This document shows, piece after piece, positions 1 to 33,664 of a stretch of DNA of 33,664 nt (position 1 is its first letter; every line of letters begins with the position of its first letter). Made by a program: the position numbers and the translations under genes. Origin of the DNA: Bacteroidota bacterium (lineage in GTDB: Bacteria > Bacteroidota > Bacteroidia > Palsa-948). Under the pieces are notes generated by a model. The model was not told the origin of the DNA, ran no database searches, and was given only the letters and a program-made list of their open reading frames with translations. The DNA lies in assembly GCA_023251675.1 (NCBI GenBank), contig JAHEYJ010000020.1, positions 1 to 33,664 on the forward strand, in the 5' to 3' direction.

Positions 1-275
1 TGATCGTACCGGGTGCAGGTCAGCTTTACCTGGGGGATTATAAAAACGCGGTTAATTCATTCTTGCTGAATGCTGCAATTATTACTGCAGGCGTGCATTT
101 TGCCACGGTTTACACCGTTGCGGATGCCTACCTGTTCACTGCCAATTGGTTCTGGAGATATTATAAGGGGGGATTTTTAAAGACAAAAATGCATGCGGAT
201 ACCCTTTTATCCAATGCGAAGAATTCTTCGTTGCTTCAATTGATGGAATTGACAGAAAAGGCTGTTTCACAATAA
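1..275 (+). CDS. Membrane protein, 3' end only (partial)
   Basis: The reading frame is open from base 3 to a TAA stop at 273-275, so the true start lies before the window. The visible part opens with I-V-P-G-A-G-Q-L-Y-L-G-D-Y, the P-G-x-G-Q-x-Y-x-G-D type of turn seen in small Bacteroidota membrane proteins, followed by two hydrophobic stretches (about bases 55-170) and a basic, soluble tail. An internal ATG at base 63 is unlikely to be the start because it would cut the conserved turn off. I do not recognise a specific function. The following gene begins 65 bases later with its own -7 element, so the two are probably separate units. Confidence 0.6.
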   Translation, partial: IVPGAGQLYLGDYKNAVNSFLLNAAIITAGVHFATVYTVADAYLFTANWFWRYYKGGFLKTKMHADTLLSNAKNSSLLQLMELTEKAVSQ

Positions 276-325
276 AGCGGCCATTTATTTTGACGGAACT
301 ATAGCTAAAAATCTTAAAGTTTTAT

Positions 326-333
326 TATTTTTG
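326..333 (+). promoter_or_regulatory. Candidate Bacteroidota -7 element upstream of caspase-like gene
   Basis: TATTTTTG matches the TAnnTTTG -7 consensus of the Bacteroidota primary sigma factor and ends 7 bases before the ATG at 341. No TTTG -33 box lies at the usual 19-21 base spacing, and the leader would be extremely short, so this is weak. Confidence 0.35.
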
Positions 334-340
334 CAATAAC

Positions 341-1630
341 ATGAATAAAAAATATTTTCCCTTTTTCTGGACGCTTTTTTTTGCTGTTGCTTTTTCTAAT
401 GCATACACACAAGAGGCAAAACCCGGTGACGATTTCTCCATCATCAATATTTACCGACCAAAATCAGGAGGAGGAAATTCTTCACAATACCGCATTTATT
501 TTAATGACCGGTTAATACAGATTTTTCCTAGTGGCCTGCGCGTTTCCTATAAAATTTATTCCGTGGGGGATTTAAAGGTTAAAACTGAAGCGCTCTTTAT
601 GGGCAACACATTACCGGGTGAGAGTATAGTAATGCTGCCCGTTGAATCCGGAAAAACGTATTACTTGAAAGTCAGTAATAAGAGTGCTTCGGTTGTGCCG
701 GAGAGCGAAGGTAAAACGGACTTTACCGATTTGTCTCAATTTAAGGATGAACTCGTAAAAATGGAGGAAGATAAAATCGTTCCCATTCTTACGTTGCCGG
801 AGAACGCACCAAAGGAACAAAAGGATCCTGTTGTCTATACTGAATACAGGGGGAGCGGCGACCCGATGAAAGGGCTGAATGTGTCAAAAGCAAAAGACAT
901 GGTGATAGGGAATTATTATGCACTCATCATTGGGATAGATAAGTATACCGGCAAATGGCCCCCACTTCAAAATGCGGTAAATGATGCGAAAGCCGTTGAA
1001 GCAACATTGAATGCAAAATACAAGTTCGATTATTTCCGGACGCTGTATAATGAACAGGCAACACGCAAATCAATCATTGCTCAATTGGAATGGTTGGTGC
1101 AAAATGTAAAAGAACAGGATAATGTTTTCATCTACTATTCAGGGCATGGTGATTTCAAAAAAGAGCTGAACAAAGGTTTCTGGGTTCCAATAGATGCAAT
1201 TGCGAATTCAACAGCCGATTTTATTTCAAACAATGATCTTCAGACGTATGTGGGAGGGATCAAATCAAAACACACACTGCTGGTAACGGACGCCTGTTTC
1301 AGCGGGGATCTTTTCAGGGGAAGCACGGTATCGGTTCCTTTTGAGAATTCCGAAAAATACTATAAAGAAGTTCATGGGCTCACTTCACGGCAGGCGTTTA
1401 CCTCCGGTGGTATAGAACCGGTAATGGACGGGGGAAAGGACGGCCACTCTGTATTTGCCTATTATTTACTGAAGTCGTTGAAAGAGAATGAAAACAATTT
1501 TTTCGATGCAAGCCAGCTGTATGATCGCATCAAGATCCCTGTCGTCAATAATTCGGAGCAAACGCCAAAACTTGCTCCTTTAAAAGATACCGGCGATGAA
1601 GGCGGGCAATTTATTTTTATTAAAAAATAA
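341..1630 (+). CDS. Secreted caspase-like (C14) cysteine peptidase
   Basis: A 429-residue protein with an N-terminal signal peptide (about residues 1-23, hydrophobic core FPFFWTLFFAVAF). Residues about 25-180 form a beta-rich prodomain with the pattern of a surface-lipoprotein-like fold. From about residue 190 (YYALIIGIDKY) to the end it is a caspase p20-type domain: the catalytic His is H269 in YYSGHGD and the catalytic Cys is C319 in TDACFSG, both in the expected order and spacing. Family knowledge: bacterial orthocaspases/metacaspases cleave after basic residues or Asp; the substrate here is unknown. The signal peptide implies action in the periplasm or outside the cell. The next gene, 76 bases on, also encodes an exported protein. 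The family call is secure; the biological role is not known. Confidence 0.88.
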   Translation: MNKKYFPFFWTLFFAVAFSNAYTQEAKPGDDFSIINIYRPKSGGGNSSQYRIYFNDRLIQIFPSGLRVSYKIYSVGDLKVKTEALFMGNTLPGESIVMLPVESGKTYYLKVSNKSASVVPESEGKTDFTDLSQFKDELVKMEEDKIVPILTLPENAPKEQKDPVVYTEYRGSGDPMKGLNVSKAKDMVIGNYYALIIGIDKYTGKWPPLQNAVNDAKAVEATLNAKYKFDYFRTLYNEQATRKSIIAQLEWLVQNVKEQDNVFIYYSGHGDFKKELNKGFWVPIDAIANSTADFISNNDLQTYVGGIKSKHTLLVTDACFSGDLFRGSTVSVPFENSEKYYKEVHGLTSRQAFTSGGIEPVMDGGKDGHSVFAYYLLKSLKENENNFFDASQLYDRIKIPVVNNSEQTPKLAPLKDTGDEGGQFIFIKK

Positions 1631-1706
1631 GTTCCATTCTTATTCATTATTGTTTTGATCCTTCCCGCATATCCTTTAGGTCCTGCAAAACATCATTTCT
1701 ACCGGT

Positions 1707-2651
1707 ATGCAACGAATCGCTAGCTTTTTTTTACTGATCGCAGTTTTATTATTTTCCGGGAAACGGTCTTCGGCAGATGATTTTTTTATGGAAACATTCC
1801 ATAAGGGCTTCGGCTATGTATATAATTTTGAATTCAGGAAAGCAGATTCCCTCGTTTCTATTCTTGAAAAAAAATACCCCCAGGAATATCGTTCGTATAT
1901 ACTGGGAGCAAACTATTACTGGTGGAAGATCCGGTCCGGCGATACAACACCTGTCTGCCGGCGAAACTATTCGGTGTCTCTGGATAAATTACAGGAATTG
2001 CTTGACAAGAAGAAAGAAGTTAAAAAGATCGGGCAGGATGAGATTTTTTATTACATCAACCTGTATTCTTATCGCTCGCGCATAGAGCTCCTGGATAACA
2101 ATTACATCAAAGCGCTTTCGTATATGACAAAATGCAATGCGTTTATAACGCTTTCCGCCAATGCGGAAGATTCGTATGAGCCGTTCAATCTTACCTCCGG
2201 ATTGTATAATTGCTTTATGGCGATGGCCAAAAAGAATAATCCGCTTCTTGCTCCTTATTTTCTTTTTGCTCCCTCCTGCGATAAAGAAAAAGGATTGAAG
2301 CAGCTTGGCAAATGCACAGTGAATAGTGATTTTTTATTGAGTACAGAAGCGAATTATTTCCTGATGATTTTTTATGGCGAAGGAGACATTGATTATTCTC
2401 TTTCCGCTTCTTACGCGGAAAAACTTTCTTTGCAGTACCCGAACAATCTGCTGTACCAGTATTATTTATTTAAAGTAAAGTTGCTTTCAGGAAATCTTGA
2501 ACAGGCGATGAAGAATCTGATCCTGCTTTTTCAAAAGAGCAGATCGATGGCAGGATTAAATGAAGTGCAGCGAAAATATTTTACAGACATGGCAGGAAAA
2601 GACATGATGGAATATTGCAAAAAACACCCGACCGAAAAACCTGAAAATTAA
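1707..2651 (+). CDS. Exported helical-repeat (TPR-like) protein of unknown function
   Basis: A 314-residue protein starting with a signal peptide (MQRIASFFLLIAVLLFSG, cleavage near residue 23). The remainder is rich in aromatic residues and alternating helices such as FRKADSLVSILEKKYPQEYRSYILGANYYWW and the C-terminal SYAEKLSLQYPNNLLYQYYLFKVKLLSGN, which have the spacing of tetratricopeptide repeats. No catalytic motif is visible. It lies 76 bases after the caspase-like gene and only 4 bases before tag, so it is probably cotranscribed with tag. It may be a periplasmic scaffold, but I do not recognise the family. Confidence 0.7.
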   Translation: MQRIASFFLLIAVLLFSGKRSSADDFFMETFHKGFGYVYNFEFRKADSLVSILEKKYPQEYRSYILGANYYWWKIRSGDTTPVCRRNYSVSLDKLQELLDKKKEVKKIGQDEIFYYINLYSYRSRIELLDNNYIKALSYMTKCNAFITLSANAEDSYEPFNLTSGLYNCFMAMAKKNNPLLAPYFLFAPSCDKEKGLKQLGKCTVNSDFLLSTEANYFLMIFYGEGDIDYSLSASYAEKLSLQYPNNLLYQYYLFKVKLLSGNLEQAMKNLILLFQKSRSMAGLNEVQRKYFTDMAGKDMMEYCKKHPTEKPEN

Positions 2652-2655
2652 TTTT

Positions 2656-3213
2656 ATGAAACGATGCCCCTGGCCTGCGGATGATCCGCTTATGATCAAA
2701 TACCATGACGAAGAATGGGGAAGGCCGCTTCACGATGACCGGAAACTCTTTGAGTTTTTAATTCTTGAATCGTTCCAGGCGGGGCTGAGCTGGAGAATTG
2801 TTCTGCATAAGCGGGAAAATTTTCGGAAAGCATTCTCCGGCTTTGATGCCAATAAAGTTTCGAAGTTTAATAAGAAGAAAGTGGCCGCATTGCTTAATGA
2901 TGCCGGTATTATCCGTAACCGTTTAAAAATAGAAGCGGCCATTAATAATGCCAAATGTTTTCTGAAGATCCGGAAAGAGTTCGGATCATTTGACAAGTAC
3001 GTTTGGGGTTTTGTTAAGCATCAAACCATCCTCAACAAACCAAAGTCGCTGAAGGATCTCCCGGCAAAAACCCGGATCAGTGATACAATGAGTGAAGACA
3101 TGGGCAAGCGCGGGTTTAAATTCCGCGGATCCACGATCTGTTACGCATTCATGCAGGCGGTAGGTATGGTGGATGACCATATGGTGGATTGCGATTGTAA
3201 ACAAAGCAAATAA
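2656..3213 (+). CDS. tag: DNA-3-methyladenine glycosylase I
   Basis: This 185-residue enzyme removes 3-methyladenine from alkylated DNA in base-excision repair. The zinc-binding set known from E. coli Tag is present at identical positions: C4, H17, H175 and C179. E38 in LESFQAGLSW matches the key active-site glutamate, and the N-terminal RCPWPADDPLMIKYHDEEWG is the family signature. Length is normal (E. coli Tag is 187 residues). The ATG lies 4 bases after the upstream stop, which suggests translational coupling with the TPR-like gene although the functions look unrelated. The assignment is firm. Confidence 0.96.
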   Translation: MKRCPWPADDPLMIKYHDEEWGRPLHDDRKLFEFLILESFQAGLSWRIVLHKRENFRKAFSGFDANKVSKFNKKKVAALLNDAGIIRNRLKIEAAINNAKCFLKIRKEFGSFDKYVWGFVKHQTILNKPKSLKDLPAKTRISDTMSEDMGKRGFKFRGSTICYAFMQAVGMVDDHMVDCDCKQSK

Positions 3214-3240
3214 TTTTCGGCAAAATTAAATCGTGATTCG

Positions 3241-3248
3241 TATCTTCG
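3241..3248 (+). promoter_or_regulatory. Possible -7 element for mrp
   Basis: TATCTTCG is one base off the TAnnTTTG consensus and lies 28 bases before the mrp ATG. A TTCG sequence at 3216-3219 is 21 bases upstream and could act as a weak -33 box. Weak evidence only. Confidence 0.3.
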
Positions 3249-3276
3249 CAATACAATTCTTTATTAAAAACCCCAT

Positions 3277-4374
3277 ATGCAAATCACCAAAGAACAAGTA
3301 CTGGAAGCCCTCCGTAATGTGGACGATCCGGATTTACACAAGGACATTGTCACGCTCGGCATGGTGCGCGATATAGTAATTGAAGAAAAGAAAGTTTCTT
3401 TCAGGGTGGTGCTAACCACCCCTGCCTGCCCCATGAAAGAAATGATTCAAAAAGCCTGTGTGAACGCCATTATTCACTTTGTAGATAAAGAAGCCGTTGT
3501 AGAAGTGAAGATGGATGCGGAAACTTCTTCCCGCAGGGTGGACGACCGCGTTATGCTTCCCAATGTAAAAAATATCATTGCCGTAGCATCCGGAAAAGGA
3601 GGCGTAGGAAAATCAACGGTTGCCGCTAATCTTGCGGTTGGACTTGCTCAAATGGGTGCCAAAGTAGGATTGATCGATGCGGATATTTACGGCCCGTCTC
3701 AAACCATCATGTTTGATGTGCAGGATAAAAAGCCAACCATGGCCGGCAACGGGGAAGAAAGCAAAATGATGCCTGTTGAAAATTATGGGGTTAAACTTCT
3801 TTCCTTAGGTTTTTTTGCGGGAGCTGATCAGGCTGTGCCGTGGCGCGGACCAATGGCCTCACGCGCACTTATCCAGCTTTTTTCCGATGCTGACTGGGGC
3901 GAACTGGATTACATGGTAGTGGACCTTCCCCCGGGAACAGGAGATATTCATCTTTCATTTGTTTCCCAGGTGCCTGTTACCGGTGCGGTGATTGTGAGTA
4001 CTCCCCAGCGGGTTGCGCTAGCAGATGCGCGCAAAGCAATTTCTATGTTCCGTATGAAGCAGATCAATGTACCCGTGCTTGGAATGGTGGAGAACATGAG
4101 CTACTTTACACCGGCAGAACTTCCGCAGAATAAATATTATATTTTCGGGAAAGACGGATCAAAAAATCTGGCAGAAGAATTTGGAATTCCCTTTCTCGGG
4201 CAAATTCCGTTGGTTCAAAGTATTTGTGAATCAGGAGATACCGGCCGGCCGGCTATTTTGCAGGAAACCACGCCTCAGGCAATTGCTTTCAAGGAAATGG
4301 TAAACAAAGTTGTTCAGCAGGTGGCTATAGCGAATTCGCAAAAGGTGGAAAAGCAAAGAGGTATAGAGGTATAG
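3277..4374 (+). CDS. mrp: Mrp/NBP35-family P-loop ATPase, Fe-S cluster carrier
   Basis: A 365-residue protein. Residues 1-80 form an N-terminal MIP18/DUF59 domain (ALRNVDDPDLHKDIVTLGMV and the TTPACPMKE motif with C51). Residues 96-350 are a deviant-Walker P-loop ATPase: GKGGVGKST at 106-114, DADIYGPSQ, and VDLPPGTGDIHLSF. Family knowledge: ApbC/Mrp proteins bind and transfer Fe-S clusters to target apoproteins in the cytosol. The usual C-terminal CPxC cluster motif is absent; the corresponding stretch reads ENMSYFTPAELPQNKYYIFG, a form I associate with Bacteroidota. The last residues (KQRGIEV) are encoded by the start of an intergenic repeat. The downstream NifU-C gene supports a role in Fe-S assembly. 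Confidence 0.93.
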   Translation: MQITKEQVLEALRNVDDPDLHKDIVTLGMVRDIVIEEKKVSFRVVLTTPACPMKEMIQKACVNAIIHFVDKEAVVEVKMDAETSSRRVDDRVMLPNVKNIIAVASGKGGVGKSTVAANLAVGLAQMGAKVGLIDADIYGPSQTIMFDVQDKKPTMAGNGEESKMMPVENYGVKLLSLGFFAGADQAVPWRGPMASRALIQLFSDADWGELDYMVVDLPPGTGDIHLSFVSQVPVTGAVIVSTPQRVALADARKAISMFRMKQINVPVLGMVENMSYFTPAELPQNKYYIFGKDGSKNLAEEFGIPFLGQIPLVQSICESGDTGRPAILQETTPQAIAFKEMVNKVVQQVAIANSQKVEKQRGIEV

Positions 4375-4441
4375 GGTGTAGAGGTAAATGGGAAATATTT
4401 TTTCTTCTTTAATACCTTATTTCCTTATACCTTTATCCCTT
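4358..4441 (+). repeat. Imperfect inverted repeat, mrp-nifU junction
   Basis: The left arm has tandem GAGGTATA units (AGAGGTATAGAGGTATAGGG) and the right arm carries the complementary units TACCTTATTTCCTTATACC followed by TTTATCCC, separated by an AT-rich centre. It begins inside the mrp reading frame and supplies the last codons and stop. This looks like a short dispersed element of a kind common between Bacteroidota genes. Confidence 0.5.
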
Positions 4442-4452
4442 TCTTATAGCCA

Positions 4453-4698
4453 ATGAAAGATTCAGTAATGATATCAAAAATCGAAGCCGCCCTGGAACAG
4501 GTTCGCCCTTTTCTGAAAGCGGACGGAGGCGATATTTCATTAGTGGAAGTGACGGATGATCATATTGTTCGAGTCAGGCTGCTGGGCGCCTGCAGCGGAT
4601 GTTCCATCAGCCACCTCACCATGAAAGCAGGGATCGAAGAAGCGATACGCAATGCTGTACCCGAAATAAAAATGGTTGAAGCAGTTACAGATTTATAA
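4453..4698 (+). CDS. NifU C-terminal-domain Fe-S scaffold protein
   Basis: An 81-residue protein consisting of a single NifU-C/Nfu domain. The cluster-binding CxxC is C47-S-G-C50 in LGACSGCSISHLTMKAGIEE, and the N-terminal half has the conserved VRPFLKADGGDISLVEV. Family knowledge: Nfu proteins hold and pass on [4Fe-4S] clusters. Its place 78 bases after mrp, a carrier of the same pathway, supports this. An internal ATG (codon 6) is an alternative start that leaves the domain intact. Confidence 0.93.
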   Translation: MKDSVMISKIEAALEQVRPFLKADGGDISLVEVTDDHIVRVRLLGACSGCSISHLTMKAGIEEAIRNAVPEIKMVEAVTDL

Positions 4699-4731
4699 TT
4701 TATATATACTCATCTTTAATAAATAATTTTC

Positions 4732-5334
4732 ATGACACCACAAATGCGCAAATTCTTAGTCTGGGGCGGATTTCTTTTCATCATCCTGCTGATCGGATTC
4801 TCGGGATGCGGCTCCTATAATAACATGGTAACCATGGATGAAGCGGTTACCGCCAACTGGCAGCAGGTAGAAAATCAGTATCAGCGCAGGCTTGACCTGA
4901 TTCCAAACCTTGTAAACACAGTTCAGGGATATGCTGATTTTGAAAAGTCAACCATCATTGCGGTAACAGAAGCCCGTGCAAAAGTAGGGCAGGTGAAAGT
5001 GGATGCAAACAACCCGGAAAGCCTGAAACAATTTCAGGACGCACAAGCCGGGCTTGGATCTGCCATTTCACGGCTGCTTGTTGTGGCGGAACAATATCCG
5101 GATCTGAAAGCAAACCAGAATTTCCTGGATCTTCAGGCACAGCTGGAAGGGACTGAAAACCGGATTGCCAATGAACGAAGAATGTTCAATGAATCTGCCC
5201 AGGCACTGAATACGTACATCCGTACATTTCCCAAGAATCTCTGGGCCGGAATGTTCGGCATACAAAAGCGAGCCTACTTTGAATCAGACGCGGGAGCAGA
5301 AAAAGCACCGACGGTTAAGTTTAATACAAAATAA
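4732..5334 (+). CDS. lemA: LemA family membrane protein
   Basis: A 200-residue protein with one N-terminal membrane helix (residues 9-25, FLVWGGFLFIILLIGFS). A GCGS follows the helix and could be a lipobox-like site, but the long N-terminus before it makes a plain anchor more likely. The rest is the helical LemA domain with its signature ANWQQVENQYQRRLDLIPNL and, near the C-terminus, ENRIANERRMFNESAQALN. The molecular function of LemA is not settled. It is followed by two TPM-domain genes, an arrangement often seen in bacteria, which suggests that the three products act together at the membrane. Confidence 0.93.
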   Translation: MTPQMRKFLVWGGFLFIILLIGFSGCGSYNNMVTMDEAVTANWQQVENQYQRRLDLIPNLVNTVQGYADFEKSTIIAVTEARAKVGQVKVDANNPESLKQFQDAQAGLGSAISRLLVVAEQYPDLKANQNFLDLQAQLEGTENRIANERRMFNESAQALNTYIRTFPKNLWAGMFGIQKRAYFESDAGAEKAPTVKFNTK

Positions 5335-5344
5335 AGAACCGGCA

Positions 5345-5384
5345 CTCATTTGTAAATTCGTACAAATTCGTTTTTCGTAGATTT
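5345..5384 (+). repeat. ATTCG-type intergenic mini-repeat
   Basis: The gap before the first TPM gene contains two copies of AAATTCGT in tandem (AAATTCGTACAAATTCG) followed by TTTTTCGTAGATTTC. The same core in opposite orientation (CGAATTACGAAT) recurs at 5833-5864 and, more loosely, at 32051-32104. Confidence 0.4.
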
Positions 5385-5385
5385 C

Positions 5386-5829
5386 ATGGCATCAGCAAAA
5401 AATTTCTTCACAGATGAACAGGTAAAAATGATTGAACAGGCCATTCGATCGGCAGAAGAGAATTCTTCGGGAGAGATCCGGGTGCACATTGAAAATTGGT
5501 GTAAAGGTGATGAAGTGGTTTGCGCGACAAAGACCTTTCATAAACTGCGCATGCATAAAACAGAGCTCCGTAACGGAACCTTGTTCTATCTGGCCATTAA
5601 AGACAGGAAATTTGCAGTGATAGGAGATTCAGGGATACACAAAAATGTGCCGGAAGGTTTCTGGGATAAAGTCCGCGACCAGATGCTGGAGAATTTTAAA
5701 AATGGAAAGTTCACGGAAGGGCTTTGCAATGGGATTAATATGACCGGAATTGAACTGAAAAAATATTTTCCTCTTTCTGCTTCGGATAAGAACGAACTTT
5801 CCAATGAAGTAACCTTCGGAAAAAAATAA
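5386..5829 (+). CDS. TPM-domain protein without signal peptide
   Basis: A 147-residue protein made of one TPM (TLP18.3/Psb32/MOLO-1) domain. Recognisable parts are IRSAEENSSGEIRVHIE at residues 20-36, then LFYLAIKDRKFAVIGDSGI and the C-terminal KNGKFTEGLCNGINMTG. It has no signal peptide or membrane helix, so it should be cytosolic or peripheral, unlike the next gene's product. It sits 51 bases after lemA and 14 bases before the second TPM gene. Related domains have been reported as acid phosphatases in plants; activity here is unknown. Confidence 0.85.
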   Translation: MASAKNFFTDEQVKMIEQAIRSAEENSSGEIRVHIENWCKGDEVVCATKTFHKLRMHKTELRNGTLFYLAIKDRKFAVIGDSGIHKNVPEGFWDKVRDQMLENFKNGKFTEGLCNGINMTGIELKKYFPLSASDKNELSNEVTFGKK

Positions 5830-5832
5830 TCT

Positions 5833-5864
5833 ACGAATTACGAATGAAGCCGAATTACGAATTT
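5833..5864 (+). repeat. CGAATTACGAAT direct repeat spanning a start codon
   Basis: ACGAATTACGAAT (5833-5845) and CCGAATTACGAATTT (5850-5864) are two near-identical copies. The ATG of the second TPM gene lies in the first copy, at its junction with the spacer, and codons 3-7 lie in the second copy. Confidence 0.6.
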
Positions 5865-6638
5865 AAAAAATGGTTGCGGTATTTTTTCCTGGTTTCTGGT
5901 TTCTGGTTTCTGGTTTCCGGCATTTTTGCCTCTGAGGACTGCTTTCCTGCGAAACCGTCCCCTCCACGTCTTGTAAATAATCTTTCAAAAGAGTTTCCCG
6001 ATTTTATTTCAGTATCGGAAGAACAAGCGCTTGAAAATAAACTGGTGGCTTTCAATAAGGAAACTTCCAACCAGATAGTAATAGTCATCGTGGATGATCT
6101 TTGCGGGCACGATGCCAATGAATTCTCTACGCTTATCGGCGAACAATGGGGTGTTGGACAGGGCAAGTTTGACAACGGAGTGGTGGTGATGATCAAACCA
6201 ACAGGAGGTGAGGGCCAGCGGGATGCCTACATTGCGGTCGGGCGCGGGCTGGAAGGAATTATTCCGGATGCGATCGCACACAGGATAGTCGACAATGAGA
6301 TTATTCCCCGCTTTAAGAACGGAGAGAATTACGGTGCACTGGAAGGGGCAACAAACGTATTGATATCGCTTTCCAAGAAGGAATTCAGCTATCAGGATTA
6401 TGGGAAGCAAGGACAGGAGAATTGGTTGCCGTTTATTATCGCAGTAGTCATTATTTTCCTTTTAACTTTCATTTCGATAAAACGAAAAGGATATACAATG
6501 ACCAGCGGCGGAAGAACGTATTACGGAGGCGGATGGAGCAGTTGGGGTGGAGGTGGTTTTGGCGGCGGCGGCGGCGGCGGTTTCGGTGGTTTTGGCGGCG
6601 GCGGTTTTGGCGGCGGCGGAGCCGGAGGAAAATGGTAA
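5844..6638 (+). CDS. Exported TPM-domain protein with Gly-rich tail (YgcG-like)
   Basis: A 264-residue protein. Residues 1-29 form a signal peptide of odd composition (FFLVSGFWFLVSGIFAS) encoded by two kinds of repeat DNA. Residues about 45-175 are the TPM domain (FISVSEEQALENKLVAFNKETSNQIVIVIV, then NGVVVMI and AVGRGLEGIIPDAIAHRI). A membrane helix follows at about 193-210 (WLPFIIAVVIIFLLTFISI), then a tail from about residue 228 made almost only of Gly with Trp, Phe and Ser. This is the usual YgcG layout: TPM outside the inner membrane, one anchor, Gly-rich end. Its place after lemA and another TPM gene is typical. The start is uncertain because the N-terminus is repeat-derived. Confidence 0.88.
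   Translation: MKPNYEFKKWLRYFFLVSGFWFLVSGIFASEDCFPAKPSPPRLVNNLSKEFPDFISVSEEQALENKLVAFNKETSNQIVIVIVDDLCGHDANEFSTLIGEQWGVGQGKFDNGVVVMIKPTGGEGQRDAYIAVGRGLEGIIPDAIAHRIVDNEIIPRFKNGENYGALEGATNVLISLSKKEFSYQDYGKQGQENWLPFIIAVVIIFLLTFISIKRKGYTMTSGGRTYYGGGWSSWGGGGFGGGGGGGFGGFGGGGFGGGGAGGKW
5889..5916 (+). repeat. Four tandem copies of the 7-base unit CTGGTTT
   Basis: Four perfect head-to-tail heptamers inside the signal-peptide codons of the second TPM gene, followed by a partial CCGG. Because 7 is not a multiple of 3, gain or loss of one unit would shift the reading frame. Confidence 0.85.
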
Positions 6639-6650
6639 TTAAATATTTTT

Positions 6651-7055
6651 ATGAAAACAAAAACCATAAAACAGAAAGCGGTTATTCCGGCATCACCCGA
6701 AAAGGTTTACAATGCGCTCATGCATTCAAAAGAACATTCTGCTTTCTCAAATTCAGGAGTTAAGATCAAAGATAAAGTAGGGACAAGCTTTTCAGCATAT
6801 GACGGATATATTGAAGGAAAAAACCTGAAACTGGTGAAAGGAAAGAAAATTGTGCAGAGCTGGAAAGCTGCTGAGAGCAACTGGCCGAAAGGCCATTTGT
6901 CAGAAGTAATATTTGAATTAAAGAAAAAAGGCATTGGAACTGAAATTATTTTCACACACAAAGATGTTCCTGCTGAATATGCAAAATCCATTAGCGACGG
7001 ATGGAAGGATTATTACTGGAATCCGTTGAAAGAATATTTTAAAACCAAAAGATAA
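6651..7055 (+). CDS. SRPBCC/AHSA1-like ligand-binding fold protein
   Basis: A 134-residue cytosolic protein with the START/SRPBCC pattern: IPASPEKVYNALMHSKEHSAF at residues 13-33, a middle beta region (DGYIEGKNLKLVKGKKIVQSW), and the C-terminal helix SISDGWKDYYWNPLKEYF. Family knowledge: such proteins bind hydrophobic ligands or stimulate Hsp90 (AHSA1); the specific role cannot be read from the sequence. It begins 12 bases after the TPM gene and ends 4 bases before the lipoprotein gene, so it is probably part of the same transcript. Confidence 0.85.
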   Translation: MKTKTIKQKAVIPASPEKVYNALMHSKEHSAFSNSGVKIKDKVGTSFSAYDGYIEGKNLKLVKGKKIVQSWKAAESNWPKGHLSEVIFELKKKGIGTEIIFTHKDVPAEYAKSISDGWKDYYWNPLKEYFKTKR

Positions 7056-7059
7056 TTTC

Positions 7060-7521
7060 ATGAACAAACTTATTATTCTTATTCCTGTATTTACATTTTT
7101 ATTCGCTTGCAATTCCGGTAAGAATGAAAGCAGTACGGAGAAGCAAGACACTGCTTCAACGGAAGAGCTGCAATTGCCATCACCGAATGGAAAATTAGGC
7201 ATCAACGATTTGTTGGGGGAACAGCAAACCGCAAAGCCGGCAGCAAATCCCTATAAGGATGCAAAGATCGATATCAAGGTTTTTAATAACGATACGGTTA
7301 AGAACGATCCGAAGCTTACCGGCTTCGGCTATGATATTTTAATTTATGATGCGGTTTATAATCACCAGCCGCACATTCCGGCCATTAACGGCATGCGCGG
7401 TTTTCACACAAAAGAACAGGCAAAAAAAGCGGCTGAACTGGTAGTTTACAAAATCCGTAACAACATTATGCCTCCCAGTCTGAGCCCTAAAGAACTGGAT
7501 AGCCTGGGAACGTTGAAATAA
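7060..7521 (+). CDS. Lipoprotein, probable DUF4907
   Basis: A 153-residue protein with a lipoprotein signal peptide: lipobox FLFAC with the modified cysteine at C17, followed by a Ser/Glu/Thr-rich linker to about residue 65. The C-terminal part (TGFGYDILIYDAVYNHQPHIPAINGMRGF, then KEQAKKAAELVVYKI and PKELDSLG) resembles, from memory, the Bacteroidota family DUF4907, of unknown function. It ends 9 bases from the stop codon of the convergent rsmA; I see no convincing terminator hairpin between them. Confidence 0.75.
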   Translation: MNKLIILIPVFTFLFACNSGKNESSTEKQDTASTEELQLPSPNGKLGINDLLGEQQTAKPAANPYKDAKIDIKVFNNDTVKNDPKLTGFGYDILIYDAVYNHQPHIPAINGMRGFHTKEQAKKAAELVVYKIRNNIMPPSLSPKELDSLGTLK

Positions 7522-7530
7522 GTTTAAGGT

Positions 7531-8328
7531 TCAGGGTTGAGGGTGAATATCCAAAACCATTTTTGTCAATTCTACAAAATCGTTTACGGTAAGTTGTTCG
7601 GCGCGTTTGGACAAGAGTTCTGATTGCAGGTTTTGAACATTGAACTTTGTGCCGAGGGCGTTTCGGAGCATTTTTCTTCGCTGATTGAACCCTGTTTTCA
7701 CCACCTGAAAAAACAATCCTTCATCGCATTCTAATTTATTTATCTTATTTCTTGTCAGCCGGATCACTGCTGATTTTACTTTAGGAGGCGGGTGAAAAAC
7801 ATTTTCGTGAACGGTGAACAGGTATTCAATTTTGTAAAATGCCTGCATCAGCACACTGAGAATTCCATAGGTTTTATTTCCAGCCGGGGAAGCGATGCGC
7901 TCGGCGACTTCTTTCTGAAACATGCCCACTACCTCAGGCGCCTGGTTCCTGTATTCAAGTACTTTGAAAAGGATCTGGGAAGAGATGTTATAGGGAAAAT
8001 TGCCAATCACTGCAAAGGGCAAATGATTTACGTTTACAGGCAGCCAGGATGTTTCAAAATCAAGAAAATCTTTTTCAATGATTCGCCCGTTAAGCGCCGG
8101 ATAGTTCTTTTTCAGAAAAGCAACGGATTCCCGGTCCACTTCAACTACAAATGTTTCAAAAGCTTTTTCGTTTAAAAGGTATTTGGTCAGCACTCCGGTT
8201 CCCGGGCCCACTTCAATCACCGTTTTATAATCTGATTTCCTGCTGAGTGATCCCGCAATTTTTTTTGCAATATTCTCATCCCTGAGAAAATGCTGGCCAA
8301 GATGTTTCTTGGGAGAAACGTAATTCAT
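7531..8328 (-). CDS. rsmA: 16S rRNA (adenine1518/1519-N6)-dimethyltransferase
   Basis: A 265-residue SAM-dependent enzyme that dimethylates two adjacent adenosines in the 3' hairpin of 16S rRNA during 30S maturation. Visible motifs: N-terminal KKHLGQHFL (7-15), SAM motif [13 protein letters not shown] (37-48), acidic loop VVEVDRE, and catalytic NFPYNISS (110-117). The [14 protein letters not shown] motif and the C-terminal helical domain with [12 protein letters not shown] are also present. Length is normal. Its ATG overlaps the DUF4286 stop by one base (TGATG), indicating translational coupling. The symbol ksgA is equivalent. Confidence 0.96.
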
Positions 8329-8627
8329 CAGGGAATGATTTCAAGAACCGTTCGGAAGGCGGCAAATTTATCTTTGAACTTATCGGCCACTTCTTTCTGC
8401 AGGCGTGGCGCATGTGATTTCTGATAGCCGGCCAGATCATCCATTTTATGGAATGTATATTGAAGTGCGTACGTAATTTCAGGTTCTTGAGTGATCAATT
8501 TGCAAATTTTATTTTCTACAAAGAAACCTGTGTCCATTACATCCGGAATATGTTTTTCTTTCATCCACAGCAGCCATTCTTCATGGATGGATTCTTCAAT
8601 GGTGACCGTTACATTATAGATAAACAT
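8328..8627 (-). CDS. DUF4286 family protein
   Basis: A 99-residue protein of the small Bacteroidota family DUF4286: [36 protein letters not shown], then a middle strand [25 protein letters not shown]. The fold is probably a ferredoxin-like alpha/beta dimer of the Dabb type; this is inference from the strand pattern. The function is unknown. Its stop overlaps the rsmA start. The 79 bases between it and ispF contain no recognisable gene. Confidence 0.85.
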
Positions 8628-8706
8628 AGATTTTTGAAGATAGAATCATACGAAATTACGAAAAAGAAAGTGTTTGTATTTCACCTGCGGCCCATCGCCT
8701 GTTTCA

Positions 8707-9186
8707 TTAATATCCCATCAGCAGGCAAACCGCATAAGCACAAACTCCTTCTTCGCGCCCGGTAAATCCAAGTTTTTCAGAAGTGGTGGCTTTGATGGAA
8801 ATATTTTTGAGAGGCATTTTCATGGTTTCGGCAAGAATTTTTTTCATTTCCGGAACATAAGGCATAATTTTAGGCGTTTCAAGACAAAGCGTACAATCTA
8901 CGTTTCCAATTTCATAACCTTCCTTTTTTAAAAGTGAAACTACTTTCTTTAAAAGAATTTTGCTGTCAATGTTTTTGAATTCGTCTGACGTATTCGGGAA
9001 ATGGATGCCGATATCGCCAAGATTAGCGGCTCCCAGTAATGCATCGCAAATGGCGTGAATCAGGGTGTCCGCATCTGAATGGCCAACCGCTCCTTTTGTA
9101 TGAGGTATTTTTATTCCACCGAGCCAGAGATCAATGCCTTCATTAAGTGGATGTACGTCATATCCAAAACCGACTCTGATTTTCAT
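8707..9186 (-). CDS. ispF: 2-C-methyl-D-erythritol 2,4-cyclodiphosphate synthase
   Basis: A 159-residue enzyme that makes the cyclic diphosphate of the MEP isoprenoid pathway, acting as a trimer. Metal ligands D10, H12 and H44 correspond to D8, H10 and H42 of E. coli IspF. The signature GHSDADTLIHAICDALLGA is at 35-53, with DIGIHFPNT next and the C-terminal ATTSEKLGFTGREEGVCAYAV. Length is typical. It starts 23 bases after porV in the same direction, so it is probably cotranscribed with the secretion genes. Confidence 0.96.
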   Translation of the reverse strand: MKIRVGFGYDVHPLNEGIDLWLGGIKIPHTKGAVGHSDADTLIHAICDALLGAANLGDIGIHFPNTSDEFKNIDSKILLKKVVSLLKKEGYEIGNVDCTLCLETPKIMPYVPEMKKILAETMKMPLKNISIKATTSEKLGFTGREEGVCAYAVCLLMGY

Positions 9187-9209
9187 ATATTGATTTTCTG
9201 CTTCAAAAT

Positions 9210-10466
9210 TTATTTGCCTTTTTTTTCTGTCTCACCGTTTCCGGCAGATGGGTCACTGTCTTTAAAGGCATCGAAGTCAAACAATAGTGTGAAGCGAAGT
9301 GTATTTTGCAGCGGGTGCCGCTGTTCGGTAGGAATGAGATAGGCAAAGTCAAGGCCAAAAACAGAATACTTCACTCCAAGTCCGAGGGTGATGAATTTTC
9401 TTCCTCCTTTTGAAGAAGGTTCATTGAAGTACCCGGCGCGGAGCGCGAATTGTTTTGCATACCAGTATTCCATTCCGCCGCCGATGTTTACTTCACGAAG
9501 TTCTTCATTGAAACCGCCGGGAGCGTCACTGAAAGAACCGAACATGCCGCTTACTATACTCCGGTTAGGATCTTTTCCTTTATCAATGACATAATTGCCC
9601 TCCGCATCTTTAATAGGATTTCCGGAAGCATCGGTTTTGTAAGTAGGAGGAGTAGGGACAAGAAGTTTGTTCAGGTCAAGAAGAAAAGAAATTTCATTGT
9701 AATCATCCAGCTGCATGTGAAGAGAGGATCCAAGTTTCAGGTTGATCGGGATGAAATCTTTTTCTCCCTGATCACTGTATGATATTTTTGCCCCGATGTT
9801 CGAAATATTTGCGCCAAAACGTAATATGGATTTTTTCCCGCTGATCAGTTTTTCATCCCCCTGGTAGGAGCCGGAAATATCAGCAGCCACCGTGTTTCCG
9901 GAATGCGTAGCGGAACCCTGAACATTTATATTGCCGGTAAGATTGGAATGCACATAGCGGATAGCGCCGCCGCCTGAAAAATGGCTGCCCAGTTTGGTCG
10001 CATAGCCAATGTCATAAGCAAACTCATTTGGGCGGAACTGCCCGATGGTATTTCCTACAATATCCGTGAAGGTAATGTCACCCAACGAGAAATATCGGAG
10101 TGAAGTAGCAATGACCCCGCTTTTTTTCAGTTTATAATATCCGGCCAGATAGGCGACATTGATATCCGGTACAAGCGCCCTGAGCCAGGGCACATAGGAG
10201 ATGGAAATGCCGGTTTGTTTTTTTACAAATGCATATTTGGAAGGATTCCAATGCATGGAATTAGCATCAGGGGAAGAAGCAACTCCTGCATCACCCATGG
10301 CACCCGCTCTGGAATCAGGAGCGATCAAAAGAAAAGGGACCGAGGTGGTTATGGTGTTTAATTTTTGACCTAATAAATTTACCTTTTGTGCAGAAATAAA
10401 AATAAAGAAGCCGGGGAAGCAATTAAATAAAAAAAAAGAAATAATGAAGATGTTTTTTTTGGTCAT
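9210..10466 (-). CDS. porV: Type IX secretion outer-membrane shuttle protein PorV
   Basis: A 418-residue outer-membrane beta-barrel protein (FadL-like). Residues 1-26 are a signal peptide (FIISFFLFNCFPGFFIFISA). The N-terminal signature FLLIAPDSRAGAMGDAGVASSPDANSMHWNPSKY and the C-terminal amphipathic strand FTLLFDFDAF are typical of PorV/LptO. Family knowledge: PorV binds cargo with a C-terminal sorting domain at the SprA/Sov pore and passes it to the PorU sortase. It lies 46 bases downstream of porU, the conserved pairing in this phylum. Confidence 0.95.
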   Translation of the reverse strand: MTKKNIFIISFFLFNCFPGFFIFISAQKVNLLGQKLNTITTSVPFLLIAPDSRAGAMGDAGVASSPDANSMHWNPSKYAFVKKQTGISISYVPWLRALVPDINVAYLAGYYKLKKSGVIATSLRYFSLGDITFTDIVGNTIGQFRPNEFAYDIGYATKLGSHFSGGGAIRYVHSNLTGNINVQGSATHSGNTVAADISGSYQGDEKLISGKKSILRFGANISNIGAKISYSDQGEKDFIPINLKLGSSLHMQLDDYNEISFLLDLNKLLVPTPPTYKTDASGNPIKDAEGNYVIDKGKDPNRSIVSGMFGSFSDAPGGFNEELREVNIGGGMEYWYAKQFALRAGYFNEPSSKGGRKFITLGLGVKYSVFGLDFAYLIPTEQRHPLQNTLRFTLLFDFDAFKDSDPSAGNGETEKKGK

Positions 10467-10512
10467 TGAAGCGTTTTTTCAGTTAGAAAAAGAGAACGGC
10501 AAAGTTAAAATT

Positions 10513-13500
10513 TTATTTCAAAATGACTAATTTCTCAAACTGTTCGGAAATGGAATTTCCTGATTTTACACGCAAACGATAAATATAAACTCCGCGACCT
10601 ATTTTTGCCCCATAATCATCGGTTCCGTCCCAGTCAATTGGATCGGAGCGAAAGCCTTCCATATTGACAAACTGATGAATCGATTTAACTAGTTTGCCGG
10701 AAACGGTAAATATCTGGATCTGCACATCCATGTTTGTGCAGCATTGATTATGCTCGAAATAAAATGATGTTTTGGTTGTGAATGGATTAGGATAATTAAG
10801 TACATGCTTTAATGCAAGTTCAGCAGATGAAGCCACTACGAATTCAGTGTATGAAGACGTTGAGTTGTTATATACGTCCCATATTTTAAAAGATAAAGTA
10901 TGTTTTCCTTCTGTTAAGGTTGTGAGCGGGTAACGAACGGTTCCTTTTTTGTAATTATTCAGATCAGATTCATAATAATCATTTAAAATAAAAGGGTGAC
11001 TCGTGTTGCCGTCGAGAACGGCGGTTATATCATGACCGATGCTTGTTCCTGCAGTATTGATTCCGTTGGAATCACTAACAACAGCAAATATTTTTGGTTC
11101 AGTATTGGTGATTCCTCCAAAAATGAATTTTTCATCATTCATGAATAGCTTGATATCAGGACCAACAAGGTCCTTTGAAGCGGTCGAGTCCGTTCCGCCG
11201 ATAATAAAATCTTTACAGAATCCGGCTGCATCCTGAAATCCATTATGAGCATAGTAGCTGATTTTCCCTTTCCCGAAATTGTATGCAATATCTTTTGGGA
11301 CAATGAAAGTGAACGAAAATACACCATTTGTTACGCTTGCTTTTCCTTTGAAAAGAATATTTTTTTGAAGTTGAAAAGCACGCGGAGGACTTGCTGCTCC
11401 ATCATTTGATAAAGTTGTAATGCTGGCAGGTTTATCATAAACGGTCGGGAAAATAATTCCATTGAAACTTGTGGCGATATTTCCATTATAATCCCTTATT
11501 TCTCCTTTAACTGTAACATGGCTTAGTGCCATGATGGTATCAGGAAGTAATGGATTCAAAGGGGTTCCGTTTATTTCAGTAGTTGTTACAGTGTATTCAG
11601 GATAGTTAAGCGAAAGTGCGGGGTCAGAAAGCAGGGAAAAATTACGATGGTTGATTTGATCGGGCGGCATGCTTTTTTTAGTGAACATATGCAGATCACC
11701 CAATTTAGCCATCGTACCATTCTTTAAAGGTGAAAAGGTATAATCATAAAAATTATTATTAATAACAAAATTAGGTCCGGAAAAAGAAACTCTTGTAGTT
11801 GACATAAGTCCGATACTTCCTCCGTTTGGATTTAGTAATGTTAATTCACCTGCTGAAGTCAATTCGGGATTATCCCAACGGCTGAATTCACAAGTAGCTG
11901 TAAAGAAAAGGGGAAGTTTACATTGGTTTTTCCAGGAATTAATATCATGAACTTCAAGAAAACGTTCGTGCGCCCACCCAAGTTCTCCTCCATGCCCGGT
12001 GTAATTTACAATTAAGCTTCCTCTTTCCATTCGATGGTTCAGCGCAGCCGTGGCATCAGGATACCGGTCTCCGCCCGGAGTTGAATATTGCTGGTAAGCA
12101 TCTAAATAGACCTTATCAATATTATAGTTCTCCTGCAATGAATCAGTTGGAAGTGATTTATCATGGGTGGAACCGATTTTGGCAGATAATTGTTCTGCCT
12201 GATCGAGGTGCATGTCAGTATCTTCATCATCCGCACATAAAGTAATAGAATTAACCCAGTCGCCCAAGCCATAGCAATTATCGGATGAGCATGAATTGCC
12301 TGTTTCTATTGTACCGGGAACGCTTGTGTATTTTATGATTTTATTTACAACGATATCTGCTTCGCTGACCGATTTTACGGGTAATCGCCCGACACCAATA
12401 TCCAGAACATCCGCAGTATAATCCCATGCGCCTTCTGTATTATCCAGCATTCCATAAAAGTCATCAGAAGGATATGAACTTGTCGGATCATCTGACTTGA
12501 GCGATTCATAAGCAGGAACATAATTGGTATTGTTGGTGATCTCTTTTAATTTATACGATCCTCTTCCAAAAAGAAGAAGATACCTGGGAAGCTGAGTTGA
12601 ATCTGCCGCCCGGTCATAAAACATCTTTACAAAATTTCTTATGGCAGAAACATCCTGTGCCCCCGATGAGAATTCATTATATACCTGTTCGGTTGTAGCG
12701 ACAGAAACGGTCATGCTGTCAATCGTGCGGTGTAAATCGGAAAGCGCATTTGCTTGTGAAAGAAACAACGGGTTGGTAACAATAAGTAAATCGCTCTGTG
12801 TCATAGCATGCAGATCCTGGTTTTGCATAGGGCCGTCATTTTGCGGGATTAGGAAAGATTGCCCGTTGAATGCAATAAATTCTCTCAAGGAATCTGTAGG
12901 TAAGGTAAAATCAAATGAAGAGCCAGAAAAATTTCCTGCTTGCTGTTTTACGTTGATCGGATCGGTAACATCCCAGATCAGAAGTGAAGAAGTAGCGTTT
13001 GAAATGATGAATTGAGAAACATTCCCGGTATCAGCTGAATTCATATCGCGGAATAACATTTGACTGCTGTTCATTTGCAGGTTTCTCCGGGCATTCAGCT
13101 CAATATAATCCAGCCATCCGATTGCAGGAGAGGGAGATATTTTGGTAATGGTTACAGGAATAGACGAAGCGGAGGGTATAAAACTGAATGTATCAGAAGC
13201 TACGTTGTAATATTGAACATTCAGTGCTGAAGTGGGTACGCCGGGTACATTGAAAGAAGAATACGTGCCGCCGGCGTTCACTGAAAAATCTGTTCCGGGC
13301 GGATCTCTCCTTGCACCTGCGGCAATTTTTACAGAAACAGCAGATGAAGTTTCTGTGTTCGGGAAAATAAAATTAAAACTATAAGAAGTAAGGATGTCAA
13401 ACGTTTCTCCCAGCCATTGCCTGCCGGATTTAATAAGATTGTTTTGTTCCAGTTCGTGAAATTGATAATCGTTAAATGAAGTCACTGTATTTGTTGGGAC

Positions 13501-14448
13501 AGAGGCGGAAGAATTTTGAAATAGAATTCTTTTGCCGTTGCCGATATCCGTATTTATAAAATAATAAGTAGTGTCTGAATAATCATTCAATGAATGATGA
13601 AACTTCTTGTCAGTAAAGTTATATTTCCATTTATGTTGTGACTGGCCGTAAAACAAAACATAATCAGTAGAATCAAATTTGCCATCGCCTTCCCCGAAAA
13701 CATAAATTGAATTTTCTTGCAAGTCATCATAATGAAAACCGGAATTTGCAAAAGGAAGTTGCCCGCCTCCGTTTCCATATAAGCGAATATTCCTGGGATC
13801 GATAGAATCAGGGTCAATTCCAATGGTTTTAAAAAAAGAATAATCTATTTTATAAATGCCATCAGACGTTAAAGCGATTTTATGCCATGTTCCATTCGCA
13901 AGAACAGAGTTGGAAGCATAGTTTATTGTTGTACGAATTGAGTTTTTTAAACTATTGTCAATAACCGGTTTCACATCCAGAGAAAAAGAAACTAGTTTTT
14001 CAAAACTCCCGGAAACAGGGTTTTTTCTGAAGGGAATGAAATGGATATAGCCATAAGGGTGTTTCTTAAATGTTGCGATCGTAATGGAAGGTGTAACCTG
14101 ATTAGTTATTATATTTTGGGTTTTAATATCATAACTGAGAATTGCTTTTTTTTCGGAATCATCAACAGGTATGTATATTCCATCTTGAATGGTTGCTTCA
14201 GCTGAAACAGTACCCATTGGTAAATACATTGTCTCATAATAAATAGGGTAATAATTTTCAGAAAAATTGTAATAGGCCTTTTTAAAGGAAATAATCAATT
14301 TTTTCCCACTGCCAATAATTTCCTGTTCAGATACGTTTTCCCAATCAATGGTTTTTTTAGCTGTAGGTTGTATTTTCCTTTGTCCCTGAGAATAAGTAAA
14401 ATTGAAGCAAGAAAAAACAACAAAAGACAAAAAAATGCAATTTTTCAT
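10513..14448 (-). CDS. porU: Type IX secretion sortase PorU (C25 family)
   Basis: A 1311-residue protein with a signal peptide (residues 1-20, ending FNFTYSQ). A long N-terminal beta-rich region leads to the gingipain-like C25 peptidase domain. The catalytic His is H819 in VNYTGHGGELGWAHERF and the catalytic Cys is C853 in FFTATCEFSRWD. A type A C-terminal sorting domain ends the protein: LNYPNPFTTKTSFYF, then VQIQIFTVSGKLVKSI and GRGVYIYRLRVKSG. Family knowledge: PorU cleaves the sorting domain from cargo and attaches it to A-LPS at the cell surface. It is first in a minus-strand unit followed by porV, ispF, DUF4286 and rsmA. Confidence 0.95.
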   Translation of the reverse strand: MKNCIFLSFVVFSCFNFTYSQGQRKIQPTAKKTIDWENVSEQEIIGSGKKLIISFKKAYYNFSENYYPIYYETMYLPMGTVSAEATIQDGIYIPVDDSEKKAILSYDIKTQNIITNQVTPSITIATFKKHPYGYIHFIPFRKNPVSGSFEKLVSFSLDVKPVIDNSLKNSIRTTINYASNSVLANGTWHKIALTSDGIYKIDYSFFKTIGIDPDSIDPRNIRLYGNGGGQLPFANSGFHYDDLQENSIYVFGEGDGKFDSTDYVLFYGQSQHKWKYNFTDKKFHHSLNDYSDTTYYFINTDIGNGKRILFQNSSASVPTNTVTSFNDYQFHELEQNNLIKSGRQWLGETFDILTSYSFNFIFPNTETSSAVSVKIAAGARRDPPGTDFSVNAGGTYSSFNVPGVPTSALNVQYYNVASDTFSFIPSASSIPVTITKISPSPAIGWLDYIELNARRNLQMNSSQMLFRDMNSADTGNVSQFIISNATSSLLIWDVTDPINVKQQAGNFSGSSFDFTLPTDSLREFIAFNGQSFLIPQNDGPMQNQDLHAMTQSDLLIVTNPLFLSQANALSDLHRTIDSMTVSVATTEQVYNEFSSGAQDVSAIRNFVKMFYDRAADSTQLPRYLLLFGRGSYKLKEITNNTNYVPAYESLKSDDPTSSYPSDDFYGMLDNTEGAWDYTADVLDIGVGRLPVKSVSEADIVVNKIIKYTSVPGTIETGNSCSSDNCYGLGDWVNSITLCADDEDTDMHLDQAEQLSAKIGSTHDKSLPTDSLQENYNIDKVYLDAYQQYSTPGGDRYPDATAALNHRMERGSLIVNYTGHGGELGWAHERFLEVHDINSWKNQCKLPLFFTATCEFSRWDNPELTSAGELTLLNPNGGSIGLMSTTRVSFSGPNFVINNNFYDYTFSPLKNGTMAKLGDLHMFTKKSMPPDQINHRNFSLLSDPALSLNYPEYTVTTTEINGTPLNPLLPDTIMALSHVTVKGEIRDYNGNIATSFNGIIFPTVYDKPASITTLSNDGAASPPRAFQLQKNILFKGKASVTNGVFSFTFIVPKDIAYNFGKGKISYYAHNGFQDAAGFCKDFIIGGTDSTASKDLVGPDIKLFMNDEKFIFGGITNTEPKIFAVVSDSNGINTAGTSIGHDITAVLDGNTSHPFILNDYYESDLNNYKKGTVRYPLTTLTEGKHTLSFKIWDVYNNSTSSYTEFVVASSAELALKHVLNYPNPFTTKTSFYFEHNQCCTNMDVQIQIFTVSGKLVKSIHQFVNMEGFRSDPIDWDGTDDYGAKIGRGVYIYRLRVKSGNSISEQFEKLVILK

Positions 14449-14466
14449 GAATTATTTTGATGATTT

Positions 14467-14474
14467 CAAATATA
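14467..14474 (-). promoter_or_regulatory. Candidate -7 element for porU
   Basis: Read on the minus strand this is TATATTTG, a full match to TAnnTTTG, 18 bases before the porU ATG. The nearest TTTG upstream (14502-14505) is 27 bases away, longer than the usual 19-21, so the -33 box is missing or degenerate. Confidence 0.4.
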
Positions 14475-14527
14475 GAATTATTTTGAAGGGAATAGCAGTG
14501 GCAAAATAATTAAATTCTATTCAAATA

Positions 14528-14558
14528 TTTGTGTTTTTGAATTTTGTTTATACCTTTG
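14528..14558 (+). promoter_or_regulatory. Bacteroidota promoter for porP/sprF-like and gldJ
   Basis: TTTG at 14528-14531, a spacer of exactly 19 bases, then TACCTTTG at 14551-14558. Both boxes and the spacing match the Bacteroidota primary sigma consensus. Transcription would start near 14565, giving a leader of about 105 bases before the ATG at 14670. Confidence 0.7.
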
Positions 14559-14669
14559 TAGTTCAGTGAGATTTAAATATTTAATGTTATTATTCATTTC
14601 GGCAACGAATAGTTTATAAGTATATTTTGTTATTGGCTCTTGCTTAAAGGTTTTTTTGGTTCAATCGTT

Positions 14670-15656
14670 ATGACGAAACAACTTTATATGAAAGGAATTA
14701 AGGAATTATCTATTGTATTTGGTTTGATTGCCTGCTGTATATCGTTTGAAAAAGAAGCCAAAGCCCAGGATCCGCATTTTACCCAGTTTTATGCAAATCC
14801 TATTTACCTGAATCCTGCTTTTGCCGGAAGTGCCCGATGCCCAAGGATTGTATTTAACTATAGAAATCAATGGCCAAATATTTCAGGAACTTTTGTTACA
14901 ACAAGTTTTTCTTATGACATGAGGGTGGAAGCCGTTTCAGGGGGATTAGGTATTCATTTTCTTAACGACCGCGCCGGCATGGGAACTATGGGAATCACCC
15001 GCTTTAGTGGAATGTATGCTTATCAATTAGCGATAACACGGGAATTCTCAATGGCTTTTGGATTTGAGGCAACGTATGGGCAGAAAAAACTGGATTGGTC
15101 AAAGCTCACCTTTGGCGATATGATTGATCCGAAATACGGGTTCATTTACAACACGAACGAAACCAAAAACCAATCAGTGGTATCTTATCCTGATTTTTCG
15201 GCAGGCGTACTTGGTTTCAGCAAACGTTTTTATGCGGGATTTGCTGTATTTCATCTAACGGAACCTGAAGAAGGGTTTTTAACTCCGGGAAGCCCGCTTC
15301 CAATGAAATATACCGGTCATGCCGGTGCGGTGATTCCCTTAGATGGCCGCTACGGGCAATCCAATATTTCTCCTAACATTATTTACCAACAGCAACAGGA
15401 TTTCCGGGAGCTAAACCTGGGTCTTTATTTAACAAAAGGCCCTATTGTGGGAGGGCTTTGGTATAGGAATGAGGATGCTGTTGTTGCGATGGTAGGCTTT
15501 CAGCAGGATCCTGTAAGAATGGGATATAGTTATGATATTACTGTTTCAAAACTTGGAATTGTAACTGCAGGTTCGCATGAAATTTCTTTCCAGTTGCTAT
15601 TTAAGTGCAGACCGCGGCATAAAAAATTCAGAACAGTAAGCTGCCCTTCCTTCTAA
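14670..15656 (+). CDS. PorP/SprF family type IX secretion membrane protein
   Basis: A protein of 328 residues from the ATG at 14670. A TTG at 14640 in the same frame is less likely, and a second ATG at 14688 is also possible. The N-terminal hydrophobic segment (IVFGLIACCISF) ends at EAKAQ, a good signal-peptidase site. DPHFTQFYANPIYLNPAFAGSARCPRIVFNYRNQWPNI follows, the hallmark of the PorP/SprF family (TIGR03519 type). The rest alternates beta strands, consistent with an outer-membrane barrel. Family knowledge: these proteins partner with GldK-N/PorK-N or anchor SprB-type adhesins. Many paralogs exist per genome, so I do not claim it is the core PorP. gldJ follows 71 bases later. Confidence 0.92.
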   Translation: MTKQLYMKGIKELSIVFGLIACCISFEKEAKAQDPHFTQFYANPIYLNPAFAGSARCPRIVFNYRNQWPNISGTFVTTSFSYDMRVEAVSGGLGIHFLNDRAGMGTMGITRFSGMYAYQLAITREFSMAFGFEATYGQKKLDWSKLTFGDMIDPKYGFIYNTNETKNQSVVSYPDFSAGVLGFSKRFYAGFAVFHLTEPEEGFLTPGSPLPMKYTGHAGAVIPLDGRYGQSNISPNIIYQQQQDFRELNLGLYLTKGPIVGGLWYRNEDAVVAMVGFQQDPVRMGYSYDITVSKLGIVTAGSHEISFQLLFKCRPRHKKFRTVSCPSF

Positions 15657-15727
15657 TTCAATTTAAAATATTTAAAAAGACATTACGTTTATAAAACTTA
15701 CAAAACGGCATTAATAAAAATAACAAT

Positions 15728-17314
15728 ATGAAAACTCTAATCAAAATTACTCAGCTTTCGATTTTCATTGCCAGTATTGTTGTTCTGTCATCTTGTGGTA
15801 CAGAGACTTCTCCCATTACAGGATGGAATTACAACGATGCTGAAAATGGCGGATTTGAAGTTCTTCCATACGTTGAGCAAGAGACCGGCCCGGGGCTTGT
15901 TCTGGTAGAAGGCGGAACTTTCACCATGGGTCGTGTGGAACAGGACGTGAATTACGACTGGAATACCATTCCAAAACGGGTGACCGTATCTTCGTTTTAC
16001 ATTGACGAAACCGAAATACGTAATCTTGATTATCTCGAGTACCTGCACTGGTTAAATAGAATTTATGCATCTGACGAGACCTTTTATGAAATTTATAAAA
16101 GAGCTCTTCCTGATACGCTTGTATGGCGCTCACGTCTTGCCTACAACGAACCTTATGTAGATTATTATTTACGCCACCCTGCATACAGAGACTATCCTGT
16201 TGTTGGAGTGAACTGGCTTCAGGCAAGTGATTTCTGCGTATGGCGTACGGATCGCGTAAATGAATATATTCTTATTCGTGAAGGTATTCTTGACTGGGAT
16301 TTAGGCCAAAGTCTCGCAAATAACTTTAATACAGATGCCTACTTTGCAGGAAAATATGAAGGTGTTGTTAAACAGTTAATTCCTCGTCCTGACGGCACTG
16401 AAAGAAAGGTTCGAATGGAGGATGGAATCCTGTTACCCAAATACCGGCTTCCCACGGAAGCAGAATGGGAATTTGCAGCTTATGGCTTGATAGGAAATAC
16501 GGTAGAAGGCCGTATTTTGGAAAGACGTTTATATCCTTGGAACGGATCGGCTGTACGTAACCCAAATGATAAGTTCATTGGTGATTTTATGGGCAACTTT
16601 GTAATTACCGGAGGTGATTATATGGGTATTGCCGGTAAATTAAATGACGCTGCTGATATTACCGCTCCGGTTTACTCCTTTTGGCCTAATGATTACGGAC
16701 TTTACAACATGGCAGGTAATGTGAGCGAATGGGTCATGGACGTTTACCGCCCGCTAACCTATATGGATATGGATGATTTCCGCCCATTTCGAGGTAACGT
16801 ATTCCAGACTGCTAAGAAAGACGAAGATGGAATTATGGTTGACCAAGGCGATTCATTACTTTACGATGCGGACAGTAATCTTATTAGCCGTCCCGGACTT
16901 GTAAAAATGCGCGATGTTAATATTGCTGAAAAGGAAGACCATCTTGATGAGCGAAGGAATTATAAATATGCTGATAATATCAACTACCATGATGGTGATC
17001 ACGCATCAACAATTTCTTATGAGGCAGACGCGCCTGCAAATGAGAGGGATGCGAATTTTGAGATGTACCAATACCCTGTAAGAAAAGGCCAATACATGGA
17101 TGCTAATCCCCGCGAATCATACCAAATGTCTTTAGTAAACAATAAAGCGCATGTTTATAAAGGCGGATCCTGGAAAGACAGGGCTTACTGGATGGTTCCC
17201 GGAACCAGGCGGTTCCTTGACCAGCGACAGGATGCTCCCTGGTTGGGTTTCCGATGTGCGATGGCCCGCGTGGGAAGTCCGCAGGGAATGGGAGGCGGAA
17301 AAAAGAAAAAATAA
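15728..17314 (+). CDS. gldJ: Gliding motility/type IX secretion lipoprotein GldJ
   Basis: A 528-residue lipoprotein: signal peptide ending VVLSSC with C23 as lipidation site, then ITGWNYNDAENGGFEV, which I recognise as the GldJ N-terminal signature. From about residue 55 it is a formylglycine-generating-enzyme (SUMF1)-like fold: VLVEGGTFTMGRVEQD, VSSFYIDETEIRN, YRLPTEAEWEFAAYG, YNMAGNVSEWVMD, and C-terminal KGGSWKDRAYWMVPGTRRF with LGFRCAMA. GldJ is related to GldK/PorK and acts at the periplasmic face of the secretion/gliding apparatus; the enzymatic cysteines of true sulfatase activators are not needed. murF follows, as beside gldJ in flavobacteria. The end is Gly/Lys-rich (GMGGGKKKK). Confidence 0.92.
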   Translation: MKTLIKITQLSIFIASIVVLSSCGTETSPITGWNYNDAENGGFEVLPYVEQETGPGLVLVEGGTFTMGRVEQDVNYDWNTIPKRVTVSSFYIDETEIRNLDYLEYLHWLNRIYASDETFYEIYKRALPDTLVWRSRLAYNEPYVDYYLRHPAYRDYPVVGVNWLQASDFCVWRTDRVNEYILIREGILDWDLGQSLANNFNTDAYFAGKYEGVVKQLIPRPDGTERKVRMEDGILLPKYRLPTEAEWEFAAYGLIGNTVEGRILERRLYPWNGSAVRNPNDKFIGDFMGNFVITGGDYMGIAGKLNDAADITAPVYSFWPNDYGLYNMAGNVSEWVMDVYRPLTYMDMDDFRPFRGNVFQTAKKDEDGIMVDQGDSLLYDADSNLISRPGLVKMRDVNIAEKEDHLDERRNYKYADNINYHDGDHASTISYEADAPANERDANFEMYQYPVRKGQYMDANPRESYQMSLVNNKAHVYKGGSWKDRAYWMVPGTRRFLDQRQDAPWLGFRCAMARVGSPQGMGGGKKKK

Positions 17315-17333
17315 CCTGGAAATAAATTTTAAT

Positions 17334-17368
17334 AAAATCCCGTTACAGAACCTGTAGCGGGATTTTTT
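17334..17368 (+). terminator. Rho-independent terminator after gldJ
   Basis: TCCCGTTACAG, loop AAC, CTGTAGCGGGA pair with one G-T wobble. Flanking A and T bases extend the stem to about 15 pairs and a run of six T follows. It ends about 20 bases before the murF ATG, so it would separate or attenuate the gldJ and murF transcripts. Confidence 0.88.
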
Positions 17369-17389
17369 GTTTACTTACTTTTGATCTCA

Positions 17390-18688
17390 ATGAAATTCCC
17401 TGCCATTCAAGAACTTTATTCTGTTTTTAAAAAGCATCCGGTAATTACTACGGATAGCAGAAAAATTCCTGATGGATCCGTATTCTTTTCTTTGCGCGGA
17501 GATTCTTTTGATGGAAATCTTTTTTCCGGAGTGGCATTGATCCAAGGCGCCAGCTATTCCGTCATTGACAATGAAGATTATTATAAAGGTGAAAAATTTA
17601 TTCTTGTAAAAGACTGTCTGAAAACCCTTCAAGAACTTGCCGCCCATCACCGTAAACAGCTGAAGGTCCCTTTAATCGCCATTACGGGGAGCAACGGAAA
17701 AACTACGACGAAAGAATTAATTAAATGCATATTATCTAAGAAGTATAAAACACTTGCTACGACAGGTAACCTGAACAATCATATCGGAGTTCCGCTCACC
17801 CTTCTTTCCATTCGTTCTGAAATTGAAATTGCTGTAATTGAAATGGGAGCCAATCATATAGGGGAAATTAAATTCCTTTGTGAAATTGCGCGCCCTGATT
17901 TTGGCCTCATCACCAATATTGGGAAAGCGCACATCGGCGAGTTTGGAAGTTTTGAAAATATTGTAAAGACAAAAGCAGAGCTTTATGATTTTATCAGAGG
18001 TAACCGCGGGAAAATATTTATCAATTCCCAGAATGAATTGCTGATGGCGGAATCCGGAGGAATAGAAAAAATTTCTTATGGGCCTTCGCGAATCGATTTT
18101 TGCAGATGCCAATTTGAAAGTTCGGATCCTTTCCTGAAGATTAAATTTGAAAATGAAATAATTATATCCCGGCTGGCAGGAAAATACAATTTTGAGAACG
18201 CTGCCGCTGCAATTTGTATAGGGAAATATTTCGGAGTGGAATCTAAGAAAATAAAGGAAGCCATTGAGCAATACGAGCCTTCCAATAACCGCTCGCAGAT
18301 AATAAAAACAAAATCAAATACACTTATCCTGGATGCCTATAATGCAAACCCGTCCAGCATGCGGGCCGCCCTTGAAAATTTCCGGGAGATGAAGGGGGAA
18401 CACAAATGGCTGATACTCGGGGATATGCTTGAACTCGGAACATATGAGATAGAAGAACACAAAAATATTCTCCGGTTGATTTCAGAAATGAAAATTAAGA
18501 ATGTGATTCTGGTCGGAGAACGGTTCTCAAAAGCATCCTCCGAACTGAATATGGATTACCGGCTTTTTAAAACTTCAGAAGACCTTGCTGTTTGCCTTAA
18601 ATCAAAATCACCCATAGGCACAAACAATTTAATCCTGGTCAAAGGATCCCGGGGAATAAAATTGGAAAAAGCAACAGAATTCCTTTAA
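17390..18688 (+). CDS. murF: UDP-N-acetylmuramoyl-tripeptide--D-alanyl-D-alanine ligase
   Basis: A 432-residue Mur ligase that adds D-Ala-D-Ala to the UDP-MurNAc-tripeptide, the last cytoplasmic step of peptidoglycan precursor synthesis. N-terminal ITTDSRKIPDGSVFFSLRGDSFDGN binds the UDP-sugar. The ATP loop ITGSNGKTTTKE starts at residue 98, VIEMGANHIGEI is the central-domain motif, and C-terminal ILDAYNANPSSMRAAL is typical of MurF. The ATG at 17390 is preferred over an in-frame TTG at 17381. The stop overlaps the stop of the convergent acyl-CoA dehydrogenase gene by three bases. Transcription probably depends on read-through of the preceding terminator or on a promoter I could not identify. 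Confidence 0.95.
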   Translation: MKFPAIQELYSVFKKHPVITTDSRKIPDGSVFFSLRGDSFDGNLFSGVALIQGASYSVIDNEDYYKGEKFILVKDCLKTLQELAAHHRKQLKVPLIAITGSNGKTTTKELIKCILSKKYKTLATTGNLNNHIGVPLTLLSIRSEIEIAVIEMGANHIGEIKFLCEIARPDFGLITNIGKAHIGEFGSFENIVKTKAELYDFIRGNRGKIFINSQNELLMAESGGIEKISYGPSRIDFCRCQFESSDPFLKIKFENEIIISRLAGKYNFENAAAAICIGKYFGVESKKIKEAIEQYEPSNNRSQIIKTKSNTLILDAYNANPSSMRAALENFREMKGEHKWLILGDMLELGTYEIEEHKNILRLISEMKIKNVILVGERFSKASSELNMDYRLFKTSEDLAVCLKSKSPIGTNNLILVKGSRGIKLEKATEFL

Positions 18689-19824
18689 GCCAGTACCGCT
18701 CGCGAGATCACAATCTTCTGCACTTCCGTAGTTCCTTCGTAGATCTGTGTGATCTTCGCATCGCGCATCAGCCGTTCCACATGGTATTCTTTCACATAAC
18801 CGTAGCCGCCATGGATCTGAACCGCTTCAGTGGTTGTTTCCATTGCCACGCGGGAAGCATACACTTTTGCCATGGCGCTGGCAGTCCCGTAATCCAGATG
18901 ATGATCTTTCATCCAGGCCGCTTTCAGGCAAAGCAAACGGGCCGCTTCTATTTCTGTGGCCATATCGGCAAGTTTGAATTGTATTGCCTGGTGTTCAGAA
19001 ATTAATTTTCCAAAAGCCTTTCTTTCTTTTGAATACGCAAGCGCCAGTTCATAAGCGCCCGAAGCAATGCCCAGTGCCTGGGAGGCAATCCCGATCCTTC
19101 CGCCCGCTAATGTTTTCATGGCAAAAGTGAATCCGAAACCATCTTCGCCGATACGGTTAATCTTTGGCACTTTAACATTGGTGAACATGAGCGAATGTGT
19201 ATCGCTTCCGCGGATACCCATTTTGTCTTCTTTTTTTCCCACCTGGAAACCCGGCATTCCTTTTTCAACGATGAAGCAATTAATCCCTTTATGTTTTTTA
19301 TCCGGATGGGTTTGAGCCATGACCAGGTAAACGGAAGCGGAACCGCCGTTGGTGATCCAGTTCTTTATTCCATTCAATACATAATGATCTCCTTTATCCT
19401 CTGCAGTCGTTCGCTGCGAAGTGGCATCGCTTCCTGCTTCCGGTTCGCTCAGGCAAAAGGCACCGATGATCTCCCCTTTGGCAAGCGGCACCAGGTATTT
19501 TTGTTTCTGTTCTTCGGTTCCGAATTCTTCCAGCCCCCAGCATACGAGCGAATTATTCACGCTCATAACCACTGAACAGGAAGCATCCACTTTTGAAATT
19601 TCTTCCATCGCCAGCACATAGGAAATGCAATCCATTCCACCGCCTCCGTATTTCGGGTCAACCATCATTCCCAGAAAGCCAAGCTGGCCCAGCTGTTTTA
19701 TTTCCGAGGCTGGAAATTTTTGATGAGTATCCCGTTCAATGACACCGGGTTTTAATACTTCCTGTGCGAAATCACGGGCAGCTTGCTGGACCGAAAGGTG
19801 TTCTTCTGAGAATTCGAATTTCAT
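18685..19824 (-). CDS. Acyl-CoA dehydrogenase (short/medium-chain type)
   Basis: A 379-residue FAD enzyme oxidising acyl-CoA to 2-enoyl-CoA. Visible: IGAFCLSEPEAGSDATSQRTTA (FAD/substrate signature), NGIKNWITNGGSASVYLVMA, KERKAFGKLISEHQAIQFKLADM, and C-terminal AVQIHGGYGYVKEYHVERLMRDA. The catalytic base is E363 in TQIYEGTTEVQ, the position used by short- and medium-chain enzymes (butyryl-CoA dehydrogenase type). Length is standard. It is monocistronic as far as can be seen. The exact chain-length preference cannot be read from the sequence. Confidence 0.93.
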   Translation of the reverse strand: MKFEFSEEHLSVQQAARDFAQEVLKPGVIERDTHQKFPASEIKQLGQLGFLGMMVDPKYGGGGMDCISYVLAMEEISKVDASCSVVMSVNNSLVCWGLEEFGTEEQKQKYLVPLAKGEIIGAFCLSEPEAGSDATSQRTTAEDKGDHYVLNGIKNWITNGGSASVYLVMAQTHPDKKHKGINCFIVEKGMPGFQVGKKEDKMGIRGSDTHSLMFTNVKVPKINRIGEDGFGFTFAMKTLAGGRIGIASQALGIASGAYELALAYSKERKAFGKLISEHQAIQFKLADMATEIEAARLLCLKAAWMKDHHLDYGTASAMAKVYASRVAMETTTEAVQIHGGYGYVKEYHVERLMRDAKITQIYEGTTEVQKIVISRAVLA

Positions 19825-19887
19825 AGTTTTTGCAAATAAGGAATGAGTGACGAATATACGAATCTATGCTTTTAGTAATTTAACGTT

Positions 19888-20955
19888 GTGAAAAAATATG
19901 GAGTAATCGGAATTATGTCGGGCACTTCGTTGGATGGGCTGGATATGGCCTATTGCGAATTCGAAAAAGGCCGAAAATGGAAGTATATAATCATATATGC
20001 AGAAACAAAGAAATACAATAAAGTATGGAAAGACAAGCTGGCTGCGGCCTATAAAAAAAAGTACAGCGAAATTACCGGTATTGATGTTGAGTTTGGAAAG
20101 TTCATTGGGAAAGAAGTTTTGAAGTTCATTAACGACAAAAAGATTTCACCGGATTTTATTTCATCACACGGACATACGGTTTTTCACCGCCCTGAAAAAG
20201 GCATAACCGTTCAGATCGGAAAGGGTCAGACCATTTCTTCCATCTGTAAGTTACCTGTCGTATGTGATTTTCGTTCGGGCGATGTGGCGCTGGGAGGGCA
20301 AGGAGCTCCATTGGTTCCACTGGTGGATAAACTTTTGTTCTCTGAATATACCTACTGCCTCAATCTTGGAGGATTTGCTAATCTTTCTTACGATAATTCA
20401 AGAGGAAAAAGAACAGCCTATGATATTTGTCCTGTCAATATGGTTTTGAATGCACTCGCAAATGAACTGGGTAAGGAATTCGACAAGGCGGGCAAGATCG
20501 CAGCAAAAGGGAAGATTGATCATGAACTTTTAAGCCGATTAAATTCCATTCCATTCTATAAATCCAAACCGCCAAAATCACTCGGAAGGGAATGGGTCGA
20601 AAAAAACTTTTTTCCTATTCTGGATAATCATTCAGCATCGGTTCAGGATAAGGCAAGGACCGTTTGCGAACATATAGCAGTTCAAATTGCTTTCGTTGTA
20701 AATACAAAAATATTTTCTGGTCATCCAAGAATTCTTGTAACAGGCGGCGGAGCCTACAATCAATTTCTTATTAAAAGAATTTCTTTTTTATCAAAACCCA
20801 AAATGGTGCTTCCGGATGATCAGACCATCCAATTCAAGGAAGCGATGGCATTTGCATTTCTCGGCATATTAAGAATGAACAACGAGATAAATATTCTAAA
20901 AAGTGTTACGGGGGCAAAGAGAAACAGTTCCGGAGGTAAAATCTATAGGAGTTGA
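19888..20955 (+). CDS. anmK: Anhydro-N-acetylmuramic acid kinase
   Basis: A 355-residue sugar kinase that phosphorylates and opens 1,6-anhydro-MurNAc during peptidoglycan recycling. Visible ATP/sugar motifs: GIMSGTSLDGLDMAYCEF (8-25), ISSHGHTVFHRPEKG, VCDFRSGDVALGGQGAPLVP, LNLGGFANLSY, and C-terminal ILVTGGGAYNQFLIKRI. The start is GTG; no ATG lies nearby, and the N-terminal motif begins within 10 residues. Its stop codon abuts the stop of the convergent small acidic/basic gene with no spacer. The proximity to murF, another peptidoglycan gene, may be incidental. Confidence 0.94.
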   Translation: MKKYGVIGIMSGTSLDGLDMAYCEFEKGRKWKYIIIYAETKKYNKVWKDKLAAAYKKKYSEITGIDVEFGKFIGKEVLKFINDKKISPDFISSHGHTVFHRPEKGITVQIGKGQTISSICKLPVVCDFRSGDVALGGQGAPLVPLVDKLLFSEYTYCLNLGGFANLSYDNSRGKRTAYDICPVNMVLNALANELGKEFDKAGKIAAKGKIDHELLSRLNSIPFYKSKPPKSLGREWVEKNFFPILDNHSASVQDKARTVCEHIAVQIAFVVNTKIFSGHPRILVTGGGAYNQFLIKRISFLSKPKMVLPDDQTIQFKEAMAFAFLGILRMNNEINILKSVTGAKRNSSGGKIYRS

Positions 20956-21240
20956 TCAGAAGCGATCATCTTCGAAGAACTCGTCTTCCTCGTCGTCTTC
21001 TTTATCATCGATCAGCGCATCGTCCAGATTTTCGAGCTTAGGTTCAGTTTCATCAAAAAACTCCTCTTCGCCGGTTTCCTGCTCGTCTTTTTCCTCTGTA
21101 TCTTCCCAATCGTCCCCACCTTTTGTTTTGGATTTCACGGATGAAGCTTTAACAGCTTTCGACTTCTGAGAAACTACTTTTGCAGCTTTCTTCTTTGTTT
21201 TAACGGCGGCCTTCGCCTTTGCTGGTTTTGATTTCTTCAT
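20956..21240 (-). CDS. Small bipolar protein: Lys/Ala-rich half, acidic half
   Basis: A 94-residue protein split sharply by charge. Residues 1-40 are Lys/Ala/Val/Ser-rich, like a histone H1 tail (KAKAAVKTKKKAAKVV). Residues 42-94 are dominated by Glu and Asp with a few Phe (GDDWEDTEEKDEQ, then the end EDDRF). No fold or catalytic motif is visible and it should be largely disordered. A -7-like element lies 50 bases upstream and the start ATG is preceded by AT-rich sequence. Similar Lys-rich/acidic small proteins occur in Bacteroidota, where a nucleoid or RNA role is possible; that is inference. The opposite-strand Ser-rich frame is a shadow. Confidence 0.7.
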   Translation of the reverse strand: MKKSKPAKAKAAVKTKKKAAKVVSQKSKAVKASSVKSKTKGGDDWEDTEEKDEQETGEEEFFDETEPKLENLDDALIDDKEDDEEDEFFEDDRF

Positions 21241-21289
21241 ATATGAAGTTTTTCAAAAAATTAATTCCTCGGTTTCTGGGTTTGTACTA

Positions 21290-21297
21290 CAAAAATA
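21290..21297 (-). promoter_or_regulatory. Candidate -7 element for the bipolar protein gene
   Basis: The minus strand reads TATTTTTG, matching TAnnTTTG, 50 bases before the ATG at 21240. No clear TTTG -33 box at the proper spacing. Confidence 0.35.
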
Positions 21298-21346
21298 AAA
21301 ACTTTTGATATAAATAATATTAGGATATATATTTTTTTCAACGCTA

Positions 21347-23965
21347 TTAATTGGGTGTCAGTACGGAATTGTATAAAGAAGTGAGCTTTTGCTTCTGGTT
21401 CTGGGTTTGAGCCAGCTGCTGTTCAAGGTTCTTCAATTCAGGAGAATTGCTCTGTTTGGATTTAAGTTCAGTAATCTGGCCGGCAATTTTCTGCTCCCTG
21501 TCAGCATACATTTGAGCAAGGTCTTTTATTCCTTTCTGCCCGAAATAGCGCACCCACCGGTTGTCGTCTGTACGGGCTATCTTTTCAAGTATTTTAATGC
21601 CTGCGTTGATGGTATCATCGCTGCATCGTTTCAGAAATTCAGTATAGGTGTTTGCAAAAGATACATTTTCCCAGCCACTCATTCTGGGGGAGAGGTTAAC
21701 AAAAAAGGCGTTGTTTTCATCTGCGCCATGCGCTCCGTATATTTGCGCAACGGCCAGAAGCATTGACAGGCTTTTTTCGGTTTCAAACTTTTTGGCAATG
21801 CGCATGGCTTCCTTCTCGTCTTTTTTTGCAAGCGCAGAAAGAGAAGCGCCTGCAACCGCATACGATTTATCATTTACCGAATTTCTGAAAATTGGAGTGA
21901 AATCTTCTCCTGGATAAAGGGAAGAAAGGTTATCAATGGCAAGCGCGCGAACAGATGATTTTACATCATTCTTAGCAAGATCGATTAAAATATTTTTTGC
22001 TTTGTTTTGATATTCAATTGGAAGTTTCTCAAGAAAGTTAACGGCTCTTTCCCGCAGGTCAGGGTTTTTATCATTCAGTGCGGCAATAATTACATCAGCG
22101 GCTTCAGGCATAGTTGGAAAATTGGCGCATTCTTTCATGGCCTCAAGCCGGTCCTGGAACAGGGGGCAGTTTTTATACTGGAAGACCCGCTCCGGTATGG
22201 ATAATTTCTCCTCCTTGGTGCAAAGGATATTTTTTTCTGCATCCACATTTACAAAATCAGGTTGATGTGAAAAAGAGAATGAAAATTCTTCCCGCTTGGA
22301 ATTCACCCAAACACGCTTGCGTTCTTTTTTTCCATCCGTGTAAAAATCAATGTCGATGGGAAGCCGGAAGACCGGAAATGAATTCAGGTCTTGCTTTTGT
22401 TCGATCCGGACCAGGTATTTTTTTGTGGAATCAATATACGCATGCTGGATAAGTAATTTGGGCTGGCCCTGGGAATAAAACCACTGGTCAAAAAACCAAT
22501 GGAGGTCCTCGCCGGTAACCTGTTCGAAAGCTAACCGCAGGTTATCTGTTTCAACAGATGAGAATTTATTTTGTTCGAGGTATAACTTGATGGCTGTAAA
22601 AAATGCATCGTCTCCCACATATTTGCGGAGCATATGCAGGATCGCGCCTCCTTTATTATAAGAGTGAGAATCAAAAACATCATCCGGGTTATCATAGTAG
22701 TAACGGATAAGATGTTTCGGCGCTTTCTCTGCAGCAGAAAGGTAGCCTTGTACGGATTCCCGTTCGTGCTGGTCGGCCGCATCGCGTCCGTATTTATATT
22801 CTTCCCAAAGGTATTCCCCGTACGTGGCCCACCCTTCATTCAGGGTGATATTTGACCATTGCTCGCAGGTTACATAATCGCCAAACCAATGATGAAAAAG
22901 TTCATGGGAGATCACATCTTCAAAATTGTTGTCCAGCATTTCCCTGTCTGTTTGATTTAAAAATTCCCCGTGCAGCACCGCAGACGCATTTTCCATGGCG
23001 CCAGAAACATAATCGCGCACGACGATCTGAGAAAATTTTTCCCACGGATAAACCACTCCAAGTTTAGTTGAAAAGAATTCAAGCATTTCAGGCGTGTTGC
23101 CGAATATCTGTTTTGCGTAGGGTTCAAATTCGTGTTCAACATAATAGTTTACATCCAGGTTTCTCCATTTATCCTTAACAATAGCAAAATCCCCAACGGT
23201 GATCATTGTGAGATAGGGTGCGGCAGGGACCGATTGTTTCCAGTAATCGGTCCGGCTTCCGTCCGGATTTTTTTTAGAAGAAACAAGCAGCCCGTTTGAA
23301 AGTGTTACAAAGTTCTTGTGCGTTGAATCTACCGTGATGTAAATTTCCTGTGTCATTCGCTCATTGGGTTTATCAAACGTAGGAAACCAGCAGGAGTTTG
23401 ACTCCGGCTCTCCCTGGGTCCAAACCTCTGTTGGTTTGTTTTTTTCTTTTCCGAGCGGATTGATAAAGTAAAGCCCTTTGTCTGAAGTAATGGCTTGCCC
23501 AATATGTGTTTGGAGCTCATTGGGCTTTGCCACGTAATCGACAAAAATTTCTAACGTGTCATTTCGGTTGTATTCTTTATCAAGCGTAATTATAAGTTTG
23601 GCTTTATCATAATTGTAAGTAAGTTTCTTGGGTGATTTAGCAAGAAGAGAAACCTCTTTTATATCAAACCCTTTTGCGTCGAAGGTGATTTCTTTTACCG
23701 GATAGAAATAGGGTTTCAATGTAATTGTCGCTTTTCCGAGGAGGAATTGTTTTTCCCAATCCAAACGCACATCCAGTTTGGTATGTAGTATATCAATCGT
23801 TCTTGTTGCGGAGGACCGGTATTCCATCGGTTCTTGTTTGGCAGAAGTATCAGCCGGATTTTTTTGATAGGGTGTTTGGCTGGTGACCTCTGCTTTACGG
23901 GAGTTCGTACAACTTGATAATAATAATAAGAGTATTGCGGAAAGGAAGAAGCAAACTTTTTTCAT
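21347..23965 (-). CDS. M1 family zinc aminopeptidase, lipoprotein, HEAT-like C-terminus
   Basis: From the ATG at 23965 the protein has 872 residues and a lipoprotein signal (LLLLLSSC, C19). An upstream TTG in frame (23986) is less likely because it would bury the signal. The N-terminal beta domain precedes the exopeptidase motif GAMEN at 322-326. The zinc site is HELFH (H354, E355, H358) with the third ligand E377 in NEGWATYGEYLW, the exact HExxH-x18-E spacing of M1. Residues about 600-830 have helical repeats like HEAT (LRERAVNFLEKL, VRALAIDNLSSL). The C-terminus ends in a Gln/Lys/Leu coiled coil (LEQQLAQTQNQKQKL). It should trim peptides in the periplasm or at the outer membrane. Confidence 0.93.
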   Translation of the reverse strand: MKKVCFFLSAILLLLLSSCTNSRKAEVTSQTPYQKNPADTSAKQEPMEYRSSATRTIDILHTKLDVRLDWEKQFLLGKATITLKPYFYPVKEITFDAKGFDIKEVSLLAKSPKKLTYNYDKAKLIITLDKEYNRNDTLEIFVDYVAKPNELQTHIGQAITSDKGLYFINPLGKEKNKPTEVWTQGEPESNSCWFPTFDKPNERMTQEIYITVDSTHKNFVTLSNGLLVSSKKNPDGSRTDYWKQSVPAAPYLTMITVGDFAIVKDKWRNLDVNYYVEHEFEPYAKQIFGNTPEMLEFFSTKLGVVYPWEKFSQIVVRDYVSGAMENASAVLHGEFLNQTDREMLDNNFEDVISHELFHHWFGDYVTCEQWSNITLNEGWATYGEYLWEEYKYGRDAADQHERESVQGYLSAAEKAPKHLIRYYYDNPDDVFDSHSYNKGGAILHMLRKYVGDDAFFTAIKLYLEQNKFSSVETDNLRLAFEQVTGEDLHWFFDQWFYSQGQPKLLIQHAYIDSTKKYLVRIEQKQDLNSFPVFRLPIDIDFYTDGKKERKRVWVNSKREEFSFSFSHQPDFVNVDAEKNILCTKEEKLSIPERVFQYKNCPLFQDRLEAMKECANFPTMPEAADVIIAALNDKNPDLRERAVNFLEKLPIEYQNKAKNILIDLAKNDVKSSVRALAIDNLSSLYPGEDFTPIFRNSVNDKSYAVAGASLSALAKKDEKEAMRIAKKFETEKSLSMLLAVAQIYGAHGADENNAFFVNLSPRMSGWENVSFANTYTEFLKRCSDDTINAGIKILEKIARTDDNRWVRYFGQKGIKDLAQMYADREQKIAGQITELKSKQSNSPELKNLEQQLAQTQNQKQKLTSLYNSVLTPN

Positions 23966-24031
23966 AAAAGTGGTATAGGAGTACAAAGATGAGGAAAAGT
24001 TAATACTTGAAGAATTTTAAATGAAAAAATA

Positions 24032-26380
24032 TCAGTTCACTTTTAGTATTTTGGTTACAAAAGTTTTGCTACCATCTTCATTGGAGCAAAAAACCAAATA
24101 AACGCCTGAACGCGCATTTTCTCCTTTAAAGTTCTTTCCGTACCAAATGGCCTGGCCGCCGAGCGCTTTTGTCTGGTAAACAAGCCCGCCGCTTATATCG
24201 GTGATTTTTACGTTTGCATTTTCAACCAGTCCTGTTATAGCGATTGGCCCATCGTAGCCGGGCTGTACCGGGTTTGGAAAAACATAAACATCCGTGTAAT
24301 CGGTCAGCCCTTCAGTTGCATCATTTCTATAGGATATGATTCCCTCCACCGTTCCGAAGAACACTTCACCGGTTTTGGGGTTGATTAAAATGGATCTTAT
24401 CTCATTTGATAGAAGGGGGCTGTTATCAACTGTAAAATGTTGGATCTGCGTAGTCCCGTCGCTCGACATTAAATAGACTCCTGAGTTCATCGTACCTATC
24501 CATTTCCGGTTCGCGCCATCAACTGCAATGCTGGTTACCACTTCAGTTTCCAGAAGTAATTGTGTATGGCCGTCTTGCTCAATGTATATTTGTTGTGCTT
24601 CGCATCCGGCAGATGAAAATACCTGGTCAGGGCAGTAAAATACAGCGATCCCTTTATCCGTACCGACCCATATTTCACCGTCTTTATCTTCCGCCAAGCA
24701 TTCGACTTCACTGCTTGGAAGATTTCCTTTTCCTGCTCCGGCAATCAGTTTTTTCTTTTTGTCGTCACCGGTACTCCAGGTTCCGTTTTCATCAAAAACC
24801 AAGATGCCTCCGCCCCGGGGCAGGACCATCCATTTCTGGTTGTACTGGTTAATAATGATTTGCCCGATTGTAGGGGTCGGTATAATCCCTGAGAAATTAA
24901 ATGAATCCCAGCTTCCATCCGCTTTACGGACCACCAGCGGGTTATTAGCATAACAATTGGTCATCCATAAATTTCCATCTTTATCATAGGTCATATCGAA
25001 TACCCCCACCCAATGATTGGGAGCATCGCCGCGTGACTGTAAGCCGCTGTTGGTTTCGTTCCAGAGGTTTGTTAAAACACCGCTCCTTGTTTCAACTAAT
25101 CCCGCTCCCAGCGTGCTTAAATACACATGGTCCTTATCTGCAGGATCGATTGCAACTGAAATAACATCTCGCAACGTATCGGGGTTTGTCAGTTGGGTTA
25201 TGCTGGACCACTCTTCATTTCTGAATTTATACGCTTCTGCGAAATTGTAGGTACCAACCCATAGGTCACTTCTGTCGCCGGGAGCCACCCATAGATCACT
25301 TCCTGACATGAACATAGAATAAACTTTTGAGGCATTGGGCCCATTGGGAGTAAAACCCTGAGCGCCATTCCAAACGCCATAGTTTTTTGAAAGGCCATTT
25401 ATATTATCTGCTATCCAGATCACGTTCGTGTCGCCTGCATCAACAATGACCTGGTGCGGATCCATTACATAACCTCCCGTTTGATAAGATCCGATTATTG
25501 TACTGATTGTGGTTGAAGGGTTAAAAATATTAACGTAACCGGAATAGGCAAGGAGAAGTTTGTTGTTTCCGATCTCGATCTTTTTCAATGGGGAAATGGA
25601 GTCGATAATCAACTTAGACCATAGGGTGCCGTTATATACATAAGTGGTATCCTCACGCCACGCCCCGGTCATGAGATTTTTCGAAAAGTTTGCATATACT
25701 TTTCCGTTATATGAACCTACGGTATTGTAAATGCCTTTAGGAAGTGATGAAAATTTATTCCAGGAGTTGAAATCGGCAAGGTTAGGAGAAGAAAGGGAAG
25801 CGCTGTATACCCCGGAATCGGTTGCTGCGTAAAGATTATTGGCATCAGAAGTAATATCCCGCACATTCATATAGCCGCCATTTACTCCTATGTAATAGGT
25901 TTCCTTTACTTCTCTTTTATCCATGTCTAAAACAACGATCCCAAATCCGCAGGCGAGATAGGCCAGTTCATTTCTGAAGTGGATATTGTTGATCGTTTTT
26001 TTTGCAGTGATCAGGAAACGCTTTATGTCGGATATATTATAAATTGAATTTCCATTTACCAGGTCAATGTTCGCATTTTTATAAGCGATAAGAAGGGTGT
26101 TGTTGTAATAATTATAACGGATCGTATTTACGCCCACATCCGACAATCCGGATATTTTTGAAAGCCGGTCCATTGAATTGTCATATTTTTCGAGCCTGAA
26201 TATTCCGCTTTCGGTTGCGCAAAAAACCATGTCATTATTCTGAGCAACGGAGATGCCCCTTTTATAGGATAGATGATCTCTCCACTGCCCAATGGCGAGT
26301 TGAGCGATGCCATGTTCTCCCATAAAAAACGAAGCAAGTAAGAGGGCAGAGGTGCAGATTTGTTTCAAATGATTCATCAC
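24032..26380 (-). CDS. porZ: Type IX secretion A-LPS delivery protein PorZ
   Basis: A 782-residue exported protein (signal peptide through about residue 26, HGIAQ). IGQWRDHLSYKRGISVAQ and many two-component-regulator-type propeller blades follow (VFCATESGIFRLEKYDN, GEIWVGTDKGIAVF, RKWIGTMNSGVYLM). A type A C-terminal sorting domain ends it: VYVFPNPVQPGYDGPIAI, VKITDISGGLVYQT, ARSGVYLVFCSNEDGS. Two beta propellers plus this domain is the PorZ architecture. Family knowledge: PorZ sits with PorU at the surface and delivers A-LPS to the sortase. ATG at 26380 is followed by a second ATG; either start keeps the signal. It lies 45 bases upstream of the M1 aminopeptidase, probably the same transcript. 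Confidence 0.9.
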   Translation of the reverse strand: MMNHLKQICTSALLLASFFMGEHGIAQLAIGQWRDHLSYKRGISVAQNNDMVFCATESGIFRLEKYDNSMDRLSKISGLSDVGVNTIRYNYYNNTLLIAYKNANIDLVNGNSIYNISDIKRFLITAKKTINNIHFRNELAYLACGFGIVVLDMDKREVKETYYIGVNGGYMNVRDITSDANNLYAATDSGVYSASLSSPNLADFNSWNKFSSLPKGIYNTVGSYNGKVYANFSKNLMTGAWREDTTYVYNGTLWSKLIIDSISPLKKIEIGNNKLLLAYSGYVNIFNPSTTISTIIGSYQTGGYVMDPHQVIVDAGDTNVIWIADNINGLSKNYGVWNGAQGFTPNGPNASKVYSMFMSGSDLWVAPGDRSDLWVGTYNFAEAYKFRNEEWSSITQLTNPDTLRDVISVAIDPADKDHVYLSTLGAGLVETRSGVLTNLWNETNSGLQSRGDAPNHWVGVFDMTYDKDGNLWMTNCYANNPLVVRKADGSWDSFNFSGIIPTPTIGQIIINQYNQKWMVLPRGGGILVFDENGTWSTGDDKKKKLIAGAGKGNLPSSEVECLAEDKDGEIWVGTDKGIAVFYCPDQVFSSAGCEAQQIYIEQDGHTQLLLETEVVTSIAVDGANRKWIGTMNSGVYLMSSDGTTQIQHFTVDNSPLLSNEIRSILINPKTGEVFFGTVEGIISYRNDATEGLTDYTDVYVFPNPVQPGYDGPIAITGLVENANVKITDISGGLVYQTKALGGQAIWYGKNFKGENARSGVYLVFCSNEDGSKTFVTKILKVN

Positions 26381-26395
26381 TTTACGCTAAAGTAG

Positions 26396-26403
26396 CAAAG
26401 TTA
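26396..26403 (-). promoter_or_regulatory. Candidate -7 element for porZ
   Basis: The minus strand reads TAACTTTG, a full TAnnTTTG match 16 bases before the porZ ATG at 26380. No clear -33 box. Confidence 0.4.
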
Positions 26404-26439
26404 ACGAAACGGAAAATCGATATGGATATTGTGTTTTTA

Positions 26440-26470
26440 TCTGGTTGGCGGAACTAAATTCCTATTTTTG
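26440..26470 (+). promoter_or_regulatory. Promoter of the tRNA cluster
   Basis: TCTG (26440-26443, one base off TTTG), a 19-base spacer, then TATTTTTG (26463-26470). Transcription would start about 7 bases on, a few bases before the tRNA-Arg gene. It is divergent from porZ. Confidence 0.55.
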
Positions 26471-26484
26471 CCAGCGGTTATTCA

Positions 26485-26557
26485 GGACCCGTAGTTCAAT
26501 GGATAGAATATCTGGCTTCGGACCAGAGGGTTGGGGGTTCGAGTCCCTCCGGGTTCA
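26485..26557 (+). tRNA. tRNA-Arg, anticodon TCG
   Basis: A full cloverleaf can be drawn. The acceptor GGACCCG pairs with CGGGTTC (one G-T), the D arm is GTTC/GAAT, the anticodon stem TCTGG/CCAGA holds loop CTTCGGA (anticodon 26518-26520), and the T arm is GGGGG-TTCGAGT-CCCTC. The discriminator is A and CCA is not encoded. Confidence 0.95.
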
Positions 26558-26590
26558 CAATCTATCCATTTTTTTTCGGATCTAAAAACA

Positions 26591-26662
26591 GGTCTCGTAG
26601 TATAATGGATAGTATGCGAGCCTCCGAAGCTTGCGGTCCGGGTTCGAGTCCCGGCGAGACCA
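26591..26662 (+). tRNA. tRNA-Arg, anticodon CCG
   Basis: The acceptor GGTCTCG pairs with CGAGACC. The anticodon stem CGAGC/GCTTG holds loop CTCCGAA, and the T arm is CCGGG-TTCGAGT-CCCGG. The discriminator is A; CCA is not encoded. It lies 33 bases after tRNA-Arg(TCG), probably on the same transcript. Confidence 0.95.
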
Positions 26663-26676
26663 CGGATACAGTTATT

Positions 26677-26729
26677 GGTTAATGGTTAATGGTTAATAGG
26701 TGAAGCCCAGTTAACAATTAACGATTAAC
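26677..26729 (+). repeat. Inverted heptamer repeat between tRNA genes
   Basis: Three tandem GGTTAAT units (26677-26697) are answered by an inverted arm of three ATTAAC-like units at 26710-26729 (GTTAACAATTAACGATTAAC). The two arms could form an imperfect hairpin. Confidence 0.65.
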
Positions 26730-26739
26730 TTTGAAGAAT

Positions 26740-26815
26740 GCGGGCGTGGTGGGTCCCGATAGCTATCGGGATGGTAGACATATCCCGACGTTACGTCTGG
26801 ACGCCGCAAAGCATG
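26740..26815 (+). pseudogene. Broken tRNA-Leu copy carrying a palindrome
   Basis: Three blocks are identical to the intact tRNA-Leu that begins at 26844: GCGGGCGTGGTGG, GGTAGACATA and TCTGG. A near-match CGCCGCAA-A-GCATG follows. The bases AATT of the D loop are replaced by a 20-base palindromic insert, the anticodon region CCAGACTTAGGA is replaced by TCCCGACGTTACG, and the T arm and 3' acceptor strand are missing. It cannot fold or be charged as a tRNA. Confidence 0.82.
26754..26771. repeat. Perfect 18-base palindrome inside the tRNA-Leu remnant
   Basis: TCCCGATAGCTATCGGGA equals its own reverse complement. The start of the same motif (TCCCGA) reappears at 26783-26788 at the second break in the remnant. 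Confidence 0.9.
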
Positions 26816-26843
26816 AATGAAATATTGAGAGAAGAAAAATAAT

Positions 26844-26925
26844 GCGGGCGTGGTGGAATTGGTAGACATACCAGACTTAGGATCTGGCGCCGCAAGGCAT
26901 GGGGGTTCAAGTCCCTCCGCCCGTA
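26844..26925 (+). tRNA. tRNA-Leu, anticodon TAG
   Basis: The acceptor GCGGGCG pairs with CGCCCGT (last pair G-T). The anticodon stem CCAGA/TCTGG holds loop CTTAGGA (anticodon 26878-26880). There is a short variable arm of class II type (CGCCGCAAGGCAT) and T arm GGGGG-TTCAAGT-CCCTC. The discriminator is A and CCA is not encoded. Confidence 0.95.
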
Positions 26926-26940
26926 CAGGTTGAACAAACA

Positions 26941-26980
26941 AACACTTGTAAGTTAAATACTTACAGGTGTTTTGTTTTTT
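26941..26980 (+). terminator. Terminator of the tRNA cluster
   Basis: AACACTTGTAAG and CTTACAGGTGTT form a 12-pair stem with one G-T around the loop TTAAATA, followed by TTGTTTTTT. It lies 15 bases after tRNA-Leu. Confidence 0.85.
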
Positions 26981-26990
26981 AGGGTATAAA

Positions 26991-27131
26991 ACAGCAATTA
27001 GTTATTTGATTTCTGAAATGACCGACAATATTGTTGACCATTCAGGTGTTGAAAGGGGATGGTTATTTGCACAATACGATCCATATAAAAAGTATTTGGA
27101 TATTTGCACTCCTAAATCTAAAATCTGTTAA
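26991..27131 (+). pseudogene. Remnant of an ATP-binding (HATPase-type) protein
   Basis: An open frame of 46 codons ends in TAA and has no proper start. It reads ISYLISEMTDNIVDHSGVER, then GWLFAQYDPYKKYLDIC, then TPKSKIC. The first part resembles the N box (E-x-x-x-N) of GHKL ATPases, and the strand GWLFAQYDP...LDIC normally leads into a D-x-G-I-G motif. Here the frame instead runs into AAATCTAAAATCT-type repeat sequence and stops. I infer a decayed fragment of a regulator or kinase-like gene. The resemblance is from memory and the family is tentative. Confidence 0.5.
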
Positions 27132-27141
27132 ATTTTATTGA

Positions 27142-27172
27142 TTTTCCGCTTCCCCTAATTCTCTTATCTTTG
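27142..27172 (+). promoter_or_regulatory. Promoter of tig (tig-clpP-clpX)
   Basis: TTTT (27142-27145, one base off TTTG), a 19-base spacer, then TATCTTTG (27165-27172), a full -7 match. The ATG of tig is 25 bases beyond. Confidence 0.6.
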
Positions 27173-27197
27173 CCTCCCATTTACATTAATTATTACT

Positions 27198-28529
27198 ATG
27201 GATATTGTTAAGGAAAACGTTGACGATTTGAATGCTGTGCTTAAGGTGAAGATCGCTCCGGCTGATTATACCGAACGCTACAATACCGCGCTGAAAAAGT
27301 ACCAGAAGAAAGTGGATATGCCGGGTTTCCGCCCGGGAAAAGTTCCGGTGGACATGGTGAAAAAACGTTTCGGCAAGCATATCCTTGTTGAGGAGATCAA
27401 CGATATGCTTTCAGAATCCATTCATAAATACATTACGGATAACAAGATCGATATTCTTGGCAACCCGCTCCCGAAAGAGGATAACCACATCGATTTCGAC
27501 CACCAGACCGAATTTGAATTTCAATACGAGGTTGGACTGGCTCCGAAAATGAACGTTGAACTTTCTTCAAAAGATAAGTATTCATATTATACAATAAAGA
27601 TTGATGATGCCCTTATCGACAAGAACGTTGAGTACATCCGCCGGAATTACGGGCAGGTCATCCACCCGGATTCTTCTGAAGAAAAAGATGTGCTGATCGG
27701 TGATTTTACGGAAGTGGATGCACAAGGGGTTGTAGTACCCGGAGGCGTTTTCAAAACTACACTTCTTTCAATTGAAAAAATAACCAACGCTGAGAATAAA
27801 AAGAAACTTATTGGCCTTAAAAAGGATGACAAGGTTATACTCACGAACCTTGCAGATGATGCAGCTTATTTTTTTGAGATACTTGAACTTCCTGCTGATA
27901 AACTGAACGGGCTTTCCCTTCAGTTTACACTCAAAAATCTCAGCCGCATCGCCCAGGCGGAACTGAACCAGGAATTATTTGACAAATTATATGGTCCCGG
28001 TAAAGTAAACAACGTAGAAGAATTCCGGAATAAGATCCGCGAAGAAATCTCGGTTATGCACGTAGCCGACAGCGACCGCAAGTTCATGAATGAAGTGGTG
28101 GAGTCGCTGATGAAAAAGGCGAACCTCACTTTGCCCGAAAACTTTTTAAAGAAGTACCTGTATCTCACCAATAAGGAGAAGACGTCCATGGAGCAGGTGG
28201 AGAAAGAATATCATTCTTATTCCGATGCCCTGAAATGGCAGCTGTTGGAAAATCATCTTCTGAAAACAAACAACATTGCAGTTCCTGCCGAGGAGGTGGA
28301 TGCTTATATCACGAACCTGGTAAAAATGAATTTTGCCAAGCGCGGCGTTCCTGCCACTGAAGAACAAGTGAAGGAGCAGGTGAAGAAAGTCATTTCCGAT
28401 GAAAAACAGATCCGCAATGCCTACGACCGGTTGTACGATCAGAAATTAATTGAACTTTTTAAAAATACATTTACGTTAGAAAAGAAAGAACTTCCGTACG
28501 AGGAGTTCTTCAAAAATCCTAATTCCTAA
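27198..28529 (+). CDS. tig: Trigger factor (ribosome-associated chaperone)
   Basis: A 443-residue chaperone that meets nascent chains at the ribosome exit tunnel. The ribosome-binding loop is MPGFRPGKVPVDMVKKRFGK (41-60), within the N-terminal domain. The central region (about 155-250) corresponds to the FKBP-like domain but is diverged (DVLIGDFTEVDAQG, LIGLKKDDKVIL), so prolyl isomerase activity is doubtful, as I expect for this phylum. The C-terminal arm region is helical (EEFRNKIREEISVMHVADSDRKFMNEVVESLM, ENHLLKTNNIAVPAEEVDAYI). It is directly followed by clpP (19 bases) and clpX, the classic folding/degradation order. Confidence 0.94.
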   Translation: MDIVKENVDDLNAVLKVKIAPADYTERYNTALKKYQKKVDMPGFRPGKVPVDMVKKRFGKHILVEEINDMLSESIHKYITDNKIDILGNPLPKEDNHIDFDHQTEFEFQYEVGLAPKMNVELSSKDKYSYYTIKIDDALIDKNVEYIRRNYGQVIHPDSSEEKDVLIGDFTEVDAQGVVVPGGVFKTTLLSIEKITNAENKKKLIGLKKDDKVILTNLADDAAYFFEILELPADKLNGLSLQFTLKNLSRIAQAELNQELFDKLYGPGKVNNVEEFRNKIREEISVMHVADSDRKFMNEVVESLMKKANLTLPENFLKKYLYLTNKEKTSMEQVEKEYHSYSDALKWQLLENHLLKTNNIAVPAEEVDAYITNLVKMNFAKRGVPATEEQVKEQVKKVISDEKQIRNAYDRLYDQKLIELFKNTFTLEKKELPYEEFFKNPNS

Positions 28530-28548
28530 ATCTTTAATCCTATAAATT

Positions 28549-29247
28549 ATGTTCGATCAAAACGAATTTCGCAAATACGCAACCAAACATGTGGGCATCA
28601 GCAGCCTGAACTATGAACGGTATACTTCCATCAGCAATGCTGCTATTCGGAACGACTCCTACATTTCTCCAACGATCATCGAGGAACGACAGCTGAACAT
28701 TGCCACCATGGACGTGTTCTCCCGCCTGATGATGGACCGGATCATTTTCCTGGGCGTTCCCATCAATGATTATGTGGCGAATATTATCCAGGCGCAGCTT
28801 CTGTTCCTTGAGTCTGCCGATGCCAAAAAAGATATTCAAATTTATCTCAATACTCCCGGCGGTTCAGTTTATGCCGGTTTGGGAATTTATGACACCATGC
28901 AGTACATCGCTCCGAATGTGGCGACCATCTGCACCGGCATGGCAGCATCCATGGGCGCTGTATTGATGTGTGCAGGGGAAACAAAAAAACGCAGCGCACT
29001 TCCTCACGCACGGGTAATGATCCATCAGCCCCTCGGCGGAGCAGAAGGACAGGCATCCGATATCGAGATCACTGCACGCGAGATCCAGAAGCTGAAAAAG
29101 GAATTGTACGAGATCATTGCAAAACATTCCGGCCAGCAATACGATAAAGTGTGGAAAGACAGTGACCGCGATTACTGGATGACCGCGCAGGAAGCAAAGG
29201 AATACGGAATGGTGGATGAGATCTTAATAAAAAGCAAAACAAAATAA
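28549..29247 (+). CDS. clpP: ATP-dependent Clp protease proteolytic subunit
   Basis: A 232-residue serine protease subunit forming the tetradecameric chamber. The catalytic triad is S134 in CTGMAASMGAVLM, H159 in MIHQPLGG and D208 in DSDRDYWMTAQEA. LNTPGGSVYAGLGIYDTMQYI lies at 100-120. The N-terminus has about 30 more residues than E. coli ClpP before the conserved region (SYISPTIIEERQLNI), consistent with a processed propeptide. It follows tig and precedes clpX. Assignment firm. Confidence 0.96.
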   Translation: MFDQNEFRKYATKHVGISSLNYERYTSISNAAIRNDSYISPTIIEERQLNIATMDVFSRLMMDRIIFLGVPINDYVANIIQAQLLFLESADAKKDIQIYLNTPGGSVYAGLGIYDTMQYIAPNVATICTGMAASMGAVLMCAGETKKRSALPHARVMIHQPLGGAEGQASDIEITAREIQKLKKELYEIIAKHSGQQYDKVWKDSDRDYWMTAQEAKEYGMVDEILIKSKTK

Positions 29248-29251
29248 AGTT

Positions 29252-29320
29252 CAGATAACAGATAGGTAAAGATTTTCGGATAACAGTCATCTGTAAATCC
29301 GAAATCGATCTGCTATCTGT
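29252..29320 (+). repeat. Imperfect palindrome between clpP and clpX
   Basis: ACAGATAG (29258-29265) pairs with CTATCTGT (29313-29320), and GATTTTCGGAT with ATCCGAAATC inside it. It fills most of the 103-base gap. It could fold in the clpP-clpX mRNA, but no T-run follows, so it is not a canonical terminator. Confidence 0.55.
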
Positions 29321-29350
29321 ACAACAAAAGGGGGTAACTGAAAATTTATT

Positions 29351-30598
29351 ATGGCTAATCCTAAAAATGTAAAATGTTCATTCTGCGGGCGCGACCAGCA
29401 GGATATCAATGTAATGGTTTCCGGGCTTGACGGCCACATCTGCGATCATTGCGTGGAACAGGCGCACCTGGTGGTGAAGCAGGAACTGAAGGCAAAGGGC
29501 GGAAAGTCGGCTCATTTTGTACTGAACCTCATCAAACCGGTGGAGATCAAAAAACACCTGGATGAATTTGTGATCGGCCAGGATGATGCCAAAAAAGTTC
29601 TATCCGTCGCTGTTTACAATCATTATAAACGCGTGCTTCAGAAACCTAAACGCACCACGGCAAAGGACGATGTTGAAATAGAAAAATCAAATGTTATCCT
29701 CGTCGGCGAGACCGGAACAGGAAAAACACTGATGGCACGAACCATCGCGAAGATCCTGAATGTGCCTTTCTGCATGGCAGATGCGACGGTTCTTACGGAA
29801 GCCGGTTATGTGGGAGAAGATGTGGAAAGTATTTTAACCCGGCTTTTGCAGGTATCCGATTTTGATGTGACGGCGGCAGAAAGAGGAATTGTTTTTATTG
29901 ACGAGATCGATAAGATTTCCCGCAAGAGCGACAACCCAAGCATCACCCGGGATGTATCCGGAGAAGGAGTTCAGCAGGGGTTGCTGAAACTGCTCGAAGG
30001 TTCAGTGGTGAATGTGCCTCCGCAGGGCGGAAGAAAACATCCTGAGCAGAAGATGATCCAGATCGATACTTCCAATATTCTTTTTATCTGCGGCGGCGCG
30101 TTTGATGGAATTGAAAAAATGATCGGAAGGAGAATAAAACCGCAGTCGATGGGCTATTCGGCATCTAAAGAAGGCGATTCGATCGAACGTGAGAATATTC
30201 TTCAGTACATTGCTCCCCAGGATCTGAAAAAATTCGGATTGATACCGGAGCTGATCGGCCGGTTGCCGGTCATTACGTATTTGTCTCCGCTGGATGAAGT
30301 AGCGCTCCGGAAAATACTTACCGATCCGAAGAATGCGCTCATCAAACAATACATGAAACTGTTTGATATGGATGGCGTGAAACTTTCATTCGATGACGAT
30401 GCGTTGGATTTTATAGTAGAAAAAGCAGTGGAGTTCAAATTAGGTGCACGCGGGCTCCGTTCTCTCTGTGAAGGCGTGATGACCGATGCCATGTTTGAAA
30501 TTCCTTCTGAAGGCAAGACGAAAGATCTTCATATCACGCTTGACTACGCGAAGAATAAACTTTCCAGAAGTAAATTGAAACGACTCAAGGCTGCTTAA
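29351..30598 (+). CDS. clpX: ATP-dependent Clp protease ATP-binding subunit ClpX
   Basis: A 415-residue AAA+ unfoldase that feeds substrates to ClpP. The N-terminal zinc-binding domain has C9, C12, C31 and C34. Walker A is GETGTGKT (119-126) and Walker [11 protein letters not shown] (D184, E185). The ClpP-docking IGF loop of E. coli corresponds to M267-G-Y here (SMGYSA). Substrate loop and sensor motifs ([28 protein letters not shown], with the sensor-2 Arg) are intact. Last gene of tig-clpP-clpX; a palindromic repeat begins directly at its stop codon. Confidence 0.97.
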
Positions 30599-30704
30599 TG
30601 TCATTGCGAGCGACTCGCCTTCGCGAAGCGCTTTGGCGGAGCAAGGAGCGAAGCAATCTATCTCTTTGAGATTGCTTCAGTCGTTTTACTCCTTCGCAAT
30701 GACA
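30599..30704. repeat. Long palindromic repeat (TCATTGCGAG...GAAGCAATCT type)
   Basis: TGTCATTGCGA (30599-30609) pairs perfectly with TCGCAATGACA (30694-30704), and GAAGCAATCT (30650-30659) with AGATTGCTTC (30669-30678). The element starts immediately after the clpX stop codon. It contains the stop codon and about the last 15 codons of thiE on the other strand. This sequence type is one I recognise as dispersed in many unrelated bacterial genomes. Placed between convergent genes, it could also end both transcripts. Confidence 0.85.
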
Positions 30705-31359
30705 ATACAAATTTTTTCGTGGCATCACTCTTATCTTCCGCCCGGTTTATCGCCGAAGAAACCGCAACTCCGTGAATACCGGTTTGCATCAAAGGTCCTA
30801 CATCTTCGAGTTTTATTCCTCCGATTGCAATTATCGGAATCCCTCCCCCTTCACCCCTTCCAGAGGGGGATAACTGTTTCATAATTTTTTTTATTCCATC
30901 CAATCCAAGGATAGGATTTAATTTTTCTCTCGTAGTTGTAAAACGAAACGGACCAATTCCGATATAGTTAACACCATTATCCATTAGCCATCTCACATCA
31001 TCCATCGTATTGCTGCTTCCGCCGATAATGAATTTGCTGCCAAGGATCTTTCTTGCCTCTTTCGGGTTCATATCCTCTTTTCCCAGGTGAATTCCGTCCG
31101 CTTCAATTTCTTTTGCGATCTGAACATTATCGTTGATGATGAGTTTAACTCCGTACCGTTTACAAACACTTTTTGTTTCTTCCGCGATCTTCATCCACAT
31201 AGAAAAAAAATCTCTCTCCCCTAATGGGGAAGAGCCGGTGAGGGGGCGTTTCACCCTGAGCTGAACCCAGTCTGCCCCGCCTTTGCAGGCCAACTCGGCA
31301 AGTTCTGCATGAGAAAAATCCGGAAGGTCTTGTGTGATATAATGCAGCCGGGCGATCAT
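30658..31359 (-). CDS. thiE: Thiamine-phosphate synthase, with two repeat-derived inserts
   Basis: A 233-residue TIM-barrel enzyme joining HMP-PP and thiazole phosphate to thiamine phosphate. Family motifs: GADWVQLRVK, VKLIINDNVQIAKEIEADGIHLGKEDM, GSSNTMDDVRWLMDNGVNYIGIGPFRFT, IPIIAIGGI and GIHGVAVSSAI. Two segments do not belong to the family: about residues 39-51 (PLTGSSPLGERDF) and 163-173 (LSPSGRGEGGG). Both are encoded by C/G-rich palindromes. The last 15 residues come from the long repeat at 30599-30704. The catalytic core seems intact, since the inserts fall in surface loops before a helix and before a strand, but activity needs testing. It is the last gene of the minus-strand unit after the carbonic anhydrase. 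Confidence 0.92.
   Translation of the reverse strand: MIARLHYITQDLPDFSHAELAELACKGGADWVQLRVKRPLTGSSPLGERDFFSMWMKIAEETKSVCKRYGVKLIINDNVQIAKEIEADGIHLGKEDMNPKEARKILGSKFIIGGSSNTMDDVRWLMDNGVNYIGIGPFRFTTTREKLNPILGLDGIKKIMKQLSPSGRGEGGGIPIIAIGGIKLEDVGPLMQTGIHGVAVSSAINRAEDKSDATKKFVLSLRRSKTTEAISKR
30841..30873 (-). repeat. C/G-rich palindromic insert A, in thiE
   Basis: The plus strand shows CCCCTTCCAGAGGGG, a short hairpin, beside further C-runs. The coding strand reads L-S-P-S-G-R-G-E-G-G-G in frame (ThiE residues 163-173). Confidence 0.75.
31207..31248 (-). repeat. C/G-rich palindromic insert B, in thiE
   Basis: CTCTCCCCTAATGGGGAAGAG forms a hairpin with one mismatch and is followed by GGTGAGGGGGCG. 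It is read in frame as R-P-L-T-G-S-S-P-L-G-E-R-D-F (ThiE residues 38-51). Confidence 0.75.
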
Positions 31360-31396
31360 CTGTCTGAATCTGTTTTATTCCGTTTGAATCTTACGC

Positions 31397-32035
31397 TCAG
31401 AAATCCAGCTTATAGATGTTGTGCATCTCAGAATTATCACGAACCGTTACATTCAGATCGTTGATCAGTCCGTTGCTAACATCATACACCCATCCATGCA
31501 CATGCGGGCGCTTATGCTTTTCCCATGCGTTTTGGATGATGGAGGTCTTGCAGAGATTGTAAACCTGTTCGATGATGTTTAACTCGGTCAATCTTTTGTC
31601 GCGTGTGCCGGAATTTTTTATTCCATCAAGTTCTTTGTTGTGAAGGCGGTAAACATCTTTTATATTTCTCAGCCAGTTATCGATAACGCCGCCGTAATGT
31701 TTTTTGCTCATCGCAGCCTGGATGCCGCCGCAGCCGTAATGGCCGCAAACGATCACGTGATTCACTTCTAAAATATTTACAGCAAAGTCAAGCACGCTCA
31801 GCATGTTGGTATCGGTATGCACCACCATGTTGGCAATGTTTCGGTGCACGAATACCTCGCCGGACCGTGTATTGGTGATCTCATTGGCCGGCACGCGGCT
31901 GTCGGAACAGCCGATCCAGAATACATCCGGACGCTGGCCTTTGGCAAGGTCGCTGAAGAAAGTTGGTTCTTCCTTTAGTTTTTTTGCAACCCAGTCTTTG
32001 TTTCCCTGAAGAAGCTTGTCGTATAATTTTTCCAT
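31397..32035 (-). CDS. can: Beta-class carbonic anhydrase
   Basis: A 212-residue zinc enzyme interconverting CO2 and bicarbonate in the cytosol. Zinc ligands are C43, H99 and C102. The Asp-Arg pair D45/R47 lies in WIGCSDSRVPANEI, and VFVHRNIANMVVHTD and VIVCGHYGCGGIQAAM are intact. Length and C-terminal WVYDVSNGLINDL fit the E. coli Can-like group. It lies between thiD and thiE, an insertion into an otherwise thiamine-related run. The 70-base gap to thiD contains an inverted repeat. Confidence 0.96.
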   Translation of the reverse strand: MEKLYDKLLQGNKDWVAKKLKEEPTFFSDLAKGQRPDVFWIGCSDSRVPANEITNTRSGEVFVHRNIANMVVHTDTNMLSVLDFAVNILEVNHVIVCGHYGCGGIQAAMSKKHYGGVIDNWLRNIKDVYRLHNKELDGIKNSGTRDKRLTELNIIEQVYNLCKTSIIQNAWEKHKRPHVHGWVYDVSNGLINDLNVTVRDNSEMHNIYKLDF

Positions 32036-32050
32036 GGTCAGATTTTAGCC

Positions 32051-32104
32051 GCTAATTACACGAATTTTTTATAATTTGTTTCATGCTGATTGGTGTAATT
32101 CGGG
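32051..32104. repeat. GTGTAATTCG inverted mini-repeat between thiD and can
   Basis: CTAATTACACGAATT (32052-32066) is answered by ATTGGTGTAATTCGG at the right end. The TTACACGAAT core belongs with the CGAATTACGAAT-like repeats near 5345-5384 and 5833-5864. Confidence 0.5.
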
Positions 32105-32105
32105 T

Positions 32106-32942
32106 CTATATTTTATGATAGCCCAGTAATGTTTTATTGCTCGTTAAAAATTTTGTCACGTAATCCTTTCCTTTGAGGCAGGCACGCTGAAGGTTGTTGC
32201 CGTTTGCGAGGTTTGCCGTGATCGCCGAAGATAATACACAACCGCTTCCGTGCTTTCCGGTTTCTGAAATTTTCTTTGGGCGAAAAGGATACACCTCACC
32301 CCCGTCCCCTCTCCCCAAGGAGAGGGGAGAAGTAAATAAATAATCCTTTCCGAGTTTGCTCTCTCCCTTGTGGGGAGAGTTGGAGAGGGGTGCATGTCCG
32401 CCTTTTAAAAACACGTTGCAGTATTTTGATAATTCCTTTGCACCTTTCATTACGTCATTTTCTCCTGTGAGAATTTTTATTTCATCCGTGTTTGGAGTAA
32501 TGAGGTAAATGTTTTTGCAGAGGTCGGCCACTTTCTTTTTGTCAATGTCATTGTGAATTTCGAATCCGGCGCTGGCTTTAAGAATTGGATCAAAAATGAT
32601 TTTAGATTTTAGATGTTGGATTTTGGAGATTACTTTTTCTAAACCTTCTAAACTTTGCAGCATTCCAACTTTTATATACGGAAACTTAAATTTTTTTGTC
32701 AGCACTTCGATTTGTTTTATGATCTCATCCGTCTCTATCCATTTCACTCCATCAAACTCCGAATCGTTCTGAAAGGTCAGTCCGGTGACCACTCCCATTC
32801 CCAACACTTTGTGCTGTTCAAAGGTTTTGATGTCGGCAAGAACGCCTGCGCCTCCGCTCGGATCAAAGCCGGCAATGGACAAAACGCAAGGGCGTTTTGA
32901 GTTTAAGATTTCAGGTTTAAAGTTTAAAGTTGGAGCAGCCAT
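32106..32942 (-). CDS. thiD: HMP/HMP-phosphate kinase, with repeat-derived segments
   Basis: A 278-residue ribokinase-fold enzyme that phosphorylates hydroxymethylpyrimidine twice for thiamine synthesis. Family motifs: VLSIAGFDPSGGAGVLADIKTF (20-41), GLTFQND, VGMLQS, IIFDPILKASAGF, YLITPNTDE, and HGSGCVLSSAI with the catalytic C235. The start at 32942 overlaps the upstream stop (TAATG); a longer frame to 33062 would lie wholly inside the upstream gene. Residues 5-15, about 106-115, 184-195 and 205-216 read from short repeats, the last two from the C/G-rich palindromes between KGGH and the C-terminal motif. Other genes suggest an active enzyme; the repeats fall outside the motifs. Confidence 0.93.
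   Translation of the reverse strand: MAAPTLNFKPEILNSKRPCVLSIAGFDPSGGAGVLADIKTFEQHKVLGMGVVTGLTFQNDSEFDGVKWIETDEIIKQIEVLTKKFKFPYIKVGMLQSLEGLEKVISKIQHLKSKIIFDPILKASAGFEIHNDIDKKKVADLCKNIYLITPNTDEIKILTGENDVMKGAKELSKYCNVFLKGGHAPLSNSPHKGESKLGKDYLFTSPLSLGRGDGGEVYPFRPKKISETGKHGSGCVLSSAITANLANGNNLQRACLKGKDYVTKFLTSNKTLLGYHKI
32295..32330 (-). repeat. C/G-rich palindromic insert C, in thiD
   Basis: TCCCCTCTCC (32305-32314) and GGAGAGGGGA (32319-32328) form a perfect 10-pair stem around CCAA. It is read in frame as S-P-L-S-L-G-R-G-D-G-G-E (ThiD residues 205-216). Confidence 0.85.
32358..32393 (-). repeat. C/G-rich palindromic insert D, in thiD
   Basis: CTCTCCC (32361-32367) pairs with GGGAGAG (32373-32379). 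A second GGAGAGGGG follows. It is read in frame as A-P-L-S-N-S-P-H-K-G-E-S (ThiD residues 184-195), only nine codons before insert C. Confidence 0.8.
32599..32627 (-). repeat. AATCTAAAATCT-type mini-repeat inside thiD
   Basis: On the coding strand CAACATCTAAAATCTAAAAT carries tandem TCTAAAA heptamers and encodes about residues 106-115 (SKIQHLKSKI). A related AAATCTAAAATCT occurs at 27115-27127. Confidence 0.4.
32899..32935 (-). repeat. AACTTTAAACTTTAAACC mini-repeat at the thiD start
   Basis: The coding strand has tandem ACTTTAA units giving T-L-N-F-K-P-E-I-L-N-S just before the conserved kinase domain. Such AACTTTAAAC strings are typical dispersed intergenic repeats in Bacteroidota. Confidence 0.45.
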
Positions 32943-33490
32943 TATGTTGCAAGGATATTTTTTGCGCAAAGCGATTGTATTTGTTTGAATTTCTCTATAG
33001 GATTTTTGCTGTTCCAGATCGCTCCGAGAACGGCAACGCCTGCAAAACCAATGGTGCGGCAAGCTTCGATTTTGTCTTCATCAATTCCGCCTAGAGCAAC
33101 GGCCTCCCCCCAGCCCCCTCCTTCAGAGGGGGTTTTTTGTTTCTGCAAAAACTGTTTTATTTTTTGCAGGTCGAAGTTTGATTTATAGCCACCTTTAGAA
33201 ATGCTGTCAAAGATTGGGGATATAAAAAAATAGGTTCCCCTTCCTTCGGAAGGGGTTAGGGGTAGGCCTTCTTCCAGTTCTTTTAATGAATGAAATTTCG
33301 GAAAAGCAGAATGCAAAGAAATTTTGTTGCGATGCTTGGAAGAAATTCGCTGAATGAATTTTTCAGTTTCTTCTTTACTGAAATTTAGTTTATGCAATTG
33401 AAATTTTTCCATTCCTGCTTCAAACAAAGAATTTATGATCTCGTGTTCGTTGGGAACAGCAATTGCGGTGGAGATGACGATGAGTTTCAT
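32942..33490 (-). CDS. TenI/ThiE-like protein, with inserts and a possible internal deletion
   Basis: A 182-residue protein of the thiamine-phosphate-synthase/TenI superfamily. The C-terminal half carries the recognisable motifs TYFFISPIFDSISKGGYKS (phosphate loop region) and AVALGGIDEDKIEACRTIGFAGVAVLGAIW. The N-terminal half has FQLHK and RNKISLHSAF. Two segments are palindrome-derived: 75-86 (GLPLTPSEGRGT) and 119-129 (KTPSEGGGWGE). Between ISLH and FHSLKELEE, relatives usually have a further strand and helix (a G-I-H-L segment) that I cannot find, so some 25 residues may be missing; this is from memory. Its start overlaps the upstream stop (ATGA) and its stop overlaps the thiD ATG. A pseudo-enzyme is possible. 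Confidence 0.8.
   Translation of the reverse strand: MKLIVISTAIAVPNEHEIINSLFEAGMEKFQLHKLNFSKEETEKFIQRISSKHRNKISLHSAFPKFHSLKELEEGLPLTPSEGRGTYFFISPIFDSISKGGYKSNFDLQKIKQFLQKQKTPSEGGGWGEAVALGGIDEDKIEACRTIGFAGVAVLGAIWNSKNPIEKFKQIQSLCAKNILAT
33104..33136 (-). repeat. C/G-rich palindromic insert E, in the TenI-like gene
   Basis: CCCCCTC (33114-33120), loop CTTCA, GAGGGGG (33126-33132). It is read in frame as K-T-P-S-E-G-G-G-W-G-E (residues 119-129). Confidence 0.82.
33233..33268 (-). repeat. C/G-rich palindromic insert F, in the TenI-like gene
   Basis: CCCCTTCC (33237-33244), loop TTC, GGAAGGGG (33248-33255), a perfect 8-pair stem. It is read in frame as G-L-P-L-T-P-S-E-G-R-G-T (residues 75-86). 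Confidence 0.85.
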
Positions 33491-33664
33491 TCTTCTCCTT
33501 TTGTTTTAAAGCCAATTCTTTTTCTCGGTTCATTTTTTTGTTGAACGAGTTGCTTTATATATTCAAAAATAAGTTCAATTTTTTCATCGTGAGAACTTGT
33601 TTTACGCTCTAACTGCTCCAGTTTTAGCAGGATGTCTTTGTGTGTTGAAAGGAACTTGCGCATT
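33487..33664 (-). CDS. C-terminal end of an ORF6N/KilA-N-type protein (partial)
   Basis: The frame is open to the window edge and ends at a TGA (33489-33487) that overlaps the ATG of the TenI-like gene. The visible 58 residues read MRKFLSTHKDILLKLEQLER, then KTSSHDEKIELIFEYIKQLV, and end in RKRIGFKTKGEE. This coiled-coil plus RKRIGF ending is typical of the C-terminus of ORF6N-domain proteins, found in phages and as chromosomal copies. The DNA-binding ORF6N domain itself would lie beyond the window. The ATG at 33663 is probably internal. Confidence 0.6.
   Translation of the reverse strand, partial: MRKFLSTHKDILLKLEQLERKTSSHDEKIELIFEYIKQLVQQKNEPRKRIGFKTKGEE

Follow-up and report, generated by a model that had tools for sequence, protein, structure and literature searches.

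An 18-bp palindrome dispersed in Bacteroidota replaces three bases and recurs in broken tRNA copies

Results and Discussion

A broken tRNA-Leu copy interrupted by a perfect palindrome

We found that the 18-bp perfect palindrome TCCCGATAGCTATCGGGA (hereafter P) is dispersed in genomes of the Bacteroidota, where it recurrently replaces three bases at preferred target sites and is associated with broken copies of tRNA genes (hereafter ghosts), one of which lies in the DNA analysed here, a stretch of 33,664 nt (the window). Because P is dispersed and recurrently takes the place of three bases in ghost loops, we regard it as a tiny mobile DNA rather than a local accident. With a probability of roughly 60%, P is a short mobile palindrome of the Bacteroidota which inserts by a three-base replacement at G-ANY-T, and the ghosts are redundant tRNA copies that were hit.

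The second tRNA-Leu(TAG) copy in the window is indeed a broken one. The ghost (26740..26815, plus strand, as are all features of this locus) represents the 5' two thirds of a tRNA copy and starts with block 1, GCGGGCGTGGTGG (26740..26752), which is identical to nt 1-13 of the intact gene and spans the acceptor 5' strand and the D-stem 5' side. A single additional G at 26753 is followed by P in the D loop (26754..26771), so that G and P stand for the AAT of the intact gene. Block 2, TGGTAGACATA (26772..26782), comprises D loop and D stem 3' side, and behind it a second hairpin of 19 nt, TCCCGACGTTACGTCTGGA (26783..26801), a near-palindrome with 8-bp arms and one mismatch, occupies the place of the whole anticodon arm CCAGACTTAGGATCTGG. 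Block 3, CGCCGCAAAGCATG (CGCCGCAA-GCATG, 26802..26815), corresponds to the variable-arm region with one mismatch; the ghost has neither T arm nor 3' acceptor strand. Within the window, the 14-nt and 11-nt blocks occur in the ghost and the intact gene and nowhere else. ARAGORN and Rfam both call the intact tRNA-Leu (anticodon TAG, 26844..26926); the ghost is called by neither and lacks a foldable cloverleaf that tRNA models recognise.

A preliminary description of this locus, made from the window sequence, had already noted the perfect palindrome in the D loop and the replaced anticodon arm, both of which we found, with small corrections. Of its three blocks identical to the tRNA, block 3 has one mismatch, and its distance of 104 bases to the intact gene holds from the start of the ghost, the gap from the ghost end being 28 nt. 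It had also suggested that both interruptions are one element type, possibly inserted twice. The two do share a broad class, that of TCC...GGA hairpins, but their sequences differ; because the second hairpin is a different sequence of which no other copy was found in the window and the loci examined, a double insertion of one element is unsupported.

Directly upstream of the ghost lies TAACTTTG (26726..26733), which by direct reading matches TAnnTTTG, the consensus of the Bacteroidota -7 promoter element, and may function as such; no such match is present just before the intact gene. In the sister loci TAnnTTTG stands in the matching place, ahead of their sole tRNA-Leu(TAG). As the preliminary description had advised, we compared sister genomes: five congeners each carry one tRNA-Leu(TAG) and no ghost, so the ghost was either gained in this genome or lost in the congeners. 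An AT-rich tract with repeated GGTTAAT / AATTAAC units (26672-26735) is located just before the ghost, and a related tract occupies the equivalent place in congener G004 (L045). The downstream genes (27198-30598) show Pfam matches to trigger factor, ClpP and ClpX, while the upstream minus strand (24032-26380) matches PorZ of the type IX secretion system.

Copies and dispersal of the palindrome

Shuffled windows give 0.01 matches to P at ≤3 mismatches, so a chance occurrence in the window is unexpected. Pattern searches of the source genome, of the kind proposed in the preliminary description, yielded 27 exact copies of P compared to 0 for the reversed control, and 73 copies of the looser form TCCCGA..TCGGGA compared to 2; the palindrome is thus present elsewhere in the genome. 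Most of the P-bearing genomes that we tested from further families of the Bacteroidia have 5-53 copies, and some congeners 0-1. P shows both dispersed copies and empty orthologous sites, as a short mobile palindromic repeat should. A search of 2.9 million viral contigs for phage carriage gave no match to P-bearing ghosts, and our literature search found no published description of the P sequence or of the ghosts. In locus L066 a copy of P (at 536) lies close to where an apparent reading frame begins; judged by eye, this frame stays open, with I-P-I-A-I-G added (net +15 nt).

tRNA ghosts across the phylum

Further cases lie in the source genome itself: tRNA-Leu(GAG) is preceded by two tandem ghosts, and the 3' half of a tRNA-Met is represented by ghosts whose T loop contains P. 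A screen of 395 genomes of the class for P followed by TGGT gave 14 matches, most of them ghosts before an intact cognate tRNA. Extending the search for P in D-loop context to GTDB genome contigs yielded 70 stretches with 77 sites, all from Bacteroidota and including type strains such as Crocinitomix catalasitica ATCC 23190 and Pedobacter and Aequorivita species. By a strict script at least 64 of the 77 sites have an intact cognate tRNA within 700 nt, located downstream in 55 (median distance 62 nt) and upstream in 9; several of the other 13 are ghosts by eye. The 64 cognate-paired sites represent 15 tRNA types, and T-loop ghosts with P were found in several families. Judged from the flanks by eye, 6 of the 27 P copies in the source genome and 7 of 8 in G221 lie inside tRNA ghosts, far above the genome share of tRNAs, generously set at 0.5%. 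The suspicion voiced in the preliminary description, that palindromes enter tRNA genes, therefore applies far more widely than guessed, to ghost loops across the Bacteroidota; the behaviour is milder than the word drastic used there implies, as the tRNA copies struck are redundant ones, usually with an intact cognate tRNA alongside.

The source genome is assembled in 250 contigs, which could point to a local rearrangement or an assembly artefact specific to this fragmented genome. As the same kind of structure is present in type-strain isolates and the arrangement recurs in many independent genomes, assembly error is very unlikely, and for the phenomenon as a whole this explanation is refuted, if not for the single window locus.

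Several further ghosts are of note. Several ghosts lie behind a tRNA-Leu(CAA) at L112 (G221 C45), with P or variants of it occupying more than one loop. In L064, L080 and L113, from three families, tRNA-Met-like ghosts carry a second palindrome family (TCCGTCAGCTGACGGA, TCCGTCGGTTGACGGA, TCCGCCAGTTGGCGGA) at nearly one position, behind the anticodon loop. A loose pattern for other palindromes at the D-loop position retrieved mostly chance matches.

Replacement of three bases at preferred sites

An empty paralogue lies within 600 nt of 64 sites, and comparison with it shows that P replaces exactly three bases in 53 of these sites, seven in 6 (five of them Cyclobacteriaceae) and 4-8 in the rest. 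The replaced triplets are mostly A-N-Y, corresponding to A14-R15-Y16 in D loops and A58-N59-Y60 in T loops. The D-loop search patterns fix TGGT after P, so the three-base rule is partly selected for there; this constraint does not apply to T-loop and orthologous sites. One orthologous site reads CATGCTG[P]TTGTTTCAGCAT in G123 and CATGCTG-AAC-TTGTTTCAGCAT in four congeners, from which we infer that P is derived in G123 and replaced AAC. At 41 of 79 non-tRNA sites P is flanked as G[P]T or its complement A[P]C (p = 4.4e-18), an enrichment which argues that insertion is sequence-targeted, roughly to G-ANY-T. The target-site duplication expected of a MITE is absent, 3 nt being lost instead. The window copy departs from the three-base rule by its one extra G.

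In L126, L131, L143, L146, L180 and L183, mostly Cyclobacteriaceae, P replaces the seven D-arm bases GCTCAGC. We also considered that P might enter the loops of pre-existing hairpins and rejected this for the 82 sites analysed (4.62 spanning pairs compared to 4.51 in the control, p = 0.77). Single P sites in terminators and REP-like hairpins are striking.

Extent of the ghosts and their relation to duplication

The 44 5' ghosts are 91-100% identical to the intact tRNA from mature nt 1 to the D stem, and identity drops to background within about 7 nt on the leader side and about 5 nt beyond the D stem; ascertainment does not affect the left boundary, while the search pattern partly determines the right one. 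Outward of P the ghosts are complete; toward the intact gene they are truncated.

Scans blind to the insert recovered six independent partial 5' tRNA duplications, five of which have a hairpin exactly at the D-loop triplet: P in G005 and G009/G091, a P variant in G193, the hairpin TCCCGATGAATAATCGGGA in G060 and yet another hairpin in G174. The sixth, in G373, has none. These few cases point to a link between partial tRNA duplication and hairpin insertion, or else to a stabilising effect of the insert on the duplicate. They also favour the main rival to a mobile palindrome, by which one repair or template-switch event both inserts the hairpin into the tRNA loop and locally duplicates part of the tRNA: a hairpin in the D or T loop would be the site of a break or stall, and rescue from the sister copy would leave ghost and intact gene together. 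The one-sided truncation of the ghosts fits this course of events, as does L159, where P is centred in a perfect inverted repeat of the tRNA-Leu D-arm 3' half beside the intact gene, as expected from template switching; this repeat looks like a strand-switch product. However, insertions of P far from tRNAs show no duplication, full-length P-bearing tRNA copies exist (L146, L183 and L185), and the insert-blind control comprises six lineages only. We therefore hold a one-event origin to be possible, though distinctly the less probable reading. Simple insertion into pre-existing duplicates, for its part, accounts neither for the rarity of hairpin-free partial duplicates nor for the end of ghost homology at nt 1 of the mature tRNA.

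A possible role for the ghost

Ghosts are often found right behind TAnnTTTG-like promoters, and an orthologous P-bearing ghost is common to five Pedobacter species. Together with the conservation of tRNA nt 1-13 in the ghosts next to a leader sequence at background, this could indicate a functional leader in which the ghost with P insulates or regulates folding and processing of the downstream tRNA. In folding predictions the native acceptor stem scored 0.41 with P compared to 0.31 with the empty triplet (p = 0.004) and 0.24 with a shuffled insert (p = 0.0002); the loci are not independent of each other. The ghost, however, lowers native acceptor pairing from 0.93 to this mean of 0.41 (0.06 in the window) and by this measure looks harmful rather than helpful; the predictions suggest that it competes with the tRNA acceptor strand and that P relieves this only in part. 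Since P is in addition mostly located away from tRNAs, we consider a leader function improbable.

Integrative elements use tRNA genes as attachment sites, and their integrases leave a tRNA fragment beside the intact cognate tRNA; partial tRNAs have been described beside prophages (PMC3119063). A ghost could accordingly be the displaced fragment left by such an element. Ghosts are, however, mostly 5' fragments, and with a spacing of 33-416 nt between P and the tRNA (median 62 nt; in the window 28 nt separate ghost and gene) there is no room for an integrative element; neither an element nor an integrase gene was present between intact tRNA and fragment. P is furthermore dispersed outside tRNAs, and the viral contigs contain no such ghost. 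Spacing and the copies outside tRNAs largely refute an origin as integrative-element remnant, to which we assign a very small probability.

A model for insertion and survival

In the mobile-palindrome reading that we prefer, P would insert by replacing three bases at G-ANY-T, with a net gain of 15 nt and no target duplication, and tRNA loops would supply suitable triplets, A14-R15-Y16 in the D loop and A58-N59-Y60 in the T loop. A hit on a sole tRNA copy should be lethal, and this lethality would shape the survivors; hits would hence persist in redundant neighbouring copies, which may erode afterwards. In the window, P would thus occupy the D loop of a spare 5' tRNA-Leu(TAG) copy whose anticodon arm has been replaced by a second TCC..GGA hairpin and whose 3' end is lost, function being retained by the intact gene 28 nt downstream. 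Movement could be due to an enzyme acting on single-stranded or hairpin DNA, and ghost formation and insertion may be linked. On the G[P]T strand the P hairpin would gain a G.T pair, and this could label one of the strands for an enzyme that acts on single strands. A more far-reaching version, which we put forward tentatively and rate well below the simpler one, is a phylum-wide 18-bp element that moves by hairpin transposition, swaps three bases at G-ANY-T, has one strand marked by the closing G.T pair and couples its entry into tRNA loops to a duplication that restores an intact tRNA.

If a mobile palindrome is indeed the correct reading, Bacteroidota carry a mobile DNA of very small size whose insertion follows a clear rule (three bases replaced at G-ANY-T), and a class of tRNA fragments otherwise readable as prophage scars would be explained. 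The tRNA ghosts would constitute dozens of insertion events with the empty copy alongside, and because of this pairing the insertion chemistry and the moving enzyme are directly testable in cultured strains.

Comparison with known repeats and a candidate transposase

Of the features that define REPs, RPEs and MITEs, P lacks those tested for this purpose, namely the GTAG or CGTC tags and target duplication. GTAG-type REP elements with RAYT (Y1/HUH) transposases are short dispersed palindromes without coding capacity, mostly intergenic and probably mobile (PMC3733652). P resembles them in all these respects, but is a perfect 18-bp palindrome with three-base replacement, a bias to tRNA loops and no Y1 tie found; GTAG occurs within 10 nt of P at only 8 of 82 distinct sites. 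CGTC-type REPs and Rickettsia palindromic elements are gene-entering palindromes with no known transposase (PMC3733652), which P resembles in entering genes, as in L066 with its apparently open frame. In contrast to these, P is just 18 bp long, recurs in tRNA D and T loops and shows no CGTC tag (CGTC within 10 nt at 6 of 82 sites). Functional parallels to P exist in Haloquadratum and in Volvox organelles. SMR-A small mobile repeats of Haloquadratum are, like P, mobile repeats without transposase and without target duplication and insert in palindromes, but they are about 110 bp long, have terminal inverted repeats and target mobile elements rather than tRNAs (PMC3119063). In Volvox organelle DNA, nested short palindromes insert in each other and, as does P, in RNA-coding regions; these hairpin repeats have other sequences, and the parts of that report consulted mention no three-base replacement rule (PMC2670323).

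Y1 (HUH) tyrosine transposase genes were present in 22 of 24 genomes, and their number does not follow that of P: G004 combines 8 Y1 hits with a single P, and in G375 there are 2 weak Y1 hits for 53 P. This comparison of counts revealed no moving enzyme for P, and four Y1 loci that were examined contain no TCCCGA palindrome. In G019 a Y1 gene and one P are about 180 nt apart.

Follow-up and report, generated by a model that had tools for sequence, protein, structure and literature searches.

Dispersed in-frame palindromes in a Bacteroidota genome and their association with DUF559 endonuclease genes

The window analysed here, a stretch of 33,664 nt from a Bacteroidota bacterium, contains three thiamine-type open reading frames (ORFs) on the (-) strand in which six C/G-rich palindromic segments are read in frame. 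thiE (30658..31359; thiamine-phosphate synthase, TMP-TENI; Pfam PF02581, E 2e-49) holds insert A (30840..30870, (+); peptide LSPSGRGEGGG) and insert B (31212..31247, (-); RPLTGSSPLGER), thiD (32106..32942; phosphomethylpyrimidine kinase; PF08543, E 1e-52, with THI20/ThiD matches in the PDB) holds insert C (32294..32329, (+); SPLSLGRGDGGEV) and insert D (about 32357..32393, (-); APLSNSPHKGES), and the TenI-like gene (32942..33490; PF02581, E 8e-8) holds insert E (33101..33134, (+); TPSEGGGWGEAVA) and insert F (33235..33267, (-); LPLTPSEGRGT), the two copies in each gene having opposite orientations. A hairpin scan gave exact arms for A, C, D, E and F; insert B was placed by eye and by a weak model match. 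Only C, a near-consensus R1 copy, matched the genome consensus strongly (59.5 bits), with F (16.8 bits) and B (14.3 bits) being weak matches and A, D and E not reaching E 1 in the covariance-model search. An Rfam search returned a single sub-threshold match on insert C (whalefall-1, E 0.05), which we took as chance. The initial annotation, made from the sequence alone, had described these six segments as in-frame palindromes, and we confirmed all of them, the coding (-) strand being free of stops throughout. It had also called the three genes adjacent, but a gene without insert at 31397..32035 (ORF, (-)), from its sequence presumably a carbonic anhydrase, separates thiE and thiD. Its statement that the window has no further copy stands. 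The six copies are packed within 2.4 kb.

We compared the inserts with six sister species (G001 to G006) and found empty sites opposite them, which makes the inserts lineage-specific. Insert A is missing from G001, G002, G004, G005 and G006 (the nucleotide view comprising these without G002), with a different insert in G003, and the site of insert B is without insert in five of the six sisters and carries a related one in G002. Insert C is missing from all five sister ThiD proteins spanning the site, and insert D adds 27 nt relative to 5/5 sisters; in a structure model of ThiD the pLDDT falls below 50 at residues 187-195, which correspond to insert D. The site of insert E is empty in G001, G003 and G006 and occupied by other inserts in G004 and G005, the latter being a covariance-model match of 51 bits, and that of insert F is empty in G001, G003, G005 and G006 and filled in G004 (model match of 32.7 bits). 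Distant orthologs having the same loops with non-palindromic DNA had been named as evidence against a mobile palindrome; these loops occur in none of 27 ThiD relatives, although one of them (L112) shows additional sequence close to site C that is unlike the loops and not palindromic. Loop length varies among the sister proteins at these places.

The dispersed family to which insert C belongs is a 36-bp palindrome, CCTCACCCCCGGCCCCTCTCC-N4-GGAGAGGGGAG, that recurs in this genome. Its consensus starts with CCTCAC and consists of a 12-nt C-rich leader followed by the CCCCTCTCC stem. The pattern CCCCTCTCC-N4-GGAGAGGGG, with up to three mismatches, occurs at 25 places in the genome, that of insert C included, and a reversed-pattern control gave 0. 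A covariance model yielded at least 75 matches at E<=10 among 150 of 850 candidates scored, some of them being reverse-strand echoes of a single place. The genome-wide search, whose failure was to have spoken against the initial annotation, found many related copies. That the loops are merely ordinary variable loops with C/G-rich DNA by chance, or an assembly artefact, might be suggested by the differing loop lengths in sister proteins; the reversed control (0 vs 25) and the recurrence of the same repeats in other assemblies, named plasmid records and orthologous sites refute this explanation, to which we give practically no credence. A viral reservoir was also rejected, one scan of viral contigs having yielded no relative.

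Thirty palindrome loci were reduced to 27 solo copies, as L043 coincides with L052 and a free DUF559 gene lies between L047 and L055. Twenty-one of these copies lie in frame inside long ORFs (some truncated by contig ends), three near ORF starts (L039, L053, L054) and three in short or no ORF (L040, L049, L050). The palindrome is open in five of six reading frames, five frames are used by the in-ORF copies, and the encoded loop is short and rich in S/T-P-G-R/E. For 18 of the 21 in-ORF copies, insert C being compared separately and L048 and L051 being left out, we compared the sites, located in 17 other genes, with their sister orthologs, and all measured length differences were multiples of three; L032 and L057 had no clearly empty sister. 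Inspection by eye of seven filled/empty alignments, in which the sisters are divergent, revealed no evident target-site duplication such as an IS-derived MITE would leave. The palindrome is genome-wide and lineage-specific, the genes that hold it differ in length by whole codons, and the empty orthologous sites together with the dispersed copies bear out the mobile, coding-compatible palindrome of the initial annotation. Because these 18 sites lie in 17 other genes, a restriction to thiamine genes has to be abandoned. Six copies within 2.4 kb might suggest that recombination or gene conversion carried the palindrome locally from one thiamine gene to another; this is refuted by copies throughout genome and genus in unrelated genes and retains only a minute probability. 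The first interpretation as a whole is partly supported.

Two known repeat types invite comparison. Rickettsia palindromic elements, proposed as a precedent, also lie in frame inside unrelated genes (PMC10969869, PMC3733652); the analogy is fair, but the family is not the same, as those elements are described as rickettsial and about 150 bp long (PMC10969869), whereas the repeats here have a 36-bp consensus, occur in Bacteroidota and are linked to a nuclease. CGTC-tagged repeats are likewise short stem-loops, some in ORFs and some in Bacteroidetes, with CGTC, TGTC or CCTC at the stem, an 8-9 bp stem starting with A/T, a 4-5 nt loop and a CCA tail, and are reported without association to transposase genes (PMC3733652). 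Of these published features, the CCTC and the length of the loop agree with the present repeat, but its leader, its tail and the way its stem starts differ: the tag adjoins the stem in the CGTC type, whereas here the 12-nt leader precedes it.

Such palindromes adjoin genes for DUF559 endonucleases (Vsr-like, PD-(D/E)XK-type), often as an inverted pair, an arrangement outside the view of the initial annotation. Thirty genomes gave 88 DUF559 matches (table sum), of which 68 were analysed, the rest being partial, within a fetched locus or not fetched; among the strong matches of a further search, 17 loci were examined. Five acidic/His columns (D, E, D, H, D) are invariant in 68/68 domains. The density of covariance-model matches was 1.49/kb within 150 bp of the 68 domains vs 0.04/kb beyond 500 bp (about 40-fold). 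Pyrimidine/purine hairpins lay within 130 bp of 45/66 DUF559 domains vs 2/65, 1/63, 0/62 and 2/61 at shifted positions, by a criterion chosen post hoc, and 21/66 loci had no such hairpin on either side. At two-sided loci both palindromes are complete, and in 7/12 they are inverted relative to each other; in four of eight named plasmid loci palindromes lie on one side only. C/G palindromes on both sides of DUF559 also occur in Synechocystis, Deinococcus and Sphingomonas, and this repeat type is found beside DUF559 in four phyla.

Across 30 genomes, palindrome copy number rises with the number of DUF559 genes (rho 0.78), and with one genome per genus (n=24) the correlation is 0.65 (p 6e-4) for DUF559 vs 0.31 (p 0.14) for Y1 transposases. 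Presence or absence of palindrome and DUF559 is not significantly associated when each genus contributes a single genome (Fisher p 0.09): G012, G014 and G022 have palindrome matches without DUF559, and G007, G016, G017 and G026 have DUF559 but no palindrome that matches this model. A RAYT/IS200-like Y1 transposase acting on REP-type repeats would agree with the presence of Y1 transposases in 6/7 genomes of the genus and with their raw correlation of 0.52 with copy number over the 30 genomes, but the partial correlation is 0.20 with DUF559 held fixed (one genome per genus), G001 has 29 palindrome matches and no Y1 match, and the 30 Y1 loci examined, a few truncated by contig ends, all lack this palindrome within 150 bp; the count is slightly inexact because the same domain span was assigned to every full Y1 locus. 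Three palindrome matches near Y1 loci are all farther away, and several Y1 loci have palindromes of their own. We thus rejected RAYT/Y1 as the driver and regard this explanation as improbable. REP/REPtron systems resemble the present one in their many dispersed short palindromes and in repeats around one enzyme gene (PMC3733652), but here the stem-loop end has no GTAG tag, none of the 30 Y1 loci (RAYT, PF01797) is flanked within 150 bp, the enzyme is a DUF559 Vsr-like nuclease instead of an HUH tyrosine transposase, and most examined copies are intragenic.

At the same acs site, this genome has a solo palindrome and another genome a palindrome-DUF559-palindrome unit, whose insert matches DUF559 (PF04480) with 108.5 bits (gathering cut-off 20.6); a second leuS site likewise is solo here and carries the full unit in another genome. 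These pairs, together with solo palindromes outnumbering DUF559 genes in this genome and with REPs being described as insertion-sequence targets (PMC3733652), could also mean that the palindromes spread otherwise and serve only as landing pads into which DUF559 homes. At two-sided DUF559 loci, however, the flanks are two complete palindromes and not halves of one, and the examined sisters of occupied RecJ, MutS, TsaB, TsaD, RecG and mutase genes look empty by eye, not solo, so that we consider landing pads rather unlikely.

According to the best explanation, a dispersed C/G-rich palindrome of 30-40 bp enters genes in frame, and each of the six inserts is a solo copy of it; the window is best read as holding solo representatives of a REP-like element with a Vsr-like nuclease as its enzyme. 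That dispersed in-frame palindromes go together with palindrome-DUF559-palindrome as the autonomous element is, in our judgement, probable. Against it speak the divergence of all window inserts but C from the consensus model, the genomes that have only one of the two partners, and the DUF559 loci whose hairpins are absent or one-sided. We infer that the nuclease moves the repeats. Solo palindromes would be short derivatives of the autonomous element or copies mobilised in trans, a relationship like that between REPs and RAYT transposases. The nuclease may break DNA at or near the target, the element could then be copied in during repair, replacing few host bases, and the survivors would be only those insertions that are in frame in tolerant loops. 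Many short palindromic repeats, e.g. those of CGTC type (PMC3733652), have no known enzyme, and the tight DUF559 link offers a testable one for a common repeat type and hints at what this widespread domain, so far of unknown function, may do. The same Pfam domain is found in NCBIfam PRK09767 and in Caulobacter VsrA, described as a predicted mismatch-repair endonuclease (PMC12907096); our literature search found no mobile-element or embedded role for DUF559/Vsr-like endonucleases.

In 28/68 cases the DUF559 domain is in frame with another protein. By Pfam the hosts comprise LeuRS, MutS, RecJ, RecG, TsaD, Acs, MeaB-methylmalonyl-CoA mutase, a SpoIIE-type phosphatase, MetH (L279) and others; hosts first labelled GyrA, Mtase, PP2C and unk on a provisional basis in the trees proved to be MutS, the mutase, the phosphatase and MetH, respectively, and the host we take from its length to be TsaB belongs to the TsaD family in Pfam. 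Weaker cases among the 28 are L302 (masked bases), L300 (at the N-terminus of the host), L309 (DUF559 ahead of an ORF with an SpvB-type domain) and the near-identical L311 and L312, the latter starting at a contig end; in the further search, some long ORFs matched DUF559 only weakly, and these, which may represent natural multidomain proteins, were excluded from the count. Twenty-three embedded domains form one clade (support 99/98) with no free member, so that every domain found in this lineage is fused in frame to a host protein, joined to it by palindrome-encoded linkers. The insertion adds about 131-164 aa, and the nuclease presumably stays in the host protein. The occupied LeuRS is the sole LeuRS in two complete cases. 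The DUF559 link also points to protein evolution through selfish in-frame insertion, including that of a whole nuclease into a genome's only leucyl-tRNA synthetase. We judge the odds to be even that all this amounts to a class of mobile elements, related ones occurring in several phyla, whose Vsr-like nuclease lies between palindromes translatable in nearly every frame and sits in essential proteins without splicing. In such a class the palindromes would in addition spread on their own as in-frame loops, and a selfish element would have been inserting domains and loops into core enzymes.

Inteins and homing endonucleases also place a nuclease domain in frame within conserved proteins, and distant hosts carry it at recurring positions. 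The embedded DUF559 domains share these traits and the conserved catalytic-type residues, but differ from inteins in the palindrome-encoded linkers and in lacking a Hint splicing domain, for which Pfam scans gave no match at E<=1e-5 in the 28 ORFs and none at E<=1e-8 in 10 more. Strict site-specific homing was rejected, as nuclease lineage does not follow the exact target site (840/2000 shuffles as low, vs 70/2000 for the host protein). One LeuRS site is occupied alike in G029, G011 and G019 and in G079, G129 and G057; since nuclease relatedness does not follow the exact site, we use the term recurrent target sites.

The window contig (C197) belongs to a genome of 3.4 Mb in 250 contigs that is 96% complete. 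On the minus strand of the window lie thiE, a gene that we take from its sequence to encode a carbonic anhydrase, thiD and the TenI-like gene. The closest named relatives in the ThiD search were Bacteroidetes metagenome assemblies, with isolate names referring to permafrost (palsa) and groundwater. The six in-frame C/G-rich palindromic segments reported by the initial annotation were confirmed in the three thiamine-type genes, A and B in thiE, C and D in thiD, and E and F in the TenI-like gene. A hairpin scan located exact arms in every insert but B, which was found by eye and as a weak match to R1, a covariance model of the palindrome. The paired copies within each gene have opposite orientations. 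Structure prediction for ThiD (mean pLDDT 86.8) gives insert D as a loop whose pLDDT is <50 over residues 187-195 and places insert C between two strands. A second palindromic repeat, TGTCATTGCGAG...TCGCAATGACA, lies 3' of clpX at 30597-30707 and provides the C-terminal codons and the stop of the thiE ORF; it resembles the TGTC/CGTC type described in PMC3733652. Three sister species (L075, L076, L078) carry two carbonic anhydrase genes beside thiD, the window one.

We compared the window genes with their orthologs from six sister species of the genus (G001-G006), with G002 thiD present as a fragment only. Sites A-F are empty in most of them, and related or other inserts occur at thiE site B in G002, thiE site A in G003, TenI sites E and F in G004 and site E in G005. 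The alignment thus identifies A-F as insertions and not as ancestral loops. Among 27 more distantly related ThiD sequences none carries the same two loops as the window ThiD; one of them, L112, has extra sequence close to site C that is of another kind and not palindromic. The same comparison at 18 more sites, spread over 17 genes, showed empty or differently filled sister sites, and all measured length differences were multiples of three; no clearly empty sister was found for L032 and L057. The largest gain per site had a median of 24 nt (45 nt at one site) as compared to the 36-nt element, and because this median is below the element length insertion seems to be accompanied by the loss of some host bases. 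The short gains could instead result from divergence of the sisters and later trimming. The G005 ortholog (C24, L273) of the amidohydrolase-like gene L038 carries an insert of R1 type, and its matched stretch contains a single in-frame TAG.

The palindrome had been thought to be restricted to the thiamine genes, which proved wrong, as copies are found in ORFs genome-wide. The pattern of insert C, a near-consensus copy, occurs at 25 places in the genome with ≤3 mismatches and a reversed control at none. Alignment of 17 copies gave the 36-bp consensus CCTCACCCCCGGCCCCTCTCC-N4-GGAGAGGGGAG, consisting of a C-rich leader of 12 nt, a stem of 9 bp and a loop of 4 nt. The genome-wide search for related palindromes with R1 yielded at least 75 matches (E≤10) in the source genome. 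At E≤1, matches were present in 20 of 30 genomes, source genome included; these 20 comprise the other six species of the genus (29 to 149 each, the high counts being lower bounds because at most 150 candidates were scored per genome). The 30 best R1 loci correspond to 29 places, two of which flank a gene for DUF559 (PF04480), a Vsr-like endonuclease domain, while 27 are solo. Of these solo copies 21 lie within long stop-free ORFs, with the ORF antisense to the element in 12 cases and sense in nine, using five of the six possible frames; direct reading of the consensus reveals a TGA in its sixth frame. From their sequences we take the host genes to be ileS, gpmI, mfd, acs, rlmD, ctaA, queG and others. 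Where the source genome has an R1 palindrome in queG, G006 (L276) carries the in-frame insert HAELVSASGETLKQVQGDSHS, apparently of a different coding repeat family.

The REP-type (Y1, RAYT/IS200-like) transposase, the most obvious partner enzyme, was rejected, since none of 30 examined Y1 loci from the genus has R1 within 150 bp, the three R1 matches near them all being more distant. Y1 genes at L012, L097, L081, L083, L087 and L093 are flanked by non-R1 palindromes of their own, such as CCACGACCT..AGGTCGTGG, and the L093 gene has six regularly spaced ATGTCCC..GGGACAT copies. At the acs site the source genome has a single palindrome and G002 has 471 nt extra, in frame, encoding a palindrome-type peptide, a DUF559 domain and another palindrome-type peptide; DUF559 was therefore taken up as candidate. 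It was found in 21 of 30 genomes (88 matches), and R1 density around it (68 of the 88 matches) was 1.49 per kb within 150 bp versus 0.04 per kb beyond 500 bp. With the loosest cut-off R1 flanked 12 loci on either side, as seven inverted pairs with leaders outward, four (+,+) and one (-,-). In a model-free test, whose criterion was chosen post hoc, pyrimidine/purine GC-rich hairpins lay within 130 bp of 45/66 DUF559 loci as compared to 2/65, 1/63, 0/62 and 2/61 at shifted positions, and on both sides of 16/66 loci versus none. R1 number correlated with DUF559 number, rho being 0.78 for all 30 genomes and 0.65 (p 6e-4) for the 24 that remain when each genus is represented once, species not being independent in either case; the R1-Y1 correlation was weaker with one genome per genus (0.31, p 0.14), and R1/DUF559 presence/absence alone fell short of significance (p 0.09). 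At L281 (G004:C114) two DUF559 genes lie in tandem and three R1-type palindromes, all on one strand, are found at 1332, 1830 and 2397, an arrangement such as the duplication of one unit would give.

In 28 of 68 cases the DUF559 domain is embedded in frame with >200 aa of other sequence. Pfam hosts are SpoIIE-type phosphatase (five, two near-identical), LeuRS (four), RecJ (three), MutS, RecG, TsaB-like and MeaB-methylmalonyl-CoA mutase (two each), TsaD, MetH, Acs, CoA-transferase III, pseudouridine synthase (N-terminal) and HsdR (one each), and two weak cases; Pfam scans of the 28 ORFs detected no splicing domain. The occupied LeuRS is complete and the sole one over the family cut-off in G029 and G020, and G019 and G011 have no second LeuRS over the cut-off, their occupied gene being truncated at a contig end. 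RecJ, TsaD, RecG, MutS, TsaB and the mutase have, as judged by eye, empty sites in 3 to 5 sisters each, the occupied versions being longer by about 131-164 aa over the compared stretch. The LeuRS insertion point is identical in G029, G019 and G011; in G020 the insertion is at a second site and is flanked on either side by R1-type palindromes, and at this second site the source genome has a solo C/G palindrome. In a wider sample DUF559 occurred in 61/118 genomes of the phylum, and the 17 loci read included the first LeuRS site filled in G079, G129 and G057, the second in G106, and MetH occupied in two genomes. The phosphatases L305, L311, L312, L329 and L333 share one nuclease position, between SGDfyW and DCTGHGVPGA (L312 without a visible left border), and differ in their N-terminal domains. 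A second end type, AAGTCCTYCCC..GGGRAGGATTT, forms the right ends of L310, L315, L318 and L329 and encodes the linker KVLP(F/I/L)G(E/K)DLG after the embedded domains.

All 68 domains share the same residues (D, E, D, H, D) at five catalytic-type columns. In the tree one branch (99/98, recovered in all 200 bootstrap trees) sets apart 23 of the 28 embedded domains, and no free domain falls on their side, the inner forks being only partly resolved because of the few alignment columns. A Y-x-T-[TAS] segment directly precedes the domain in 17/23 clade members versus 0/45 others. With 18 clade rows, same-host repeats removed, relatedness tracked the host protein weakly (70/2000 shuffles as low) and did not track the exact site (840/2000).

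On the flank and same-site evidence, palindrome-DUF559-palindrome would be the autonomous unit and the solo palindromes its short form. We infer that the nuclease may make a break, whose repair would copy the unit in. The palindrome encodes a flexible peptide in almost every frame, which would allow the element to insert into genes that an ordinary transposon would destroy. The insert at L058, in a presumably glcD-like gene, combines left-type and right-type peptides and lacks the nuclease, a pattern such as an internal deletion of the full unit would leave; this solo insert has a peptide similar to KVLP(F/I/L)G(E/K)DLG.

Intragenic palindromes are already known from Rickettsia palindromic elements (PMC10969869, PMC3733652) and GTAG/CGTC repeats (PMC3733652), and the latter source reports a lack of association between CGTC repeats and transposase genes. 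A Caulobacter DUF559 protein has been described as Vsr-like (PMC12907096). Titles and abstract openings, with preprints and most subscription papers outside the scope, gave no link of DUF559/Vsr to palindromic repeats and no mobile or embedded role for DUF559.

To look at other phyla, plasmids were searched for DUF559, which gave 38 records; eight regions were read. Inverted C/G palindromes stand on either side of DUF559 in Synechocystis, where their ends are near the R1 consensus, and in Deinococcus. Sphingomonas has a palindrome pair at each side, Pseudanabaena other C/G palindromes on both flanks, and Sinorhizobium, Azospirillum, Shinella and Photobacterium have one-sided C/G palindromes.
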